Of a DNA stretch of 64,000 bases, positions 1 through 64,000 are shown in pieces (the stretch's first letter is position 1; the number at the start of each line of letters is the position of its first letter). The DNA is from Thermoproteota archaeon. Its GTDB lineage: Archaea > Korarchaeota > Korarchaeia > Korarchaeales > Korarchaeaceae. The notes under the pieces were generated by a model. That model did not search any database. It worked only from the letters and a program-made list of their open reading frames with translations, and was not told where the DNA came from. Made by a program: the position numbers and the translations under genes. The DNA lies in NCBI GenBank assembly GCA_027491915.1, contig JAOZGC010000003.1, positions 23,744-87,743 on the forward strand, read 5' to 3'.

Positions 1-346
1 TCGGGCCGCCCACCCTGTCTACGGTCACCCCGAGGGATCTGACCCTCCTCACGAAGTCCTCCGGCACGGCCAGCCTGTCTCCAATCACCAGAATCCGTGG
101 CCTCTCCTCGTAGGCCGTGAGGCCGGCCAACAGACCGATTACCTCCGGATCGTTCACCCCGGGCAGCAGGGTGACGACGGGGGCCCCCACCCTGACCCCG
201 TAAGAGGCGGCCACGACCCAGTCGGCGTATACGTCGCCCCTGACCACTATGGCCCCGTACCCGTCGACCTCGCCCCGCCCCACCATCGGGAGTAGGGCCT
301 GCAAGGCTATGAGTGAGATGGCGATCAGGTACGACGGTGACCCCAT
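1..346 (-). CDS. Secreted protein with cell-wall-binding-repeat-2-like module (C-terminus beyond window)
   Basis: The gene runs off the left edge, so only about 115 N-terminal residues are visible. Reading leftward from an ATG at 346, residues 1-25 form a hydrophobic signal segment (LIAISLIALQALLPMV). An alpha/beta unit follows, with elements RGDVYADWVVAASYG, VGAPVVTLLPG, ILVIGD and VTVDRVGGP. Their order resembles cell wall binding repeat 2 modules, which are found in secreted and S-layer-associated proteins. I infer export and a surface role; the family call is tentative because one partial repeat is visible. It diverges from hisS, with a tRNA-Arg between them. Confidence 0.6.
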   Translation of the reverse strand, partial: MGSPSYLIAISLIALQALLPMVGRGEVDGYGAIVVRGDVYADWVVAASYGVRVGAPVVTLLPGVNDPEVIGLLAGLTAYEERPRILVIGDRLAVPEDFVRRVRSLGVTVDRVGGP

Positions 347-375
347 GAGACCGCCTCTCCGACGCATCAGGGTGG

Positions 376-451
376 CGGGCCCGGCGGGACTCGAACCCGC
401 GACCTGCGGCTTAGGAGGCCGCCGCTCTGATCCATGCTGAGCTACGGGCCC
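376..451 (-). tRNA. tRNA-Arg (CCT)
   Basis: A complete cloverleaf on the minus strand. The acceptor stem is GGGCCCG/CGGGCCC, the anticodon loop CTCCTAA is held by GCGGC/GCCGC, and the T-arm is GCGGG-TTCGAGT-CCCGC. The discriminator is G and CCA is encoded (373-375). No intron. Confidence 0.95.
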
Positions 452-471
452 GCCGAACCAACGGCCGAAGC

Positions 472-480
472 GTTATATAA
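472..480 (+). promoter_or_regulatory. TATA box of hisS
   Basis: TTATATAAG is centred about 26 bases before the ATG at 502. Archaeal TATA boxes sit roughly 26-27 bases before the transcript start, so this favours a leaderless hisS mRNA starting at or very near that ATG, rather than the GTG at 490. Confidence 0.6.
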
Positions 481-501
481 GATTATTCCGTGCCGCGCCG
501 G

Positions 502-1803
502 ATGGATATAGGGCCGCCTAGGGGATTTCGAGATCTGCTTCCCGAGACCCTGAGGATCTACAGGTGGGTCGAGGGCAGGTTCAGGAGGGTGATCTCCTCC
601 TACGGCTTCGAGGAGATCCTAACCCCGACCCTGGAGAGGTTCGAACTGTTCGAGAGGAAGGCCGGGGAGGAGATAGAGAGGTCCCTCTTCGTGCTGGTGG
701 ACAAGTCCGGGAGGAAACTGGTGCTGAGGCCGGAGCTTACCGCCCCCGTCGCGAGGGTATACGCCTCTGCGCCGGCCAGGTTCCCACTCCCGCTGAAGCT
801 GTTCTACTTGGCGAACGTCTTCAGATACGAGGAGCCTCAGAAGATGAGGTACAGGGAATTCTGGCAGGCTGGCGCCGAGATAATAGGTTCAGCCGCTCCT
901 GAGGCCGACGCTGAGATATTGGCGCTCGTCTCCGCCTGCATGGAGTCTGTCGGACTAAGAGAGGTGACTTTCAAGGTTGGAGACGTCAGGATCATAAGGA
1001 GCGTGCTTTCATCGGCGGGACTCGTCGGGTGGGAGGATCAGAACAGGGTCATGCAGGCCTTGGACAAGCGTGGGAAGCTGCCGCGCGAGACCTTTGAATC
1101 AGGGGTGCTGGCGTCGACCGGCGGAGACCGGGAGCTCTCCGGCAGGCTGCTGAACCTGGTGGACCTCGAGGGTCGAGATCCGTCCGAAGTCACGGATCTT
1201 CTCGCTGACGTAGCGGAAGCCGCTTCGGCAGCCGAGAGGGTGGCCCTCGTCATGGACCTGGCTAAGTCCCTAGGTCTCAGATCCAACCTAGTCTTCTCTC
1301 CCGGTCTGGCCAGGGGGCTCGTGTACTACACCGGCTTCGTGTTCGAGGTCTACCTCCCCGACCTTCCATACGCCTTGGGAGGGGGGGGAAGGTACGATGA
1401 GCTCATCTCCCTCTACGGCGGTCCGAGCACCCCGGCGACGGGCGTTTCCGTGGGCATAGACAGGGTGGTCGACGCGGTTCGGGAGAGGGGTCTCGTCCCA
1501 CGACTCGGTAGAAGTGGGATCTTTGTCGTCAGGGCTCCCGGGGCGGAGCCAACCGACGTCGCTTCCATCGCGGCGGCCCTGCGGGCCAGGGGAATAAGGA
1601 CCGACCTAGATCTCCGGGGCGGGAGGAGCGTCTCCAAGCAGCTGGAGCACGCAGATAGGATGGACTACGCCTACGCCGCGATCTTCGGCTCCAGGGAGAA
1701 GAAGAGAGGGGTGGTCACGTTGCGCAACCTGGAGGATGGGTCGGAGCGGGAGGTCCCCATCGAATCGCTGCCCGACCTCATGGTCGGGGGCCGCGATCCT
1801 TAA
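502..1803 (+). CDS. hisS: Histidyl-tRNA synthetase
   Basis: Class II aminoacyl-tRNA synthetase that charges tRNA-His. Motif 1 lies in the N-terminal third. Motif 2 (FRYEEPQKMRYREFWQAGAE) and the histidine-specific motifs GLVYYTGFVFEVY and LGGGGRYDEL are present, followed by a C-terminal anticodon-binding domain (GIFVVRAPG, DLRGGRSVSKQLEHAD). The length of 433 residues is normal. A GTG at 490 would add four residues; the TATA spacing favours ATG 502. The cognate tRNA-His lies about 5 kb downstream at 6647. Confidence 0.95.
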   Translation: MDIGPPRGFRDLLPETLRIYRWVEGRFRRVISSYGFEEILTPTLERFELFERKAGEEIERSLFVLVDKSGRKLVLRPELTAPVARVYASAPARFPLPLKLFYLANVFRYEEPQKMRYREFWQAGAEIIGSAAPEADAEILALVSACMESVGLREVTFKVGDVRIIRSVLSSAGLVGWEDQNRVMQALDKRGKLPRETFESGVLASTGGDRELSGRLLNLVDLEGRDPSEVTDLLADVAEAASAAERVALVMDLAKSLGLRSNLVFSPGLARGLVYYTGFVFEVYLPDLPYALGGGGRYDELISLYGGPSTPATGVSVGIDRVVDAVRERGLVPRLGRSGIFVVRAPGAEPTDVASIAAALRARGIRTDLDLRGGRSVSKQLEHADRMDYAYAAIFGSREKKRGVVTLRNLEDGSEREVPIESLPDLMVGGRDP

Positions 1804-1829
1804 ATTGACAGAGCGGCCCGGCGCCCTGG

Positions 1830-1901
1830 GCCGGGATGGCCGAGCGGTTCAGGCAGCGGGCTGCAGACCCGCGTACGGGGGTTCGAATCCCCCTCCCGGC
1901 T
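1830..1901 (+). tRNA. tRNA-Cys (GCA)
   Basis: The acceptor is GCCGGGA/TCCCGGC, the anticodon loop is CTGCAGA and the T-arm contains GGTTCGAATCC. The discriminator is T, the U73 identity element of tRNA-Cys, and CCA is encoded at 1902-1904. No intron. It lies just after hisS. Confidence 0.95.
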
Positions 1902-1926
1902 CCAAGATCCCCGCGCGTAGGCGCGA

Positions 1927-3189
1927 TCACCCAAACCTTACCCTTCTCCTCGAGACCCCCGCGGAGATCCTCTCCTCAGAGGTCTCCTCGAATAACCTCG
2001 CGAGTGCCTCTTCTTCCCCCTTGGACGGCTCGACCCCCCTCCTGGCCGCCATCCTCCTGTATGTCCTGATGACCGATTCGAGCTCCACCTCGGCCAGCCC
2101 CCAGCCGAGGGTCCGGGCGTACAGGGTGAAGGGAGGAACCCTCTCCGTCACGAAACCGTGGAGTTGGGCCGCCGCGCCGATCTGAAGCCCGGTGTATATC
2201 ATGGTCCCTATGGAGCTCTTGGTGTGATCGCCCAAGGCGGCGCCGAGCTTTATCAGACCCGTTCTCTCCCTCCCGCCCTTCGCAACCCGGACTCGAATCT
2301 CCCCGTACGTGTTCTTGAGGTTGGAGGTCACCGTGCCGGCGCCGAGGTTGACCCAGGATCCAACGTAGCTGTGCCCGAGGAAGCCGAAGTGGGCCTTATT
2401 TGAGTAGGGGGACACCACAGACGAGAAGACCTCCCCCCCCACCCTCGCCTCTTCTCCTATGAAGGACCCGGAGATGTGGGAGCAGGGCGAGATCTTGGCC
2501 CCCCTCCCAATCAGCAGCGGTCCTCTCAGGGTTGAGCCCGCCCCCACCACGCTGCCCCTCTCCAAGAGGACCGGTCCCCCCCTGACGTCCACCGTGACCG
2601 ACCCTTCAACCTCGGCTCCGGGGGATATCATCGCCAGCGCACCATCCCCGAGGACCCTGTCGGCCCACTCCCCCGACTCCACATCCTCCCGGGCCGCGGC
2701 CCGCAGGATCACCGGTTTCAGCTCGGATAAACCCGCCGGACAGATCTCCCATGTCCTATTGACGGTCCGGACCGGGGATTCGAGGGTCGATTCCGCCGCC
2801 GCCAGGATCTCGGAGTTGACGGTCCTGGCGTCGTACCCCTCCACCACCCCAGCCGCGGCCTCCCTCCCCAGCCTGGCCACCACCACCCTGCCGTCCTCGG
2901 TCAGCGCGGCGCCGCGGCGGAGGCCGCAGATCTCCTCCACCACCCCGGGCGGGGCGGCCGAGTTGACGAAGACGACCTCGTCGTCCAGGTCGGACGGGTC
3001 GATCGTCGGCGCACCGAGTTCCTCAGACTTCCGGCGAACGCGCCGCCTAACCAGGGATCTAACATCCCCCTTCCCCTTCGCGCGGTCTATCAGGCGCTCT
3101 CCCCCGAACCACAGCGAGAAGGCGGGATTCAGCTCCGTGAGGGGTCTGAGCCCGCTCACCAGATCGTCTTCGTAAAGTATAAGGAGCAT
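1927..3189 (-). CDS. GlmU-like sugar nucleotidyltransferase with left-handed beta-helix
   Basis: The 420-residue protein has a degenerate nucleotidyltransferase-like N-terminal half (NPAFSLWFGGERLIDR) and a hexapeptide-repeat beta-helix from about residue 195 to 345 (VEGSVTVDVRGGPVLLERGS, GPLLIGRGAKISP). The stretch GHSYVGSWVNLGAGTVTSN followed by LKNTYGEI is the hallmark of the 'putative sugar nucleotidyl transferase' group related to the GlmU acetyltransferase half. A role in activated amino-sugar synthesis for glycans or the envelope is plausible, but the substrate cannot be read from sequence. It diverges from prf1 with a short shared promoter region. Confidence 0.8.
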   Translation of the reverse strand: MLLILYEDDLVSGLRPLTELNPAFSLWFGGERLIDRAKGKGDVRSLVRRRVRRKSEELGAPTIDPSDLDDEVVFVNSAAPPGVVEEICGLRRGAALTEDGRVVVARLGREAAAGVVEGYDARTVNSEILAAAESTLESPVRTVNRTWEICPAGLSELKPVILRAAAREDVESGEWADRVLGDGALAMISPGAEVEGSVTVDVRGGPVLLERGSVVGAGSTLRGPLLIGRGAKISPCSHISGSFIGEEARVGGEVFSSVVSPYSNKAHFGFLGHSYVGSWVNLGAGTVTSNLKNTYGEIRVRVAKGGRERTGLIKLGAALGDHTKSSIGTMIYTGLQIGAAAQLHGFVTERVPPFTLYARTLGWGLAEVELESVIRTYRRMAARRGVEPSKGEEEALARLFEETSEERISAGVSRRRVRFG

Positions 3190-3240
3190 TGCGCCGGGCC
3201 GGTCGAGGCGACCCTAAAAATTGTGGCGGGGGGGTTCGGC

Positions 3241-4458
3241 TTGGGCCGTTCTTTCAGGGAATACGAGTTCAAGAAGTTGCTGAGAGAGCTGGGAAGTAAG
3301 AAGGGCAGGGGAACCGAGCTGATATCCCTCTACGTCCCACCGGGGAGGAACGTGTACGACGTGGTAAAGTACCTGAGGCAAGAGTACGACCAGGCCGGGA
3401 ACATAAAGGACAAGCTGACCAGGAAGAACGTCCAGGGGGCCATAGAGAGCATAATACAGAGGCTAAAACTCTACCGAAAGACCCCCCCAAACGGCCTAGT
3501 CGTGTTCTGCGGGGCCATACCGCGGGGGGCTGACCGCGGGACAGAGAAGATAGAGATATACGTCATAGAGCCGCCCGAGCCAGTCCCCTTCTTCAAATAC
3601 GTCTGCGATCACGAGTTCTTCTTGGATCCCCTGGAGGATATGGTCAGGGAGAAGGCGGCCTACGGCCTCATAGTGATGGACAGAGGGGGGGCCGTCCTGG
3701 CCGTCCTGAGGGGGGCCAACTACAAGATAGTGGACAGGGTTGGCTCCGACATCCCCCCTAAACACAGCGCGGGCGGGCAGTCTCAGAGGAGATTTGAGAG
3801 GATAAGGGAGGAGAGGGTCCACGACTTCTTCAAGAGGCTGGGGGCCAGGGCGACCAAGGCCTTCCTGCCCCTCATGCCGGAGCTGAGGGGCATAATAATA
3901 GGAGGTCCCGGAGACGCCAGGGAGAGGTTCCAGGAGGGGAACTTCCTGCACTACGAGCTTCAGAAGAAGGTGATAGCCAACGTCCCCCTTTCATACACCG
4001 AGGAGCAGGGGGTAAGAGAGCTGATCATGAGGGCCCAGGACCTTCTGAGGGAGGTCTCCCTCTTCGAGGAGAGGGAGGCGGTCGGCGAGGTCTTCTCCCT
4101 GCTGGCCAAGAATCCGGACATGGTGGTCTACGGTATCGGGGAGGTCCACCGGGCGCTCGTCGCCGGGACTGTGGCCAAACTCCTGATGCTCGAGGACATG
4201 GACGAGCGCTACACCCTCAGGAGGTGCTCCTCCTGTGGCCGAGGGTACCTGCTCAGGGAGGCCCCCCCCGAGTGGACCTGTCCCGATTGCGGCTCCAGCG
4301 ATTACTCTGACGAGGAGGTTTCCCTGATAGACTACCTGGGAGAGTTGGCCGAACGGACCGGGACAGACGTCCTTATACTCACGCCGGGGACCGAGTGGGG
4401 CGAGCAGCTGAGGGCGCTGGGCGGGATCGTGGGCATCCTCAGGTACAGGAGCTATTAG
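3241..4458 (+). CDS. prf1: Peptide chain release factor aRF1
   Basis: Recognises stop codons and triggers peptide release on the ribosome. The catalytic GGQ is in KHSAGGQSQRRFERIREER. The stop-codon-reading N-domain has YVCDHEFF (YxCxxxF intact), but the family's NIKS motif reads NIKD. A C-terminal zinc ribbon is present (CSSCG, then CPDCG). Length (405 residues) is normal. A GTG at 3223 gives a longer form. An A/T-rich TATA-like stretch at 3213-3221 puts the transcript start near TTG 3241, and the resulting N-terminus (MGRSFREYEFKKLL) fits the family. The methyltransferase at 19136-19756 is the likely modifier of its GGQ glutamine. Confidence 0.95.
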   Translation: MGRSFREYEFKKLLRELGSKKGRGTELISLYVPPGRNVYDVVKYLRQEYDQAGNIKDKLTRKNVQGAIESIIQRLKLYRKTPPNGLVVFCGAIPRGADRGTEKIEIYVIEPPEPVPFFKYVCDHEFFLDPLEDMVREKAAYGLIVMDRGGAVLAVLRGANYKIVDRVGSDIPPKHSAGGQSQRRFERIREERVHDFFKRLGARATKAFLPLMPELRGIIIGGPGDARERFQEGNFLHYELQKKVIANVPLSYTEEQGVRELIMRAQDLLREVSLFEEREAVGEVFSLLAKNPDMVVYGIGEVHRALVAGTVAKLLMLEDMDERYTLRRCSSCGRGYLLREAPPEWTCPDCGSSDYSDEEVSLIDYLGELAERTGTDVLILTPGTEWGEQLRALGGIVGILRYRSY

Positions 4459-4507
4459 CCCCCGGGACCAGAAACTAGATTTTTATGCCAGTCCGTCCGT
4501 TGGGCGC

Positions 4508-4600
4508 GGGCCGGTAGCGCAGCCGGTAGTCGGTCCAGGTCCGGCCGAACGCGCCCGCCTCGCACGCGGGAGGTCGGGGGTTCGAGTCCCCCCCGGTCCA
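4508..4600 (+). tRNA. tRNA-Ala (CGC) with D-arm intron
   Basis: The acceptor GGGCCGG/CCGGTCC contains the G3:U70 alanine identity pair. The anticodon loop CTCGCAC is closed by CCCGC/GCGGG and the T-arm is GGGGG-TTCGAGT-CCCCC. The gene is 93 bases long. The D-arm can close (GCGC with G+CGC) only if about 20 bases, near 4530-4549, are removed. The flanking GCCGG and the intron's CCGGC can pair, as expected around a bulge-helix-bulge splice site. Mature length would be 73. Confidence 0.85.
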
Positions 4601-4638
4601 TCTCCGAAAAATCTATAATGGCCTAGTCCCACGTGCGT

Positions 4639-4733
4639 GGGCCCGTAGCTCAGCCTGGTTGGAGCGCCCGGCTGATAGCGGTCTCTGGCCGGTGGAGACC
4701 GGGAGGTCCCGGGTTCAAGTCCCGGCGGGCCCA
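4639..4733 (+). tRNA. tRNA-Ile (GAT) with anticodon-loop intron
   Basis: The acceptor is GGGCCCG/CGGGCCC with discriminator A. The anticodon stem CCCGG/CCGGG encloses CTGATA. A 20-base intron (about 4678-4697) sits at the canonical position 37/38. Mature length is 75. The discriminator base is also the A of a fortuitous ATG at 4733; the downstream PIN gene more likely starts at 4754. Confidence 0.93.
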
Positions 4734-4753
4734 TGGGATCCGAGGGTCGGGCC

Positions 4754-5137
4754 ATGAGAAAGATAATCTTGGACACCTCTTTCCTGTTGGCTTCGCTGGA
4801 GAAACCCGGCCCCGTGAGCTTCCGGGACCTGGAGGAGATCAGACCGGGATTTTCCCTCGTCATGCCAGCAGAGTGCTACGAGGAGCTGGTCGCCAAGGTA
4901 GGCAGCGCCAAGGCCTCGGATTTGATATCCAAACTATCCATTGAGGTGATCGAGGTGGGCGCCCAGACCTCCCCGGACGACGCCGTCGTCGCCCTGGCGC
5001 GCCGCACCCCGGGGGCCGCGGTCGCCACGCTCGACGTTGAGTTAAAAAACAGGCTCAGATCCGAGGGAATCCCGGTGATCTACCTGAGGTCCGGCAAGAG
5101 GCTGGAGACGGAGGGGCTGTTCCCATACGGGAGGTAG
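4754..5137 (+). CDS. PIN-domain protein, FCF1/Utp24-like
   Basis: Short PIN nuclease (127 residues). N-terminal KIILDTSFLLA carries the first acidic residue, EL(V) in ECYEELV the second, and ATLDVELKNRL the third. The C-terminal IYLRSGKRLE is typical of the archaeal group related to the rRNA-processing nuclease Fcf1/Utp24. It sits just upstream of rpo7 and spt4, its usual archaeal context, which separates it from VapC toxins (no antitoxin alongside). A role in rRNA maturation is inferred from family and neighbours. ATG 4754 is preferred over the ATG at 4733 overlapping the tRNA. Confidence 0.88.
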   Translation: MRKIILDTSFLLASLEKPGPVSFRDLEEIRPGFSLVMPAECYEELVAKVGSAKASDLISKLSIEVIEVGAQTSPDDAVVALARRTPGAAVATLDVELKNRLRSEGIPVIYLRSGKRLETEGLFPYGR

Positions 5138-5143
5138 TGAGCG

Positions 5144-5722
5144 TTGTACTACGTGGTGGAGATGAGCGACGTGGCCAGGCTCCCGCCTCAGATGATAGGC
5201 AGGGATCCCGCCGAAGTCGCGGAGGAGCAGATGAGGTCGAAGTACGTGGGTAGGTACCTGGAGGACGCTGGCCTCGTGCTGGAGGTACTGGGGGTGAAGA
5301 GCCTCAGCCCCGGGCGAGTCATAATATCCAGCCCCTCCATATACTACAGGGTTGACTTCGAGGCCCTGACCTTCCTCCCAAAGAGAGAGGAGGTTATAGA
5401 GGGCGAGATAAAGGCCGTCTTGGACTACGGGGCGATGGTCACCATAGGTCCAATAGACGGCTTCATCCACATCTCCCAGCTGGGGGACGACGTTTTCGTC
5501 TTGAGGAGCGGCGTCCTCCAAGGGCGGCGCACCAAGATGACCTTCAGGAGGGGCGACGTCGTTAGGGCTAAGGTTAGCTCCGTCAGCGGGCCGAGACCGG
5601 CCGGGGTCCTCAGGGGAGAGCCCATAGTGAAGGTTGCCCTCAACTGCAGGACGCCAGGATTGGGCAAGGTTGGAGAGGGGGGACTGGAAGGTGCCGAGGC
5701 TAAAGGCGTGCAAGAGATGTAA
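5144..5722 (+). CDS. rpoE: RNA polymerase subunit Rpo7 (RpoE')
   Basis: Stalk subunit of archaeal RNA polymerase, partner of Rpo4, the Rpb7 homologue. The N-terminal tip domain spans residues 1-80 (RVIISSPSIYYRVDFEALTF). An S1 RNA-binding domain follows (EGEIKAVLDYGAMVTIGPID, GFIHISQLGDD, GDVVRAKVSSVS). The TTG start at 5144 lies six bases after the PIN gene's stop. Its 3' end overlaps spt4 in another frame, so the block is co-transcribed. The 192-residue length is normal. Confidence 0.95.
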   Translation: MYYVVEMSDVARLPPQMIGRDPAEVAEEQMRSKYVGRYLEDAGLVLEVLGVKSLSPGRVIISSPSIYYRVDFEALTFLPKREEVIEGEIKAVLDYGAMVTIGPIDGFIHISQLGDDVFVLRSGVLQGRRTKMTFRRGDVVRAKVSSVSGPRPAGVLRGEPIVKVALNCRTPGLGKVGEGGLEGAEAKGVQEM

Positions 5723-5882
5723 GGCTCTGACTTCGAAGGAGGTCTGCCCCGTCTGTGGGTCTAGAGACCTCACCATCAACTGGGAGGGCCTGGTGGCCAT
5801 AGTGGATCCCGTCAGATCGGAGCTGGCGAAGAGGTTGGGGATAGAGAGCTCCGGTCTCTACGCGCTCAGGGTCATGGAGTAG
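5691..5882 (+). CDS. spt4: Transcription elongation factor Spt4 (RpoE'')
   Basis: Small zinc-ribbon partner of Spt5, which together raise RNA polymerase processivity. CKRC and CPVC form the zinc site, and INWEGLVAIVDP is the conserved Spt4 core. A GTG start at 5691, inside the end of rpo7, gives 63 residues, the usual archaeal length; longer readings upstream do not match the family. Spt5 is encoded at 8315. Confidence 0.93.
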   Translation: MPRLKACKRCKALTSKEVCPVCGSRDLTINWEGLVAIVDPVRSELAKRLGIESSGLYALRVME

Positions 5883-5901
5883 GGTGGGCGGTAGACGCAC
5901 G

Positions 5902-5910
5902 TTTTATAAT
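5902..5910 (+). promoter_or_regulatory. TATA box of the S24e-S27ae genes
   Basis: TTTATAAT within GTTTTATAAT is centred near 5906, placing a transcript start around 5932, just before the candidate S24e starts at 5934 (GTG) and 5943 (TTG). Confidence 0.6.
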
Positions 5911-5942
5911 CCGGGTCTCGGTCGGATGGGCTGGTGGGGGAT

Positions 5943-6254
5943 TTGAGCCCGAAGCTCACGATAATCGAGCAGAAACCCAATGCCCTTCTGGGCAGGACGG
6001 AGGTGAAGGCCTCCCTGGAATACGAGGCTGGCACTCCCACCAGGGCCGAGGTCAGGAGGATGCTGGCGGGTATCCTTAACTGCGGCGAATCCCTGGTATT
6101 CGTGAGGAAGATCTCACCCGATTATGGGAGGAGGGCGGCTAAGGTCTTTGCGGTCGTCTACTCAAGCAGGGCGAGGGCCCTTGAGATCGAACCGGATCAC
6201 ATAATCGCCAGGAACGAGGGGGTGAGGGATGTTGGGGAAGCACAAGGTGGTTAG
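5943..6254 (+). CDS. rps24e: 30S ribosomal protein S24e
   Basis: Small-subunit protein shared by archaea and eukaryotes. The fold is recognisable from [38 protein letters not shown] and [19 protein letters not shown]. Length is about 103 residues. TTG 5943 follows a G-rich Shine-Dalgarno-like GGTGGGGGA; GTG 5934 is an almost leaderless alternative. It overlaps the S27ae start, the usual archaeal gene order. Confidence 0.93.
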
Positions 6255-6396
6255 GGTGTCCGACTACTACGAGATATCGGAGGGGAAGATCGTCAGGAAG
6301 AAGAGGATATGTCCCAGGTGCGGAGCCTTCATGGCGGACCATCGGGACCGGTGGTCCTGCGGCAGGTGCGGCTACACCGAATTTAAGAAGGGCTAG
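6232..6396 (+). CDS. rps27ae: 30S ribosomal protein S27ae
   Basis: A 54-residue zinc-ribbon ribosomal protein. It has [20 protein letters not shown], then two CxxC pairs (CPRCG and CGRCG) and a final FKKG. A TTG start at 6232 lies within the end of S24e, with GGTGAGG (6221-6227) as ribosome-binding site. In eukaryotes this protein is fused to ubiquitin; here, as in most archaea, it stands alone. Confidence 0.93.
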
Positions 6397-6413
6397 GGGG
6401 TCCTCCTCACGGT

Positions 6414-6489
6414 GGGCCCGTAGCTCAGCACGGATCAGAGCGGCGGCCTCCGGAGCCGCAGGTCGCGGGTTCGAATCCCGCCGGGCCCG
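6414..6489 (+). tRNA. tRNA-Arg (CCG)
   Basis: The acceptor is GGGCCCG/CGGGCCC, the anticodon loop CTCCGGA is in GCGGC/GCCGC, the T-arm is GCGGG-TTCGAAT-CCCGC and the discriminator is G. A run of T residues at 6491-6495 is a likely terminator. Its body closely resembles the other two Arg tRNAs (376 and 18804), suggesting duplication with anticodon change. Confidence 0.95.
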
Positions 6490-6565
6490 CTTTTTGGCGG
6501 CCCAATCCCGCTGGCCGAGCATAGCGCCACAACGGTTATTAATGGCGTCCGTCAACTGTGGACGC

Positions 6566-6639
6566 GCGGCCGTGGTCTAGCCTGGACAGGATGGGGGCCC
6601 CCCAAGCCCCAGACCCGGGTTCAAGTCCCGGCGGCCGCA
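6566..6639 (+). tRNA. tRNA-Gly (CCC) with C33
   Basis: The acceptor is GCGGCCG/CGGCCGC with discriminator A and encoded CCA (6640-6642). The anticodon stem GGGGC/GCCCC closes a seven-base loop CCCCCAA, so position 33 reads C rather than the near-universal U. Everything else is a normal archaeal glycine tRNA. Confidence 0.88.
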
Positions 6640-6646
6640 CCACATC

Positions 6647-6718
6647 GGCCGGGGTGGGGTAGCGGCATCCTGGGGGCCTGTGGAGCCCTCGTCGCGGGTT
6701 CGAATCCCGCCCCCGGCC
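6647..6718 (+). tRNA. tRNA-His (GTG)
   Basis: The anticodon loop is CTGTGGA. The extra 5' G (6647) opposite C73 (6718), the identity feature of tRNA-His, is encoded in the DNA. The acceptor is GCCGGGG/CCCCGGC, with CCA at 6719-6721. It follows tRNA-Gly by a few bases, so the two are probably processed from one transcript. Confidence 0.94.
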
Positions 6719-6765
6719 CCACCCTCCTTTTGGGATGGCGTCTTACTTCCTCCTTCTGCCTTTGG

Positions 6766-6838
6766 TGGACCCGGCGGGACTCGAACCCGCGGCCTCCGGC
6801 TTGCAAAGCCGGCGCTCCACCACCTGAGCTACGGGCCC
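6766..6838 (-). tRNA. tRNA-Ala (TGC)
   Basis: Minus-strand cloverleaf with GGGCCCG/CGGGTCC, including the G3:U70 alanine pair. The anticodon loop is TTTGCAA in CCGGC/GCCGG, and CCA is encoded (6763-6765). No intron. It points away from ftsZ1. Confidence 0.95.
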
Positions 6839-6878
6839 ACGTCTAATTTAGTGAGGCGCATCGTCGCCCGCGACATCC

Positions 6879-6890
6879 TATATTAATATA
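6879..6890 (+). promoter_or_regulatory. Promoter (palindromic TATA) of the ftsZ1-L10 operon
   Basis: TATATTAATATA is a perfect 12-base palindrome centred near 6885, predicting a transcript start about 6911. A leader of some 23 bases with GGGTGAT precedes the GTG at 6934. It lies between the divergent tRNA-Ala and ftsZ1. Confidence 0.55.
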
Positions 6891-6933
6891 CACGGGTAGA
6901 TGTGGGGCCGCGAGTCCACGGGGTGATATCGGG

Positions 6934-8127
6934 GTGAAGTCTCTGATCAGGAAGGCGGCGGTGGAGCCGGCCGAGGGGACCCCCAGTAAGGTGGCCCCCG
7001 AGGATGAGACGCTGAAGGAGCTGATAGAGGAGGTAAAAGCCAAGATAATGATAATGGGAGTGGGAGGCGCCGGAAGCAATACGGTGACGAGGCTCAACGC
7101 CCTTGGCATAGAGGACGTCGTCACCGTGGCCGCGAACACCGACGGTCAACACCTACTGGAGTCCGTGGCCGACAGGAAGATCCTTTTGGGCAGGGAACTG
7201 TGCGGCGGAAACGGCGCCGGCGGCGACCCGAAGATAGGACAAGAGGCCGCCAAGGAGAGCGAGAACGAGCTGAGGGAACTGCTCGAAGGAACTGACATAC
7301 TCTTCCTCATGGCGGGCCTGGGCGGCGGGACGGGGACCGGGGGCGCCCCGGTCATTGCTAACCTGGCTAGGGAAATGGGGGCGGTGGTCGTCTCCATAGT
7401 GACCCTCCCGTTCTCCGCAGAAGGCCGGAGGAAGAAGGAGATAGCCGAGTCAGGTCTGGAGGAGCTGTCCAACTCCTCCGACACGATCGTCGTGATAAAC
7501 AACGACAGGATACTTGAGGTGGCCAGTGATCTCCCTCTGCATCAGGCCTTCCTCGTCTCGGACGAGGTTATGGCGAGGGCGGTCAAGGGGATAGTTGAGC
7601 TGGTGACCAAGCCTGGACTGATAAACGTCGATCTGGCAGACCTGCGGTCGGTGCTGGAGAGGGGAGGCCCGGCCATCATAGCCTTCGGAGAGAGCGATGG
7701 GGAGAACAGGGCCACCGAGGCCGTGGAGGACGCCCTGGGGAATCCCCTATTGGAGGCCGACATATCCGGGGGGACCGCGGCCGTGGTCAACATCTCGTGC
7801 GGCTCGGATTTCTCCCTGCATGAGATGGAGCAGGTGGTAGAGACGGTGGTCGGCGTTCTGGAGCCGGACGCCAACGTCATATGGGGGGCAAGGATAGACG
7901 AGGATCTCAGGGGAACCGTCCAGGTCCTTCTTGTGATAACCGGCGTGTCAAGTCCATATCTCCCCGGGATCGAGAGGGCTCCCAAGGCCGCGCCGGCCGT
8001 CGAGACGGCAAAACCCATAGCGATCGAGAGATCGGTCAGGCCGACCCTCAGGCGGAGGGAGAGGGGGGCCGCGAGGTCCCCGTCCGGCGAGGACATCTTG
8101 GGAGAGCTGGGCATAGAGGGGCTGTGA
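6934..8127 (+). CDS. ftsZ: Cell division protein FtsZ (copy 1)
   Basis: Tubulin-like GTPase that forms the division ring. GVGGAGSNTVTRL opens the GTPase domain, GLGGGTGTGGAP is the tubulin signature, and INVDLADLRSVL is an intact T7 loop with both aspartates that complete GTP hydrolysis. After the C-terminal domain comes a basic linker (PTLRRRERGAAR) and a short conserved-looking tail (EDILGELGIEGL) that could bind a membrane anchor such as SepF. GTG 6934 follows GGGTGAT. It leads the secE-spt5-L11-L1-L10 operon, a known archaeal arrangement. A second FtsZ is at 42198. Confidence 0.96.
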   Translation: MKSLIRKAAVEPAEGTPSKVAPEDETLKELIEEVKAKIMIMGVGGAGSNTVTRLNALGIEDVVTVAANTDGQHLLESVADRKILLGRELCGGNGAGGDPKIGQEAAKESENELRELLEGTDILFLMAGLGGGTGTGGAPVIANLAREMGAVVVSIVTLPFSAEGRRKKEIAESGLEELSNSSDTIVVINNDRILEVASDLPLHQAFLVSDEVMARAVKGIVELVTKPGLINVDLADLRSVLERGGPAIIAFGESDGENRATEAVEDALGNPLLEADISGGTAAVVNISCGSDFSLHEMEQVVETVVGVLEPDANVIWGARIDEDLRGTVQVLLVITGVSSPYLPGIERAPKAAPAVETAKPIAIERSVRPTLRRRERGAARSPSGEDILGELGIEGL

Positions 8128-8130
8128 GGG

Positions 8131-8310
8131 GTGTCCGCCTTGGACCTTGGGGGGTGGGTGGAGGACCTCAAGAGGACGCTGAAGGTCGCCAGGAAGCCGG
8201 GATGGGAAGACCTCTGGACTACCTTCAAGATAACCTTCCTGGGCTTCTCCGTGGTCGGCCTGGTGGGTTTCGTCATACAGCTGATCGCGGCGGTGATTCC
8301 CAGGGGGTGA
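8131..8310 (+). CDS. secE: Preprotein translocase subunit SecE (Sec61 gamma)
   Basis: A 59-residue protein with an amphipathic N-terminal part (VEDLKRTLKVARKPGWEDLW) and one C-terminal membrane helix (FLGFSVVGLVGFVIQLIAAV), the normal archaeal SecE plan. It clamps the SecY channel. A GTG start lies four bases after ftsZ1, and GGGGGTGA at its end provides the ribosome-binding site for the next gene. Confidence 0.93.
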   Translation: MSALDLGGWVEDLKRTLKVARKPGWEDLWTTFKITFLGFSVVGLVGFVIQLIAAVIPRG

Positions 8311-8314
8311 TCTC

Positions 8315-8842
8315 ACGTCGAAGCCGAGGTCCGCCATCTTCTTCACCGTAAAGGTCCCAGCGGGGCAGGAGTTCGGCATCACGAGGCTCTTGGTGAAGAG
8401 GGCCGAGTACGAGGGGCTCGGGATAAAATCGATAATATCCGTGCCCAGCGTGAGGGGCTACCTCTTCGTCGAGGCCGACAGGGAATTCGACGTTCGCCGC
8501 CTCGTTTCGGCCGTTTCCAGGGCCAAGCTCCTACCGGGAAGTCCGGTTTCAATGGAGGACATAGAGACCATGCTCAGGAGGGAGCCGGAGAAGATAGAGC
8601 TCGAGACCGGGGACATAGTGAAGATTATAAAAGGGAATTTCAAGGGCTACCGGGCCCTGGTGGTGTCTCCCCCGACCGGGGGGAAGGGCTTCGTCACGGC
8701 GAAGCTGCTGGACATAAACAGGGACTGGGAGGTTAGATTACCCGTGGACAGCATACAGCTGGAGAAGAAGGCCGGGGAGGTAGAAGGAGAGGAAGAGTCG
8801 GAGGAAGAGGTGTGGTACTCTGGACTGGGAGAGTCGGCTTGA
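8315..8842 (+). CDS. spt5: Transcription elongation factor Spt5 (NusG), apparent ACG start
   Basis: Partner of Spt4; binds the RNA polymerase clamp. It has an NGN domain (FFTVKVPAGQE, VRGYLFVEAD, LLPGSPVSM) and a KOW domain (GDIVKIIKGNFKGYRALVV). The first beta strand of NGN lies upstream of the first ordinary start, TTG 8390, and no ATG, GTG or TTG is in frame between the preceding stop and 8390. GGTGAT at 8306-8311 is followed three bases later by ACG TCG, the same layout as GGTGAT-(4)-TTG TCG at L1. I therefore place the start at ACG 8315, giving 175 residues and a complete domain. An AUC start or a sequence error is an alternative. Confidence 0.8.
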   Translation, partial: TSKPRSAIFFTVKVPAGQEFGITRLLVKRAEYEGLGIKSIISVPSVRGYLFVEADREFDVRRLVSAVSRAKLLPGSPVSMEDIETMLRREPEKIELETGDIVKIIKGNFKGYRALVVSPPTGGKGFVTAKLLDINRDWEVRLPVDSIQLEKKAGEVEGEEESEEEVWYSGLGESA

Positions 8843-8862
8843 TCTGAGGGAGGGCTCCGGAG

Positions 8863-9342
8863 GTGGCGAAGAAGATCGTCAAGGTGTTGGTCGTCGGAGG
8901 CCGAGCTAATCCGGGTCCCCCACTGGGGCCTGCACTGGGGGGGCTCGGGCTGGACCTGGGGAGGGTGGTCGGCGAGATAAACAAGAAGACCGCGGACTAC
9001 GAGGGGATGAAGGTCCCGGTCGAGATCGAGGTCGACCTGTCCACCAGGGAGTACGAAATAAGGGTTGGACTCCCGCCGACCTCGATGCTCCTGGTAAAGG
9101 AGGCTATGGCAGAGAAGGGATCCGGCGAGCCGGGAACCAAGTCGGTCGGAGACGTCAGCATGGAGAAGGTGGTCGAGATAGCGAGGCGGAAGTTGGAGTC
9201 CATGAACACCACGAGCCTCAAGTCGGCGGTTAAGTCGATCTTGGGTACTGCCGTCAGCGCGGGGATCACCGTGGAGGGCAGGAACCCCAGAGAGATCATG
9301 GCCGAGGTGGACGAGGGCTGGTGGGACGATCTCCTGAGGTGA
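8863..9342 (+). CDS. rpl11: 50S ribosomal protein L11
   Basis: Binds the GTPase-associated region of 23S rRNA. It has the Gly/Pro-rich opening (GGRANPGPPLGPALGGLGLD), the N-domain (EIEVDLSTREYEIRVGLPPT) and the RNA-binding C-domain (SMNTTSLKSAVKSILGTAVS). GTG start; 159 residues. It lies between spt5 and L1 as in most archaea. Confidence 0.95.
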   Translation: MAKKIVKVLVVGGRANPGPPLGPALGGLGLDLGRVVGEINKKTADYEGMKVPVEIEVDLSTREYEIRVGLPPTSMLLVKEAMAEKGSGEPGTKSVGDVSMEKVVEIARRKLESMNTTSLKSAVKSILGTAVSAGITVEGRNPREIMAEVDEGWWDDLLR

Positions 9343-9347
9343 TATCC

Positions 9348-10046
9348 TTGTCGGCCAGGGCCAAGACGACTTTCGAGAAGGGCCTGATCGAGGCTGTCAG
9401 AGAGGCGATCGAGTCGGCTCCCAAGAGGAGATTCGTCGAGTCTGTCGACCTGACCGTCGTGCTCCGGAACGTGGATCTGAAGAGGAACCCCAACCTGAAA
9501 CTGAATGAAGTCGTGACGCTTCCCAACCCGCCCAAGAATAAGGCGCCCAAGGTGGCGGTCATTGGGAGGGGGGACTTCTCCTTGAAGGCCAGGGAAGCCG
9601 GGGCGGACATCGTGTTGGAGCCGGAGGATGTGGAGAGGATCGCGAAGGATAAGAGGGAGCTCAAGAAACTCGCCTCCAGGTTCGACTTCTTCGTGAGCCA
9701 GGCGGACCTGATACCCAGGCTGGCCAGGTTCCTGGGGCCCGTCCTCGGTCCCAGAAACAAGATGCCAATGCCTCTACCGGCTAATCAAGTAGACCGTCTC
9801 CCTGAGATCATATCTAAACTCAGGAGATCTGTTAGGATAAGGATGAGGGATCAGCCCATGTTCCACGTCAAGGTGGGATCCGCGGACATGACCCCCGAGG
9901 AGATTGCTGAAAATGCCGAGGCCGTGATCTCGGCAGTCGAGAAGAAATACGGCGACCTGAACTACATCGAGAGCATTTATGTGAAGACCACCATGGGACC
10001 GGCCGTGAGCGTCCGGTTCACGCCGGGGGCGAGGCGCGGGAGGTGA
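9348..10046 (+). CDS. rpl1: 50S ribosomal protein L1
   Basis: Forms the L1 stalk at the E site. LNEVVTLPNPPKNKAPKVAV, VSQADLIPRLARFLGPVLGP and a C-terminal IESIYVKTTMGPAVSVRF are characteristic. A GAGGTGAT sequence ending L11 serves TTG 9348; the upstream GTG at 9321 would only add residues encoded by the L11 end. In other archaea L1 represses its own operon by binding mRNA; no clear target hairpin was identified here. Confidence 0.94.
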   Translation: MSARAKTTFEKGLIEAVREAIESAPKRRFVESVDLTVVLRNVDLKRNPNLKLNEVVTLPNPPKNKAPKVAVIGRGDFSLKAREAGADIVLEPEDVERIAKDKRELKKLASRFDFFVSQADLIPRLARFLGPVLGPRNKMPMPLPANQVDRLPEIISKLRRSVRIRMRDQPMFHVKVGSADMTPEEIAENAEAVISAVEKKYGDLNYIESIYVKTTMGPAVSVRFTPGARRGR

Positions 10047-10051
10047 CTCCA

Positions 10052-10852
10052 TTGCCCGAGGTGGTGAGGACCGTCCGGGAAACCCCCAGACAGAGAAAGG
10101 CCAGGATAATAGGGAGAATAAGGGAGCTCGCTGGGAAATATCCCGTCATAATGTTTGCAGACTTTGGGGGGATGCCATCTTCTGACTTCCAGAGGCTAAG
10201 GAAGCTCTTGGCCGGCCGAGCCAAGATCATGGTCGCCAAGAAGAGGATAGCCAGGGTGGCCCTCTCGGAGATGGACCGCCCAGGAATGGACAGACTGCTG
10301 GACGCGATTCCCGGTCAGCTGGCCATAATATTCACGGAAGAACCGCCTGGGCGGATATTCAGGGTGGTCTCTAACTTTCACGCGGAGGTTCCCATAAAGC
10401 CCGGCCAGGAGGCCCAGGAGGACGTGGTCATACCAGCTGGGCCGACCGACCTGCCGCCCGGCCCAGCCCTGTCGGACCTCAAGGCCCTGGACATCCCCAC
10501 CAAGATCCAGGGCGGAAAGATAGCTGTGACCAAGAGGATAACCATCCTAAAAAAGGGAGAGAAGGCCTCTCAGCAGGTGGCCGACGTCCTGAAACTCCTG
10601 GGAATAAGGCCAATTCGGGTGAGCTTGAGGGTGACCGGGGCCCTGGACGGGACTGGCCTGTTCTACTCTCCAGAAATCTTAGCGATAGGCCCCGAGGAGG
10701 TATCCAAGTGGATCTCGCAGGCCGCGGCCTCGGCGTTGAGACTGGCCGTCGAGGCGGCCTTCGTGACCCCGGAGACCGTGGGACTCCTGCTGGCCCTCGC
10801 CAGGGCCAGGGCCTCAGCCCTGGCGGGGGCGGCCGGCTTCAATAAAACTTGA
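10052..10852 (+). CDS. rpl10: 50S ribosomal protein L10 (P0), short C-terminus
   Basis: Base of the ribosomal stalk. The rRNA-binding half is clear (YPVIMFADFGGMPSSDFQRL, IMVAKKRIARVAL) and the insertion domain is present (LKALDIPTKIQGGKIAVTKR, VAGP-like spacing). The protein ends at 266 residues with AAGFNKT. The long charged helix and the conserved acidic tail ending in an LFG-type motif, usual in archaeal P0, are missing, and no L12 gene follows. TTG 10052 is preceded by GGGAGGTGACT. The nnr gene converges on it. Confidence 0.92.
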   Translation: MPEVVRTVRETPRQRKARIIGRIRELAGKYPVIMFADFGGMPSSDFQRLRKLLAGRAKIMVAKKRIARVALSEMDRPGMDRLLDAIPGQLAIIFTEEPPGRIFRVVSNFHAEVPIKPGQEAQEDVVIPAGPTDLPPGPALSDLKALDIPTKIQGGKIAVTKRITILKKGEKASQQVADVLKLLGIRPIRVSLRVTGALDGTGLFYSPEILAIGPEEVSKWISQAAASALRLAVEAAFVTPETVGLLLALARARASALAGAAGFNKT

Positions 10853-10854
10853 GC

Positions 10855-12390
10855 TCAACCGAGGATCTCCCTCAGGACTCTGGGGATCATCTTCAAGACG
10901 TCTGAGGCGGTCATGGAGTAAGAGAGCTCAGCCAGGGCCAGGTCTCCAGCCCGCCCAACCAAGAAGGCCCCCGCCGCCGACGCGCGAATTGGATCTCCGC
11001 ACTGGGCCATCAGACCGGCCACCGCTCCGGCCAAGACGTCGCCCGTTCCCCCAACCGTCATTCCTGGATTCCCGGTCAAGTTGAGCCTAGGCCATTCTTC
11101 CGGTCCCGGGGGGCACACCACGTCCACGTGACCCTTCAGCAGGACCGTGGCACCCAGCTCCCGGGCGCCCCTTAAGCAGACTCCCGCCCTCTCCCAGACG
11201 TCCTCCGGCGGCGTCGGGCCAAACATCCTGGAGAACTCGCCGGAGTGGGGTGTGACTACCAGCTCTGGCCATCCCCCCACCCTGCCAACCTGCCTGAGCC
11301 CGTCCGCATCCACGACAGTCAATTTCCTTGCTTCTTTCAACATTTTAAGCAGCGCCCGGACCGCCCTCCCGGTTTCCTCGCGCGCCCCGAGTCCGGGTCC
11401 GACCACCACGGCGTCGGCCCTCTCAACCTCGGGTATCAACTCGTCCAGGTGGTCCGGGGTCAGGACTCCCCCGGGCAGGGGGAGGACTATCAGGTTTGGG
11501 TCCAGGGACTTCGCGGCGGCCGCCGCCGGGGACGGCGTTGCGAGGATCGCCAGGTCGGCGCCGGAGGCCAGCGCCGCCTTGGAAGCCAACGTCGGCGCGC
11601 CAGAGTACCTCTCGCTGCCGGCTATGATGAGAACCCTGCCGAAATCTCCCTTGTGAGACCAGGGCTTCCTCTCGCCGAGCGCTACCCTCAGGTCCCCGGG
11701 GCCCGCCACGAACAGGGACTCCGGTGGGGCCCCGACATCGGCCACCACGACCTCTCCCGCCTCTCTCCTCTCGAGCCCCGACTTCGGACAGTGGAACGTT
11801 ACGGTGACGTCCGCTCTGACGGCCTCGCCCAGGACCTCTCCGCTGAACGCATCTATCCCGGTTGGGACGTCGACCGCCACGATCTTGGTGCTGAAGTCGC
11901 GAAGTGAATTCAATATTTTTACTGCCTCGAGCACCCTCCCTCTGAGCCTCCCCAAGGCCCCCGTCCCGAGGAGGGCGTCCACCGCCAGATCCCACCCCAG
12001 ATCCGGGTCGAAGGACGAGAGATCCTTCACCTCGACCGTCAGCATTCTCCTGAGCCTGGACAGGTTCTCGGCTGCCTCGGGGGTCTTAGGCTCCCCTATC
12101 AGAAAGACGTGGACGTCGGCTCCCAGGGCCGCCAGCCTCCTGGCGGCCACGAATCCGTCCCCTCCATTGTTTCCCCTTCCTGCAAACACGGCTATTCTCT
12201 TTTCGCGCGGATCCCCTCCGAGGAGGCGAACGACCTCTCCCGCCACCGCTCCCCCAGCGTTCTCCATGAGGGTCAGCCTGTCGATCCCCAGCCACTCGGA
12301 ATTGTACTCGAGGGCCGTCAGGTCCTCTCTGCTCAGCCCTCGAGAGAACCTCCCAAGTAATGGGAGTAAGACACCATGGCGTCCCTCCAC
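10855..12390 (-). CDS. nnr: Bifunctional NAD(P)H-hydrate repair enzyme (epimerase + dehydratase)
   Basis: Repairs hydrated NADH/NADPH. The N-terminal half (about 1-225) is an epimerase domain with AVFAGRGNNGGDGFVAARRL. The C-terminal half is an ADP-dependent dehydratase of the ribokinase fold, with WSHKGDFGRVLIIAGS, DADGL, VVTPHSGEFSRM and GNPGMTVGGTGDVLAG. Length (511) fits the fused form. GTG 12390 lies inside the 3' end of tyrS and has GGTGAGG just upstream, so the two genes are translationally linked. Confidence 0.93.
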   Translation of the reverse strand: MEGRHGVLLPLLGRFSRGLSREDLTALEYNSEWLGIDRLTLMENAGGAVAGEVVRLLGGDPREKRIAVFAGRGNNGGDGFVAARRLAALGADVHVFLIGEPKTPEAAENLSRLRRMLTVEVKDLSSFDPDLGWDLAVDALLGTGALGRLRGRVLEAVKILNSLRDFSTKIVAVDVPTGIDAFSGEVLGEAVRADVTVTFHCPKSGLERREAGEVVVADVGAPPESLFVAGPGDLRVALGERKPWSHKGDFGRVLIIAGSERYSGAPTLASKAALASGADLAILATPSPAAAAAKSLDPNLIVLPLPGGVLTPDHLDELIPEVERADAVVVGPGLGAREETGRAVRALLKMLKEARKLTVVDADGLRQVGRVGGWPELVVTPHSGEFSRMFGPTPPEDVWERAGVCLRGARELGATVLLKGHVDVVCPPGPEEWPRLNLTGNPGMTVGGTGDVLAGAVAGLMAQCGDPIRASAAGAFLVGRAGDLALAELSYSMTASDVLKMIPRVLREILG

Positions 12391-13484
12391 TCCGCCTCAC
12401 CCATGAGCCCCCTTTCCATCTGCCACTTCTGCAGCCTGTAGAGCGGCTCCAGAAGGGAGGGGTCTGCCTCCAGCCTGTCCCTGATTGGCTTAAATCGGTT
12501 CGTCAGGTACTCGGCCACGAAGTTCTTCAGGTCCTGGGGGTGCACCAGCCCATTAACGTACGCGCTCTCCAAATCGCGGTAGCTGCCGATCTTCAGGTCC
12601 CCCCCTCCGGCTGCCTTGGATCTGGGCAGGCTCACCTCACCGAGATCGTGGAGTATGAAGTACTTGAAGGCCGCCAGGATGGGATTAATCAGCCTTCCGG
12701 CCTCGTCGTACTGAGGGGCACCGCCGGGCGGACAGAACGCCATCCGGATCTTTCTTCTTATCACTTCCGGAGGATCGTGGATGGCAATGTGCGATTTGGG
12801 TATCGAGCTGCTCATCTTGCCACCCTCGATCAGCCCCGGGATTAGGGGGGTATGGAGCGCGACCGGAACCCACTTCTCATGCCTCAGTCGGACCGGCGAC
12901 GAGAAGAGCTCCCTCGCGAGTGCGTGAATCTTCCTCTGATCCGTTCCGCCTATCGCCACGTCGCATCCCAGGTATAATATATCCAGCGCCTGCATTATCG
13001 GATAAATGTGCTGTCCCACGGTGGGGTGCTTGGTTTCCCTGGCTATCATGTCCATGGCCCTCCACGCCCTGGCGGTCGTCACCCTCTGTGAGAGGACCAG
13101 GAGATCCATTATGTAGTCGGGCGAGAGCTCGAACTCGCTCCCCAAAACGATCTCGATGGACGGGGAACCGAGGGTGCGGAAGGTCTCGGCCCAGTATGTC
13201 TCGGACACCTCCTCCAACAATTCCCTCGGTCCCTTCTTGTTGAGGAAGCCGTGAATGTCGGCCATGAGGGCCTTCGACCTGAATCCAATCTCGGTCAGCT
13301 CTGCCAGCTTCTCTATGGTCAGCAGGGTCCCCAGGTGGATCGGCCCCGAGGGCTCGTATCCTATGTAGACGGTCGGGTGCTCAACCTCGGTTAGGACCCT
13401 CTCGAGATCCGGGAGGGTCATCACGAACTCGTCCAGCGGTTCGGCCACGTTTCTCAGAACCTTCTGCAGCCTTGATCCGCCCAA
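12333..13484 (-). CDS. tyrS: Tyrosyl-tRNA synthetase
   Basis: Class I synthetase. The HIGH-type motif is PIHLGTLL, the substrate pocket has IGYEPSG and DVAIGGTDQRKIHALAREL, and the KMSKS loop is GGKMSSS. GGTDQRK and the 383-residue length fit archaeal TyrRS better than TrpRS. TTG start. It diverges from cysS across about 100 bases with A/T-rich promoter-like sequence, and its last 58 bases overlap nnr. Confidence 0.93.
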   Translation of the reverse strand: MGGSRLQKVLRNVAEPLDEFVMTLPDLERVLTEVEHPTVYIGYEPSGPIHLGTLLTIEKLAELTEIGFRSKALMADIHGFLNKKGPRELLEEVSETYWAETFRTLGSPSIEIVLGSEFELSPDYIMDLLVLSQRVTTARAWRAMDMIARETKHPTVGQHIYPIMQALDILYLGCDVAIGGTDQRKIHALARELFSSPVRLRHEKWVPVALHTPLIPGLIEGGKMSSSIPKSHIAIHDPPEVIRRKIRMAFCPPGGAPQYDEAGRLINPILAAFKYFILHDLGEVSLPRSKAAGGGDLKIGSYRDLESAYVNGLVHPQDLKNFVAEYLTNRFKPIRDRLEADPSLLEPLYRLQKWQMERGLMGEAEWRDAMVSYSHYLGGSLEG

Positions 13485-13582
13485 CTGGCCTCCGGCGATC
13501 CCTCACCCGAAGTTATTAACGATGTCGCCGGGCGCCGACACCGTTAATTTATTGCCGGTCTCCCTCCGGGCGGTGGCGGCCC

Positions 13583-15043
13583 ATGCTGACCGTCAGCGAC
13601 ACGTTGACCGGTGACAAGAGACCCTTCGAGCCTCTGAACCCGCCGGAGGTCAAGATGTACGTCTGCGGCCCAACGGTCTACGACTCGCCCCACCTGGGAC
13701 ACGCTAGGGTCGCCGTCTTCTTCGACGTGGTGACCAGGTACCTCTCCCTGTTGGGCTACAGGGTTCGTTACGTGTCAAACGTGACCGACGTGGAGGACAA
13801 GATAATCAAGAGGGCATCAGAGGAGGGAACTGACTTTTTAGAGGTCGCCCGCAGGTACGAGAGGGAGTATTTCGCTGCCATGGCCTCGCTGGGGGTGGCC
13901 CCCCCTCTGATAGTGCCCCGGGCCACCGAGTACGTTGAGGACATGGTGGATTTCATATCGGGCCTGGTGGAGAAGGGTCACGCGTACGTCTCCGACGGTG
14001 ACGTCTACTTCGACGTCTCATCCTTTCCGGAGTACGGGAAGCTCTCTAAAGTGAGCGTAGAGGATCTGGTGGCGGGCGCCAGAGTCGAGCCGGGTGGGGG
14101 CAAGAGGAGTCCTGAGGACTTCGCCCTCTGGAAGGCGGCAAAGCCGGGGGAACCAAGTTGGCCGAGCCCGTGGGGTCCAGGAAGGCCGGGATGGCACATA
14201 GAATGCTCTGTAATGATAAACAAGACGCTCGGAGATCAGATAGACATTCACGGAGGAGGGAGCGATTTGATCTTTCCCCATCACGAGAACGAGATAGCCC
14301 AGAGCGAGGCCTACACCGGCAAATCGCCCTACGTGAGGTACTGGATGCACGTGGGCCTCGTGAGGGTGGCAGGGGAGAAGATGGCCAAATCCCTGAGGAA
14401 TTACTTCCTCGTTTCCGAGGCCGTGAGGAGATGGGGGGCCGGGGGGGTGAGGCTGTGGCTCCTCTCCGCCCACTACAGATCTCCCTTAGACTTCGAAGAG
14501 TCGGCACTCGACTCTGCGGCCGCCAGGTTCGCCAGACTGAGGTCTGCGGTCCTTAGGGCCGCAGCCTACGCCGCGAGGCGCCCTCTCCCGGGGAGACTCT
14601 CACCAAGAGACGAGGCCGCCATGGCGAGGGTCTGGGAGCTGAGGGACGACTTCCACCGCGCCATGTTGGACGACTTCGGGACGCCGAGGGCGCTGGCCTC
14701 CCTGGACGGGCTGGCTGGGGTGGTCGCCGAGGCGGTTTCGGGGCGGGGGTCCCCCACGATCGCCGCGGCGGCCGGATCCGAGCTCGTCCGCCTAGCTTCC
14801 ATACTCGGCCTCGACCTGACCGCGGCCGAGGTCGGTTCTGTTTCCGGGGAGGCGCCCGTGGAACTGCTGATCAAGGTTAGGACCGAACTCAGAAAGAGGA
14901 AGATGTGGGACTTGGCTGACGAGATAAGAGAGAGGCTCGCTGAGATCGGGGTAAAGATCGAGGACGTTGGAGAGGAGACCGTCTGGTGGTTCGAAGGCGG
15001 CGGAGGGAAGAAGTTCCCTGAGAGATCCGATCCGGGAGGTTAG
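13583..15043 (+). CDS. cysS: Cysteinyl-tRNA synthetase
   Basis: Class I synthetase with the zinc-binding MYVCGPTVYDSPHLGHARV motif (HIGH = HLGH), RYVSNVTDVEDKIIKRA, the WHIECSVM zinc/cysteine pocket, GGGSDLIFPHHENE, and the KMSKS motif as GEKMAKS. The 486-residue length is normal. The gene shows direct charging of tRNA-Cys (1830) rather than the SepRS/SepCysS route. ATG start. Confidence 0.95.
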   Translation: MLTVSDTLTGDKRPFEPLNPPEVKMYVCGPTVYDSPHLGHARVAVFFDVVTRYLSLLGYRVRYVSNVTDVEDKIIKRASEEGTDFLEVARRYEREYFAAMASLGVAPPLIVPRATEYVEDMVDFISGLVEKGHAYVSDGDVYFDVSSFPEYGKLSKVSVEDLVAGARVEPGGGKRSPEDFALWKAAKPGEPSWPSPWGPGRPGWHIECSVMINKTLGDQIDIHGGGSDLIFPHHENEIAQSEAYTGKSPYVRYWMHVGLVRVAGEKMAKSLRNYFLVSEAVRRWGAGGVRLWLLSAHYRSPLDFEESALDSAAARFARLRSAVLRAAAYAARRPLPGRLSPRDEAAMARVWELRDDFHRAMLDDFGTPRALASLDGLAGVVAEAVSGRGSPTIAAAAGSELVRLASILGLDLTAAEVGSVSGEAPVELLIKVRTELRKRKMWDLADEIRERLAEIGVKIEDVGEETVWWFEGGGGKKFPERSDPGG

Positions 15044-15257
15044 ATCGGCCGCCGAGGCGGGGCTCGGGCGAGGCTTGGTCGCCAGAGGTGATCTATCTCC
15101 ATCCTCGCGAGGCTGGCCCTTTTCCCCGCCGATCGTCGGCCGATCTCGGCCGCCTCTCTCAACCATTTTGGAGTCGAGGAGAACCCTCTCAGGTGGGCCT
15201 CAGGCTAGGTCAGTGATCTCATGGCGGATCGTCGCCGTCACCAATCATCATCGGCCT

Positions 15258-15797
15258 TCACACGCCCCCGTCGCCAATTTTTAACGATTCTGCGATCTCA
15301 GCCGCCCGACTCAACGTCTCCCTCATGTTGGCAGTTTGTCTTCCCTCCCAGTAGGCCTTGCCGCATGATCTACAGACGTACACTTTCCTGTCCCTGGGGG
15401 CGCCCGGAGGAACCGTCCGAGCGCCGCCCGCGACCTCAAGCTCCCCCCCGCATTCTGGGCACCTGGATCTGTCTGGGTCGAACTCGAGCCTCACGCCAGC
15501 CTCTGCAGACAGCCAAGCGAGTACCCTCTCTATCCTATCCTGGGGGACCAGCAAGACCTTAACCCCCCTCTTTAGCGCCCTGGCCGCCAGCTCCCTGTCC
15601 CGAGTCAGCAGGGTGTAATTCCCCTCGGCGCAGGCCTCGACTACGTCTAGGTCTCCCCTCAGCCCCATCTGCCGCGGTTCGTGGGCCTCAAACCCCAGGA
15701 TCCTCAGCCACCTGAGCACATCCCCCAGCATAGAATCGCACAGGAAACTCTCCAACTCTCCGTACCCCTGGCGCACTGCCCAAGGCGGTCTATCCAT
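15258..15797 (-). CDS. Mut7-C RNase domain protein with zinc ribbon
   Basis: A PIN-related Mut7-C domain occupies residues 15-100. FLCDSMLGDVLRWLRILGF, LTRDRELAARA and VLLVPQD carry the conserved acidic residues. A C-terminal zinc ribbon has CPECGG and CRSCGKAYWEG. The order matches archaeal Mut7-C proteins (COG1656). Predicted single-strand RNase; the substrate is unknown. The 214 bases between cysS and this gene hold nothing I recognise. Confidence 0.88.
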   Translation of the reverse strand: MDRPPWAVRQGYGELESFLCDSMLGDVLRWLRILGFEAHEPRQMGLRGDLDVVEACAEGNYTLLTRDRELAARALKRGVKVLLVPQDRIERVLAWLSAEAGVRLEFDPDRSRCPECGGELEVAGGARTVPPGAPRDRKVYVCRSCGKAYWEGRQTANMRETLSRAAEIAESLKIGDGGV

Positions 15798-15985
15798 CTA
15801 AAATTCGTCGCGGAGCTACCTGACCGAGTCCACCCGCGCGGGTTCTCCGGACAACCTCCGGACAGCCCAGCGGGGGCCTCCTCTCCGGGCAGGTTGACTT
15901 GACCGGTCTGGAGTCGCGGCAGCCCCGCGGTGCGGCCGGGGGATATCCCGGCCCAATCGGGACTCCCCCGGTAAGCTCAGCGTGG

Positions 15986-16084
15986 TAGCCCCGCCCGGAT
16001 TCTCGCCCGATCCGATCGATCGGGATTCGAACCGGGGTCCCCAGGTCCAGAGCCTGGTGTGCTTGGCCGCTACACCACGGGGCT
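15986..16084 (-). tRNA. tRNA-Gln (CTG) with T-arm intron
   Basis: The 5' part is ordinary: acceptor AGCCCCG and anticodon loop CTCTGGA within CCAGG/CCTGG. After the T-loop TTCGAAT the matching stem does not follow directly. The pairing CCGGG plus acceptor CGGGGCT-A (CCA at 15983-15985) appears only after about 26 extra bases. Removing these restores CCCGG-TTCGAAT-CCGGG and a 73-base tRNA. Confidence 0.85.
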
Positions 16085-16153
16085 GTGGTGGCGATGTCTC
16101 CGTCGGATAAAAATGTTGCCCCGCTCGCCCACGCCTCCCTCGCCCCAGATCTC

Positions 16154-17326
16154 TCATCCCCGGCCGGGATCCACCGACGTTTCGGTCCCCCGCCGAGTCC
16201 CGGCTATGGCAGACCTGACCGCCTCTACCGGATCCTCAAACACCGTCAGCCCAGCCTCCCTCAAGATCCTTCTCCCCTCCTCTGCCGCGTTGCCTGACAG
16301 CCTGACGTACAACCTGTTACTGCTCAATCCGACGGACTCCACCGCCTCGACTATCCCCCGGGCGACCTCCTCTCCCGAGGTTATGCCGCAGAGGGCGTTG
16401 ACCACAACATTCCGGACCCGAGGATTTGACGTTATGATCTCCATGGCGGCGGCCACCCGGTCGGCCGACGCCCCCCCACCGACGTCGCAGAAGTTCGCGG
16501 GTCGCCCGCCCATGAGGCTCACCAGGTCCATCGTCGCCATCGCCAGGCCAGCCCCGTTGGCGACGGTCCCCACATCCCCGTCCAGCTCGACGTACGCCAA
16601 TCCAGCCTCCTCGGCCTTCGCCTCCCGTGGATTAGCCCTGACGGAAGGTCTCCTCCCAAATTCTTTGTGCCTGAAGAGCGCGTTGTCGTCCACCTCCAGG
16701 TGGGCGTCCAGGGCCACGGCCGTCCCATCTCCGAGCAGGCCGAGCGGGTTAACCTCGAGCAGCAGCGCGTCTGTGTCCACGATCAGCCTCCAGAGGGATG
16801 ATATGACGTCGGCCACGGCCCGGGCGGCAGCCCTCCCCCCATCGCCGACCGCGTTGGCCGCCAACCTCCTGGCCTGATGGGGCAGCAGGCCCAGGAGGGG
16901 ATCCACCTCCTCCCTCAGGAGATCGTCTGGGTACCTGCGCGCGGCCTCCTCTATGTCCATTCCCCCGTGGGGGGTCGTAACGAAGACCATCGACCTGGAG
17001 GATCTGTCCAGGACGCACCCCGCGTACACCTCATCCTCGACGTCGATGAACTCCTCCACCAGCAGGCCCTCCGGCCTGTGCCCCGAGAACTCTCTGGATA
17101 GGAGATCGCGGGCCGTCCTCTCCGCCTCTTCCTCATCCCGCACGATCACCACCCCGCCGGCCTTCCCCCTGCCTCCCACTGGGACCTGAACCTTGAGGAC
17201 CGCCGGCCACCCCACCTCGTCCGCCGAGCGAGCGGCTCCCTCTGGATCGGCGGCGAACCGGTACCTTGGAGTCGGCACCCCGGCCGCCCTGAGTAGATCC
17301 TTGGCCTCCCTCTCCAGCAGCCTCAT
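16154..17326 (-). CDS. sucC: Succinyl-CoA synthetase beta subunit (ADP-forming type)
   Basis: ATP-grasp subunit of the TCA-cycle ligase (succinyl-CoA to succinate plus ATP). It has FAADPEGAARSADEVGWPAV, KVQVPVGGRGKAGGV, LLLEVNPLGLL and the succinate/CoA-binding GGRPANFCDVGGGASADRVA. Length (390) is typical. ATG 17326; a 53-base divergent region separates it from sucD, an unusual back-to-back arrangement for the two subunits, which are normally co-directional. Confidence 0.92.
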   Translation of the reverse strand: MRLLEREAKDLLRAAGVPTPRYRFAADPEGAARSADEVGWPAVLKVQVPVGGRGKAGGVVIVRDEEEAERTARDLLSREFSGHRPEGLLVEEFIDVEDEVYAGCVLDRSSRSMVFVTTPHGGMDIEEAARRYPDDLLREEVDPLLGLLPHQARRLAANAVGDGGRAAARAVADVISSLWRLIVDTDALLLEVNPLGLLGDGTAVALDAHLEVDDNALFRHKEFGRRPSVRANPREAKAEEAGLAYVELDGDVGTVANGAGLAMATMDLVSLMGGRPANFCDVGGGASADRVAAAMEIITSNPRVRNVVVNALCGITSGEEVARGIVEAVESVGLSSNRLYVRLSGNAAEEGRRILREAGLTVFEDPVEAVRSAIAGTRRGTETSVDPGRG

Positions 17327-17379
17327 CCGGCCGCGCCGCCCTGAGAAACCGATTTAACCTTGAACCGCCGCCCGGCTGG

Positions 17380-18252
17380 ATGCCGGCGATCCTGAGGGGG
17401 AACTTGCCCACCCTGGTCCAGGGCATAACCGGAAGGCAGGGGCGGCTCCACACCAGGCTGATGCTGGACTACGGCACAGAGATCGTCGCGGGGGTCACCC
17501 CGGGGAGGGGGGGCTCCAAGGTGGAGGGGGTCCCGGTGTTCGACTCGGTTGCCGAGGCCCTGGATGAGGTCGGCCCGATCGAGGCCTCCGTAATATTCGT
17601 CCCGGCTCCCCACGCCTACGACGCCGTCTTGGAGGCGATCAGATCTGGGATAGGTCTCGTCGTGGTGATAACCGAGCACATCCCCGTCCATGACGCTATG
17701 AGGTTCATCAGGTACGCCAGGCTAGTCGGCGCCACGGTGATCGGACCGAACACCCCGGGCCTGATAGCCCCCTCCCTGGGGGTCAAGCTGGGGATAGCCC
17801 CTTCGTCCGCCTTCTCCCCCGGATCAACGGCCATAATATCCAGGAGCGGGACCTTGACCTACGAGGTCTCCCTCTCCCTCTCATCCGCGGGCTACGGCAC
17901 TTCCATAACCATCGGCCTGGGGGGCGATCCGGTCACCGGATTGGACTTCGTGGACGTGCTGGAGGAGGTCAGGTGCGATCCAGACACGGACTCCGTAGTC
18001 TTGGTGGGTGAGATAGGAGGGACTGCTGAAGAGGAGGCGGCCGAATACCTCTCTAGGGGATACCCCAAGCCGGTGGTAGCCTACGTGGCCGGGAGGACCG
18101 CCCCCCCGGGGAGGACCATGGGGCACGCCGGGGCGATAATCTCCGGGGGGCGGGGCACCGCCGAGAGCAAGATCAGGGCCCTAGAGGCCGCCGGAGTCCC
18201 CGTCGCCGAGACCCCCTTCGACATCCCCAGGCTGCTCTCCGGCCTCCGCTGA
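17380..18252 (+). CDS. sucD: Succinyl-CoA synthetase alpha subunit
   Basis: Binds CoA and carries the phosphohistidine. TLVQGITGRQGRLHTRLMLD is the CoA-binding Rossmann start. GPNTPGLI and GEIGGTAEEEAAEYL are conserved, and the active-site histidine is in GRTMGHAGAIISGGRGTAES. The 290-residue length is normal. ATG start, divergent from sucC. Its last 72 bases overlap, antisense, the C-terminus of a winged-helix gene. Confidence 0.94.
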   Translation: MPAILRGNLPTLVQGITGRQGRLHTRLMLDYGTEIVAGVTPGRGGSKVEGVPVFDSVAEALDEVGPIEASVIFVPAPHAYDAVLEAIRSGIGLVVVITEHIPVHDAMRFIRYARLVGATVIGPNTPGLIAPSLGVKLGIAPSSAFSPGSTAIISRSGTLTYEVSLSLSSAGYGTSITIGLGGDPVTGLDFVDVLEEVRCDPDTDSVVLVGEIGGTAEEEAAEYLSRGYPKPVVAYVAGRTAPPGRTMGHAGAIISGGRGTAESKIRALEAAGVPVAETPFDIPRLLSGLR

Positions 18253-18525
18253 CTCACCGGCCTCCTCCCGAGATTGAGGCCCGCGAACCCCCAGCGGCGG
18301 TATGGACACCTCGGCCCTGGACGCCTCCCTCTCTCCCTCCTCCGTCAGAGAGAAGAAGCTGTATCCTCCGTGCCTGAAGGATCTGATGAGTCCCCTCTTC
18401 TCCAGTTCGTCGATCGCCCGCAGGATCCTCCCCACGGAGATGCCCGTCTCCCTGACGAGCTCCCTCATGTGGACGGTCGTCTTACCCCTGAGCGCCCTAA
18501 GCACTGCCTTCTCGACGTCCCCCAT
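18181..18525 (-). CDS. Winged-helix DNA-binding protein
   Basis: A 114-residue protein with a winged helix-turn-helix at residues 3-68: VEKAVLRALRGKTTVHMREL, ISVGRILRAIDELEKRGLI and the wing FRHGGYSFFSLTEEG. The Gly/Glu-rich C-terminal tail overlaps the end of sucD on the other strand. A transcriptional regulator is likely; the target is unknown. ATG 18525 fits the fold better than the upstream starts. Confidence 0.65.
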   Translation of the reverse strand: MGDVEKAVLRALRGKTTVHMRELVRETGISVGRILRAIDELEKRGLIRSFRHGGYSFFSLTEEGEREASRAEVSIPPLGVRGPQSREEAGESAEAGEQPGDVEGGLGDGDSGGL

Positions 18526-18620
18526 ATCAGAGGGCACGGGCGAAGCGGCGCCCCGGGATAATATAAGATGCGGGCGCAACTTTATGAATGCGCCAGTGAG
18601 CCCGGACCGGGGTGAACCCG

Positions 18621-18785
18621 ATGCCGATAGAGGATCCCGTCAAGAGGAGGATAGCGGCCAAGGCCCTCCTCGAGTACAAGATATGCAGGAAATGCGGCGC
18701 GAAGAATCCCATTGGGGCCACCAAGTGCAGGAGGTGCAGGAGCAAGAATCTCAGACTCAAGAGAACTAAACTCAGCAGGAGGTGA
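18621..18785 (+). CDS. rpl40e: 50S ribosomal protein L40e
   Basis: A 54-residue zinc-finger ribosomal protein: AAKALLEYKICRKCGAKNP, then TKCRRCRSKNLRLK, ending KTRR-like KLSRR. Its four cysteines sit in two CxxC pairs. ATG 18621 follows GGGGTGA. It is fused to ubiquitin in eukaryotes and standalone here. tRNA-Arg follows 18 bases later. Confidence 0.92.
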   Translation: MPIEDPVKRRIAAKALLEYKICRKCGAKNPIGATKCRRCRSKNLRLKRTKLSRR

Positions 18786-18803
18786 GGTTCACCCTCGTGT
18801 TGC

Positions 18804-18879
18804 GGGCCCGTAGCTCAGCACGGATCAGAGCGCCGGCCTGCGGAGCCGGAGGCCGCGGGTTCGAGTCCCGCCGGGCCCG
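18804..18879 (+). tRNA. tRNA-Arg (GCG)
   Basis: The acceptor is GGGCCCG/CGGGCCC, the anticodon loop CTGCGGA is in CCGGC/GCCGG, the T-arm is GCGGG-TTCGAGT-CCCGC and the discriminator is G. Very similar in body to the tRNA-Arg at 6414. Confidence 0.94.
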
Positions 18880-18972
18880 CTCTCAGGATGGTCGGCGGGC
18901 GCAGTTTTAATCTCCCCCGGGGCCGAATTCGGGGTGTGAGCTCTGTCGGAGTCAGAGCCGGGACGAGGTTCC

Positions 18973-19155
18973 GTGGAACTAGGAGAGTGCTCTGTGATCG
19001 GGTGCGGAGAGCCCGCCGTTAAGGTGGTCGGGAGGAGGTACCTGCCGGCCCTGCAGGCCCTGAAGCTGAGGGTGAACCCCAGGGTCAGGGAGTTTCCGCT
19101 CTGCAAGAAGCACTACAAGATGGCCAGGGAGGCCCTCAAGGAGCTCTCCAGGTGA
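18973..19155 (+). CDS. Small zinc-finger-like protein, unrecognised
   Basis: A 60-residue basic protein with CSVIGC near the N-terminus and PLCKKHYK near the C-terminus. This is a C-x4-C plus C-x2-H arrangement that could hold one zinc ion. Between them lies a basic stretch (VVGRRYLPALQALKLRVNPR). GTG start; a TTTTAAT box near 18903-18909 suggests its own promoter. The 3' end overlaps the convergent methyltransferase by 20 bases. I cannot assign a function; size, charge and zinc site suggest an RNA- or ribosome-associated protein. Confidence 0.6.
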   Translation: MELGECSVIGCGEPAVKVVGRRYLPALQALKLRVNPRVREFPLCKKHYKMAREALKELSR

Positions 19156-19756
19156 TCTCCCACACCACCAACTCTTCGAACCTGAGGGCCCTCCTTCCCA
19201 CGATCCGTCCGGTCAGGCCGATAGACGCGATCTCCTCTATGGTCTCTCTGATTCCGTTCCTCACCGACTGGAGGATCAGGGCCCTCCCGGCGGGAGAGAG
19301 GACTTCGGGCAGGCCGCGCAGGAGCCTGTCCAGGAAGGCCCGGCCCCGCGGGAGTCCCCCGGCCCACGCGGCCGACTCAACGTCTCTCGGCTCCTCGGCC
19401 AGGTATGGCGGGTTTGATATCACCAGGTCGAACTTTTCATCCCTGATCGGGGAGAACAAATCCCCCAGACGGGCCTCGAACGATCCGTCCAGCCCGGCCG
19501 CTTCTGCGTTTTCCCTGGCGGCCGCCACCGCCGAAGGATTCACGTCCACTCCGACGACCATAGCCGCCCCGCGGGCTGACGCCAGTATGCCCAAGATCCC
19601 GCATCCGGTGCCCACGTCCAGGACCCTGAGGCCTGAGACCTCCTCACCGAGGAGTACCTCCGCCAGGAGCTCCGTGTCCTCGGCTGGCGGATAAACCCCA
19701 GGGGGAACTCGGAACCGGAGCCGTCCGAGTTTGAACAGCCTATTCGGCCCGCTCAC
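19136..19756 (-). CDS. Release-factor glutamine methyltransferase (HemK/Mtq2 type)
   Basis: SAM-dependent methyltransferase. GVYPPAEDTELL is the substrate-proximal loop, VLDVGTGCGILGI binds SAM, and DLVISNPPYLAEEPRDVE holds the NPPY catalytic motif for amide nitrogen. The family methylates the GGQ glutamine of release factors, so aRF1 (3241) is the expected target. The 206-residue length without a long N-terminal domain is the archaeal/eukaryotic Mtq2 form. GTG 19756 overlaps the ksgA stop as GTGA, indicating translational coupling. Confidence 0.88.
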   Translation of the reverse strand: MSGPNRLFKLGRLRFRVPPGVYPPAEDTELLAEVLLGEEVSGLRVLDVGTGCGILGILASARGAAMVVGVDVNPSAVAAARENAEAAGLDGSFEARLGDLFSPIRDEKFDLVISNPPYLAEEPRDVESAAWAGGLPRGRAFLDRLLRGLPEVLSPAGRALILQSVRNGIRETIEEIASIGLTGRIVGRRALRFEELVVWEITWRAP

Positions 19757-20607
19757 CCGACCACCTCCAGGAGATATTCCGCGAGCCTGAGATAATCCCC
19801 CGGCGTGAGCTCGTACGCCCTGGACCCCAGGTCCACCGGGGCCATCTCGGCGTCCAACTCCGGGTCGCGGCTTCCCATCCTCCTCAACCACGATATCAGG
19901 GGGGTCCTGATGAGCCTTCTCTTTTTGAAGAAGACGTGGGGAAGAAACTGCTTCAACACCAGCAGCCTGGGGTCTGAGGGGGGGACCTCCGGCCTCGGCC
20001 TCATGCTCAGCACGGCCGCCTCGACGCTGGGCCTGGGATAGAAGACCTGAGGCGCCAGTATGGCCCTGACCTTCACCTCGAACCTCGCCTGAGTCAACAC
20101 GCTGAGGCTGCCGTAGTTACCCTCGCCCGGCATCGCGATCAGCCTATGAGCGAATTCCCTCTGGAGGGACAGACCTATCGACTTAACCTCCCTGAAGATC
20201 AGGTGAAGGATCAACCTCGAGGATATCCCGAAGGGAGGATTGGACGCGACCGAATCGAATTCCAGCCGCCTCAAAACCCGGGGCGCCTCTCCCACGACGA
20301 CCTCCACTGGTCTGCCGGCGAACCTCTCTCTCAAGCGGGCTCCCAACCTGGGATCCACCTCGACGGCAACCACAGAGTCGGCTCCCGCCGCCAGTATGGC
20401 CTCGGTCAGGTTCCCCGCCCCGGCGCCCACCTCTAGGACCTTAAGCCCGCGCACGCCCCCCGCCTCGACTATGATCTCCAGCGCCCTCCTGGATATCAGG
20501 TGGTGCTGCCCCAGTTCCCTGGACGGCCTCGCCAGGGTCTCTCTCAGCAGGTCAGTCACCTCTTTCCGGAGGTCGGGATCCCACCGCCTCACGTACTCGG
20601 GGGGCAC
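19753..20607 (-). CDS. ksgA: rRNA adenine dimethyltransferase (KsgA/Dim1)
   Basis: Dimethylates two adjacent adenines near the 3' end of 16S rRNA. It has LGQHHLISRRALEIIVEAGG, the SAM site VLEVGAGAGNLTEAIL, VEVDPRLG, and catalytic VASNPPFGISSRLI. The C-domain has VFYPRPSVEAAVLSMRP. The 284-residue length fits. It is followed by the coupled release-factor methyltransferase. Confidence 0.94.
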   Translation of the reverse strand: MPPEYVRRWDPDLRKEVTDLLRETLARPSRELGQHHLISRRALEIIVEAGGVRGLKVLEVGAGAGNLTEAILAAGADSVVAVEVDPRLGARLRERFAGRPVEVVVGEAPRVLRRLEFDSVASNPPFGISSRLILHLIFREVKSIGLSLQREFAHRLIAMPGEGNYGSLSVLTQARFEVKVRAILAPQVFYPRPSVEAAVLSMRPRPEVPPSDPRLLVLKQFLPHVFFKKRRLIRTPLISWLRRMGSRDPELDAEMAPVDLGSRAYELTPGDYLRLAEYLLEVVG

Positions 20608-20668
20608 GCGACGCCGGCCGCCGCTGCCTATTTATCCCCCTCCCGAGGGAGGGGCGGGAGGTGCTCGC

Positions 20669-22120
20669 ATGTCGGCGGCCTCCGTCTTGGAGAGGATCGA
20701 CGAGGTAAGGTGGATGCTGCCTCGGTCTTACAAGAGCGGGATGAGGGTGCCGGGACTGGTCATCGCGACGGAGAAGCTCTTGCGCCACATAGAGAGAAAG
20801 TCCCTGGACCAGCTGGCCAACGTGGCCTCCCTGCCCGGAATATACAGGTACTCCATGGCCATGCCCGACGTGCACACCGGGTACGGCTTTCCGATAGGGG
20901 GCGTCGCGGCGTTCGACGCCTACGACGGTGTGATCAGTCCCGGAGGGGTCGGCTTCGACATAAATTGCGGCGTCAGGGTTCTAAGAACAGATCTCCGTGA
21001 GGAGGATGTCAGACCACTCCTGTCTCGACTCGTGGAGACGATCTTCTCCATGGTCCCGTCTGGGCTTGGAAGCAGGGGGAGACTCAGGCTGAGCGAGCCC
21101 CAGATAGACGAGGTATTGATGAGAGGGGCAAGGTGGGCGGTCGATCAGGGATACGGGTGGGATCAGGACCTGGCCCACACCGAGGAGGGCGGATGCATGG
21201 AGGGCGCCGATCCCTCTGTCGTGAGCAGCAGGGCCAAGAGGAGGGGGGCTCCTCAGCTGGGGACGCTGGGAAGCGGAAACCACTTCTTGGAGGTCCAGGT
21301 GGTGGATAAGATATACGATGAGGCCGCAGCGCGGGCTCTGGGGATAGAGGGTCCCGGCCAGGTTACCGTCATGATCCACACCGGCAGCAGGGGGCTTGGC
21401 CACCAGGTGGCCTCCGACTTCCTGGAGGAGATGCTCTCCAGGGCCGGTCAACTCGATTTCCGGCTCCCCGACAGGCAGCTGATATGCGCCTACGCCGGGA
21501 CCAAGACCGCGGAGCGGTACTTCGCGGCCATGCGTGGGGCGGCCAACTACGCGTGGGCCAACCGGCAGATCATAATGCACTGGGTCAGGCAGGCCTTCGA
21601 GAGGGTGCTCGGCAGGAGCCCCGAGGACCTCGGCATGAGGTTGATCTACGACGTGGCCCACAACATAGCCAAGCTCGAGGAGCACGAGGTGGACGGCAGG
21701 ACGGTTAGAGTTTACGTTCACAGGAAGGGGGCGACCAGAGCCTTCCCCCCAGGGAGACCGGAGCTGCCTCCAGACTACAGGGAGGTGGGCCAGCCCGTCT
21801 TGATACCGGGATCCGAGGGGACCGCCTCCTACATCCTGATCGGAACTCGGAGGGCCATGGAGGAGACCTTCGGCTCCGCGGCCCACGGGGCTGGCAGGAT
21901 GATGAGCCGCTCGGCAGCCAAGAGGACCTACCGGGGAAGGCAGATAGTGGAGCAGCTGGCCAGCCGGGGGATAATAGTGAAACCGGCATCCTTCGCGGTG
22001 GCTGCCGAGGAGGCTCCCGGGGCCTACAAAGACGTGGACGAGGTCGCCTTGGCCACCCACAAGGCGGGCATAGCCAGGCTGGTCGTCAGGATGAGACCGA
22101 TGGGAGTGGTCAAGGGTTGA
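20669..22120 (+). CDS. rtcB: RNA-splicing ligase RtcB
   Basis: Joins tRNA halves after intron removal, using GTP and Mn2+. GYGFPIGGVAAFD, SPGGVGFDINCGVRVLRT (metal cysteine), LGTLGSGNHFLEVQVV, HTGSRGLGHQV and the C-terminal PHGAGR-equivalent AAHGAGRMMSR (histidine guanylylation region) are present. ATG 20669 with GCGGGAGGTG upstream gives 483 residues; a much longer in-frame reading from 20240 runs antisense through ksgA and is rejected. It fits a genome with many tRNA introns. Confidence 0.96.
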   Translation: MSAASVLERIDEVRWMLPRSYKSGMRVPGLVIATEKLLRHIERKSLDQLANVASLPGIYRYSMAMPDVHTGYGFPIGGVAAFDAYDGVISPGGVGFDINCGVRVLRTDLREEDVRPLLSRLVETIFSMVPSGLGSRGRLRLSEPQIDEVLMRGARWAVDQGYGWDQDLAHTEEGGCMEGADPSVVSSRAKRRGAPQLGTLGSGNHFLEVQVVDKIYDEAAARALGIEGPGQVTVMIHTGSRGLGHQVASDFLEEMLSRAGQLDFRLPDRQLICAYAGTKTAERYFAAMRGAANYAWANRQIIMHWVRQAFERVLGRSPEDLGMRLIYDVAHNIAKLEEHEVDGRTVRVYVHRKGATRAFPPGRPELPPDYREVGQPVLIPGSEGTASYILIGTRRAMEETFGSAAHGAGRMMSRSAAKRTYRGRQIVEQLASRGIIVKPASFAVAAEEAPGAYKDVDEVALATHKAGIARLVVRMRPMGVVKG

Positions 22121-22172
22121 GGCGGACCGAGCCTTAATAAACGGGCCGCGTGTCGCGGGTGGGTGCCCCGGC

Positions 22173-22973
22173 TTGGCCAGGGAAGCGAGGGATGGGGACT
22201 TCGTGCTCGTCCACCTCAGCCTGTGGGATGCAGACGGGGGGGATCTGATCTACACCACCGACGAGGCGGTGGCGCGGGAGTCCGGCGACTACGACGAGGA
22301 CAGGATCTACGAGCCGGTACTGATAATCCTCGGAAGGGGGAAATTCTTTCCTGAATTAGAGTCTCAAATCGTAGGGATGAAACCTGGGGACACTAAAGAG
22401 ATAATCTTAGAGCCGAGAGAGGCCTTCGGTGAGAGGGACGAATCCAAGGTGAGGACGATCCCGCTAGGCAGGCTGAAGAGAGCCGGGCTAGGGGACGTCT
22501 TCCCCGGGGACAGGATAAAGATGGGGGGCGAGACAGGCACGATCCTCTCGATAAGCGGGGGAAGGGTCAAGGTGGATTTCAATCATCCCCTGGCCGGCCG
22601 AAGGATAAGGGCGAGGGTGACCCTGCTGTCAGTGCTCGAGGATACCGGGGAGAAGGTCAGGGCGCTGACCGCCGACGTCTTCGGCGTCCCGATCGACAGG
22701 GTGACGGCCGAGTTCTTGGATGGGACGGCCGTGGTGGAGATACCCCCTGCCGCCTACATGAGGCGAGACGCGCTGGACAGGAAGATAAGGATCGCTTCCG
22801 TGATGATGAACAGGCTCAAGGAGGTGGAAAAGCTCAGGTTCGTCGAGACCTTTCAACTCCCAGGCGAGGGATCGGAAGTGGAGGACGCCGGTTCGGGAGA
22901 GGAACCGAGCGGTGGAACCGAGACGGGGGCGGAGGAACGGGGGGGTGGAGGAGAGTCCCAGCCTTCAGATTAG
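22173..22973 (+). CDS. FKBP-type peptidyl-prolyl isomerase (SlyD-like)
   Basis: Prolyl isomerase/chaperone of the archaeal SlyD-like group. It opens with GDFVLVHLSLWDADG, then PVLIILGRGKFFPELESQIV and GMKPGDTKEIILEPREAFGE. An insert-in-flap follows, then VDFNHPLAGRRIRARVTLL. About 100 residues after the FKBP core form an extra domain (VFGVPIDRVTAEF), ending in a Glu/Gly-rich disordered tail. TTG start; 266 residues. The last nine bases overlap the convergent UPF0179 gene. Confidence 0.9.
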   Translation: MAREARDGDFVLVHLSLWDADGGDLIYTTDEAVARESGDYDEDRIYEPVLIILGRGKFFPELESQIVGMKPGDTKEIILEPREAFGERDESKVRTIPLGRLKRAGLGDVFPGDRIKMGGETGTILSISGGRVKVDFNHPLAGRRIRARVTLLSVLEDTGEKVRALTADVFGVPIDRVTAEFLDGTAVVEIPPAAYMRRDALDRKIRIASVMMNRLKEVEKLRFVETFQLPGEGSEVEDAGSGEEPSGGTETGAEERGGGGESQPSD

Positions 22974-23414
22974 GAGCCTCACCCTGCAGAGCCTGCGATC
23001 CTCCCGAGGACAGTCGATCCTCCCTCCGACGGAGATGACCATGATCCTGTCCCCGGCCAGGAGGCCGGAAGGCCTGCACTCGTCGACCAGATCGCACTCT
23101 CCCTCTCGGCACCTGGGGGGCTCGTACTTCACTATCTCCCCCTCCCTGGCCAGCCTGACCGGGAGGGCAACCTCCAACTCCGCCAGCTTGACCCTAGCCG
23201 GGACGACTACCCCGTGAACCTCGCACGGGAACCTCTTCTTCGCCGCCCTGGAAACCACCTCATAGAGCCTGCCCTCCATCAAGCTTCCTGTACAAACAGA
23301 CCTGAATTTGCAGGACGAGCAGGCGTCCGCTTCCCCGATGAAGAGGAACCTGGCCCCTCTCTCAATCATGTAGTCGGGAAGCAGGGTAACGATCTCTCTC
23401 TCGGGGTGTTCCAC
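22965..23414 (-). CDS. UPF0179 family protein
   Basis: A 149-residue conserved archaeal protein of unknown function. It has a cysteine-rich core: FIGEADACSSCKFRSVC, RFPCEVHGVVVP, RCREGECDLVDEC and DCPREDRRLCRV, which could bind metal or an iron-sulfur cluster. The spacing and the ending GDRIMVISVGGRIDCP match UPF0179. GTG start; divergent from psmB. Confidence 0.85.
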   Translation of the reverse strand: MEHPEREIVTLLPDYMIERGARFLFIGEADACSSCKFRSVCTGSLMEGRLYEVVSRAAKKRFPCEVHGVVVPARVKLAELEVALPVRLAREGEIVKYEPPRCREGECDLVDECRPSGLLAGDRIMVISVGGRIDCPREDRRLCRVRLLI

Positions 23415-23440
23415 CGTCGCCCGGGATCACCACCGGCATG

Positions 23441-23489
23441 GTTTTAAAATCCTGGCCGCCCGCAGCCTCGTCGCGGGTTCGAACCCGCG
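23441..23489 (+). promoter_or_regulatory. psmB promoter with 18-base palindrome
   Basis: A TTTTAAAAT box (about 23441-23449) predicts a transcript start near 23472. Exactly there lies CGCGGGTTCGAACCCGCG (23472-23489), a perfect palindrome. It contains a tRNA T-arm-like GGTTCGAACC core, but no cloverleaf can be built. It could be an operator or a structured mRNA leader. Confidence 0.5.
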
Positions 23490-23518
23490 TCCACCTTGGA
23501 TAAAAGGGGTAGATCCGA

Positions 23519-24196
23519 TTGAGACCGGAGGAACTAGCCGGCGGCCCGCCGAGGCTCAGAGAGGAGGTAGAGAGGCTGGCCCTGAAGGGGACGACCACCG
23601 TGGGGATAAAGGTGGCCGACGGCGTCGTGTTGGCTGCCGACAAGAGGGCCTCATCTCAGACCTTCGTGGCCAGCAAAAAGGCCAGGAAGATACTGAAGGT
23701 CGATGACAAGACGGCCGTCACGATCTCTGGGGTGGTGGCAGATGCGCAGTTTCTCGTCAACAACCTGAAGGCCTTCTCCGACATTTACAGGGTGGAGCAC
23801 GGGAGGCCCATGGCTGTCGGGGGGAAGGCCAGGTACCTGTCCCTCCTGCTGAGGTCCTACGGCAGGCTGTTCCTGATAGCTCACATGCTGGTCGGCGGGA
23901 TAGACGACGGGGGACCGGCCCTCTTTGGGGTGGATTTCTTTGGCACGGTCTCGGAGGAGGTATACACCGCGGCCGGATCCGGCTCACCGGTCGCCCTGGC
24001 CGTTATAGAGGAGAGGTACGATCCGGCGATGACCCTGGACGAGGCCGAGTTCCTCGCGCTGGACGCTATGGCCGCAGCCCTGTCCAGGGATACGGCCACC
24101 GGGGACGGCATAGACGTCGCCGAGATAAGCGGCTCTGGCCTCCGCCTCCTCTCTCCGGCCCAGATAGAATCCATTCTGAGATCCCTCAAAAGGTGA
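23519..24196 (+). CDS. psmB: Proteasome beta subunit
   Basis: N-terminal-nucleophile protease of the 20S core. A propeptide of about 23 residues precedes GTTTVGIKVADGVVLAADKRA, where the first Thr after Gly becomes the catalytic residue; Asp and Lys of the active site follow (VVLAADKRAS). GGIDDGGPALFGVDFFG and TAAGSGSPVAL are typical. TTG start; 225 residues. The aCPSF1 gene follows after four bases, so the two are co-transcribed. Processed active form is likely. Confidence 0.95.
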   Translation: MRPEELAGGPPRLREEVERLALKGTTTVGIKVADGVVLAADKRASSQTFVASKKARKILKVDDKTAVTISGVVADAQFLVNNLKAFSDIYRVEHGRPMAVGGKARYLSLLLRSYGRLFLIAHMLVGGIDDGGPALFGVDFFGTVSEEVYTAAGSGSPVALAVIEERYDPAMTLDEAEFLALDAMAAALSRDTATGDGIDVAEISGSGLRLLSPAQIESILRSLKR

Positions 24197-24200
24197 CCCC

Positions 24201-26117
24201 ATGGTTCAGAAGACTGCGGCCTTTTTGTCGGCCGATAAGCTGAAGCGTGAGGTCAGGGAGAGCCTCTCAAAGATAGGAAGCGTATCCAAGGTAGATCTGG
24301 AGGGCCCCTTCGTCGTGGTATATGTGGATGATCCGGCGGAGTTCTTGAACGGGGACGGCGGCCTGGCCGAGGTGGCCAAGAGCCTGAAGAAGAGGATAAT
24401 CTTGATGTCCAAGGAACCGAAGAAGAATCAGGAAGAGGCACTGAAGATAATTAAAGCGGTGATTCCGGAGAGGGCCGAGCTAGTCGACGCAATATTCGTT
24501 AAGGAGACGAGAGAGGTATACATCATAGCGAAGAGGACCGGATACGTGGTTGGCAAGGCCGGGTCCAACATAGCCGCCGTTTTGAGGGCCACCGGGTGGC
24601 GACCCATAGTGATAAGGGCCCCGGCCCTGAGGTCGCCCTTCTTGGATACCCTCCAGAGGCTTATAGTGGACGGCGCGGTTGAGAGGAAGAGGAACCTGAA
24701 GCGAATCGCGAAGAGGATCTACAGGAAACCCATGGGGGTGAAAAGGGGGGTGTACGCCTCATTCCTCGGCGGCGCCAGGGAGGTCGGTAGGAGCAGCATA
24801 CTCCTCCACACGGACGAGAGCTCCGTCCTCCTGGACGCCGGAATAGGGGTTGGGGGAGGGGGTTTCTTCCCCCGGTACGACTCGCCCGACTTCCACCTGG
24901 ACGAACTGGACGCCGTCATCGTCACCCACGCCCACCTGGATCACTCCGGCGCCCTCCCCCTCCTGGCCAAGTACGGGTACAGGGGGCCCATATATGTCAC
25001 CAAGCCGACCAGGGACCTAGTGGCGCTCCTCCTATACGACTACATCAACCTGAGCGCCAGGATAGGATCGACCCCCTTCTTCTCGGAGAGGGACGTTAGG
25101 ACCATAATGAACCACATGGTCACCCTGGATTACGGGGAAACCGTCGACATATCGCCCGACATAAAGCTCACCCTCTACAAAGCGGGGCACATCCTGGGAT
25201 CGGCCATGGCCCACCTGAACATAGTCGGGGCCAGGCACAACATCCTCTACACGGGGGACTTCAGGTTCAGGGACAGCAAGCTCCTGGATCGGGCCGACAG
25301 CAGATTCCCCAGACTGGAGACCCTCATAATGGAGTGCACCTATGGTGGGGAGAAGGACGTGCTCCCTCCTCCCTCGGACGCCGAGGCCCAGCTGCTATCC
25401 ATAATCAACGAGACGATAGAGAGGGGGGGCAAGGTTCTGATACCGGCCCTGTCCGTCGGCAGGGCCCAGGAGATAATGCTAGTCTTGGTCGAGGCCTTCA
25501 ACAGGGGGGAGCTCCCCGACGTCCCGGTCTACATAGACGGCATGGCCTACGACGCGACGGCGATCCACACGGCCTACCCGGACTACCTGTCCGGCTACGT
25601 GCGCAACAAGGTTTTCAAGGAGGATTCCGATCCATTCACCGATCCTCACATATCGGCAGTAAACAGCCAGGACGACCGCGAATCGGTGATTCAGGGTGGG
25701 CCAAGCGTAATAATCTCCCCGTCCGGCATGTTGGCCGGAGGTCCCAGCGTGGAGTACTTCAGGGCCCTGGCCGGGCGGCCCGAGAACGCGGTGATACTGG
25801 TGAGCTATCAGCCCCAGGGCACCCTGGGTAGGAGGCTCAGGGACGGGGCCAAGGAGGTTACCATCAGGGACGGGACTTCGGTTGAGAGGATCAAGGTCCA
25901 AGCTTGTGTCTGCTCGGTGGAGGGTTTCTCAGCCCACGCGGACAAGGTCCAGCTCCTGAGCTTCATAACCTCCATATCCCCCAAGCCGAAGAACATATTC
26001 CTGGTCCACGGTGAGGAGAGGAAGATGCACTCCTTCAGGCGGCTGGTCTCAAAGGCCGCCACTAAGCTGTCCCGGCTGGGAATGCCGAGCATCATGGAGA
26101 GGGTGAGGATCGTCTGA
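24201..26117 (+). CDS. aCPSF1 / FttA beta-CASP ribonuclease
   Basis: Archaeal homologue of CPSF73; cleaves RNA 3' ends and acts in transcription termination. N-terminal KH-like domains (residues 1-180, with VGKAGSNIAAVLRATGW) precede the metallo-beta-lactamase core with HAHLDHSGALPLL, TLYKAGHILGSAM and YTGDFRFRDS. The beta-CASP domain has ISPSGMLAGG, and the C-terminal part SAHADKVQLL and FLVHGEERKM. All zinc ligands appear intact. The 638-residue length is typical. GTGACCCC precedes the ATG. Confidence 0.95.
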   Translation: MVQKTAAFLSADKLKREVRESLSKIGSVSKVDLEGPFVVVYVDDPAEFLNGDGGLAEVAKSLKKRIILMSKEPKKNQEEALKIIKAVIPERAELVDAIFVKETREVYIIAKRTGYVVGKAGSNIAAVLRATGWRPIVIRAPALRSPFLDTLQRLIVDGAVERKRNLKRIAKRIYRKPMGVKRGVYASFLGGAREVGRSSILLHTDESSVLLDAGIGVGGGGFFPRYDSPDFHLDELDAVIVTHAHLDHSGALPLLAKYGYRGPIYVTKPTRDLVALLLYDYINLSARIGSTPFFSERDVRTIMNHMVTLDYGETVDISPDIKLTLYKAGHILGSAMAHLNIVGARHNILYTGDFRFRDSKLLDRADSRFPRLETLIMECTYGGEKDVLPPPSDAEAQLLSIINETIERGGKVLIPALSVGRAQEIMLVLVEAFNRGELPDVPVYIDGMAYDATAIHTAYPDYLSGYVRNKVFKEDSDPFTDPHISAVNSQDDRESVIQGGPSVIISPSGMLAGGPSVEYFRALAGRPENAVILVSYQPQGTLGRRLRDGAKEVTIRDGTSVERIKVQACVCSVEGFSAHADKVQLLSFITSISPKPKNIFLVHGEERKMHSFRRLVSKAATKLSRLGMPSIMERVRIV

Positions 26118-26129
26118 CCGTCCGAGATC

Positions 26130-26525
26130 TCAGTCTTCGGGTCTCTTCCAGACTGCCACAAACCTGGGTACGACCAGCAGAGGGGGAAAGGTCTCCGTTC
26201 TCACCACGACGACCTCTCCTCCAACCTCTTGGACCCGATCCTTGAGCTGCCTCAGCGCGAGTCTGAGCTCCTCCTCGCTCTTGTCCACCAGGTCGTCGTA
26301 CCTCACTATGACTATATTGTTCTCGTTTATCTCCGTCAGGACCTGACCTATATCGGACACGTCTCTCAGGTAGACCGGCTTCACGGCTATTGGTTTTTCC
26401 ATGATGTCCGGTCCGTACTCCTCTCCTGGGACCGGCTCGTAGTACTCTTCTCCCTCTCCGTACTCCTCGTACTCCTCGTACTCCTCCTCACCGCCCCTAC
26501 CCAAGATCCTCCTGAAGAAGCCCAA
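26130..26525 (-). CDS. sepF: SepF-like FtsZ membrane anchor
   Basis: A TTG start at 26525, seven bases after AAGGAGGG (26533-26540), gives a 131-residue protein opening MGFFRRILGRGG, an amphipathic helix expected to bind membrane. A Tyr/Glu-rich acidic linker follows (EEEYEEYEEYGEGEEYYEP), then the SepF core: KPVYLRDVSDIGQVLTEINE, NNIVIVRYDDLVDKS, and GGEVVVVRTETFPPLLVVP. SepF tethers FtsZ in archaea that use FtsZ; two FtsZ copies are in this window. A GTG at 26561 is the other start, but the TATA box at about 26566-26576 lies too close to it. Confidence 0.85.
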   Translation of the reverse strand: MGFFRRILGRGGEEEYEEYEEYGEGEEYYEPVPGEEYGPDIMEKPIAVKPVYLRDVSDIGQVLTEINENNIVIVRYDDLVDKSEEELRLALRQLKDRVQEVGGEVVVVRTETFPPLLVVPRFVAVWKRPED

Positions 26526-26660
26526 ACCGCAACCCTCCTTTTCTCGACCCCGATCGGCCACCCTATTTAAAGCATATCAGGCGTCGGTCTTACCGGGCGG
26601 CCGCGTCCCCAACGTTTAATTATGAAGGCGTGGGATACGGAGGGGCCCGAGGCGGTGGAG

Positions 26661-26906
26661 ATGAGCAACGCCATGGGTTACCTGAACAAGAATGTCGACG
26701 AAAATGTGCTCGTCTCCCTCAAGAACGGCTCTTGGGTCAGGGGGGTACTCAGGGCGTTTGACAGGCACCTCAACCTCATAGTAGACAACGCCGAGGAGAT
26801 GATGCCCGGTCAGGGCGACCCAGTCGGCAGCGTGATAAGGCTCGGGAAGAGGGTACTGATAAGGGGCGACACGGTTGTGGCAATATCCGCCCCCAAATCG
26901 AGGTGA
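26661..26906 (+). CDS. Sm-like archaeal protein (SmAP/Lsm)
   Basis: RNA-binding ring-forming protein. Sm1 motif: VLVSLKNGSWVRGVLRAFDR with HLNLIVDNAEE. Sm2 motif: RLGKRVLIRGDTVVAIS. ATG 26661 is preceded by GGTGGAG. An earlier ATG (26622) abuts a TTTAAT element that looks like the promoter, so the shorter 81-residue form is preferred. L37e follows, a frequent archaeal pairing. Confidence 0.93.
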   Translation: MSNAMGYLNKNVDENVLVSLKNGSWVRGVLRAFDRHLNLIVDNAEEMMPGQGDPVGSVIRLGKRVLIRGDTVVAISAPKSR

Positions 26907-26951
26907 GTCGGACTTCCGCCCGGGAGATGAGACGGGGGAGGTGAGGGTGAC

Positions 26952-27143
26952 TTGGTCAAGGGGACTCCCTCCATGGGCAAGAGGGGCCGAGGAAAAACTC
27001 ACGTGAGATGTAGGAGATGCGGCAGGCACTCTTTCAACGTTAAGAAGGGATATTGCGCCGCCTGCGGCTTCGGCAGGAGCAGGAGGATTAGGAGGTACTC
27101 CTGGCAGAACAAGAAGCCCGTGACCAGGGCGAGGCTGGTCTGA
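26952..27143 (+). CDS. rpl37e: 50S ribosomal protein L37e
   Basis: A 63-residue zinc-binding protein: [20 protein letters not shown] and [20 protein letters not shown], with four cysteines in CxxC pairs. TTG 26952 is preceded by GGTGAGGGTGAC. It sits in its usual place after the Sm-like gene. Confidence 0.95.
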
Positions 27144-27194
27144 GGACCCTCCCCGCCGAATTCCCATATTTTAATTAATGATTGAAAATAACAG

Positions 27195-27222
27195 TGGAAT
27201 AATTCCAAAATCTTTTTAAGTA
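27195..27222 (+). promoter_or_regulatory. Palindrome plus TATA box before the GMC-like oxidoreductase
   Basis: TGGAATAATTCCA (27195-27207) is a perfect 6-1-6 inverted repeat ending five bases before CTTTTTAAGTAT (27212-27222), the likely TATA box. The whole 27160-27254 stretch is strongly A/T-rich compared with its surroundings. The palindrome's position next to the promoter element suggests an operator. Confidence 0.45.
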
Positions 27223-27254
27223 TTTGCCCGGCCTAAAATTAGAGGTTTTTCTTT

Positions 27255-28562
27255 TTGTCTCTAAACCATGCGGGAGAGGTCGTTGTGGTGGGTACTGGCC
27301 CCGGAGGAGCCACGGTCGCGCGGGAGCTGGCCTCTCGGGGGGTGAGGGTGACGATCTTGGAGAGCGGCAGACCGGGCGTCAAGTTCGGCACGGAGATGGG
27401 GGCGCTCGGTTTCTACGACGGCCGAACCTTCGGGGCAGGCCGCCTGTCCGAGGGCAGAGAGGTCGAGTTCTTCAGGGCCAAGGTGCTCGGGGGCACGGCC
27501 ACCGTCTCTCTAGGCTGCGCCCTGTCCCCGCCGGGCGGCCGGCCGAGGGGTATGGGGTTCGATCTTGGGGGGAACCTATCCGAAGCCCGGAGGGACATGA
27601 AGGTAGTTACAACACCGGAGGAGTTCATTGGACCGAGATCCTCCCTGATCCGGCGCGCGGGGGAGGAGCTCGGCTACGAGTTCAGACCCATGCCCAAATC
27701 GGTCAAATTCGACCGATGCACGGGATGCGGGAACTGCGTCTTGGGCTGCGTCGAGGGGGCCAAGTGGACGCCAGTGAGATACCTGGCCGAGGCCGCCAGG
27801 GCGGGCGCGAGGATCATGACGGGTTATTCGGTGACCAGGGTGGCGTCGAAGTCGGGCGAGGTGACCTCAGTAGCCGCCCGGGGGCCGACCGGCGGGATCA
27901 ACATCCCGGCGAGCGTCGTGGTGCTGGCGGCCGGGGCCCTGGAAACTCCGGTAATCCTCCAGAACTCCGGGGTGGATGCAGGCGGCTCCCTGTCGGGCGA
28001 CCTGTTCGTAAACTGCTACGGTATGATCGACGGCAGGGGCATGGGAGACGAGATGGGGATGACGACGCTCATGGACGGGATGCTGGATAGGGGCTTCCTA
28101 CTATCCCCCATCCTGGATACCCCCCTGGACATGTTCCTCTACTTTCCGACGCTCAAGAAGCTCAGGTCCCTCAGGAGATCGAAGATGATCGGCCTGATGG
28201 TCAAGACCTCGGACGACGTCGTTGGAGGGGTTACCAGAGACGGTAGAATAAGAAAGACCATAACCCGAAACGACGAGAGGAGGCTTAGGGAGGGAGAAAA
28301 GATCGCCAGGGCCGTGCTCGAGGCCGCCGGCTGTAACCCCGGATCGATCATGACCGGGAGGGTGAGGGCGGCCCACCCGGCATGCACAGCCCCCGTGGGA
28401 GAGGTGGTCGACCGAGAGCAGGAGACCGAGATATCAGGCCTCTTCGTCGGGGACGCCAGCGCCTTTCCGGCGGCCCCTGGGATTCCCCCAATAGTCACGA
28501 TAGTCGCCATGTCCAAGCGGCTCGGGAGGATCTTGACCGACGACCGACTGAACCCTTCCTAG
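27255..28562 (+). CDS. FAD-dependent GMC-like oxidoreductase with ferredoxin-like cysteine motif
   Basis: The 435-residue flavoprotein opens with VVVVGTGPGGATVARELASR (FAD Rossmann fold) and TILESG. In the middle, CTGCGNCVLGCVEGAKWT carries four cysteines in an iron-sulfur-like pattern seen in archaeal GMC-like dehydrogenases. VVLAAGALETPVILQ and C-terminal HPACTAPVGEVVDRE with GLFVGDASAFPAAPGIPPI are GMC family signatures. The substrate is unknown; alcohol- or sugar-type oxidation is the family theme. TTG 27255 is near-leaderless after the A/T-rich promoter. Confidence 0.85.
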   Translation: MSLNHAGEVVVVGTGPGGATVARELASRGVRVTILESGRPGVKFGTEMGALGFYDGRTFGAGRLSEGREVEFFRAKVLGGTATVSLGCALSPPGGRPRGMGFDLGGNLSEARRDMKVVTTPEEFIGPRSSLIRRAGEELGYEFRPMPKSVKFDRCTGCGNCVLGCVEGAKWTPVRYLAEAARAGARIMTGYSVTRVASKSGEVTSVAARGPTGGINIPASVVVLAAGALETPVILQNSGVDAGGSLSGDLFVNCYGMIDGRGMGDEMGMTTLMDGMLDRGFLLSPILDTPLDMFLYFPTLKKLRSLRRSKMIGLMVKTSDDVVGGVTRDGRIRKTITRNDERRLREGEKIARAVLEAAGCNPGSIMTGRVRAAHPACTAPVGEVVDREQETEISGLFVGDASAFPAAPGIPPIVTIVAMSKRLGRILTDDRLNPS

Positions 28563-28664
28563 GTCGTCGGGCGGCGACACCTCGGATGATCAGGGAGGTT
28601 GCGGGTCGGCACCCTCCCCGACCCCCCACGAGTAATCTTTAATTTCCGGTGGTGTGCGGGAGCT

Positions 28665-28762
28665 GGGCCGGTGGCGCAGTCTGGTAGCGCGCCCGCTTGG
28701 CAAGCGGCGTCCGAATCGCCCAGAGTGCGGGAGGTTCGCGGGTTCGAATCCCGCCCGGTCCA
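28665..28762 (+). tRNA. tRNA-Ala (GGC) with anticodon-loop intron
   Basis: The acceptor GGGCCGG/CCGGTCC carries the G3:U70 pair. The anticodon stem CCCGC/GCGGG encloses TTGGCA, and a 23-base intron (about 28703-28725) lies at position 37/38. Discriminator A, CCA encoded at 28763-28765. Mature length 75. Confidence 0.92.
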
Positions 28763-28817
28763 CCAGATCTATCTTCTCTTCAACGTCCTCAAAGGATCTG
28801 ATCGAGGGAGAACCATC

Positions 28818-29387
28818 GTGTTCCGAGATTCGAGGTCGTCCCTATCCGGAGAGAGGCTTCCGAACTACGTCGAGGAGGTCAGGCTGACCCCCCTCATCCC
28901 CCTGTTTCTTCTCCTGCCCATGATCGTCATGGCCCCCCTGATCCTCTATCTGGCCCTCTCCAGGCCGGCCGTTCAACCCCTCCTTCCGGGGGCGGTGGCG
29001 ATCGCGCTCATACTATCCCTCGTATACTATCTAATCAGGATCTACGGGAAGCTCAGGTTGGAGGTCTTCGAGGGGGCCATCAGGATCAAGTTCGGCCGAT
29101 CCGAACTCACCATCCCGGCCGCATCCGTGTCGGCCATAAGCCTGACCAGGGCCGGCGCCCTGTCCCTCTGGTCCGGGCCCCAGGTCTGGAGGGGGTCCCT
29201 AAAATTCCTGCTGCGCGGGGGCGCGGCGGTGGTCTTCCACCTGTCTCGCCCCCAGAGAGACGTCGCTGGGGAGATCAGGCGGGTATGGGTGTCCACCTCA
29301 AATCCAGATGGCCTGGTGGCGGCCCTGATCGGGGCGGGATTTCCCCCTCCCTCCAGACCTCCGGAGGGGGACAAATACAGCCTGTAA
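28818..29387 (+). CDS. Membrane protein with PH-like domain
   Basis: A GTG start gives 189 residues. Two adjacent hydrophobic segments form the N-terminal third: PLIPLFLLLPMIVMAPLILY and LPGAVAIALILSLVYYLIRI. A soluble domain follows (YGKLRLEVFEGAIRIKFGRS, VWVSTSNPDGLVAALIGAGF), and WVSTSNPDGLVAAL is a common ending of bacterial-type PH domains. Function is unknown; a small membrane-anchored sensor or scaffold is plausible. It directly follows tRNA-Ala. Confidence 0.6.
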   Translation: MFRDSRSSLSGERLPNYVEEVRLTPLIPLFLLLPMIVMAPLILYLALSRPAVQPLLPGAVAIALILSLVYYLIRIYGKLRLEVFEGAIRIKFGRSELTIPAASVSAISLTRAGALSLWSGPQVWRGSLKFLLRGGAAVVFHLSRPQRDVAGEIRRVWVSTSNPDGLVAALIGAGFPPPSRPPEGDKYSL

Positions 29388-29406
29388 TTCGGCGGCGCGG
29401 GAGTGG

Positions 29407-29492
29407 TGCGGGGGGAGGGATTTGAACCCTCGCGGGCCTGCGCCCACTCGGTCCTGAGCCGAGCGCCTTGGACCTGGCTTGGCTACCCCCGC
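29407..29492 (-). tRNA. tRNA-Leu (CAG)
   Basis: The acceptor is GCGGGGG/CCCCCGC, the anticodon loop CTCAGGA is in CTCGG/CCGAG, and there is a long class II variable arm. The T-arm is AGGG-TTCAAAT-CCCT, the discriminator is A, and CCA is encoded at 29404-29406. Confidence 0.94.
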
Positions 29493-29562
29493 GGGGAGGA
29501 AGACCCCTCCCGTCGATATAAAGATTGCAGGCGGGACCCCCTCGCCCCTATCTAAAGATTGG

Positions 29563-29637
29563 TGCTCCGGCCGGGATTTGAACCCGGGTCTGGGGCTCGA
29601 AAGGCCCCTATGCTTAACCTGGCTACACCACCGGAGC
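29563..29637 (-). tRNA. tRNA-Glu (TTC)
   Basis: The acceptor is GCTCCGG/CCGGAGC, the anticodon loop CTTTCGA is in GGGGC/GCCCC, the T-arm is CCGGG-TTCAAAT-CCCGG, the discriminator is A, and CCA is encoded at 29560-29562. No intron. Confidence 0.95.
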
Positions 29638-29676
29638 CCGGGGACCGGTCTACCCCTCCTCTTATAAAATCAGCAC

Positions 29677-30786
29677 CTATATGGCGATTCCCAGATTCTC
29701 GTCCAGCTTCTGCCTCAGGTACTCCACGAAGAGGCCCTTGAGCTCCCTGGCCGACGGACTCATCGCCTTGAATATCTCCAACTCCGCCTTCTTCTTTTTC
29801 TCTAGAAACCACCTGTTCTCCTCCTGCCAGAACGGATGCTGGAGATTGGGCAGCCTCATGTTGTCCTGGGCCGCCTTGAGGTCCATCTGGGTGAGGGGCT
29901 CCAGGGCGAACCGGTAGTCAGAGAAGAAACCAGTCTCCACGTCTCCGGTGGTTATTCCTATGAATCTGGCCTCTGGGGCGGCCAATCCGGGAATGTGAGC
30001 CGAGCTTATGCTGTTGTAAACCACGGTGGCGGCTATCCTTATGGACCACGGGGACAGGTCCGTTAGGATGGCCACCGGCACTCCCTTGTCGCTCAACATC
30101 CTCAGGAACCTGCGCATGCTCCTGGAGGCCTGCCCCTTCAGGATGGCCACCGCTATCCCGTGCTCCTCCGGTATCCCCAACTCTATCATGTTCTTGGCCG
30201 GGCCGACCTTCTCCACGGCAACGACCGCCTTGACGCCTATCCTCCCGAATTTTATGTTCTCTGGCCTCGGGGGAACCGAGTAACCCATCTCCCCGACTTG
30301 ATCAGCCCTTATCGTCCTTCCCGACCTGTCTGTGAGCTCTATGTCTCCGTATATCCACCCCCTGGGGTCGCTCGTTATTGATATGGCCTCGCGCGGCAGT
30401 CCAAGCACCAGCTCCATCAAGACGATCCTTGAGTCAGTCTCTCGCTGATCTTTGGGGAACAGCGTACCCTTGAGCCTCTCTATTTTGTGGATGTAGTAGA
30501 AATCCCTCTTGGTCATGGTCAGTCCGTTCTCCAGGTGATCGAGCGCCTTGTCCATTCCATAGAGTATCCCGGCGAGCGTCTTCAGGCTCTTCAGCCTGGA
30601 CCCCCTTATCTCGCTGTACACCCTAGGGGAGAAGACGTATCCCTCCTCCTCGCTGAACTCTATGTTGCCCGAGGTGTTGGGGGGGTATCTTATCTTCGGG
30701 AACCTCCCCATCTCCATATCCCTCTTGATCTTCAGGGCTATCTCCCTTATCCTCTTCTTGACCTCAACCGCCTCCTCATGAGCCAT
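29677..30786 (-). CDS. top6A: DNA topoisomerase VI subunit A
   Basis: Spo11-like strand-cleaving subunit. The catalytic tyrosine lies in the winged-helix region (MTKRDFYYIHKIE). The Toprim domain has VAVEKVGPAKNMIELGIPEE and ILTDLSPWSIRIAATVV, whose DLSPW resembles the metal-binding DxD region. The 369-residue length is normal. It overlaps top6B by 11 bases, so subunits are made together. ATG start. Confidence 0.94.
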   Translation of the reverse strand: MAHEEAVEVKKRIREIALKIKRDMEMGRFPKIRYPPNTSGNIEFSEEEGYVFSPRVYSEIRGSRLKSLKTLAGILYGMDKALDHLENGLTMTKRDFYYIHKIERLKGTLFPKDQRETDSRIVLMELVLGLPREAISITSDPRGWIYGDIELTDRSGRTIRADQVGEMGYSVPPRPENIKFGRIGVKAVVAVEKVGPAKNMIELGIPEEHGIAVAILKGQASRSMRRFLRMLSDKGVPVAILTDLSPWSIRIAATVVYNSISSAHIPGLAAPEARFIGITTGDVETGFFSDYRFALEPLTQMDLKAAQDNMRLPNLQHPFWQEENRWFLEKKKKAELEIFKAMSPSARELKGLFVEYLRQKLDENLGIAI

Positions 30787-32320
30787 TCTTCTTCACCCCC
30801 GCGGGCGGGCGAACCTTGGACAGTATCTTCTCCACCGGCGGCCTCTCGCCGGTTAGGTCCTCTACCACCTCGGATATCAACTCGTAATATCTGGCAAACG
30901 CTTCGTACCTGGCCCTGGCCATCTCGGCCCTCCTCTTCCTGTGGAGGAAAGACTTCAACTCCCTGGCGCAGATCCTCAACCCAAGCTCGATCTCCCTGGC
31001 TATCTCCGGTTTGTTTGCTATGAACTCCTTACCCACGGTCTTAAAGGGTATCTTGGTGGACACTATGTGCACGAACAGGGCCACGGGTTCTTCCTCCAGC
31101 GATCTCAACCCGTAGTTCCCCCAGTCTATCCTCCTAGCCACCGCGTACGAAACGTCGCTGGAGACATCGTAGAGGAGGGGTATCCGGTTGGCGAACCTGT
31201 AGAGCTGGATCTCCCCGGTCGGTCTCAGCTCTCCCCCATAGGCCAGGGCCGTTTCAACTATGAACGGGTGGGCCTCGAACACGCTCGGCGGCCTCTGGAC
31301 TGCCTTGACGAATTCCGGTCTGAGCTCCTTCTTTATTCCCTCCTCCAACAACTCCGGCGACAGGGGCGACAGGATCGAGGCGTCGGGCGGCAGGAACCGT
31401 GGATAGCTTCTCAATGCCCTGAAGAGGGCCCTAATCTCCTCGTCGGTCAGGTTTCTCGGCCTCTTGATCGGATCGAGCCCGGCCAGCCTCACCACTTCCC
31501 TCGCGGTCTTGGATCCCACCCTCTGGAAGTGGGTGGTGAGGAAGGTCACCAGAGTCCTGGTCTTGGTGGTGGATATGAGCCTCATCAGTATCTCCAGGTC
31601 CACCCCTTTGGGGTGGAACTTGGCCTCCCTGGGCAGCGGGGGGATCACGTCGGTGCTCCTCACGAAAAGGTAGGGGACCCCGTCCGGATCCACGAACAGC
31701 ATGTCCGCGTATGGGGTGACGATCGCGGTCTGCCTCAGGTACTCAACTATCTTTCTCCTGGCCTTCCCGTAGCTCCCCTCGAAGTGCATCTCAACCCTGG
31801 TGAACGACTCGTCGCACGCGTCCGCCAGCCTCCTCCTCTTCAATACAATCGGTTCATTCCTCTTGATGTCTATCTTCATTTCGAACTCCTCCACAGGACC
31901 CCCGTCCCGCGCGGTGGTCACCTTGAAGGGCATGTTGGTCGTTATCTGTCCGTAGAGGAGGGCCATAGTCCCGCCCAATCCGAACGTCCCCCTGCTCTGC
32001 ATCAACCTGTACTTGGAACTCACGAACACCTTGCCGAAGGCCGCAGGAACGTCGCTCGGATCCAGACCGATGCCGTTGTCAGACACGGTAAGCCTGTAGA
32101 TGGTCCCTCTCCCGTCCACCCTCTCTTCAGATCTGGTCATGAAGACCGTTATCCTCGGCGGCCTCCTGGCCAGCTCGCAGGCGTCCAGCGCGTTCTCGAC
32201 GAGCTCCCTCACTATGGTGTAGGTGGCCCTAACCGGGTTGTCGAAGCCGGCCAGGGCCTTGTTCCGGTAGAAGAAGTCCGCCGCGCTTATCTGCTCCAGC
32301 TGAACCTCTCTCTCGGCCAT
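30776..32320 (-). CDS. top6B: DNA topoisomerase VI subunit B
   Basis: GHKL ATPase subunit. ELVENALDACELARRPPRI (N box), TVSDNGIGLDPSDVP (G1), and SRGTFGLGGTMALLYGQITT (G2) bind ATP, followed by a helix-two-turns-helix region and the transducer. The 514-residue length is typical. It resolves DNA supercoils in most archaea; it is first in the top6BA pair. ATG start. Confidence 0.95.
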   Translation of the reverse strand: MAEREVQLEQISAADFFYRNKALAGFDNPVRATYTIVRELVENALDACELARRPPRITVFMTRSEERVDGRGTIYRLTVSDNGIGLDPSDVPAAFGKVFVSSKYRLMQSRGTFGLGGTMALLYGQITTNMPFKVTTARDGGPVEEFEMKIDIKRNEPIVLKRRRLADACDESFTRVEMHFEGSYGKARRKIVEYLRQTAIVTPYADMLFVDPDGVPYLFVRSTDVIPPLPREAKFHPKGVDLEILMRLISTTKTRTLVTFLTTHFQRVGSKTAREVVRLAGLDPIKRPRNLTDEEIRALFRALRSYPRFLPPDASILSPLSPELLEEGIKKELRPEFVKAVQRPPSVFEAHPFIVETALAYGGELRPTGEIQLYRFANRIPLLYDVSSDVSYAVARRIDWGNYGLRSLEEEPVALFVHIVSTKIPFKTVGKEFIANKPEIAREIELGLRICARELKSFLHRKRRAEMARARYEAFARYYELISEVVEDLTGERPPVEKILSKVRPPAGVKKNGS

Positions 32321-32374
32321 CCCTCTCGGGGCCCCCGCCCGGCCCCCGTTTAAAATATTGATCGACGCCCATCT

Positions 32375-32959
32375 TTATTCTCCTGTCTCTTTTGAGGCCA
32401 ATCTCCTCTCTAAGTTCTCTATCTCTCTCATTTCCGCCAGCTTCTTCTCCATAATTCGATAAGCTGTTGAATGTCGGGCTCCCTTGAGGAGGGCAATCAC
32501 CGCTTCCTTGGCCGGGATGACCCCGTAGTGCCTTCCTATTATCGACACAGTGTGGCCATAGACGGATATGCTGGTCCCCGTCCTCCCCTCTATGTAGGCC
32601 CTGGCCCTTCCCCTCTCACCTATCAACCTGCCCCTGATCCTTATGAGGGCGTTCTTCCTGTCCCCCACGTAGTTCCTCAGGTCTATGACCTCGAGCACGT
32701 ATTCGTCGTCCAAGAGGTTGAACGCCTTCTCCGGACTGAAGCCCCTCGATATCGCCCTTATGACGGAGACCAACTTGCTCGGCATGAGGGGATCTCCCGG
32801 GGGGGAATCGAACCTTATCGTGACCTCGCCAGTCCGACTGTCCACCGACAACCTGGCCCCGGTCAGAGACTCCAGCCTCCTCCTGACGGCCCCGCCTTTG
32901 CCTATCAAAACCCCTATCCTGGCCCGGGGCATCTTAATCTTGGCCTGGTAGAAGGTCAT
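32375..32959 (-). CDS. KH-domain RNA-binding protein (Dim2/Pno1-like)
   Basis: Two KH domains. KH1 has IGVLIGKGGAVRRRLESLTG; KH2 has RIRGRLIGERGRARAYIEGR and TSISVYGHTVSIIGRHYGV. The order and linker (EKAFNLLDDEYVLEVIDLR) match archaeal homologues of Pno1/Dim2, which assist 3' processing of small-subunit rRNA. 194 residues. It sits directly after rio1, its usual partner gene, four bases away. Confidence 0.9.
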   Translation of the reverse strand: MTFYQAKIKMPRARIGVLIGKGGAVRRRLESLTGARLSVDSRTGEVTIRFDSPPGDPLMPSKLVSVIRAISRGFSPEKAFNLLDDEYVLEVIDLRNYVGDRKNALIRIRGRLIGERGRARAYIEGRTGTSISVYGHTVSIIGRHYGVIPAKEAVIALLKGARHSTAYRIMEKKLAEMREIENLERRLASKETGE

Positions 32960-32962
32960 TCC

Positions 32963-33763
32963 TCACCCCTCCATGAGGTCCTCCGCCAACCTCTCCGGAT
33001 CCGGGGTCGCCAGTCCGTACCTGCGCCTAAAGAACCTCGTGATGACCCTCAGGTCCCTCTCCAAGAGCTCTCGGGCCATCGGATGTGCCAACAGTACGGA
33101 TTGTGAGCAATCAATTATCCAAGGTAAGTCTTTCCAATACATTATGTTGTACTCAGATAGGTCCCCGTGAACCAGATTCGCGCCACGGACGATCCTTCCG
33201 ACGTCCTCCAGTATGAGCTCCATCGTGCGCCTGGGATCGGGCAGGTCGGTCACCTGCCTCAGGAGGGGCGCAGGGAACCCCCCCTCCCCTATGAACTCCA
33301 TCACCAGCACGTTTCCGGCCAGGCCAAGCGGCTCGGGAACCCGAGCGTCCGCCTCCCTCATTCTGCCCAGGTTCTGGAATTCTTTCCGCGCCCAGGCCAT
33401 CACCAACTTCGTCTTCCCGCGGGGCGGCCTGAATCGCGGGTCGCCGATCATGTAGTCCAGGTACCTGGAGAAGTCGGCCGTATCTATCCTGTACACCTTT
33501 ATTGCCACCTCCCCCCGGGCTCCCTCGCCGGACATGACCAGGGACTCCTTCCCGGCGCTCACCACCCAGTTGAAGTCCCTTATCACTCCGGCGTTGAACA
33601 GTCTGACCAGGGACCTCACGGTCCTCTGATCGAATATCAGGTGCCTTATCTTGTAGTAATCTCTGTCCTTTATCTTACCCCTCTCGGCCTCCCTGGCCGC
33701 CAATCTGTCCAGGCGCTCCTCTATCTCTTCGAACCTCTCCGACCCGGGCGGGTCAGGAGACAT
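32963..33763 (-). CDS. rio1: RIO1-type serine/threonine kinase
   Basis: Atypical kinase of small-subunit maturation. The ATP loop region is VVSAGKESLVMSG, the catalytic loop is LVHGDLSEYNIMYW and the metal-binding aspartate is in PWIIDCSQSVLLAHP. The usual DVSQ is DCSQ here. Length 266. Its end overlaps no downstream gene, but its start overlaps aIF1A by 11 bases. Together with aIF1A and the Dim2-like gene this is a ribosome-biogenesis/initiation operon. Confidence 0.94.
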   Translation of the reverse strand: MSPDPPGSERFEEIEERLDRLAAREAERGKIKDRDYYKIRHLIFDQRTVRSLVRLFNAGVIRDFNWVVSAGKESLVMSGEGARGEVAIKVYRIDTADFSRYLDYMIGDPRFRPPRGKTKLVMAWARKEFQNLGRMREADARVPEPLGLAGNVLVMEFIGEGGFPAPLLRQVTDLPDPRRTMELILEDVGRIVRGANLVHGDLSEYNIMYWKDLPWIIDCSQSVLLAHPMARELLERDLRVITRFFRRRYGLATPDPERLAEDLMEG

Positions 33764-34163
33764 CTCCCATCATCGCCCACTCCTCGTCCAAGTACCCCTT
33801 CTTGATGAGCCACTCCACCTGCTGTCTCCTGTACCTCACAACCACGTCGCCGCGGTCTCTCTGGAACGGCCAGATGGATACCAGTACTATGTCCCCCCTT
33901 CTTATCCAGTGTCTCTTCCCCCTGAGCTTCCCCCTGACCCTGACCACCCTGACCTGCCCGTCGGCGCACTCCACCCGGAATTTCCCCTTGCCCAGCGGAT
34001 CTAACACTCTGCCGAAGACCTCCAGCTCTGGATCGGCTGGCAGGAGGTCCTCCATCTCTGCGTCCAGGGAGGATTCAATGCCCTGATCACCCCTCTTCCC
34101 CTTGGGCACCTTCTTTCCACCTCCCCTCCTCTTCCTCCTCTTTCCCCCCCTCCTTCTAACCAA
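33753..34163 (-). CDS. eif1A: Translation initiation factor aIF1A
   Basis: S1-like OB-fold factor acting at the ribosomal A site. A long basic N-terminal tail (RRRGGKRRKRRGGGKK) precedes VFGRVLDPLGKGKFRVECAD and GKLRGKRHWIRRGDIVLVSI. The C-terminal part VVRYRRQQVEWLIKKGYLDE is standard. 136 residues. It overlaps rio1. Confidence 0.94.
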   Translation of the reverse strand: MVRRRGGKRRKRRGGGKKVPKGKRGDQGIESSLDAEMEDLLPADPELEVFGRVLDPLGKGKFRVECADGQVRVVRVRGKLRGKRHWIRRGDIVLVSIWPFQRDRGDVVVRYRRQQVEWLIKKGYLDEEWAMMGDVS

Positions 34164-34190
34164 ACTTTAACACAACTCCCCCCATTCACA

Positions 34191-34613
34191 TTAGATCTTT
34201 GGAACCGGGCTCGTCGCGCCGCAGGCCTCGCACTTGAGGGCCCACCCCCTCCTCACCTTTACTATCCTGGTGTCCGGCCTGCCGCAAACCGGGCAAAGGA
34301 CGTACCTCTCTATGAACTTCCTCAGCCTGGCCTCGACCAGCTGGGGATCTATCCTCCTGCTGAGTATGAGCTTCTTACTCTCTTCGGTTATGAAGTAGGG
34401 GCTGCCGAGCTCCTTGGACAGGAACCTGGCCAACAGGTGGGGATCCCTGTTCAGGCCGCTGGCTATCTCCCTGAAATTCGATATGTGCGTCTGCCTCCCT
34501 ATGATGACTATGATCGGTCTAGGGGGCCGGAACCTCTCGCCGCTGGCGACGACCGGTGGTGCCTCCTTCCTGGCCGCCGCCAGCATCTCAAGGTACTCCT
34601 CCTCGGAAGCCAA
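34191..34613 (-). CDS. eif2B: Translation initiation factor aIF2 subunit beta
   Basis: Part of the aIF2 complex that delivers initiator tRNA. The core has IIGRQTHISNFREIASGLN, LSKELGSPYFITEESKKLIL and LRKFIERYVLCPVCGRPDT, and a C-terminal zinc ribbon finishes with CEACG. The 140 residues fit the archaeal form. Gene symbol usage varies. It lies between aIF1A and an OB-fold gene. Confidence 0.94.
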   Translation of the reverse strand: MASEEEYLEMLAAARKEAPPVVASGERFRPPRPIIVIIGRQTHISNFREIASGLNRDPHLLARFLSKELGSPYFITEESKKLILSRRIDPQLVEARLRKFIERYVLCPVCGRPDTRIVKVRRGWALKCEACGATSPVPKI

Positions 34614-34618
34614 TCAAT

Positions 34619-35266
34619 TTACACCTCCGACCCGCCCGTATCACCCAGCGCGTACCTCCCCTCCTCATCCACGTATATTAATCCTTCCGAGAGCATCTCG
34701 TTTAGCGCCGTCAGCACGTCGTCCGGATCCCCGCCCATCCTGGCCAGGATCTCCTCCTCCCTCATGGGACCTTCCTCCCTGAGTAGCGATAGGATCCTGT
34801 CCTCCACACCCCCGCCCGGCAGGGCGGCCGCCCTCCTGAACCATGATCTCAGTATCTCCAGTTCCCTGAGCAATATGACGTTTGGATCCTCCACTCGAAT
34901 GACTATCATCGGCTGGACGTACTTCTCCCCCCTCCACTCTCGGGGCTTCCCCACGACGTCCACCACGGTCCCCCTGGGGAGGGGCGACCTGGTGTCCCCG
35001 TCCACCAGCAGCTGGACTCCCTCCTCCCAGGCCCTGAGGGATATGGGCCCGGTCCCGTCGTCCACCGACAGCCTGGCGTGGCCGCCATCCTCGGCCAGGT
35101 ACCCGTCTATCACGACCCCCATTATCCTGACCTTGGCCACGCTCCTCCCCGACGCCAGCCTGAAGTACCTGTAACCTCCGGCCGTCAGCTCCTCGAACTC
35201 CCCCCCCAATATATCCCCAATCAGGACCTTGACGGCCGGCTGGTACCTCAGCCACCCGAACGACAC
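34619..35266 (-). CDS. RPA32-like OB-fold plus winged-helix protein
   Basis: A 215-residue protein: an OB fold at residues 10-130 (VAKVRIMGVVIDGYLAEDGG, ARLSVDDGTGPISLRAWEEG, RGTVVDVVGKPREWRGEKYV) followed by a winged helix (VEDRILSLLREEGPMREEEI). This order is that of RPA32/Stn1-type single-stranded-DNA binding proteins. It starts four bases before aIF2-beta. A role in replication or repair is inferred. Confidence 0.78.
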   Translation of the reverse strand: MSFGWLRYQPAVKVLIGDILGGEFEELTAGGYRYFRLASGRSVAKVRIMGVVIDGYLAEDGGHARLSVDDGTGPISLRAWEEGVQLLVDGDTRSPLPRGTVVDVVGKPREWRGEKYVQPMIVIRVEDPNVILLRELEILRSWFRRAAALPGGGVEDRILSLLREEGPMREEEILARMGGDPDDVLTALNEMLSEGLIYVDEEGRYALGDTGGSEV

Positions 35267-35285
35267 GGCGCCCCACCCCTCGGCA

Positions 35286-35295
35286 GATTTATAAT
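35286..35295 (+). promoter_or_regulatory. TATA box of tRNA-Ile(UAU)
   Basis: ATTTATAATT is centred near 35291, about 25 bases before the mature tRNA 5' end at 35316, as expected for a transcript starting at or near the tRNA. Confidence 0.6.
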
Positions 35296-35315
35296 TTGGT
35301 GCGGCCCCAGGGTCC

Positions 35316-35419
35316 GGGCCCGTGGCTCAGCCTGGAAGAGCGCCCGCCTTATATGGCGGCTCCCGCCACAAAGCCAGAGGAGAAGCGGGAGGTCCCGGGT
35401 TCAAACCCCGGCGGGCCCA
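35316..35419 (+). tRNA. tRNA-Ile (TAT) with 30-base intron
   Basis: The acceptor is GGGCCCG/CGGGCCC with discriminator A; the D-arm is GCTC/GAGC. The anticodon stem CCCGC (35343-35347) pairs with GCGGG (35385-35389). The loop reads C-T-T-A-T-A, giving anticodon UAU. A 30-base intron (about 35354-35383) follows position 37 and can itself fold (GGCGG/CCGCC). Most archaea read AUA with a CAU tRNA modified to agmatidine; an unmodified-type UAU tRNA is rare. Confidence 0.88.
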
Positions 35420-35448
35420 CTCCCCCCCGCGGGAGAGGTGGGAACCTC

Positions 35449-36528
35449 TTGAGGCTCTGGATAGACGTCGTCAACGCGCCTCACGTCAGACTCTTCGCGA
35501 GGATCGTTGGGATTCTGGGGGAGGCCGTCGAGGACCTCTTGACAACAACGAGATCGTACGGATATCTGGAGGAGATGGCCGCGGAGATGTTGAGCTTCCC
35601 GGGCTCGGCCCCGATTTCGGTGGGTCAGAGGGCCGGAGGCCGGCTGGAGAAGCTCATGGCTCACCTGGACAGGGTGAGGACCCTGGCCGAGATCGTTCAC
35701 AGGTGGCGGCCGACCGTGGCGGCCGCCAAGGCCTCACCCGAGCTCTCCAGGGTGGCCTTCGGCCTCGGGATCCCGGCGGTGATAATCAACGACAACGACA
35801 AAAGCTATCACGTCAGCAAACTCACCTTCCCCCTGGCCTCGGCCGTCGTCGTTCCAGAGGCCTTCGGCCGGGAGAGGGCGATCGAGTTGGGGGCAGACCC
35901 AGATGCCGTCGTCACCTTCCGCGGGGTCTGCGAGGTGGCCCACGTGTTGGACTACTTGGAGGGAAGGAGGTGGGGCGACCCGCTCGGCGACCTCGGACTG
36001 GAGCCAGGCGGCTACGTGGTGGTCAGGCCGGAGCCCAAGATGGTCGCCTACGGGTCGTGGAAAGGAGAATCTTCCTCCCTCACGCTGATCAGGTCGATCC
36101 GTCGCGGGATCGGAGATCTCAAGTTGGTCGTCTTCCCCAGAGATCAAGATGAGGCCAAGGCCATGTCGGCGGAGGGCGCAATCGTTCCAGGCGGAGCAGT
36201 CGACGCCCTTCAGATCTTAGCGAACTCTACCGCCTTCATCGGGGCGGGCGGGACCATGACCAGGGAGGCCGCCCTGCTCGGGGTCAGAACCGTGTCCCTA
36301 TATCCGGGAGAGGACCTCGCCGTAGACAGAGAGCTGGAGGAGGCTGGGCTCATTAGGAGACTCCGGGACGTCGCCGCGCTCGGGGAGAAAATCGAAGAGG
36401 TTCTGGAGTCACCTCCCCCCCGCTCGGAGGCCGACCTCTATCTCAGGAGGGTAGATGATCCCGCCAAGGTCATGGCGAACGTTGTCAGGGAGATCTCGCG
36501 GCCTTCAATCTCACGGCGATCCTCTTGA
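35449..36528 (+). CDS. DUF354-family glycosyltransferase-like protein
   Basis: GT-B-like protein (359 residues). It opens LRLWIDVVNAPHVRLFARIV and contains HRWRPTVAAAKASPELSRVA, PAVIINDNDKSY and the donor-site-like FIGAGGTMTREAALLGVRTV. These match the archaeal DUF354 family, related to WecB/MurG-type enzymes and often near glycan genes. TTG 35449 has GGGAGAGGTGGGA just upstream. Neighbouring GPT-type transferases support a glycan role. Its last 44 bases overlap a convergent small membrane gene. Confidence 0.82.
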   Translation: MRLWIDVVNAPHVRLFARIVGILGEAVEDLLTTTRSYGYLEEMAAEMLSFPGSAPISVGQRAGGRLEKLMAHLDRVRTLAEIVHRWRPTVAAAKASPELSRVAFGLGIPAVIINDNDKSYHVSKLTFPLASAVVVPEAFGRERAIELGADPDAVVTFRGVCEVAHVLDYLEGRRWGDPLGDLGLEPGGYVVVRPEPKMVAYGSWKGESSSLTLIRSIRRGIGDLKLVVFPRDQDEAKAMSAEGAIVPGGAVDALQILANSTAFIGAGGTMTREAALLGVRTVSLYPGEDLAVDRELEEAGLIRRLRDVAALGEKIEEVLESPPPRSEADLYLRRVDDPAKVMANVVREISRPSISRRSS

Positions 36529-36730
36529 CGGCCTCAAACCAGAGAACTAGGAGGCCGATTAAAACGACGGTTCCCATAGATAGCTTCAGGACCTCCAGGG
36601 TTATCTCCCTCGGCCTGGTAGTCAGCCACGCGGTAAACTCGCCAGCCAGCCAGAATCCGAGCATCATGAGAAGCCAGCCGACGAGCACGGACGCGAGGGC
36701 CAGGGCGCTGCCCCTGTCCAAGCCGGTCAC
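36485..36730 (-). CDS. Small two-helix membrane protein
   Basis: 81 residues with two membrane helices: SALALASVLVGWLLMMLGFW and LSMGTVVLIGLLVLWFEAVK, and a basic C-terminus (KRIAVRLKAARSP). It starts within the end of the GPT-type gene (overlap of four bases) and so is likely co-translated with it. No family recognised. Confidence 0.6.
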   Translation of the reverse strand: MTGLDRGSALALASVLVGWLLMMLGFWLAGEFTAWLTTRPREITLEVLKLSMGTVVLIGLLVLWFEAVKRIAVRLKAARSP

Positions 36731-37725
36731 CTCGCTGGCGTCGGCGTGAGGACCAGCAGGGAGATCGTCCCGAGAGCGGAGGAGACGACGGTCAGGGCTA
36801 TTATCTCCGCGACTATCCTCCTCTCGGTCTTCGCCCTGTCAAGGGCTATCACCGGGATGAGGGTTATCGGCGCCCTGGGGTCTGGATTGGCCCTGATCCT
36901 GTCCCCCTCCTCAAGTACCGTCGCCTTGACCTCTATCTCCGTGCGGCTCTTCAGGCCCCGGATGCTGACTATGGTCATGTAACCGGAGACTATCATGGGG
37001 AGAGCCGATATCAGCAGGAGGGACTCCAGGCCGTCGAAGGTCGAGGCAGATCCCAGGGCGGCCCCCAGGGCGAAGGATCCCACGTTGCCGGAGAACACCT
37101 CTGCCGGGAACCTGTTGTGCCTGTAGTACGCCGCGCACGCCGCCGCCGACACGGCGGACAGCGCAGCCGTGGCCTCCATCCCCATCCAGGCGCCGACAGC
37201 CGCCATGGTGGCGGAGATCACCGCGGCCGATCCGACGAGCAGTCCGTTTAGGGCGTCTATCATGTTGGCGGAGTTCACGATCACCGAGATGAACGCCGGT
37301 ATGAGGGCTATCAGGGCCAGGTGCATCCTCGCCCTCCCTACCAGGGGGAGGAAGGGTCTAGGGGAGGCTATCCCGGGCGCCAGCAGCGGGAGGGCTATGA
37401 GCGCGGCGCCCAGGGCTTTTTGGAGTGCGTTCAGATCTACTAGATCGTCCACCGCCCCGATAACAGAGGCTACGCCCACGGCGGCCGAGAAGGCCAGCGC
37501 CCGCGGGGTCAGGCTCTGGTCGGCCCACCCGAGGATCGATGCGCCGATCATCATGCCGAGGGCGAGGGCGGCCCCGACCATCTCCGGCACCTCCGGTCTC
37601 CCCGACTTGTGCACGTCCACCCCGGTCACCCCGACCCTCCGGAGCCTGTCGGCCAGGTGCCTCGTGAGCAGTTCGGTTGCCACCGCGGCGGCGGCAGCGG
37701 CCGTCAGGACAGCCCAGATCTCCAC
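36727..37725 (-). CDS. Polyprenyl-phosphate sugar-1-phosphate transferase (GPT/MraY family)
   Basis: Multi-pass membrane enzyme (332 residues, about ten hydrophobic helices) that starts lipid-linked glycans. Family marks are GVDVHKSGRPEVPEMVG near the N-terminus, SVIGAVDDLVDL (DDx aspartates), VNSANMIDALNGLLVG and RFPAEVFSGNVGSFALG. The usual final GD is GN here. A second, divergent member follows at 37786; this one is closer to the general GPT type, and the pair suggests two lipid-linked sugars. Confidence 0.82.
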   Translation of the reverse strand: MEIWAVLTAAAAAAVATELLTRHLADRLRRVGVTGVDVHKSGRPEVPEMVGAALALGMMIGASILGWADQSLTPRALAFSAAVGVASVIGAVDDLVDLNALQKALGAALIALPLLAPGIASPRPFLPLVGRARMHLALIALIPAFISVIVNSANMIDALNGLLVGSAAVISATMAAVGAWMGMEATAALSAVSAAACAAYYRHNRFPAEVFSGNVGSFALGAALGSASTFDGLESLLLISALPMIVSGYMTIVSIRGLKSRTEIEVKATVLEEGDRIRANPDPRAPITLIPVIALDRAKTERRIVAEIIALTVVSSALGTISLLVLTPTPAR

Positions 37726-37785
37726 CTTGAGTCCGGTACCGGGTTCGCCGGACAGTTAAAAAAGGGGATCCACCGAGGGCCACGG

Positions 37786-38709
37786 ATGTCCCCGGAGGCG
37801 GTCGCCCCCCTGATAGCCGCGGCGCTATCCGCCCTGGGCATGGGGAGATGGATCTCCGCCGCGGAGAGGGCCGGATTAATTTCCCTCGACGTCCACAAGA
37901 AGAATCGCGTTGAATGCGTTAAGATAGGTGCTCTGCCCGCGGTAGCCGCCTCTTGGATGGGCATACTAATCTCCACCAGGATTGACCTCGCGGTGCTGTC
38001 CGCCGCCGCGGCGGCCGCGGCCATCGGCCTGATGGACGACGTGGCTTCCCTGAGGAACGCCGCCAAGGTGGTGCTGCCAATGATCTTCTTCCTCCCAATG
38101 AGATCTCCGTGGAGGGTCGTCCTCGGGGTCCGCGTGCCAGCCTGGCTCTCCTGGATGTGGGCCCCCCTGATCGGTTCCTACGTGGTCAACGGGGTCAACA
38201 TATACGCCGGATTCAACGGACTAGAGTCGGGATCCGTTCTGATCATGTCCACCGTGATGGCGGCCCACGCCGCCGCGGCGGGCGACCAGGCGGCCGCCGC
38301 CGGCTTTCTCTCCCTGGCAGCCGCTTACGCCGCCTTCCTCCCGCTCAATTGGTACCCGGCCAGGGCCTTCCCGGGGAACGTGTCCACCTTCTTCTCCGGC
38401 GCGGCCCTGGCCGCCCTGGCCCTGAAGGAGGGGCTGGAGTGGCCACTGTTGGTGACGTCCATCCCCCTCCTGGTCGATTTCGTGCTCAAGGTGGGGACGT
38501 GGTCCAGGGCCAGGGGCAAGGGGCGGTCGAGGCCCGGCCCCGACGGGAGACTGCTCCCTCCACCTCACCTGTCGGTCGCCAGCCTGATCCTCAGGGTGAA
38601 GCCCATGGGGGAGAGAGATCTGGTCTTGACGATGCTGACCCTCGTCGCCCTATCCGGGGCCTCGTCCTTCTTCCTCCCTCCTCTTATTCTCGTACATCCT
38701 CCAGCTTAG
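37786..38709 (+). CDS. ALG7/AglH-like GlcNAc-1-phosphate transferase
   Basis: 307-residue multi-pass membrane protein. SLDVHKKNRVECVKIGALPA, AIGLMDDVASLRNAAK, VVNGVNIYAGFNGLESGSVL and NWYPARAFPGNVSTFFSGAA follow the eukaryotic ALG7 (DPAGT1) pattern closely, including NxAGxNGLE. It would charge a dolichol-type lipid to begin N-glycosylation. ATG 37786; divergent from the other GPT gene. The last 60 bases overlap gcvPB antisense. As in its neighbour, N replaces D in the last motif. Confidence 0.82.
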   Translation: MSPEAVAPLIAAALSALGMGRWISAAERAGLISLDVHKKNRVECVKIGALPAVAASWMGILISTRIDLAVLSAAAAAAAIGLMDDVASLRNAAKVVLPMIFFLPMRSPWRVVLGVRVPAWLSWMWAPLIGSYVVNGVNIYAGFNGLESGSVLIMSTVMAAHAAAAGDQAAAAGFLSLAAAYAAFLPLNWYPARAFPGNVSTFFSGAALAALALKEGLEWPLLVTSIPLLVDFVLKVGTWSRARGKGRSRPGPDGRLLPPPHLSVASLILRVKPMGERDLVLTMLTLVALSGASSFFLPPLILVHPPA

Positions 38710-40206
38710 GATGGGCCTCTTAGTGGCCAGGGCCTCATCCAACCTACCTATGGCGGTCCTGCTCGGAGCCGACTTGACGGACTCCGGGTTCTCCGCGGCC
38801 TCCTCAAGTATCTCCTCCATGGCCCTGACGTAGTCTTCTATCTCGTCCAGTCCATCCGACTCGGTCGGCTCCATCATGAAAGCCTCCCTCACGATCGGCG
38901 GGAAGTAGATGGTCGGCGGGTGCACGCCGTAGTCCATCAGCCTCTTGGCCACATCCAGCGCCCTCACCCCCGTCTCCCTCTTCAGAGGTTCCAGACTCAG
39001 CACGAACTCGTGCTTGCACGGCTCGCCCCGACCGTATGGGACCTCCACCCCAGGCAAACCCTCCAGCCTACTCTTGGCGTAGTTGGCGTTTAGCACGGCC
39101 ACCCCAGACACAGTTCTCAACCCCTCGGATCCAAGCATCTTCAGATAGGCCCACGCCTTGACGAGGACGGCGAAGTTCCCGTAGAACGACCTTATCCGTC
39201 CGACCGTCTTCGGAACCGAGTAGTCCAGCACGTAGCGATCACCCTCCCTCCTGACCACCGGCACGGGGAGGTAGTCCTGGAGTCCCTCCCTCACGCCTAC
39301 GGCGCCGGCCCCCGGACCGCCGGTGCCGTGAGGGGTTGAGAAGGTCTTGTGGAGGTTGAGGTGGGCGACGTCGACCCCCATGGAGGACAGCAGCACCCTG
39401 CCGAGTATGGCGTTCAGGTTGGCCCCGTCGTAGTACAGGAGCCCTCCGGCCGAGTGGACGACCTCGGCCACCTCCAGTATGCCATCCTCGAACAGCCCCA
39501 GCGTGTTGGGATTCGTGGTCATGAGTCCAGCCGTCCTCTCCCCCGCGGCAGCCCTGAGGGCGCCGAGGTCTATCCGGCCCCGACCGTCCGCCGGTATCTT
39601 GACGACCTTGAACCCGGCCATCGCGGCGCTCGCGAAGTTGGACCCGTGGGCAGACACCGGTATGAGCATCTCGTCTCTCCTCCCCTCTCCCAACTCCTCC
39701 AGGTGCCTCCTGATTATCAGGGCCCCGAGGAATTCCCCGTGGGCGCCGGCCGCAGGCTGGAGCGAGAAGTGCGGGAGACCCGTGATCTCGGCCAGCATCT
39801 CCGACAGCTCGAACATGATCTTGAGGGCCCCCTGAACCGTCGACTCGGGTTGATACGGGTGGATCCGGCTTACCTGGGGTAGAGAGGCTATCTTCTCTGA
39901 GATCTTTGGATTGTACTTCATGGTGCACGATCCCAGCCAGTAGGGCCCGCTCTCCACCCCATAATTCATTTGGGAGAGCCTGACGAAGTGCCTCGCAACC
40001 CTCGGCTCGGTCAGCGAGGGGAGGCCCACCTCGTCCCTCCTCAGGTCCGGGGGGATCAGCTGCCACGGATCGGACACCCCGAGGTAATCCAAGATCCCCT
40101 CCTCTATCCTAAACTTGTAACTCCCCCCTCCTCCCTTCATCTCGAACACCAGCGGCTCGAGGAAGTCCTCCCCCAAGCGCCACCTGGCCTGCCTGTAATC
40201 CCTCAA
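38650..40206 (-). CDS. gcvPB: Glycine dehydrogenase (decarboxylating) subunit 2
   Basis: PLP-dependent P-protein half of the glycine cleavage system. VAHLNLHKTFSTPHGTGGPG holds the PLP lysine; SCTMKYNPKISEKIASLP and HEFVLSLEPLK are conserved. The 518-residue length fits. Its start overlaps the gcvPA stop in an ATGA junction, so the two halves are coupled. The H protein is at 46790; no T protein (gcvT) is in the window. Confidence 0.94.
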   Translation of the reverse strand: MRDYRQARWRLGEDFLEPLVFEMKGGGGSYKFRIEEGILDYLGVSDPWQLIPPDLRRDEVGLPSLTEPRVARHFVRLSQMNYGVESGPYWLGSCTMKYNPKISEKIASLPQVSRIHPYQPESTVQGALKIMFELSEMLAEITGLPHFSLQPAAGAHGEFLGALIIRRHLEELGEGRRDEMLIPVSAHGSNFASAAMAGFKVVKIPADGRGRIDLGALRAAAGERTAGLMTTNPNTLGLFEDGILEVAEVVHSAGGLLYYDGANLNAILGRVLLSSMGVDVAHLNLHKTFSTPHGTGGPGAGAVGVREGLQDYLPVPVVRREGDRYVLDYSVPKTVGRIRSFYGNFAVLVKAWAYLKMLGSEGLRTVSGVAVLNANYAKSRLEGLPGVEVPYGRGEPCKHEFVLSLEPLKRETGVRALDVAKRLMDYGVHPPTIYFPPIVREAFMMEPTESDGLDEIEDYVRAMEEILEEAAENPESVKSAPSRTAIGRLDEALATKRPILSWRMYENKRREEEGRGPG

Positions 40207-41579
40207 GGTCTCACCCCCTCACCGAGGGCGTCCGCGAACGAGTCCATGTCTTCCTTGGTGAGCCTCTCCGTAACCGCCGTCAGGGCGCAGTCGTACAGCT
40301 CCCCGTACCACCGGCCAATCGGCAGCGGCCCGAGGAACCCAGATCTTGCCATTCTCTCCGGGATCTCGGACCAGTCAATCCCCTCCGCGCGCACTAGAAA
40401 CTCCTTGAAGTGGAATCCGCTGAAGACCGGCGCCTCCAGTCCGGCGATCTCGGAGATCCTCCTCATCAGGTAGGCCGAACTCGCCACCAGCTTCAGGCCC
40501 AGGCTCCTTATCCCCTCCTCCCCGAGCAGGGTCAGGTACACGGCGGCCCTTATCGCCAGGAGGGACTCGTTGCTGGTTATGTTGGACGTGGCCCTCTCCT
40601 GCCTTATGTGCTGCTCCCTAGTCTGGAGGGCCATCGTGAATCCCCTGAGACCGTCGGCCGACACGGTCATCCCTATCAGCCTCCCAGGCATCTGCCTCAC
40701 CAACCTCATCTCTCCCCTGACCGCCATTATCCCGAGGCTGGGGCCGCCGAAGCTCATCGGGCTCCCTAGGTGCTGCCCCTCCCCCACAACCACGTCGGCC
40801 CCCTGCTCGCCCGGTGGCCTCATCACTCCCAACGCCAGGGGGTCGACGCCGACCGCGGCCAGCGCGCCCCTGGAGTGGGCCAGGTCGGCCGCGGCCTCGA
40901 CGGAGTCCTCCACCACCCCGAAGAAGTTGGGGCTTTCCAGGTAGATCATGGCGGCGTCGTCGGCCGACCCCTCCAAGGCTTCGAGGTCCACGGTGCCCTC
41001 CTCTCCCAGGTAAGGCACTTCCACCACGTCCACCCCCAGCGGCCGCAGGTAAGTCCGGAGGACCTCCCTCCTCTCCGGGTGCGCCGACCTCGGGATCACC
41101 ACCTTCCTCCTCCGGGTCACCCTGATGGCCAGCCGCGCCGCCTCCGCCAGCGCCGTGGACCAGTCGTAGAGGGACGCGCTGGCCACGTCCATCCCGGTCA
41201 GCTCGCATATCAGGGACTGATACTCGAATATTGCCTGGAGGGCGCCCTGGGAGGTCTCAGCTTGGTAGGGGGTGTAGGCGGTGAGGAACTCCTGCCTGGA
41301 AGCTATGAAGTCCACCAGCGGGGGCACGAAGTGATCCCAGATCCCCCCTCCGAGGAAGCACCTGGCGTCTTCCGCCGTCAGGTTCAACCTCAAGATCTCG
41401 CGGGCCTCTCTCTCAAGTTCTTCCTCTTCGATCCCCTCTCCTATGTTGGGTGGCTCTCTCAAGACTATCTCACGCGGGACGTCCGAGAAGAGATCCGATA
41501 TTGAGGACAAGCCCATTTTACTCAACATAATTTTAACGGTATTCTCGTCGGAGTTGGGAACGATCCGGTGGGCCCTCAT
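40203..41579 (-). CDS. gcvPA: Glycine dehydrogenase (decarboxylating) subunit 1
   Basis: The N-terminal P-protein half. FLGGGIWDHFVPPLVDFIAS, LTAYTPYQAETSQGALQAIF and EGQHLGSPMSFGGPSLGIMA are diagnostic. ATG 41579 gives 458 residues. A TATA-like TTATAG (minus strand, about 41611) would start the message near the ATG, so a longer in-frame reading from 41780 is unlikely. Confidence 0.93.
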   Translation of the reverse strand: MRAHRIVPNSDENTVKIMLSKMGLSSISDLFSDVPREIVLREPPNIGEGIEEEELEREAREILRLNLTAEDARCFLGGGIWDHFVPPLVDFIASRQEFLTAYTPYQAETSQGALQAIFEYQSLICELTGMDVASASLYDWSTALAEAARLAIRVTRRRKVVIPRSAHPERREVLRTYLRPLGVDVVEVPYLGEEGTVDLEALEGSADDAAMIYLESPNFFGVVEDSVEAAADLAHSRGALAAVGVDPLALGVMRPPGEQGADVVVGEGQHLGSPMSFGGPSLGIMAVRGEMRLVRQMPGRLIGMTVSADGLRGFTMALQTREQHIRQERATSNITSNESLLAIRAAVYLTLLGEEGIRSLGLKLVASSAYLMRRISEIAGLEAPVFSGFHFKEFLVRAEGIDWSEIPERMARSGFLGPLPIGRWYGELYDCALTAVTERLTKEDMDSFADALGEGVRP

Positions 41580-42000
41580 GCGAAGCAACCCCACCCTCAG
41601 CAGACCGAATTGCCTATAACTCAACCCCAGCGCGGGATCCCGGAGGGCCGCCCGTGGCCTCCCGGCAGATGCCGTCCCCAGGGTCCGCCGTCCGATCGGG
41701 GGATCCGCGGCGCGGCATCCCACGTTCGACCAACGCTCTTTCGGCACGCGCTGAAGGCACCGGAAAGTGAACTTTATCAACCAGGAGAACCATTATCTCA
41801 TTTTAAAGTGAGAATAGGTTGCCGATCACATGCGAGATCAACGTTGACAAAGGTAACCGCCGCTCTATAAGCTTATATTCGCGCTATAAAGTGAATTACT
41901 ATAAAAGGAAATCCCAACAAATTGTTGTAAAAGAGAACCCCCATAGCGCGCTATCCAGTCTTATATACCTCCTATAGGAGCCTCTCGCAGATGATCCTTT
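41580..42000. other. Intergenic region between gcvPA and the RHH-ftsZ2 genes
   Basis: Some 420 bases without a gene that I can support. The left part (41580-41760) is GC-rich and may be only upstream sequence of gcvPA. The right part (41760-41990) is A/T-rich. It contains three copies of AAAGTGA (41764, 41805, 41888) and the promoter with palindromes described separately. I found no riboswitch or tRNA. Confidence 0.6.
41943..41980 (+). promoter_or_regulatory. RHH-ftsZ2 promoter flanked by two palindromes
   Basis: ATAGCGCGCTAT (41943-41954) is a perfect 12-base palindrome. The TATA box TTATATA (41961-41967) follows, and CTCCTATAGGAG (41969-41980), a second perfect palindrome, covers the region up to the predicted transcript start (about 41991). 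Sites on both sides of a TATA box are a natural place for a repressor, and the first gene of the operon encodes a ribbon-helix-helix protein. Confidence 0.6.
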
Positions 42001-42201
42001 ATGGAGGCCGGGAAGATGCCCATAATATCTTTTAAGGTGCCCTTGTGGCTCAAGGAGGAGTTGGACGACCTGGTTCGCTCAGGCGTCTTCGTCTCCAAGA
42101 GCGAGATCCTCAGGGAGGCGCTCTTCAGGTTCCTCACCGAGTACAGGAGAGAGATGATGCTCGGCAGGACGTCGGGCGGCGCGGTAGGTGAGGTCTCTTG
42201 A
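42001..42201 (+). CDS. Ribbon-helix-helix (CopG/Arc-type) DNA-binding protein
   Basis: A 66-residue protein. The strand MPIISFKVPLWLKEELDDL and helices RSGVFVSKSEILREALFRFL form an RHH fold that dimerises and binds palindromic DNA through the strand. ATG 42001. Its stop overlaps the TTG of ftsZ2 (TTGA), so the two proteins are translationally coupled. No toxin is adjacent. I infer autoregulation of the ftsZ2 operon through the palindromes just upstream. Confidence 0.85.
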   Translation: MEAGKMPIISFKVPLWLKEELDDLVRSGVFVSKSEILREALFRFLTEYRREMMLGRTSGGAVGEVS

Positions 42202-43478
42202 GCTTCACGGATATCGTCAAGAGGGCCAGGAGCCTTTCTCCCCAAGGTGACGAGAGGGCGATCAATTCCATACTAAGCAGGATAGAGGACGACTACGATC
42301 TCGATTTCTCCACGGACGAGCTGCCGACCGATCTCCAGACCGGGCGCAGATCACGGATCAAGAAGATCGGAGAGGCCCAGATAGTGATAGTGGGCGTCGG
42401 AGGCGGTGGATGCAACACCGCGAGCGCCCTGATGAGGCTGGGGATAGAGGGGGCCACCATAATCGCGATCAACACCGATATGGCCCACCTGGACAGGAGT
42501 CTGGCTCACAAGAAGGTCCTCATAGGCTACTCCATAACCGGCGGCCTGGGGGCCGGGGGTTACCCTGAGGTGGGGAGGGCGTGCGCCATAAAGGACTCCA
42601 ACAAGATAGCCGAGGCCCTCGGGAGCAAGCCGGACCTGGTCTTCATAGCGGCCGGCATGGGGGGAGGCACCGGCACAGGGGCCGCGCCGGTGGTCGCCAG
42701 GATAGCCAAGGAGAAGGGCGCCATCGTGATATCCGTGGTCACCATGCCATTCGAGCACGAGGGACGCGATAGGAGGAAGAAAGCCGTGAGCGGGGTCAGG
42801 AGACTCAGAAAGTACTCCGACACCGTCATAATGATATCCAACGACAAGCTCTTGCAGTACAAGGACCTGAAACTCCAGGAGGCCTTCGACCTGGCCAACT
42901 ACGTGCTCGCGGTCATGGTCAAGGGGATAACCGAGATAATCAACAAGAAGGCCCTCATCAACATAGACTTCGCCGACATAAAGGCCCTCATGTCCGTCGG
43001 AGGCGGCCTCTCCGCCGTGGGGATAGGGGAATCGAGCAGCGAGGGAGGTAACAGGGTTATAGAGGCGATAGAGGTGGCGCTCGAGAACAAACTCTTGGAC
43101 TACGACGTTGATGGGGCTAAGGGAGCCCTCCTCCTCATAATAGGAGGCGAGGACTTGACGCTGGATGAGGCGACTAGGGGGGCCGACATGATACACAAGA
43201 AGCTCGCCCCGGACGCCGTGTTCAAGTGGGGGGCCGACATAGACCCCAGCATGGGCAAGACCGTTCGGGTGATACTGGTCCTCGCCGGCATAATGTCCCA
43301 GTCCATCATCCCCGGAATTGAGTGGTCCAGGGAGAGGGTCGCCCCCAGGTTGGCCGTCGATGGGGGTCTCCTCGACCCGGATGGGGCTGCCGCGGAGATT
43401 CTGGAGAGGAGGAAATCCCTCGTGTATTCCATCCTCCAGATGGTATTCGGCCAGGACGGGTTCATGATATTCAGGTGA
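42198..43478 (+). CDS. ftsZ: Cell division protein FtsZ (copy 2)
   Basis: Second FtsZ paralogue (426 residues). GVGGGGCNTASALMRLG, GMGGGTGTGAAP and the T7 loop INIDFADIKALM keep both catalytic aspartates, so it should hydrolyse GTP. The N-terminus has an extra 65-residue acidic segment before the GTPase domain. The tail ends MVFGQDGFMIFR, unlike copy 1, and lacks the linker and EDILGELG-type peptide. It is coupled to the RHH gene. In euryarchaea the two FtsZ types do different division jobs; whether this pair is orthologous to those is not known to me. Confidence 0.95.
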   Translation: MSFTDIVKRARSLSPQGDERAINSILSRIEDDYDLDFSTDELPTDLQTGRRSRIKKIGEAQIVIVGVGGGGCNTASALMRLGIEGATIIAINTDMAHLDRSLAHKKVLIGYSITGGLGAGGYPEVGRACAIKDSNKIAEALGSKPDLVFIAAGMGGGTGTGAAPVVARIAKEKGAIVISVVTMPFEHEGRDRRKKAVSGVRRLRKYSDTVIMISNDKLLQYKDLKLQEAFDLANYVLAVMVKGITEIINKKALINIDFADIKALMSVGGGLSAVGIGESSSEGGNRVIEAIEVALENKLLDYDVDGAKGALLLIIGGEDLTLDEATRGADMIHKKLAPDAVFKWGADIDPSMGKTVRVILVLAGIMSQSIIPGIEWSRERVAPRLAVDGGLLDPDGAAAEILERRKSLVYSILQMVFGQDGFMIFR

Positions 43479-43514
43479 CCCACCTGGCCGTCCCCCTTAT
43501 CTTTCTTCTCCCGC

Positions 43515-44630
43515 TCAATTTACAGGTAGAACCACCTCCTCCCTATACCCCGTCACTATCCTAACGTATCCCATGAACCTTCTCCTGGTCTCCTCGGGCA
43601 GATCCACCCAGAGGGACCTGAGGGAGAGCACCTTCTCCGGTTCCGCCACTACGACTAGGTTCTCCAGCCCGAGATTCAGGTCGTCCAATATCCGGGGGGA
43701 GATCTGCTGGTTTCCCCTCCCCAGGAGGAATCCAGAGCCCCCTATCGGGGATACCAAGATCCTGATCGGCCCGCGGGTTGACCTGAGCACCTCAGCCAGC
43801 TCGGGGGCCGACAGATCCCTGGCGATTATTCTCCCTCGGACTGCCACGTCCACCCCGAGGGGGGTCTTCCCCCGGATCCCCATGGCCGAGGCCACGGCGG
43901 TGACCGTGCTGCCCGGCCCCAAGATCAGCACGGCGTCGTCCGGGAGCTCCTCCCTGAGATACCTGGCTATCCCCTCTATGACCTCCCTCCCGTGTCCGAT
44001 CGACGTCTCCTTGCCTGGTTGGATCCTCTCGCCTGCTTCCGGGACGGCCATCCTCCCTATAATCCGGAGGATCAGCTTACCACTCCTGTAAGATGCTTCC
44101 TCGGCGTCCAAGACGTCCACTATCCTGACCCCGTCTATCCTGCCTGAGAGAAATTCTCTGGCGACCAGGCCTGCGTCCTCAGGCGTCCTGCCGAAGACCG
44201 GGGAGAACATCTTGACTCCGGCTGGCACTCCCACCGCGGGGACCTCCGTCCCGACCCCCCTCGACACGTCTCCGGCCGTCCCGTCCCCCCCCGCGAATAG
44301 GATCAGGTCGACCCCCTCTCTAACCAGGAGGGAGGAGGCCTCGACGGTGTCCTCCGCCGTGGTCTCGGCCCGCCTCGGTACGGGGAGAACCCTCTCCACC
44401 CTGACCCCGGCCGCGGCGGCGGCCCTCTCCCCCATCTCGCCGCCGGCCACCACCCACCCCTCGGCCGCGTCGCCCACGGCCTTCATGGCCCTGACCGCCC
44501 TCTTCCACGCGATAGGCTCGATCCCCATCCTCCTAGCCGACTCAACGGCCTCGGGACTATCAGTTCCCTTGAATCCGGCCGGGCCGCCCATACCCGCTAT
44601 CGGGTTCACCACGACGCCCACCCTGCCCAA
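43515..44630 (-). CDS. ATP-NAD kinase family protein
   Basis: 371 residues, COG3199 type. GRVGVVVNPIAGMGGPAGFK opens the protein, and DLILFAGGDGTAGDV carries the GGDG motif of NAD and diacylglycerol kinases. VPAVGVPAGVKMFSPVF and LGPGSTVTAVASAM are conserved in this longer archaeal group. Expected product is NADP. It diverges from the RecA-like gene across about 60 bases. Confidence 0.85.
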   Translation of the reverse strand: MGRVGVVVNPIAGMGGPAGFKGTDSPEAVESARRMGIEPIAWKRAVRAMKAVGDAAEGWVVAGGEMGERAAAAAGVRVERVLPVPRRAETTAEDTVEASSLLVREGVDLILFAGGDGTAGDVSRGVGTEVPAVGVPAGVKMFSPVFGRTPEDAGLVAREFLSGRIDGVRIVDVLDAEEASYRSGKLILRIIGRMAVPEAGERIQPGKETSIGHGREVIEGIARYLREELPDDAVLILGPGSTVTAVASAMGIRGKTPLGVDVAVRGRIIARDLSAPELAEVLRSTRGPIRILVSPIGGSGFLLGRGNQQISPRILDDLNLGLENLVVVAEPEKVLSLRSLWVDLPEETRRRFMGYVRIVTGYREEVVLPVN

Positions 44631-44694
44631 GGGACCTCCCGGCTCCCCCCCGCCGGCGGAGCCTTATTTACCGGGTCGGTTCCCTGGGCTCGGA

Positions 44695-45297
44695 TTGGGG
44701 GACACCTGGCTGCCGCCCGGCCTGACCCTGATAATCGGGGAGCCCGGATCTGGAAGATCGACCGCCATGTGGGCCGTGATAGCGAGCCTCGGGCGGCCCT
44801 TCACCGTGCTGGACTGCTCCGATTCGGCGGGGGTTCTGCTCAGGCTGGATTCCCTGGGGGAAGACCTCTCAGATCACGTTGTCGTCAGGTTCCCGCCTGA
44901 CGTTAGGTTGGCCGGTCGGCTGGCCGTCGCCGCTGCCTTGGGGACCCTCGGGGCGGAGGAGGAAACGGGAGACGGGGCGAGGGCCCTGGCCGCGGACGAC
45001 CTCTCCGTCTGCCTGAGCGTCAGCGAGAGCGAGGCGGCCGGTCGAGAGGAGCGTATTCGGGCCCACAGGAACTTCCTGTCCACGCTGGCCGTCCTGAGGT
45101 GGCACGGGGTGAGGACGGGGACCCCTTCTCTGGCCGTCCTGAGGATCCCAGAAGCCGACGGATTCGCGAGGCCGCCGGCGGACGCGTTGATATCGATCCT
45201 CGGGGGTGACGATCAGGTTATGTTGGAGATCTCTGCCGGCGGGCTGAGCATGACCGGCCTGCTCTCGCGTCGAGACCTGTCTCTGAAATTTATTTAA
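44695..45297 (+). CDS. RecA-superfamily ATPase (RadA paralogue-like)
   Basis: Walker A GEPGSGRST opens a compact 200-residue ATPase (LPPGLTLIIGEPGSG, LGRPFTVLDCSDSAGVL), ending RRDLSLKFI. The size and a C-terminal strand pair (QVMLEISAGGLSM) match the short archaeal RadA-like paralogues. The presumed Walker B is unclear. TTG 44695 is leaderless after GCCTTATTTA (44661-44670). It heads a run with carS and radA. Confidence 0.6.
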   Translation: MGDTWLPPGLTLIIGEPGSGRSTAMWAVIASLGRPFTVLDCSDSAGVLLRLDSLGEDLSDHVVVRFPPDVRLAGRLAVAAALGTLGAEEETGDGARALAADDLSVCLSVSESEAAGREERIRAHRNFLSTLAVLRWHGVRTGTPSLAVLRIPEADGFARPPADALISILGGDDQVMLEISAGGLSMTGLLSRRDLSLKFI

Positions 45298-45317
45298 TCG
45301 GTCTTCCCGGAATCCAG

Positions 45318-45788
45318 GTGCCCGCCGCCCTGATCGAGGCCCTCTGGTACGTGCTCCCCGCCTACGTCGCCAACGCGGCCCCCGTGATATTCGGCGGCGG
45401 GAGGCCCCTGGACGGGGGAAGGTACTGGGTGGACGGCAGGAGGCTGCTCGGGGATCACAAGACCGTCAGGGGGTTGATCTCCGGCCTTTCGGCCGGTCTG
45501 ATCACGGGCGTCCTCCAGGGTAGAACCCTGTCGGGTCTGCTCCTGTCGGTCGGGACGATGGTCGGTGACTCCCTGGGCTCGTTCCTCAAGAGGAGGGCCG
45601 GAATAGAGCCCGGCGGGCAGGCCCCCATACTGGACCAGGAGGGATTCCTGCTGTTCGCCCTGGCCTTCGCCGCCCCCATAGACCCGCCGGAACCCCTCCA
45701 CGCGCTGATCCTGGTGATCGTGACACCCATCCTACACCTGGCGTCGAACGCCGTCGCCAGCCTGCTGGGGCTGAAGGGTGGTCTGTGA
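45318..45788 (+). CDS. carS: CDP-archaeol synthase
   Basis: Membrane enzyme activating archaeal lipid precursor (DGGGP + CTP to CDP-archaeol). 156 residues and several membrane helices. YVLPAYVANAAPVIFGGGRP, RLLGDHKTVRGLISGLSAGL and GDSLGSFLKRRAGIEPGGQA are CarS hallmarks. GTG 45318. The stop overlaps the radA start, so membrane-lipid and recombination genes share a transcript. Confidence 0.92.
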   Translation: MPAALIEALWYVLPAYVANAAPVIFGGGRPLDGGRYWVDGRRLLGDHKTVRGLISGLSAGLITGVLQGRTLSGLLLSVGTMVGDSLGSFLKRRAGIEPGGQAPILDQEGFLLFALAFAAPIDPPEPLHALILVIVTPILHLASNAVASLLGLKGGL

Positions 45789-46753
45789 TGGTCGGGCCGG
45801 GGATGGAGCGGGAGCGGGAGCGGGAGTCGGAGAGAGAGTCGGAGTTGGAAATCGTCCTGAGGAGGGTCGGGCTCCCCCCGCGGGTCTCGGCGAGGATAGC
45901 CTCCATGGGCCTGACGGTCGAAGACATACTGGCAACCCCATCGAGGGAGCTGGCCTCTAAGTTGAGGATAGACCGGAAGGTGGCAGATCGGCTGATAAGG
46001 ACGGCGGCCGAGGTGGCGTCGACTCCCAAACCGGCCTCCCACGTCCCCCGGAGGAGGATCCTATCCCTCGGCGTTAGATCGGTGGACGGCCTCCTGGGGG
46101 GAGGGCTCTCGGAGGGGAGCTTCGTGGAACTCTACGGGGAGCCCGGGTCGGGGAAAACCCAGTTCGCCCTCCACCTATGCGTCAGGGCCATGCTCCCCCA
46201 GGAGAGGGGGGGGTTGGGCGGTGGATCGGTCTACATCGACACGGAAGGCGGCTTCTCGGCCGCCAGATTGAGGGAGATGGCCGAGGGACAGGGAGTCCCC
46301 CCGGACCTGGCGCTCTCATCGGTCAGGGTCGTCAGGGCCAGGTCCGTCCCCTCCCTCATGGCCTCTTTGGACGCGGCAGACGGGTTGGTCCGCGAGGGGG
46401 AGGCTGTTCTCGTGGTGATAGACTCGCTGCTCGCGCCCTTCCGCTTGGATTACCGCGGGATGGGGGAATTGGCGGAGCGGCAGCACGCCCTGGCCGAAGC
46501 CCTGGCGATCGTCAGGAGGACCACGGCCAGGGGGGGCATAGTGCTGGCCACCAACCAGGTGGTCGGGGGGAGGGAGAAGAGGCCGGCCGGGGGATACGTC
46601 TTGGGTCACGCCCCAGACGTGGTTCTGAGCATCAGGAGATCCTTGGGCCTCAGGAGGATCCTCGGGGTGGTCGACTCGTCCTTCCTCCCGGAGGGCGAGG
46701 TCCTGCTAGCCATCACCCGCCGCGGCCTGGAGGACGTCGACGAAAAACTCTAA
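45785..46753 (+). CDS. radA: DNA repair and recombination protein RadA
   Basis: Rad51-family recombinase (322 residues). After an unusual charged start (RERERESERESELE) comes a helix-hairpin-helix domain (LPPRVSARIASMGLTVEDIL). The ATPase core has ELYGEPGSGKTQFALHLCV (Walker A), SVYIDTEGGFSAARL, and AVLVVIDSLLAPFRLDYRG (Walker B); ATNQVVGGREKRPAGGYVLG is loop 2. It starts GTG 45785 or ATG 45788 at the carS stop. Confidence 0.94.
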   Translation: MMVGPGMERERERESERESELEIVLRRVGLPPRVSARIASMGLTVEDILATPSRELASKLRIDRKVADRLIRTAAEVASTPKPASHVPRRRILSLGVRSVDGLLGGGLSEGSFVELYGEPGSGKTQFALHLCVRAMLPQERGGLGGGSVYIDTEGGFSAARLREMAEGQGVPPDLALSSVRVVRARSVPSLMASLDAADGLVREGEAVLVVIDSLLAPFRLDYRGMGELAERQHALAEALAIVRRTTARGGIVLATNQVVGGREKRPAGGYVLGHAPDVVLSIRRSLGLRRILGVVDSSFLPEGEVLLAITRRGLEDVDEKL

Positions 46754-46789
46754 ACCGTTACGTCGCAGCCACCCCCACAGGTGTGGAGA

Positions 46790-47200
46790 ATGATCCCCGA
46801 CGACAGGAGATACACCAAGACCCACGAGTGGGCCAAGATGGAGGGGGACCTGGTGAGGGTCGGCATAACGGACCACGCCGTCGAGGAGCTGGGAGACGTG
46901 ACCTACGTCGAGGTCAAGAGGGTGGGGACCAGGGTAGCCAAGGGCGAGCCCATGGGGTTCGTCGAGAGCAACAAGGCGGTCGAGGACATATACGCTCCGG
47001 TCAGCGGGGAGATAGTCGAGGTGAACGCGGCGGCCGGCGTGGCCGAGGAGGGGAGGGAAGTCGAGTCGGCCCCAGATCCGGTGTCCGAGGATCCCTACGG
47101 CTCGGGGTGGATAGCCGCGATCAGGCCCGACGATCCGTCCGAGTACTCCGGGCTGCTCTCCCCAGAAGATTATAGGAAATTGTTGGAGGAGGAGAAGTAG
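46790..47200 (+). CDS. gcvH: Glycine cleavage system H protein
   Basis: Carries the lipoyl arm between P, T and L proteins. YTKTHEWAKMEGDLVRVGI, DHAVEELGDVTYVEVKRVG and VESNKAVEDIYAPVSGEIVE hold the lipoylated lysine (in SNKAVED). 136 residues. An ATG at 46790 is preferred; GTG 46781 is possible. The P subunits are 5 kb away on the other strand. It is followed eight bases later by hef. Confidence 0.92.
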   Translation: MIPDDRRYTKTHEWAKMEGDLVRVGITDHAVEELGDVTYVEVKRVGTRVAKGEPMGFVESNKAVEDIYAPVSGEIVEVNAAAGVAEEGREVESAPDPVSEDPYGSGWIAAIRPDDPSEYSGLLSPEDYRKLLEEEK

Positions 47201-47207
47201 AGAGCCG

Positions 47208-49508
47208 ATGAGGTCGGCGGGGGGAGGGGGGCCCTTTCGGGGAGACGGGTGGGTGGAGCACCCACTCATCCGCCCCGGGACCCTGGAGTTCAGGGAGTAT
47301 CAGGTCGCCATAGCCCGCAGCGCCCTGAGGGGGAACACCCTGGTGGTCCTCCCAACCGGGCTGGGAAAGACCGCCATAGCCGCCATGGTCCTGGCCGAGA
47401 GGCTGGCGGTCGACCCGACCGGTCGGGCCCTGGTGATGGCCCCCACTAGGCCCCTGGCCCTGCAGCATCTGAAATCCCTCAGGTCCATCCTGGCCCTGCG
47501 GGAGGACTCCATAGTCCTGATGACCGGAGAGATTCCCCCAGATAGGAGGAGGGAGATCTGGTCGGGCCAGGCCAGGGTCCTGGTGGCGACCCCACAGGTG
47601 GTCAGGAATGACCTAATCTCGGGGTCGGCCGACCTATCGAGATTCAGGGTCGTCGTGTTCGACGAGGCCCACCGCGCCGTGGGTTCCTACCCCTACGTCC
47701 AGGTGGCCGACAGGTACGCGAAGGTTCCCGACGGGCTGATCCTGGCCCTCACGGCCTCGCCGGGCAGCGACCCAGAGAGGCTGAGGGAGATGCTAACCAA
47801 CCTGCGGGTGGAGAGGGCCGAGGTGCGGGATCGCTTCAGCCCCGACGTGAGACCCTATGTCTCCCGGCTGGTCGTCGAGTGGAAGAGGGTCCCCCTTCCG
47901 CCCCCTTATAGGGAGGCCCTGGAGAGGCTGAACTCTGCGCTGAGGAAGGTCTACTCAGACTTGGCTTCCCTGGGAGTTGCTCTGGGAGGCGATCCAAATC
48001 TGAAGACCCTACTGGAGGCCCAAGCTAGGCTGTCCGGATCCCAATCGCCGGAGGGGAGGGCGGCCGCGGCCAGGGTGGCCCTCGCCATAAAGCTGAGGCA
48101 CCTGAGGGACGTCCTCTGGACTCAGGGACCGGTTCAGGCCCTCTCCTATCTTGAGAGGGTCGCCCGTGGTAGGAAGTCCGCCTCGGACAGGATGCTCCTG
48201 GAGCTTCCCGAGGTCAGGGACCTGATCAAGGTCCTCTCCTCCATCCCCGGGGGATTCAGACACCCCAAGGTCGCCGAGGTCAAGAGGCTGGTGGCCGGTC
48301 TGCTGGCGGACAACCCGGGGGCCAAGGTCATCGTCTTCACCAACTACAGGGATACGGCCAACGTCCTCCTGAGGGAACTCTCGGACATGTCAGGCGTGAG
48401 ACCCGTGAGGTTCTTCGGCCAAGCTCCACGGGAAGGGGAGAGGGGGATGACCCAGGCCGAGCAGAGGAGCGTCCTGGAATCTTTCTCTTCCGGGGAGAAG
48501 AACGTCCTGCTGGCCACCAGCGTCGGTGAAGAGGGGTTGGACATACCGGAAGTGGATCTTGTAATATTCTACGACCCGGTTCCGTCGGAGATAAGGCACA
48601 TCCAGCGCAAGGGAAGGACCGGGAGGGGTCGCCCCGGGAGGGTCGTCGTCCTCCTATCCGGTAGGAGGGAGGAGGCCCTCTACTGGAAGGCCGTCAGGAG
48701 GGAGAGGACGTCCGCCGACGTGATAAGGAGAATCTTGGGGGAGATCAGAGAGACTTGGAGCAGGAGAGCCCTCAGGGAAGGTCGAGGATCCGCGGTTCTC
48801 CCCACCTCGGAAGCCGCCGGGGAGTCCAGGATACCTAGGCTGGAGGTTGTGGTGGACGCCAGGGAGCTGGGGAGCGAGGTGGCCAGGAGGCTGGCCGACT
48901 TCCCCGACGTTAGGCTCAAGGTGAGGGCGCTAGGCTCGGCCGACTACATCGTCAGCGAGAGGGTCGCCGTCGAGAGGAAGACCGTCGACGACCTGGCCGC
49001 CTCCCTGGTCGACGGCCGCCTTTTCGAGCAGGCCTTCAGGATGAGGGACCTGTACGAGGTGCCCATACTGCTGGTGGAGGGGAGGGATCCCTTTCATCCC
49101 TCTCGGAGGGCCGTCAACCCGAGGTCCCTCATGGGCGCGGCGGCGACGCTGGCCCTGTCCGGTATAGGGATCCTCTGGTCCCCAGACGGGGCCCACACGG
49201 CCGAGCTGATAAGGCTGCTGGCCAGGAGGGAGCAGATGGGGGGAAGACGGAGATACGAGATAAAATCACCCAAGCCGCGATCCGAGGAGGAGGTGGCCGA
49301 GAGGGTGTTGGCGGCCATCCCGGGGGTTGGTCTGGAGAGGGCCAGGATCCTCCTCTCCGAGTTCGGATCCCTGAGGAGGGTCTTCCAGGCCTCCAAGGAG
49401 GAGCTATCATCTCTTGGGGGAATAGGTCCGGCGACCGCCGAGTCCATATTTAACGTGCTGGACAGACCCTACCGTCGGGGGGAGGAGACATCGGGAGGCG
49501 GGGACTGA
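47208..49508 (+). CDS. hef: Hef-type helicase-nuclease (XPF/FANCM-like)
   Basis: 766 residues combining an SF2 helicase and an XPF nuclease. LPTGLGKTAIAAMVLAERLA is motif I, VVFDEAHRA motif II, ALTASPG motif III, and GRTGRGRPG motif VI. The nuclease region has DARELGSEVARRL, then ADYIVSERVAVERKTVDDLA with the ERKxxxD active site. A C-terminal helix-hairpin-helix pair (AAIPGVGLERARILLSEFGS) finishes it. It processes stalled forks. This full fusion is typical of euryarchaea rather than Sulfolobus-type Crenarchaeota, which have only a short XPF. Confidence 0.95.
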   Translation: MRSAGGGGPFRGDGWVEHPLIRPGTLEFREYQVAIARSALRGNTLVVLPTGLGKTAIAAMVLAERLAVDPTGRALVMAPTRPLALQHLKSLRSILALREDSIVLMTGEIPPDRRREIWSGQARVLVATPQVVRNDLISGSADLSRFRVVVFDEAHRAVGSYPYVQVADRYAKVPDGLILALTASPGSDPERLREMLTNLRVERAEVRDRFSPDVRPYVSRLVVEWKRVPLPPPYREALERLNSALRKVYSDLASLGVALGGDPNLKTLLEAQARLSGSQSPEGRAAAARVALAIKLRHLRDVLWTQGPVQALSYLERVARGRKSASDRMLLELPEVRDLIKVLSSIPGGFRHPKVAEVKRLVAGLLADNPGAKVIVFTNYRDTANVLLRELSDMSGVRPVRFFGQAPREGERGMTQAEQRSVLESFSSGEKNVLLATSVGEEGLDIPEVDLVIFYDPVPSEIRHIQRKGRTGRGRPGRVVVLLSGRREEALYWKAVRRERTSADVIRRILGEIRETWSRRALREGRGSAVLPTSEAAGESRIPRLEVVVDARELGSEVARRLADFPDVRLKVRALGSADYIVSERVAVERKTVDDLAASLVDGRLFEQAFRMRDLYEVPILLVEGRDPFHPSRRAVNPRSLMGAAATLALSGIGILWSPDGAHTAELIRLLARREQMGGRRRYEIKSPKPRSEEEVAERVLAAIPGVGLERARILLSEFGSLRRVFQASKEELSSLGGIGPATAESIFNVLDRPYRRGEETSGGGD

Positions 49509-49522
49509 GTCACTGCTACCTA

Positions 49523-50020
49523 GTGACCAAGTCCGGGGCCCGGGACCTCACTCTCCTCGCATCCCTGATAATAGCCCTCAACAGGCTCAACTCCGTCAGG
49601 GACAAGAAGAGGATAATACCGGGCCAGTCCAGGGAGGAGTTGCGGGCCGACAGGTCCTTCGAGGTCTCAATCCACACACCCGGAGGATCCTCGTACCTGA
49701 GAGACAGCCTGGCGATCGGCCTGGCGGCGCGGGTGGCCAGGGGTATGGAGGTTGGGCCCTATGAATTCTCCGTGGTGGTCAAGTACTCTTACGAGAGGGC
49801 GGGGAGAAGGGTAAGGCTGAGGTTCGACAGGTTCGAGTTGAGGTTGGATCGGGCGGGCGGCGGGATCCTGTGTAGGGTGGGAAGCGTCGGCGGCGTCATG
49901 AGGACCAGCCCGATAGAACTCGTATCCCTGGTGTGCAAGTTGGCGAACGAGGTGCTCGGGGGACCCGGGAGCGTGAGGTCCGACGAGGTCGAGTGCTCAC
50001 CCCGCCGGGGGAGACCTTAA
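49523..50020 (+). CDS. Hypothetical protein next to hef
   Basis: 165 residues from a GTG 49523, 15 bases after hef, so probably co-transcribed. A hydrophobic-helix opening (RDLTLLASLIIALNRLNSV) is followed by a basic linker, SYLRDSLAIGLAARVARGME, and beta-strand-like RRVRLRFDRFELRLDRAGGG. No motif recognised. The last 24 bases overlap the convergent zinc-finger gene. It may work with Hef, which is inference from position only. Confidence 0.65.
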   Translation: MTKSGARDLTLLASLIIALNRLNSVRDKKRIIPGQSREELRADRSFEVSIHTPGGSSYLRDSLAIGLAARVARGMEVGPYEFSVVVKYSYERAGRRVRLRFDRFELRLDRAGGGILCRVGSVGGVMRTSPIELVSLVCKLANEVLGGPGSVRSDEVECSPRRGRP

Positions 50021-50362
50021 GATCTCCTCTATCTCCCTCAAGATCGAGACGACCCTCCTTATGATCTCCAGCGCCTCCCCCACCTCCCCTTCGTCTGACG
50101 CCAACTCTAACCTCTCCCTCTGAGAGTCCAGGACTTTGATAAGGCTCTCCCTCAGGTCGGAGAGCGCGTACCTCGCGCTCAGGCTCTTGGCCTGCTCCTC
50201 GCTCCTGGCCAGGAGGAACCTGGATCCACAGACGGCGCAGATCGCCTCCCCGCCGACCTCGAAGAGGGGCGCCCCGCAGTTCGGGCAGGTCACGTTGAGC
50301 ATCTTCCAGCCCCGCTGTATCGCCTCGGCCAGCCTCTTGGCGGCGTCCTCTCCCCCGGACAT
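49997..50362 (-). CDS. Sjogren/scleroderma autoantigen p27-like zinc-ribbon protein
   Basis: 121-residue COG1645-type protein. RLAEAIQRGWKMLNVTCPNC and EAICAVCGSRFLL give a zinc ribbon with two CxxC pairs; the C-terminal half is a coiled coil (LRESLIKVLDSQRERLELAS). ATG 50362 is leaderless relative to the TATA element at 50384-50391. Function is unknown. Confidence 0.8.
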   Translation of the reverse strand: MSGGEDAAKRLAEAIQRGWKMLNVTCPNCGAPLFEVGGEAICAVCGSRFLLARSEEQAKSLSARYALSDLRESLIKVLDSQRERLELASDEGEVGEALEIIRRVVSILREIEEILRSPPAG

Positions 50363-50383
50363 CCAGGCCCGTGGGGGGCTCAG

Positions 50384-50391
50384 TTTAAATA
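50384..50391. promoter_or_regulatory. Shared promoter between the p27-like gene and UPF0147 gene
   Basis: TTTAAATA reads as a TATA element on both strands. Leftward it predicts a start near 50360, at the ATG of the p27-like gene; rightward it predicts about 50414, leaving a 40-base leader with GGAGGTGAT before UPF0147. Confidence 0.45.
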
Positions 50392-50453
50392 AGGTTCGCC
50401 GGTCGGCTGCGCGTAGCCCACCTTCTTCCGGGTTCTCGCGGGAGGTGATGTGC

Positions 50454-50738
50454 ATGTCTCCTAGGAGATCGGCCAAACTGGAGGAGTACCAGCGCCTCCT
50501 AGACGAGGCGATCCGCATGCTGGATAGGATCTCTCAGGATAGGGGCGTCCCGAGGAACATAAGGAGGCTGACCACGGAGGCCATAGACGTGCTGCGCGGG
50601 GAGAACTCGAGCCACGCCGTCAGGGCGAGCAAGGCCATATCCATGCTGAACGAGGTCATGGGGGACATCAACATGCCGCCCCAGACCAGATCCCAGATGC
50701 TGCTCGTCATAGGGCTGCTGGAGAGGATAAAGGACTGA
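50454..50738 (+). CDS. UPF0147 family protein
   Basis: 94 residues, helical: AKLEEYQRLLDEAIRMLDRI, GVPRNIRRLTTEAIDVLRGE and LNEVMGDINMPPQTRSQMLL are typical of this archaeal family. GGGAGGTGATG precedes ATG 50454. Function is unknown; its promoter region is shared with the p27-like gene. Confidence 0.87.
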   Translation: MSPRRSAKLEEYQRLLDEAIRMLDRISQDRGVPRNIRRLTTEAIDVLRGENSSHAVRASKAISMLNEVMGDINMPPQTRSQMLLVIGLLERIKD

Positions 50739-50879
50739 CCCATCGGGATCCCCCGGAACTCCCCCTGCCGGGGCCGTCTCCCCTACCCCGAGGCCGCTGG
50801 AGATCGAGCGGTCGGGACCGGCCCGATCCACCGCCCCTGCACGGCCCGCCCTATAAATTAAGTTCAGGGGGCGACGCGG

Positions 50880-51404
50880 ATGGGCGTCTCGGAGATATTC
50901 CTCGGGCAGCTCAAGAGCCTGAGGGACTCCCTCCGGCTGGCGCTGATCCTGTTGGTCTCCCTCCTCCTAGACCTGCCGATCCACGTCTTGGCCTTCGCGT
51001 TGGTCTCCTACCTCATGGTGGCCGCGGTGACCGCCGTCCACGAGGGACTCCACGCGAGGCGGGCCGCCGAGCTGGGATACCCCGTGTCCGAGTTTGAGGT
51101 CCTCGGCCTGGGCAACGTGAGGTACAGGCTGGAGGCCCCTCCCGAGGTGAGGAGGGACGTCGCCAGGGCCCCCTACCTCAGGCCCCACCAGTACCTGGTG
51201 GAACTCGGCTTCTTGGTCACCCTGTACGTCATCTCGGCGGGTGCTCCGGTCCCATTTAGATACCTCCTCCCGGGCGTGAGCCTCTTGGCCACCCTCCACC
51301 TCGTCTCCGTCGCGTGCGTCTACCTCACCTTCAGATTGGGCGTCTGCGGGAACTTGGCGCGGTTCGCCAGCGGCGGGGACCTGGAGGAGGGCCTCTCGGA
51401 ATAA
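50880..51404 (+). CDS. Membrane-embedded zincin-like protein (HExxH)
   Basis: 174 residues with four hydrophobic segments: LRLALILLVSLLLDLPIHVL, AFALVSYLMVAAVTAV, LVELGFLVTLYVISAG and LLPGVSLLATLHLVSVACVY. HEGLHARRAAELGYP (residues 58-62) is an HExxH within the second segment, as in membrane zincins of the DUF3267/M50-like sort. Leaderless ATG after CTATAAATTA. Substrate unknown. Confidence 0.7.
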   Translation: MGVSEIFLGQLKSLRDSLRLALILLVSLLLDLPIHVLAFALVSYLMVAAVTAVHEGLHARRAAELGYPVSEFEVLGLGNVRYRLEAPPEVRRDVARAPYLRPHQYLVELGFLVTLYVISAGAPVPFRYLLPGVSLLATLHLVSVACVYLTFRLGVCGNLARFASGGDLEEGLSE

Positions 51405-51519
51405 CTCCCGCCGTAACCGCCGATCCAACTCACCGTCGGCGTCGGAGGATGCGGCAGCTCAGGATCAGCCGTAACGGGCCGAGAGGCCGCTCTCCGGAAT
51501 CGTCGCCCGAAGCCGGACC

Positions 51520-52020
51520 GCGCCTCCCTCAACTCCCCGGTACCTCGGTGGTCATCCCCCGCCGCCCCCCACCTCGGCTCTCCGCCTGGCGTGCGCGGGT
51601 GGATTCCCTGACCACGGCCGGGATCACGTAAGATGCACGGTGGAAGTTTCATCGCTCCTGAGCGTCACCCCCCGAGGTCCCCCCGGCGCAGCCCACACTT
51701 GGGGGATGGGGACAGCTCCCAGCCCGGAACCTCCCGAACGTGACGATTTCCGGTCGCCCCGATCCCCGCCGACGCCCCCGATCCCGCACAGGAGATCCAA
51801 GCCCCCAACGAGCCGCTCAGCCACGACGTTCAAACCAATCGACGATCACCTCCATACCCGTCTCCGCACCTCCCTGCCACCTCCTCGACGGCCTCATCCT
51901 CCCCCTTTCTCGATCTCCCACGAACCAGGACTGCCTTCTCGGGATCCCCCCACGCGCGCGGCCAATCCACTCTGTGCTTATGTGAGGATGAGCCCAAAAC
52001 AGAGAGCTGAAAGCCAATAG
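51520..52020 (-). pseudogene. Decayed vapBC-like relic
   Basis: No intact gene lies in 51405-52081. On the minus strand, ATG GAG GTG ATC GTC GAT (near 51855) recalls the VapC start MEAVVD, and an ASYV-PAVVRES remnant at about 51585-51640 matches ASYVALAVVRET of the VapC C-terminus at 52082. Frame breaks and missing sequence separate them. I read this as a degraded VapC, probably with the end of its antitoxin near 51870-51990. Boundaries are approximate. Confidence 0.4.
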
Positions 52021-52081
52021 AGAAAGAGAGAGTGGGTGGCGAGGGAGGGCCGCTCTCCTGGGATTGCCGTCTGAAGCTGAG

Positions 52082-52258
52082 CTAGACTTCCCTCAAACCC
52101 CTGACGTGCTTCGAGTAGGGCTCCTTCAGCCTTCTCCTCAGCTCCTCGTCGGCTGTGTACAGGTGGGTCTCCCTGACCACGGCTAGGGCCACGTAGGATG
52201 CGTCGTGGACCGTGCTGTCGTTCCTGAATGCCACCTCCGAGGTCTTCCTAGCGTAATC
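52082..52258 (-). pseudogene. vapC 3' fragment, cut off by the IS607-type insertion
   Basis: Encodes DYARKTSEVAFRND, STVHDASYVALAVVRET and LYTADEELRRRLKEPY, the C-terminal half of a PIN-domain toxin, with its stop at 52082. The N-terminal half of the same protein ends at about 54073 across the insertion (YEYRLTWNDTI). Joining the two pieces rebuilds a plausible PIN domain including TADE and the DASYVAL motif. Confidence 0.8.
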
Positions 52259-52263
52259 ACCAC

Positions 52264-53475
52264 TTAGGGAGTAGGGGGAGAAGGGGTTCGGGAGATGTCA
52301 CCATTCGTAGATGAACATCTCCCTTGGGCATCATCTCCATAGATCTGCCCCCCTCGGGGGAACCCCAAGGCGCCCCGCATCCGAAGGTTGAGGGCCGCGG
52401 CCTCGTCCCTGTCGACGATCAATCCGCAGCCCTCGCACCGCATGAGCCTGTCCCGATAGGCCCGCAATCGGCCTGAGCACACGGGGCAGGTCCTGGAGGA
52501 GTGGGCGGGGTTCACGAATTGCACGGGGAGGCCCAGCCACCTAGCTCTGTAGGCCAGCATGAACTGAAGCGTGCGAGCGTTCCACTTGCTCAGCCTCCGC
52601 CTGATCTTCCTCCTGCTGACCCTCCCCCCTCGCAGTCCTCTCCTTTATGCCGCTCAGGTCCTCCAAGACGATCCCGTAGTTCAGCGAGGCCAGCCAGCTC
52701 CCTGACTATCCTGGTGGTCAGCTTGTGGAGGAAGTCCCTGGCCCTGTTCCTCTCCCTTTTACTGTACTTCTCCATCAGCCTCCTGGACCTCCTCGGGTGG
52801 GTCCTCCTGAGCGCCTGTATCCTCCGGCGCTTCTCCTCGTAGGCCCTGTGTACGTGGTAGAGACCCCTCAGGTCGTACCTGATGATCCCCACCCCGTCCC
52901 TGACTTCCGTCACGTTCGCCTCGTTGACGTCGAATGCGGACCACCCTCTGGGCTCCCTCGGCTCTGCAGAGCGCTTGAACGTGATGTAGAGCCTGTCGTC
53001 CGTCATCAGCAGGCCGCCGATGGAGTCGTAGTCCCTGGGCAGGTGGTCGAACCTCGACAGATCTACCTACCTCTAGGTACCGCCTCCTGGCCACTATCCT
53101 GATGATCAGCTTGTTCCCCTTGACCCTGAACAGCGTGCTCTTGATGTAGACCATCCTCCTCGTTATCTCCGGCGGTCTCTTCGCCTTACCCCTGTTGTGC
53201 AGCTTTATCCAACTCTTCACCAGGCCTATGACCGAGTTGATGGCAGAATCGACGTAGTGGCTCGCGTACGGCCAGTTCTTGAGCAGCTCTTTCCTGATCT
53301 CGCGCCTCTCCTCGGCTCTTAGCCGGAGCCTGGCCTTTCCGCTGGGGCCGTGGGAGACGTGCGCCATCACAGCCTCCAGCGCCTTCCTCTTGACCTCTAG
53401 GTAGGCATCTATGAGGTCTTTGGGAGCCTTTATGGGCACAGCATAGCTCTTGATCGCCTCACTCCTCTGAGACAA
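52264..53475 (-). pseudogene. TnpB RNA-guided nuclease-like protein, frameshifted
   Basis: The N-terminal part (MSQRSEAIKSYAVPIKAP, ARRRYLEV) is in one frame, the middle (FDVNEANVTEVRDG, REFL-type helices) in another and the C-terminal part (CPVCSGRLRAYRD, RCEGCGLIVDRDEAAALNLR) in a third. The RuvC aspartates (FDVN, DRDEAAALN) and zinc finger are recognisable, but at least two frame breaks (near 53050 and 52680) inactivate it. It belongs with tnpA. Confidence 0.85.
52290..52323. other. Nine-base-pair hairpin at the tnpB end
   Basis: GGGAGATGT (52290-52298) and ACATCTCCC (52315-52323) are exact inverted repeats with a 16-base loop, inside the 3' end of tnpB. Guide RNAs of TnpB proteins (reRNA/omegaRNA) arise from this end of the element, so the hairpin may be part of a guide scaffold or a terminator. 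Confidence 0.5.
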
Positions 53476-54054
53476 GCTCCCTCACCCCCTGAACGATCCT
53501 CCTGTACCTGTGGCTCCTCCTGCCGTAGAGCCTGCCAGCGAAGTGTGCTACTATCGCCATGAGATCCTCCACAAGCTCCTCCCTGGGAGTCCTCTCCCTC
53601 TCTCGTTGATCACCTCTATCTCGGCGCCGAACGCTTGGAAGAGCCTCCTCAGCGTCGAGAAGCCGAACCTGGTCAGCCTGTCCGGGTAAGTGGCTATCAC
53701 CCTGCTGACCCTGCGCTCAGTGACCATGTCCAGCAGCCTCAAGTAGCCCCTACGCCGCTCGTTCAGACCAGAGCCAACGTCAGTTATCACCTCGGCCAGC
53801 TCGTAGCCCCTCCGACTTGCGTGCTCCCTTATGGCCTGAACCTGTCTCTCCAGGTCATCTCTCTGAGACCTAGAGGACACCCTGGCGTAGCCCACCACAA
53901 CCCGTTCCTCGCTCAGACCGAGTATCCTCCTTATCTCCGACTCTGGAACCCTCCTCCTGCCACCCGGAGTGCGGATGCACCTGATCTTGCCTGATTTATC
54001 CCACCGCTGGATCGTTCTGACTGAGACGCCCAGGATCTTGGCCGCCTCTCTCAT
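53459..54054 (-). pseudogene. IS607 serine recombinase (TnpA), frameshifted
   Basis: Starts MREAAKILGVSVRTIQRWDK (MerR-like helix-turn-helix) and continues VVGYARVSSRSQRDDLERQV with the catalytic serine, and GLNERRRGYLRLL. The frame is lost near 53605, after EIEVINE; in another frame the true C-terminus resumes (ELVEDLMAIVAHFAGRLYGR, ending at 53459). One-base frameshift or assembly error. Confidence 0.85.
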
Positions 54055-54071
54055 TGGCCGCCTCTCTCATT
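54040..54071. repeat. 16-base tandem duplication at the IS edge
   Basis: GGCCGCCTCTCTCATT occurs twice back to back (54040-54055 and 54056-54071). The inner copy contains the tnpA start codon, the outer one lies at the element boundary. Confidence 0.8.
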
Positions 54072-54072
54072 G

Positions 54073-54323
54073 TATAGTGTCGTTCCATGTCAACCTATAT
54101 TCATAGGCATAGGCCTCCAGGGCCTCCCGAACCTGCGCCATCTCATCCTCCGTGAACAGCCCCTTGTAGCGCAGGGCGTTGGACACCTCGAACGTGATGA
54201 GCTCCGGGGCGATTAACTCGATCTCCCCGTCGATGTATCTGTCCCTCAACCTCAGGGCCCTCTCGGAGCCCCCTCCTCAACGAACCACCTCACCACGACG
54301 CTCGCGTCAACGACCGCCTCCAT
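54073..54323 (-). pseudogene. vapC: vapC 5' fragment (PIN toxin), frameshifted and cut by the IS
   Basis: From ATG 54323 the frame reads MEAVVDASVVVRWFVEEG, with the first PIN aspartate. It then breaks in a GGGGG run near 54285; the true continuation is in another frame (SERALRLRDRYIDGEIEL, APELITFEVSNALRYKGLF). It ends at the IS with YEYRLTWNDTI. One missing G would explain the shift. The 3' half is at 52082-52258. Confidence 0.85.
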
Positions 54324-54563
54324 ACTCTCATCCCTGAACTTCCTGACTATCTCCTCGGCTCTCACCTCTCCCTTGCTCTTCTTCCTCAACCTCTCATTGA
54401 TCAGGACGGCCTTCGCGAGATTCTTCCTCCTCTCCTCGGCGATCTTGCTCTTTATGGCGTTCCTAATGAACTCGCTCCAGCTTATCCTGATCCGCTCCAT
54501 TATCCTCTTGGTCTCCTCGTCGATCCTTAACAGTACAGTAATTACTGTACATACATCGTTCAC
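54252..54563 (-). CDS. vapB: VapB-type ribbon-helix-helix antitoxin, in frame with VapC start
   Basis: The antitoxin part has strand VITVLLRIDEETKRI and helices RISWSEFIRNAIKSKI followed by a charged tail (GEVRAEEIVRKFRDES), 80-odd residues. The frame has no stop before MEAVVD, the toxin start, so it runs into the VapC N-terminus and ends after EEGAPRGP where the toxin frame breaks. GTG 54563 is the available start; a TATA box TATAAG (54578-54583) lies close. Normally antitoxin and toxin overlap in different frames. Confidence 0.7.
   Translation of the reverse strand: MNDVCTVITVLLRIDEETKRIMERIRISWSEFIRNAIKSKIAEERRKNLAKAVLINERLRKKSKGEVRAEEIVRKFRDESMEAVVDASVVVRWFVEEGAPRGP
54533..54550. promoter_or_regulatory. 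18-base palindrome at the vapB start
   Basis: GTACAGTAATTACTGTAC is a perfect palindrome spanning the first codons of vapB and the predicted transcript start. VapBC complexes commonly repress their own promoter through such palindromes. Confidence 0.6.
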
Positions 54564-54675
54564 TCGCGACGCCTCCGATATAAGCCCGTGCGCCGTGGGG
54601 AACGCCGTGCGGGACGGGCTCTCCAAACGACCAGCCCCAAGCTTCATCGCGCGCACGGGATGTGGGCCCTCGCGC

Positions 54676-55116
54676 TCATCGACCGGAGGTCCCGAGGGAT
54701 CGAGCGAGATCCCTGGGGTCCACTCTCCTCAGGCCAGGCACGGAGTCGTACGCCGCGTCTGTGGATACGACCGTCCTGTCGGGGTCCATGAGGAGGGCGG
54801 TGGCCGCGTAGTAGGCGTCGAAGATGGAGCTCAGCCCGTACTCCGCCATCAGCGTGAGGGCCGTCAGGGAGACCTCCGCCGTGGACGGGAGCCACTCTAT
54901 CCCCCCAATCATGAGGAGAGATGCGATCTTGGCGAGGAGGGTCTCAAGATCGATCCTCAGCTTCACTCCCAGGTAGTACAACTCGTGGAGGGACTCGCTG
55001 CTGGCGCACAGGCTCAGCTCGCCGGACTCGGCCGCCTCAAGTATCGCCTCCGACGGGCGCTTGAGCCAGTCGCTCTCCTTGACGTGCGCCACCAGCACGT
55101 CAGTCTCTATGAGCAC
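54676..55116 (-). CDS. PIN-domain toxin (VapC-like)
   Basis: 146 residues with intact PIN acidic residues: IETDVLVAHVKESDWL, SLHELYYLGVKLRID, SSIFDAYYAATALLMD and VVSTDAAYDSVPGLR. It follows the AbrB-type antitoxin gene with a 17-base overlap, the order and coupling of a toxin-antitoxin module. Expected to be a ribonuclease held in check by its partner. ATG start. Confidence 0.88.
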   Translation of the reverse strand: MLIETDVLVAHVKESDWLKRPSEAILEAAESGELSLCASSESLHELYYLGVKLRIDLETLLAKIASLLMIGGIEWLPSTAEVSLTALTLMAEYGLSSIFDAYYAATALLMDPDRTVVSTDAAYDSVPGLRRVDPRDLARSLGTSGR

Positions 55117-55363
55117 GCCCCTCCCTCCTGGCCATCTTCTCTTCCAACTCCTCGAGAGCCCTGGCCTCGGCTAGCCTCCTTAGTTCCCTCCTCCCAAGCC
55201 TGGTCTTCAACCAGGACGAGCTGGCCTCCCTCGGCCTCGGGGGTATGGGAATGAGGACGATCCTCCTGCCGGCAGGTATCACGATGACGCTCTCTCCTGG
55301 CTTCACGAGCCCCTTTGGGAGCTTCACCCTCTCCCTGTCATCCACCCTGACCACGTACGCCAA
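55100..55363 (-). CDS. AbrB/SpoVT-type antitoxin
   Basis: From TTG 55363 the protein reads LAYVVRVDDRERVKLPKG, then LVKPGESVIVIPAGRRIVLI, the swapped-hairpin AbrB fold, with a charged helical tail (RREASSSWLK; ALEELEEKMARREGR) that would bind the toxin. A TATA box GTTATATCA (about 55396-55404, minus strand) puts the transcript start ten bases before the TTG; upstream in-frame readings would overlap the promoter. Confidence 0.8.
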   Translation of the reverse strand: MAYVVRVDDRERVKLPKGLVKPGESVIVIPAGRRIVLIPIPPRPREASSSWLKTRLGRRELRRLAEARALEELEEKMARREGRAHRD

Positions 55364-55414
55364 CTTATCCCCAGATATGTTAATTCGTCCCCAATGATAT
55401 AACTGCTTCCCCAA

Positions 55415-55969
55415 CGGAGGCGGGCGGGTCAGCCGATCCGCCTCTCACGGCGGGATGCTACTACTGGACGTGTAATCTTGTGACCTCTGTCGGCATCTTG
55501 ATGTTTTCGGGGAGCTGGAGGGCTACGGGGACGGGAAGAGGTGGGAGGAGGCGCTGGAGGAGTGCAGGAGGAAGGGATTACTCTAGCCAAACCCAGGCGT
55601 TGCTTGGACTCGTTAACTAGCCTGATCAGTCGGATCCCCACAGTAGCTCCTTCTTCCTTCCAGGCGACGAACCTTCCATACTCTTAACAGCATCCTCCCA
55701 GTCGAGAGGCCGTCTCCTCCTGACTTGGAGAGGCACGGCTACTAGCACTAATCTCAGCGGAGTCAACCCGAAGCTCCATTCCGCAGAGGAGAACTGACCG
55801 CCAATTCGCCAGGCTTTCTTCGGCATGTTGATGAACTCGCCATACGGTCGTTGATTCTCTTGGGCGGCTCATCTCTGGCGAATGAGGGATACGCCGCCTC
55901 GGGGTTCCTTGGGGGATCGCGCCTTTCAGGTTTAATATTGAACAAAAAATGGCCGAATTAGTTAAAAAT
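55415..55969. other. Gene-poor stretch with unrecognised coding relics
   Basis: About 550 bases with no intact gene I can support. The plus strand near 55500-55590 encodes a fragment ending KRWEEALEECRRKGLL. The minus strand near 55625-55825 encodes a fragment with RRRRPLDWEDAVKSMEG. Both look like C-terminal pieces of lost genes, as in the neighbouring degraded toxin-antitoxin region. The right part, 55925-55970, is A/T-rich. Confidence 0.5.
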
Positions 55970-56755
55970 TTAGAGAAGTAGCGGGGGGTGGATTTGAACC
56001 ACCGACCTCCGGGTTATGAGCCCGGCGGGCTGACCAGGCTGCCCCACCCCGCTGGGCCGCGTTTTCGTCGAGGCGGTATATAAAACTTCGGACCCCTCCC
56101 CGGCGGATCGCCGCACGGGGGCGATCCCGCGTGCGGGCCCGCCGTGGCCGCCGCGCGGGCCCCCTCCGGGCCCGGTGGGGAAGGGGGACCCGCCCACACG
56201 ATCCGGTCGCATGACCCCCTCGGCGGGTCGGTCGGTTCCCCCTGTGGTGGCCGGAGGACTGGTATGGGCCGCTCGCCGCCCGGCCGACCGCCCGCCGGGC
56301 GTCCACCTGGGCGGCCCCCTCCGCGTCGCCAGTGAAGCCGCCCCCAGGATCAGCCCGGCCGCGGCCACTGCCACCCCCGCCGACCGAGCCAGGCGGCTCT
56401 CCCCCTCCTCCTGGACCAGCCAGATGGCCGCCTCGCACCCCCCCGCCCCGGCGGGGGAGAACTCCAGGGAGTACACGGATCCGGCCGGCACCTCGAACTC
56501 CAGGCTGGAGTTCCCCACCTCCCTGGCCGGCACCACCGCCCGCCCGGTGAGGGCGGACCTGAGCTCGAACCTCAGGGGGCAGCCGGACCTCACGTTGAGG
56601 ACGTACCTGCCGGCCTCCATCTTCGCCACCATCGACGCCCGCCCGAACACCCCCAGGTCCCCCCTCGAGTCCCACCTCCCCGAGGTCAGGGCCGACCCGA
56701 CGTAGATCGCCAGCCCGAGGGAGATCAGGGCCGCGGCCGTCCGGGTCCCCAACAA
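55970..56755 (-). CDS. ABC-exporter-associated membrane protein, frame runs through tRNA
   Basis: The first ~165 residues look real: an N-terminal membrane helix (AAALISLGLAIYVGSALTSG), a beta-rich external part with a cysteine pair (VRSGCPLRFELRS, GGCEAAIWLVQEEG) and a second helix (GVAVAAAGLILGAASLATRR). After this the frame becomes Pro/Gly/Arg-rich, has no stop, and passes through the tRNA promoter and initiator tRNA to 55970. The gene abuts the permease (one base apart). I infer a lost stop or frameshift; the true end is probably near 56250. Confidence 0.5.
   Translation of the reverse strand: MLGTRTAAALISLGLAIYVGSALTSGRWDSRGDLGVFGRASMVAKMEAGRYVLNVRSGCPLRFELRSALTGRAVVPAREVGNSSLEFEVPAGSVYSLEFSPAGAGGCEAAIWLVQEEGESRLARSAGVAVAAAGLILGAASLATRRGPPRWTPGGRSAGRRAAHTSPPATTGGTDRPAEGVMRPDRVGGSPFPTGPGGGPRGGHGGPARGIAPVRRSAGEGSEVLYTASTKTRPSGVGQPGQPAGLITRRSVVQIHPPLLL
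55979..56053 (-). tRNA. Initiator tRNA-Met (CAT)
   Basis: The acceptor AGCGGGG/CCCCGCT starts with an A1:U72 pair, and the anticodon stem has CCGGG/CCCGG with three G:C pairs next to loop CTCATAA, the archaeal initiator marks. Discriminator A. A TATATAAAA promoter (56077-56085, read leftward) is centred about 27 bases from the mature 5' end, so transcription starts at or next to it. Confidence 0.95.
56077..56085 (-). promoter_or_regulatory. TATA box of initiator tRNA
   Basis: On the minus strand the sequence is TTTTATATA, centred near 56081 and predicting a start at about 56054, one base upstream of the tRNA. Confidence 0.65.
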
Positions 56756-57484
56756 TCAGGTCACCTCCATCCTCCTCAGGGAGACCTCCAAGAGCGCCAG
56801 GAAGGCCGCCGTCAGCGCCGCGCACGACAGGACCGCCGGGGCTGGCTTCCCCACGACCAAGGCCTCCTGGTAGAGGTGGGGCAGCGCCAGCCTGAGGTCC
56901 GGGTGGGCGGCCCCCGGGTCGAACCCGGCCTCGACCAGCCAGGGGACGGCCGCCGACACCAGCGAGGACATGAACTCCCCCCTCATGACCAGGGAGATCA
57001 GGACCGACCAGAGGGCCGCGGGCAGGGCCTGCATTAGTATGGGTATCAGGATCACGTGCAGCGGCAGGCGGGAGGGATCCTCCTCGACGAAGGACAGGGC
57101 CCTGATCGTCGCGGAGAACGCGGCGGGGGCGGCCGCGACCGTCAGGGCCGCGACGACCTTGGCTAGGAAGTACTCCCTGCGCCGGACCGGGTAGGACAGG
57201 ATCGTCTGCGTCAGTCCCCCGGAGAGGTCCGAGTGGACCGAGTAGGCCGCGTAGCCCGCCGTCACCACTGTCACCACCGTATACATGGAACCGACCAGCC
57301 CCGCCGCCGAAGCGGCCACGATGTGATCCGCCAGCTCTTGGAGGGACTCGATCCCGACGACGGTGGAGGCCTCCCGGATCTCCACCATGAGCCAGGGCTG
57401 CAGGGCGACGGCCGCCGCGACGGCCCCGGTCGCCAGGGGCCCGAGCCTGCTCAGCTCAATCTCGATCAGGTCCAGGAACCTCAC
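56756..57484 (-). CDS. ABC-2 type transporter permease
   Basis: 242 residues, six hydrophobic segments, for example GAVAAAVALQPWLMVEI, YTVVTVVTAGYAAYSV and LLALLEVSLRRM. The stretch SVHSDLSGGLTQTILSYPVR RREYFLAK before a helix is typical of ABC-2 exporter permeases. It overlaps the ATPase gene by 29 bases. Confidence 0.85.
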   Translation of the reverse strand: MRFLDLIEIELSRLGPLATGAVAAAVALQPWLMVEIREASTVVGIESLQELADHIVAASAAGLVGSMYTVVTVVTAGYAAYSVHSDLSGGLTQTILSYPVRRREYFLAKVVAALTVAAAPAAFSATIRALSFVEEDPSRLPLHVILIPILMQALPAALWSVLISLVMRGEFMSSLVSAAVPWLVEAGFDPGAAHPDLRLALPHLYQEALVVGKPAPAVLSCAALTAAFLALLEVSLRRMEVT

Positions 57485-58385
57485 GGGAGATCAACCTCCT
57501 GAAGGTCTCCTCCAGGCTGGGGAGCTCCGGCCTCATGGAGGTCAGCTCCAGCCCCTCCCTGAGGCAGGCCGAGGCCGCGTCCAGGGCCAGCCTGGTGGGA
57601 TCCCGGGACGCGACCCTCACGACCCTCCCCTCGGCGGAGGCCTCGTACCCGGCCTCGACCAGGGCGCGGGCCAGCCTCCCCGGGTCGGACGCCTCCAGCA
57701 GCCAGACGCCGCCCGAGGCCTCGGCCATGACCTCCCCCAGGCTCCCGCTCTCCAGGACCCTGCCCCCGTAGATCACGGCCACGTGGTCGCAGACGGACTG
57801 GACCTCCGAGAGGACGTGCGAGGATATCAGGAAGCTCTTTCCCTCCTTTCGCATCTCCTCAACCCTGTGCAGGAACTCCATCCTGCCGATCACGTCCAGG
57901 TTGGCGGTGGGCTCGTCCAGTATGACCAGCTCCGGCCGGTGGACCATGGCCTGGGCCAGGCCGAGCCTCTTGAGCATCCCGGCCGACAGGCTCGATATCT
58001 TCCTGCCGGCGTGCTCGGAGAGCCCCACCTCCCCCAGCGCCCCCGCGGCGGCCCTGCCCGGATCCGGGACCCCGTACATCCTGGCCACCAGCTCCAGGTA
58101 CCTACCCACCTCCATCTTCCCCGGGTAGGAGGGCCTCTCGTGCAGGACGCCCACCCTCCGCCTGACCTCCATGGAGTCGCGCCAGCAGTCGAGGCCGAAG
58201 GCCCTCAGCTCGCCGCCGTCCGGCCTCAGGAGGCCGAGCACCAGCTTTATGAACGTCGTCTTCCCCGCCCCGTTGGGCCCCACGAGCCCCCAGATGCCCC
58301 TTCCCACCTCGACCGAGAGGCCCCGGAGGGCCTTCACGTCCCCGTACCTCTTCACGAGGTCCGAGGCCGTCACCAGCGCCGGCAT
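57456..58385 (-). CDS. ABC exporter ATP-binding protein
   Basis: 309 residues. GLVGPNGAGKTTFIKLVLGL is Walker A, LSAGMLKRLGLAQAMVHRPE the signature region, and LVILDEPTANLDVIGRMEFL Walker B. A C-terminal domain of about 80 residues (ARALVEAGYEASAEGRVVRV) resembles drug/lipid exporter ATPases. First of the three-gene leftward operon. The start is beside a divergent A/T-rich promoter shared with the secreted-protein gene. Confidence 0.93.
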   Translation of the reverse strand: MPALVTASDLVKRYGDVKALRGLSVEVGRGIWGLVGPNGAGKTTFIKLVLGLLRPDGGELRAFGLDCWRDSMEVRRRVGVLHERPSYPGKMEVGRYLELVARMYGVPDPGRAAAGALGEVGLSEHAGRKISSLSAGMLKRLGLAQAMVHRPELVILDEPTANLDVIGRMEFLHRVEEMRKEGKSFLISSHVLSEVQSVCDHVAVIYGGRVLESGSLGEVMAEASGGVWLLEASDPGRLARALVEAGYEASAEGRVVRVASRDPTRLALDAASACLREGLELTSMRPELPSLEETFRRLISREVPGPDRD

Positions 58386-58469
58386 CTGGATCCCGCCCTC
58401 CTCCCTCCCTCCGCCCGCGGACCGGTGGCGCCATATTTTTATCTTTTACCCCCCCCAACTTGATCGTTT

Positions 58470-58859
58470 ATGGAGAGAGTTGGGGTGAAACTGGTCATAC
58501 CAGTGATCCTCCTCTCGGTCCTCCTGACCCAGTCCGCGGCGGCCGGGATGTGGCTGGTCGACGACTACGACTACGACGTCGACGCCGTCGCTCCCATCGC
58601 TTGGGTCAGCGCCTACGTCCACGGCAAGAGTTGGAGCAGGTGCACCTACTACCAGATGGTCTCCTTCGGCGGCAGGGGGTGGTACTACGCCCCGCTCTTT
58701 GTGGATCACAGGTATGGGCATAGGCACGTTGCGTGGCCCAACAGGTACCCTAAGCACGCCCTCTCTATACATAAGTTATTCCTAAAATCATGGTTCTTTA
58801 TAAACTATAAACTCATAGCCAAGGCCAGGATAGATTTAATATCTTGTCCCGGCTCGTGA
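58470..58859 (+). CDS. Small secreted Tyr/Trp/Asp-rich protein
   Basis: 129 residues. The N-terminal VKLVIPVILLSVLLTQSAAA is a signal peptide. Next comes an aromatic, acidic region (MWLVDDYDYDVDAVAP, RCTYYQMVSFGGRGWYYAPL) and a histidine-rich stretch (VDHRYGHRHVAWPNRYPKHA). The last 35 residues lie in an A/T-rich segment and may be read-through of a truncated gene. No family recognised. ATG 58470 follows TTTTTAT-type promoter sequence. Confidence 0.6.
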   Translation: MERVGVKLVIPVILLSVLLTQSAAAGMWLVDDYDYDVDAVAPIAWVSAYVHGKSWSRCTYYQMVSFGGRGWYYAPLFVDHRYGHRHVAWPNRYPKHALSIHKLFLKSWFFINYKLIAKARIDLISCPGS

Positions 58860-59851
58860 GCTCGAGAAGGGGGAATGGGTTGAGGAGGGGGGCGGAGTTC
58901 AGGCGACCGCCGACCCTGCTGGCGGCCGGCGTGCTGCTCTGCGCTTCGACCTTGGGGTCCGCCTCGCCGAGCGCCGTCCCCAGCTGGATGACCCCGGGAA
59001 CTCGCCTTGGATACTCTTGGTGGCCCCCGTATGTGAACCTGTCCAGGGAGGGCGAGACCTGCTCCGTTTCCTCGCGGGACGCCGTATTCTCATGGTCCGT
59101 TCTGAAGATATCCGGCAATCTCGCCTCGATCGAGCTGGAACTGGATCTGATTCCCCCTCTCCACCTGAGTGGAGATTGCGGCTGGCTCGACCCGCAGGAC
59201 GACTCACCCCTGATCTTGAAGGGGGAGGTGGAGGTGGACCTTACCAACCGCCGCGCCTCTTCCGGCGGCGTAGACCTGGGGCCCGTTCCCCTCTGGATAG
59301 AGGGGCTCGTGCCGGGCGCGGAGGTGGACTTATCCGGCTCCTCCGGGGGGACCTTGGTGGGGGTCGTCGGCCGCCACCGCTTCGCCGGGGAGTACGCCGG
59401 GAGGATGGTCGAGGCGATCAGCGTGACGGCGAGGGGGATCGGCGGCCTGGAGGTGGAGTGCGACTACGACGCCGCCACGGGCGTCCTCCTGGGGGCCTCC
59501 TCTGACCGCGGGGAGATCGACTCCGACGTCTGGTCGGCGCTGAGGGTCCTCCATTTCGAGGGGGCGGACCGGGTCGAAGCAGGCGCGCTAGACCTGGCGA
59601 TCATAAACTCCAGCGTCCGGCTCACCGAGGCCAGGGGTGTCCTGGCCTTGCTGCACGGGATGGGCTGGTGGTTCGTCCTCCTGCCGGAGGCGGCGCTGGC
59701 GGCCTCCGCGGTCGGGTTGATCCTGCTGTCCCTCAGGGTGGGCGGGTTCGAGGAGGCCAGGAGGACCCCTTTGGGGAGGATCCTGTTCGCGATCTTCCTG
59801 GCCTCATTCGCGGTGCTGGTCCTCCTGGTGATCCCCGCCGCCACCGCCTGA
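58844..59851 (+). CDS. Secreted or membrane-anchored protein, unrecognised
   Basis: Up to 335 residues. An N-terminal signal (PPTLLAAGVLLCASTLGSAS), a long beta-rich domain (WMTPGTRLGYSWWPPY, NLASIELELDLIPPL, GEYAGRMVEAISVTA) and two C-terminal helices (LPEAALAASAVGLILLSLRV, FAIFLASFAVLVLLVIPAAT) are visible. The start is uncertain (TTG 58844, GTG 58856 or TTG 58880); the TATA-like GATTTAATAT at 58833-58842 favours the last. Anchored exoprotein of unknown role. Confidence 0.65.
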   Translation: MSRLVSSRRGNGLRRGAEFRRPPTLLAAGVLLCASTLGSASPSAVPSWMTPGTRLGYSWWPPYVNLSREGETCSVSSRDAVFSWSVLKISGNLASIELELDLIPPLHLSGDCGWLDPQDDSPLILKGEVEVDLTNRRASSGGVDLGPVPLWIEGLVPGAEVDLSGSSGGTLVGVVGRHRFAGEYAGRMVEAISVTARGIGGLEVECDYDAATGVLLGASSDRGEIDSDVWSALRVLHFEGADRVEAGALDLAIINSSVRLTEARGVLALLHGMGWWFVLLPEAALAASAVGLILLSLRVGGFEEARRTPLGRILFAIFLASFAVLVLLVIPAATA

Positions 59852-59868
59852 CCCACGCCGAACCCTAT

Positions 59869-60168
59869 GGGGGGCAGTCGCGGCCATAGTCCGCCTTCTG
59901 TACTTCGGGGGGATTCGGCTGGGCGGTCGCCCCCCCTCGCCCGGCCCCTCACCGGGGGGGCCCTTGCACCCCGCGGCGCGGCCCGTTTCACCGGTCCCCC
60001 CGGGGTACTCGGCGTCTCCCGCCCCATCGGCATCTCCCGGGGGACGTGTCGTTTCTGTGGCCGACGCTGCCCCTCTCGGGGCACCCCCTCTCGGGAGCGC
60101 GGAGCCGGGAGGTGGGCGGACCTTCCTCAGCCCCGAAGGGCCGTGCCCCCCGGCCGCCTCTGCCCCCC
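59869..60168 (-). ncRNA. rnpB: RNase P RNA
   Basis: About 300 bases. The ends close a perfect nine-base P1 helix (59869-59877 with 60160-60168, GGGGGGCAG/CTGCCCCCC on the minus strand). The conserved islands appear in order: GAGGAAGGTCC, ACAGAAACGACA, GGTGAAACGG, AGCCGAAT and ACAGAAGGCGGACTATGG. These are the P4 region and CR-I to CR-V segments of archaeal RNase P RNA. It matures tRNA 5' ends. Confidence 0.95.
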
Positions 60169-60188
60169 GGAGTGAATCCACCCGACGG

Positions 60189-60195
60189 ATAAAAA
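60189..60195 (-). promoter_or_regulatory. TATA box of rnpB
   Basis: On the minus strand TTTTTAT lies centred near 60192, about 25 bases before the P1 helix start at 60168. It lies between rnpB and the 23S gene, suggesting rnpB has its own promoter. Confidence 0.55.
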
Positions 60196-60367
60196 CGCGC
60201 GCCGAGGGGAATGAGCGGCCTGCCCGCAGGCGAGGCGCATCTCCAGACCCCCCTCCGGTCCGCCGGTCTCCTGGTCGACCCGGTGGGCGGCCGCGGGCTT
60301 ACCTCGCCGGGGGCGTCGGATGCATCTCAGGGGGAGGGGAGAGACGGAGGAGAAACAGGAACAGGCG

Positions 60368-60408
60368 GAGCGCCCGCACAGTCGCCGTCTCGCGGGCCGG
60401 CGCGTTCG
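60368..60408 (-). other. 3' arm of the pre-23S processing stem
   Basis: Pairs with 63461-63503. CCGGCGCGTTCG (60397-60408, plus strand) is complementary to CGAACGCGCCGG (63461-63472), and GAGCGCCCGCACAGTCGCCG (from 60369) is nearly complementary to the sequence from 63482. An unpaired stretch between gives a bulge-helix-bulge-like site. Confidence 0.7.
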
Positions 60409-63460
<3,052 letters not shown>

Positions 63461-63631
63461 CGAACGCGCCGGTCCTTTGCGCGGCGACTGTGCGGGGCGC
63501 TCACCGGCCACTCCCGCGGCCTAGCGCCTCGACCCCGAAGGTGTCGCCTCCGGGGCGTCATCTCACGCCTGTGAGAGAGTCCGGGTGTCCCTCTGCGCGG
63601 GCAGGGCGTGGAAGGCCTTGAAATGGGTAAA
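63461..63631 (-). other. 16S-23S spacer with 5' arm of pre-23S stem
   Basis: About 170 bases. It has the 5' processing arm (63461-63503) and further GC-rich hairpins, for example near 63527-63560. No tRNA-Ala lies in it, unlike many euryarchaea. Confidence 0.75.

Positions 63632-64000
<369 letters not shown>

Follow-up and report, generated by a model that had tools for sequence, protein, structure and literature searches.

The window analyzed here, a stretch of 64,000 nucleotides (positions 23744-87743 of contig 3, G000:C3) from a Korarchaeal assembly of 1.12 Mb (G000; 4 contigs, 91% complete), carries a tRNA-Ile gene that would have the anticodon UAU after removal of a 30-nt intron. The genome combines this anticodon and intron with a lack of detectable TiaS, Elp3 and TruA, and the intron has a conserved pairing register and an ACA motif. 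Our reading as a whole, which we hold tentatively, is that the tRNA, presumably spliced and charged with isoleucine, would read AUA in place of the agmatidine route, that its intron would refold the precursor, and that a putative enzyme would modify U34 to pseudouridine (Psi34), keeping the tRNA off AUG. No account was found of how archaea without TiaS tell AUA from AUG. Taken with the absent enzymes, the tRNA and the plan of its intron suggest that the precursor is what becomes modified, and the question thereby becomes testable. The gene and the ligase expected to join its exons are located in the window as follows.

35316..35419, + strand: tRNA-Ile(UAU) gene with intron (Rfam RF00005, 56.3 bits, and direct reading)
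35316..35353, + strand: exon 1, positions 1-37 (sequence; alignment with relatives)
35350..35352, + strand: anticodon TAT, positions 34-36 (sequence; same in 25/29 phylum genomes)
35354..35383, + strand: 30-nt intron at 37/38 (sequence; alignment with relatives)
35384..35419, + strand: exon 2, positions 38-73 (sequence; alignment with relatives)
20240..22120, + strand: RtcB tRNA-splicing ligase, the expected exon joiner (Pfam PF01139, E 1e-177)

The Rfam tRNA model matches the forward strand at 35316-35419 with 56.3 bits against a gathering score of 29 (E 1.8e-9 when the whole window is searched, 6.5e-12 for a short stretch), its alignment running through C-U-U-A-U-A, then an insert, then the 3' anticodon strand; no Rfam family except tRNA reaches its gathering score at this locus. 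The sequence can form an acceptor stem (GGGCCCG/CGGGCCC), a D stem (GCTC/GAGC), an anticodon stem (CCCGC/GCGGG) and a T stem (CCGGG/CCCGG), with A73 as the discriminator base. Exon 1 ends in CCCGC CTTATA and exon 2 begins with A GCGGG, with 30 bases between them. Excision at 37/38 is predicted to give the loop CUUAUAA with the anticodon UAU, and a cut shifted one base 5' on both sides leads to the identical spliced product. Direct reading and the Rfam score thus confirmed the CTTATA loop, the clean stem, the 30-base intron and the UAU anticodon described in the original prediction. By the canonical BHB criterion, a 4-bp central helix between two 3-nt bulges, the predicted folds of this gene are non-canonical, having a central helix of the form C-G, U-A, U-G (3/4 pairs) and a 3' bulge of 2 nt. 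ARAGORN run without introns missed the gene. A DUF354 gene (PF04007; 35437-36528, + strand) adjoins the tRNA on its downstream side, and ORFs that look similar by eye lie 3' of tRNA-Ile(UAU) in genomes G026 and G028 and 3' of tRNA-Ile(GAU) in G006.

Among the 29 genomes of the phylum, 25 have a tRNA-Ile(UAU) gene, always with an intron at 37/38 and always with UUAUA preceding it (25/25). The gene was not found in G004, G005, G024 and G027, where for G004 and G005 only the listed tRNA places were read. A sequence pattern with a widened D loop gave 22 true genes and five chance rows (a narrower first pattern, with too short a D loop, gave 3 true genes), and fetched stretches, read directly, added those of G002, G026 and G028. 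The tRNA-Ile(UAU) genes of G026 and G028 appear by eye to contain a second, non-canonical intron. The trait itself is already known: according to passages of PMC8450103 and PMC6000648, tRNA-Ile(UAU) occurs in Korarchaeum cryptofilum and Nanoarchaeum equitans, and K. cryptofilum lacks Ile2(CAU) (PMC8450103) and has an intron in Ile(UAU) but none in Ile(GAU) (PMC6000648). An intron-bearing Ile(UAU) and an intronless Ile(GAU) are also found in G008. The NCBI taxonomy places K. cryptofilum in Thermoproteota, Korarchaeia, and the taxonomic hint taken from the anticodon in the original prediction holds, the same trait being described for this species in parts of PMC8450103 and PMC6000648. The window's tRNA resembles that of K. 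cryptofilum in its UAU anticodon, its single intron, the lack of Ile2(CAU) and exons close to those of Ile(GAU); it differs in that tRNA-Ile(GAU) of the window also bears an intron, and the passages concerned (PMC6000648, PMC8450103) do not cover intron structure or other members of the phylum. The plan of the intron looks new.

Intron bases are numbered here from +1, the first base after A37. The family of the window comprises 24 genomes, in 22 of which the gene was found, with 15 distinct introns of 27-33 nt. These introns begin with U GGCGG CUCCCGC Y ACA, with few changes outside genus g5. In the window the elements concerned are:

35344..35348, + strand: anticodon stem 28-32, predicted alternative partner of intron +2..+6 (computed folds)
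35355..35359, + strand: intron +2..+6 (GGCGG), 3' side of the predicted anticodon hairpin (computed folds)
35360..35366, + strand: intron +7..+13 (CTCCCGC), strand of a helix fixed in register, its partner here being exon 2 (computed folds)
35368..35370, + strand: ACA at intron +15..+17 (22/22 family introns)
35385..35391, + strand: exon 2 positions 39-45 (GCGGGAG), predicted partner of intron +7..+13 (computed folds)

Pairing of +2..+6 with 28-32 is predicted to leave a 6-nt loop, UUAUAU. In G028 one pair of the helix between +7..+13 and exon 2 is G-C where the others have C-G, and the intron strand is shifted by two bases. ACA occupies +15..+17 in all 22 family introns and in none of 24 introns of elongator tRNA-Met. 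Between genera g1-g4 the mean identity is 0.77-0.90 for the Ile intron and 0.50-0.67 for that of elongator Met; in comparisons with g5 the Ile intron (0.63-0.70) is hardly more alike than the Met intron (0.50-0.62). ACA is absent from G001, G002 and G003, which branch deeply in the phylum, and G001 and G003 also fall outside the register. The introns of elongator tRNA-Met (L098-L120) are often complementary to the D-stem and anticodon-stem strands of exon 1, in other registers than those of Ile(UAU). Pairing between intron and exon 1 as a trait of every intron was considered and set aside: Met introns do pair with exon 1, but in different registers.

The predicted folds, all computed at 37 C, are consistent with a refolded anticodon arm. 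The canonical BHB fold pairs U33, U34 and A35, whereas the alternative fold would place U34 and U36 of the unspliced RNA in the loop of a hairpin. When the cloverleaf arms are enforced, the alternative fold is better than the BHB-like fold in 8 of the 9 precursors tried (of 25), G010 being the exception; for the precursor of the window the predicted energies are -52.0 and -48.7 kcal/mol, respectively. The best unconstrained fold of the window gene is not a cloverleaf. Its 37/38 intron can pair with the anticodon arm in the predicted folds, with a hairpin probability of 0.34 and a probability of 0.37 that U34 is unpaired; base 34 of the elongator Met precursor of the same genome is unpaired with a higher probability, 0.70. 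Across the 20 Korarchaeal genes used for register and fold probability, the hairpin reaches a probability of at least 0.5 in 17 precursors (mean 0.81), and among the matches listed it does so in 18 of 25 non-Korarchaeal precursors (mean 0.67). U34 is predicted to be unpaired at 0.5 or above in 19/20 Korarchaeal and, among the matches listed, 18/25 non-Korarchaeal precursors (37/45 together), the window's own not clearly so. By a more lenient measure, 18 Met precursors gave a mean hairpin probability of 0.12, with base 34 unpaired at 0.5 or above in 5.

The same plan was found in other archaea. A scan of species genomes listed 80 of 115 stretches, among them 43 archaeal loci by title and 37 bacterial ones, and at least 39 archaeal tRNA-Ile(UAU) loci lie outside Korarchaeota; these belong mostly to what we take to be DPANN. 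The original prediction had named Korarchaeum and Nanoarchaeum as the exceptions with UAU: both do have it, according to passages of PMC8450103 and PMC6000648, but with at least 39 archaeal loci outside Korarchaeota the trait is not confined to them. Among the titles and abstract openings of the literature consulted, none dealt with tRNA-Ile(UAU) in DPANN or with the intron plan. Introns are present in 30/39 resolved archaeal loci and in 26/35 of those outside Korarchaeota, among the matches listed. Introns are rarer in other tRNAs: of the 24 that Rfam detected in 20 fetched stretches and in 36 of the 39 non-Korarchaeal loci, 4 have one, again among the matches listed (Fisher p 1.6e-5). The remaining 9 of the 35 resolved non-Korarchaeal genes, among the matches listed, are intronless, and therefore the intron device is not needed everywhere.

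For the comparison of introns outside Korarchaeota, 25 of at least 17 nt each were used, leaving out four loci whose gene could not be resolved (L173, L190, L197, L204), the 13-nt intron of L207, the nine intronless genes and four Korarchaeal loci. An intron was counted as in register if the strongest helix of its first 18 bases has its start within +5..+8 and its end within +12..+15. Among the matches listed, 20/25 non-Korarchaeal introns are in register (shuffles: mean 2.78, maximum 9 in 1500), a count to be read with the register window having been set after the introns had been read and with the genes being related rather than independent. The register also occurs in 18/20 Korarchaeal genes, all but G001 and G003, and in 2/43 introns of other tRNAs. 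Of these 43 controls, 24 belong to elongator Met genes of the same phylum (seven genera), and DPANN supplies only three; two controls were dropped, the 'Phe' of L123, which is an ARAGORN miscall of the G026 Ile(UAU), and the Gly of L207, whose sequence failed its check. The partner strand of the helix varies among introns: it may come from the D arm in exon 1, from exon 2 or from within the intron. In the 25 non-Korarchaeal precursors, among the matches listed, 89.3% of cells have the pairs 30-32/+2..+4, and only 54.3% have the lower helix at one fixed register. The covariation score of the whole plan was reached by 0/500 shuffles and by no slid version, while the pairs changed on both sides number 2, with as many in 187/500 shuffles. 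A complementarity of 7 bases at +7 is present in 11/25 introns among the matches listed (shuffles: mean 0.73, maximum 4); with introns permuted among tRNAs the mean is 4.5 and the maximum 9. ACA at +15, an offset first seen in the Korarchaeal family and then tested elsewhere, is found in 6/25 non-Korarchaeal introns among the matches listed (0/5000 shuffles), and descent alone may yield such counts, because ACA at +3 occurs in 5 introns too.

These data can also be read as those of an ordinary Korarchaeal tRNA-Ile(UAU), in which the intron fold would serve splicing or its timing only and AUG would be avoided by competition from tRNA-Met together with discrimination by the ribosome and synthetase. 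We regard this as possible, although doubtful. Delayed cleavage could equally account for the alternative fold, the hairpin is weakly formed in the window's own precursor, and nine non-Korarchaeal Ile(UAU) genes, among the matches listed, have no intron. Mycoplasma mobile is reported to have an unmodified UAU tRNA (work of Taniguchi, 2013). However, AUA is the commonest isoleucine codon in the nine window ORFs counted (116/185 Ile codons), and therefore reading AUG as isoleucine should be costly; furthermore, among the controls tested the register is specific to the introns of Ile(UAU).

The alternative fold, the AUA usage, the missing Pus1/TruA and Elp3, and a spacing that suits Cbf5 lead us to infer a modification of the precursor, likely Psi34. 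In the mechanism proposed, the tRNA would read AUA directly and replace the TiaS/agmatidine route. The predicted effect of the intron is that the anticodon arm of the unspliced RNA refolds as a hairpin of its own, which would present U34 to a pseudouridine synthase; conversion of U34 to Psi34 would take place on the precursor, and Psi34 would then hold the tRNA off AUG. If this is true, a sense codon, and indeed the one used most often for isoleucine in the genes counted, depends on the intron for its accurate reading. The TruA/Pus1 family (PF01416) was not matched in 26/29 phylum genomes, including that of the window, and in these 26 Psi38/39 would therefore need another enzyme or a guide. 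The family is present in the other three, G001-G003, which are those without the intron ACA, though this counts as a single split in the tree. A Pfam scan of 48 ORFs, a subset of those in the window, gave no pseudouridine synthase, Cbf5 included. A guide of the H/ACA type acting in trans was rejected as an explanation, since the 30-nt intron has by eye neither a K-turn or K-loop nor a guide pocket; the four Rfam matches with E up to 1 include no H/ACA family.

By analogy, the favored candidate is stand-alone Cbf5. Passages of PMC6138745 state that this enzyme modifies tRNA U55 in vitro without a guide, as well as a site in rRNA that is regarded as a mimic of the T arm. It is favored because the spacing of the intron, in which +2..+13 (12 nt), +14 and ACA follow one another, repeats that of positions 61-72 (T stem and acceptor strand), position 73 and CCA, and because U34 would be the second base of its loop, as U55 is in the T loop. 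In the family the spacing would suit a candidate substrate of stand-alone Cbf5, namely a T-arm-like stem-loop, an acceptor-like helix and N(A/C)CA. A broader proposal, which we put forward as speculative and rather unlikely in its entirety, is that the introns of archaeal Ile(UAU) act in cis as a ruler, remodelling the anticodon arm of the precursor after the T arm and acceptor end, with ACA in the place of CCA, and thereby letting guide-free Cbf5 form Psi34 before splicing; TiaS would thereby have been replaced across Korarchaeota and much of DPANN, and the tRNA would correspond, in archaea, to the Psi-A-Psi tRNA of eukaryotes.

An Elp3-type modification of the 5-carboxymethyl family could instead restrict U34 to A, as in other tRNAs with U34, and the intron would then be irrelevant. 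Elp3 passes the cut-off in 19/29 phylum genomes, but it was not matched in the genome of the window (91% complete) or in G007 (96%), and G006 (96%) has only an 18-bit match. The intron is most alike between these genera, and we consider the Elp3 explanation improbable. The apparent loss of Elp3 in two genera of the family bears on all tRNAs with U34.

The tRNA set of the genome was drawn from 45 Rfam matches up to E 10, 42 of them above the cut-off, and was read with ARAGORN and by eye. Two of its members lie in the window:

4639..4733, + strand: tRNA-Ile(GAU), the second Ile tRNA, with a 20-nt intron (Rfam; ARAGORN)
55979..56053, - strand: initiator tRNA-Met(CAU) (ARAGORN; Rfam)

The isoleucine tRNAs of the genome are GAU and UAU. 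In G006 the intron of tRNA-Ile(GAU) is a different one, and in G008 there is none. Only two of the 45 matches have CAT, the initiator Met and the elongator Met (42-nt intron), and no tRNA-Ile of the CAU type is among them; Tyr and Trp are also unrecognised among these 45, and for this reason the tRNA list is not exhaustive. In the phylum a CAT pattern, which had no positive control, gave 26 rows: two are chance hits, and the other 24 are elongator Met genes, a single one per genome. No match to TiaS (PF08489) was found in the window's own genome, as the original prediction had suspected, nor in any of the 29 phylum genomes, of which 17 have a completeness of 90% or more and a contamination of 5% or less; all four archaeal controls match. 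It was likewise matched in 0/43 archaeal genomes bearing UAU among the matches listed, a count for which completeness is not stated and the profile has no positive control from DPANN. Several further features were noted. There are apparent D-arm introns, by eye, in tRNA-Ala(CGC) (4508-4600, + strand) and in tRNA-Ser(CGA) (G000:C3:7141-7248), and weak tRNA matches at G000:C2:45505-45599, C3:39763-39820 and C3:12973-13032, the last two resembling Gln(CUG) and Gln(UUG) genes whose ends match poorly. Two genes of the FtsZ family are present in the window (6934-8127 and 42198-43478).

A genome search for tiaS and a CAU-type tRNA-Ile had been proposed as the check on the original prediction, and their joint presence as one way to refute it. 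Neither was found, TiaS being unmatched and both CAT tRNAs being Met. It is very unlikely that one or the other is present and was missed through an incomplete assembly, a diverged gene or a tRNA with several introns. Room for this is left by the 91% completeness, by the unrecognised tRNA-Tyr and tRNA-Trp and by the controls, the TiaS profile lacking a positive one from DPANN and the CAT pattern having none. Against it stand the 0/29 result for TiaS in the phylum, the four matching archaeal controls, and the absence of Ile2(CAU) published for K. cryptofilum in a passage of PMC8450103. Finally, another splice site with a different anticodon, such as the Leu(UAG) that ARAGORN run with introns proposes by sliding the intron, and for which the relaxed central helix leaves room, can practically be dismissed: the gene has a type I body and exons resembling those of tRNA-Ile(GAU) of the same genome, a separate type II tRNA-Leu(UAG) is present elsewhere in that genome, and UUAUA precedes the intron in 24 relatives as well, that is, in 25/25 phylum genes.

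Several known systems can be compared with the precursor-dependent Psi34 preferred here. The agmatidine-bearing tRNA-Ile2(CAU), made with TiaS, also serves to read AUA, but it relies on a CAU anticodon and on TiaS, neither of which was found here. The archaeal tRNA-Trp intron with a box C/D guide is a precedent for an intron that directs the modification of its own tRNA (a passage of PMC4090602); that guide brings about 2'-O-methylation and does not act on U34, and by eye the window intron has no C/D boxes. Archaeal H/ACA and H/ACA-like guides resemble it in having an ANA box at a fixed distance, which here is 14 nt from base 37 to ACA, and differ in that the window intron has no visible K-turn or guide pocket and its target would lie in cis (passages of PMC4652768). 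In eukaryotes, tRNA-Ile(UAU) has the same anticodon, an intron at 37/38, an intron-dependent Psi34/Psi36 and the same need to tell AUA from AUG (passages of PMC4090602 and PMC9602550). In yeast, Pus1 forms Psi34 and Psi36 in vitro only on the intron-bearing precursor (PMC4090602, in part), and a red alga departs from the yeast scheme (PMC9602550, in part). The enzyme of the eukaryotic system is Pus1 (a passage of PMC4090602), whose family, PF01416, is unmatched in the genome of the window. If our reading is true, the intron-dependent Psi34 of eukaryotes gains an archaeal parallel that works with a different enzyme.
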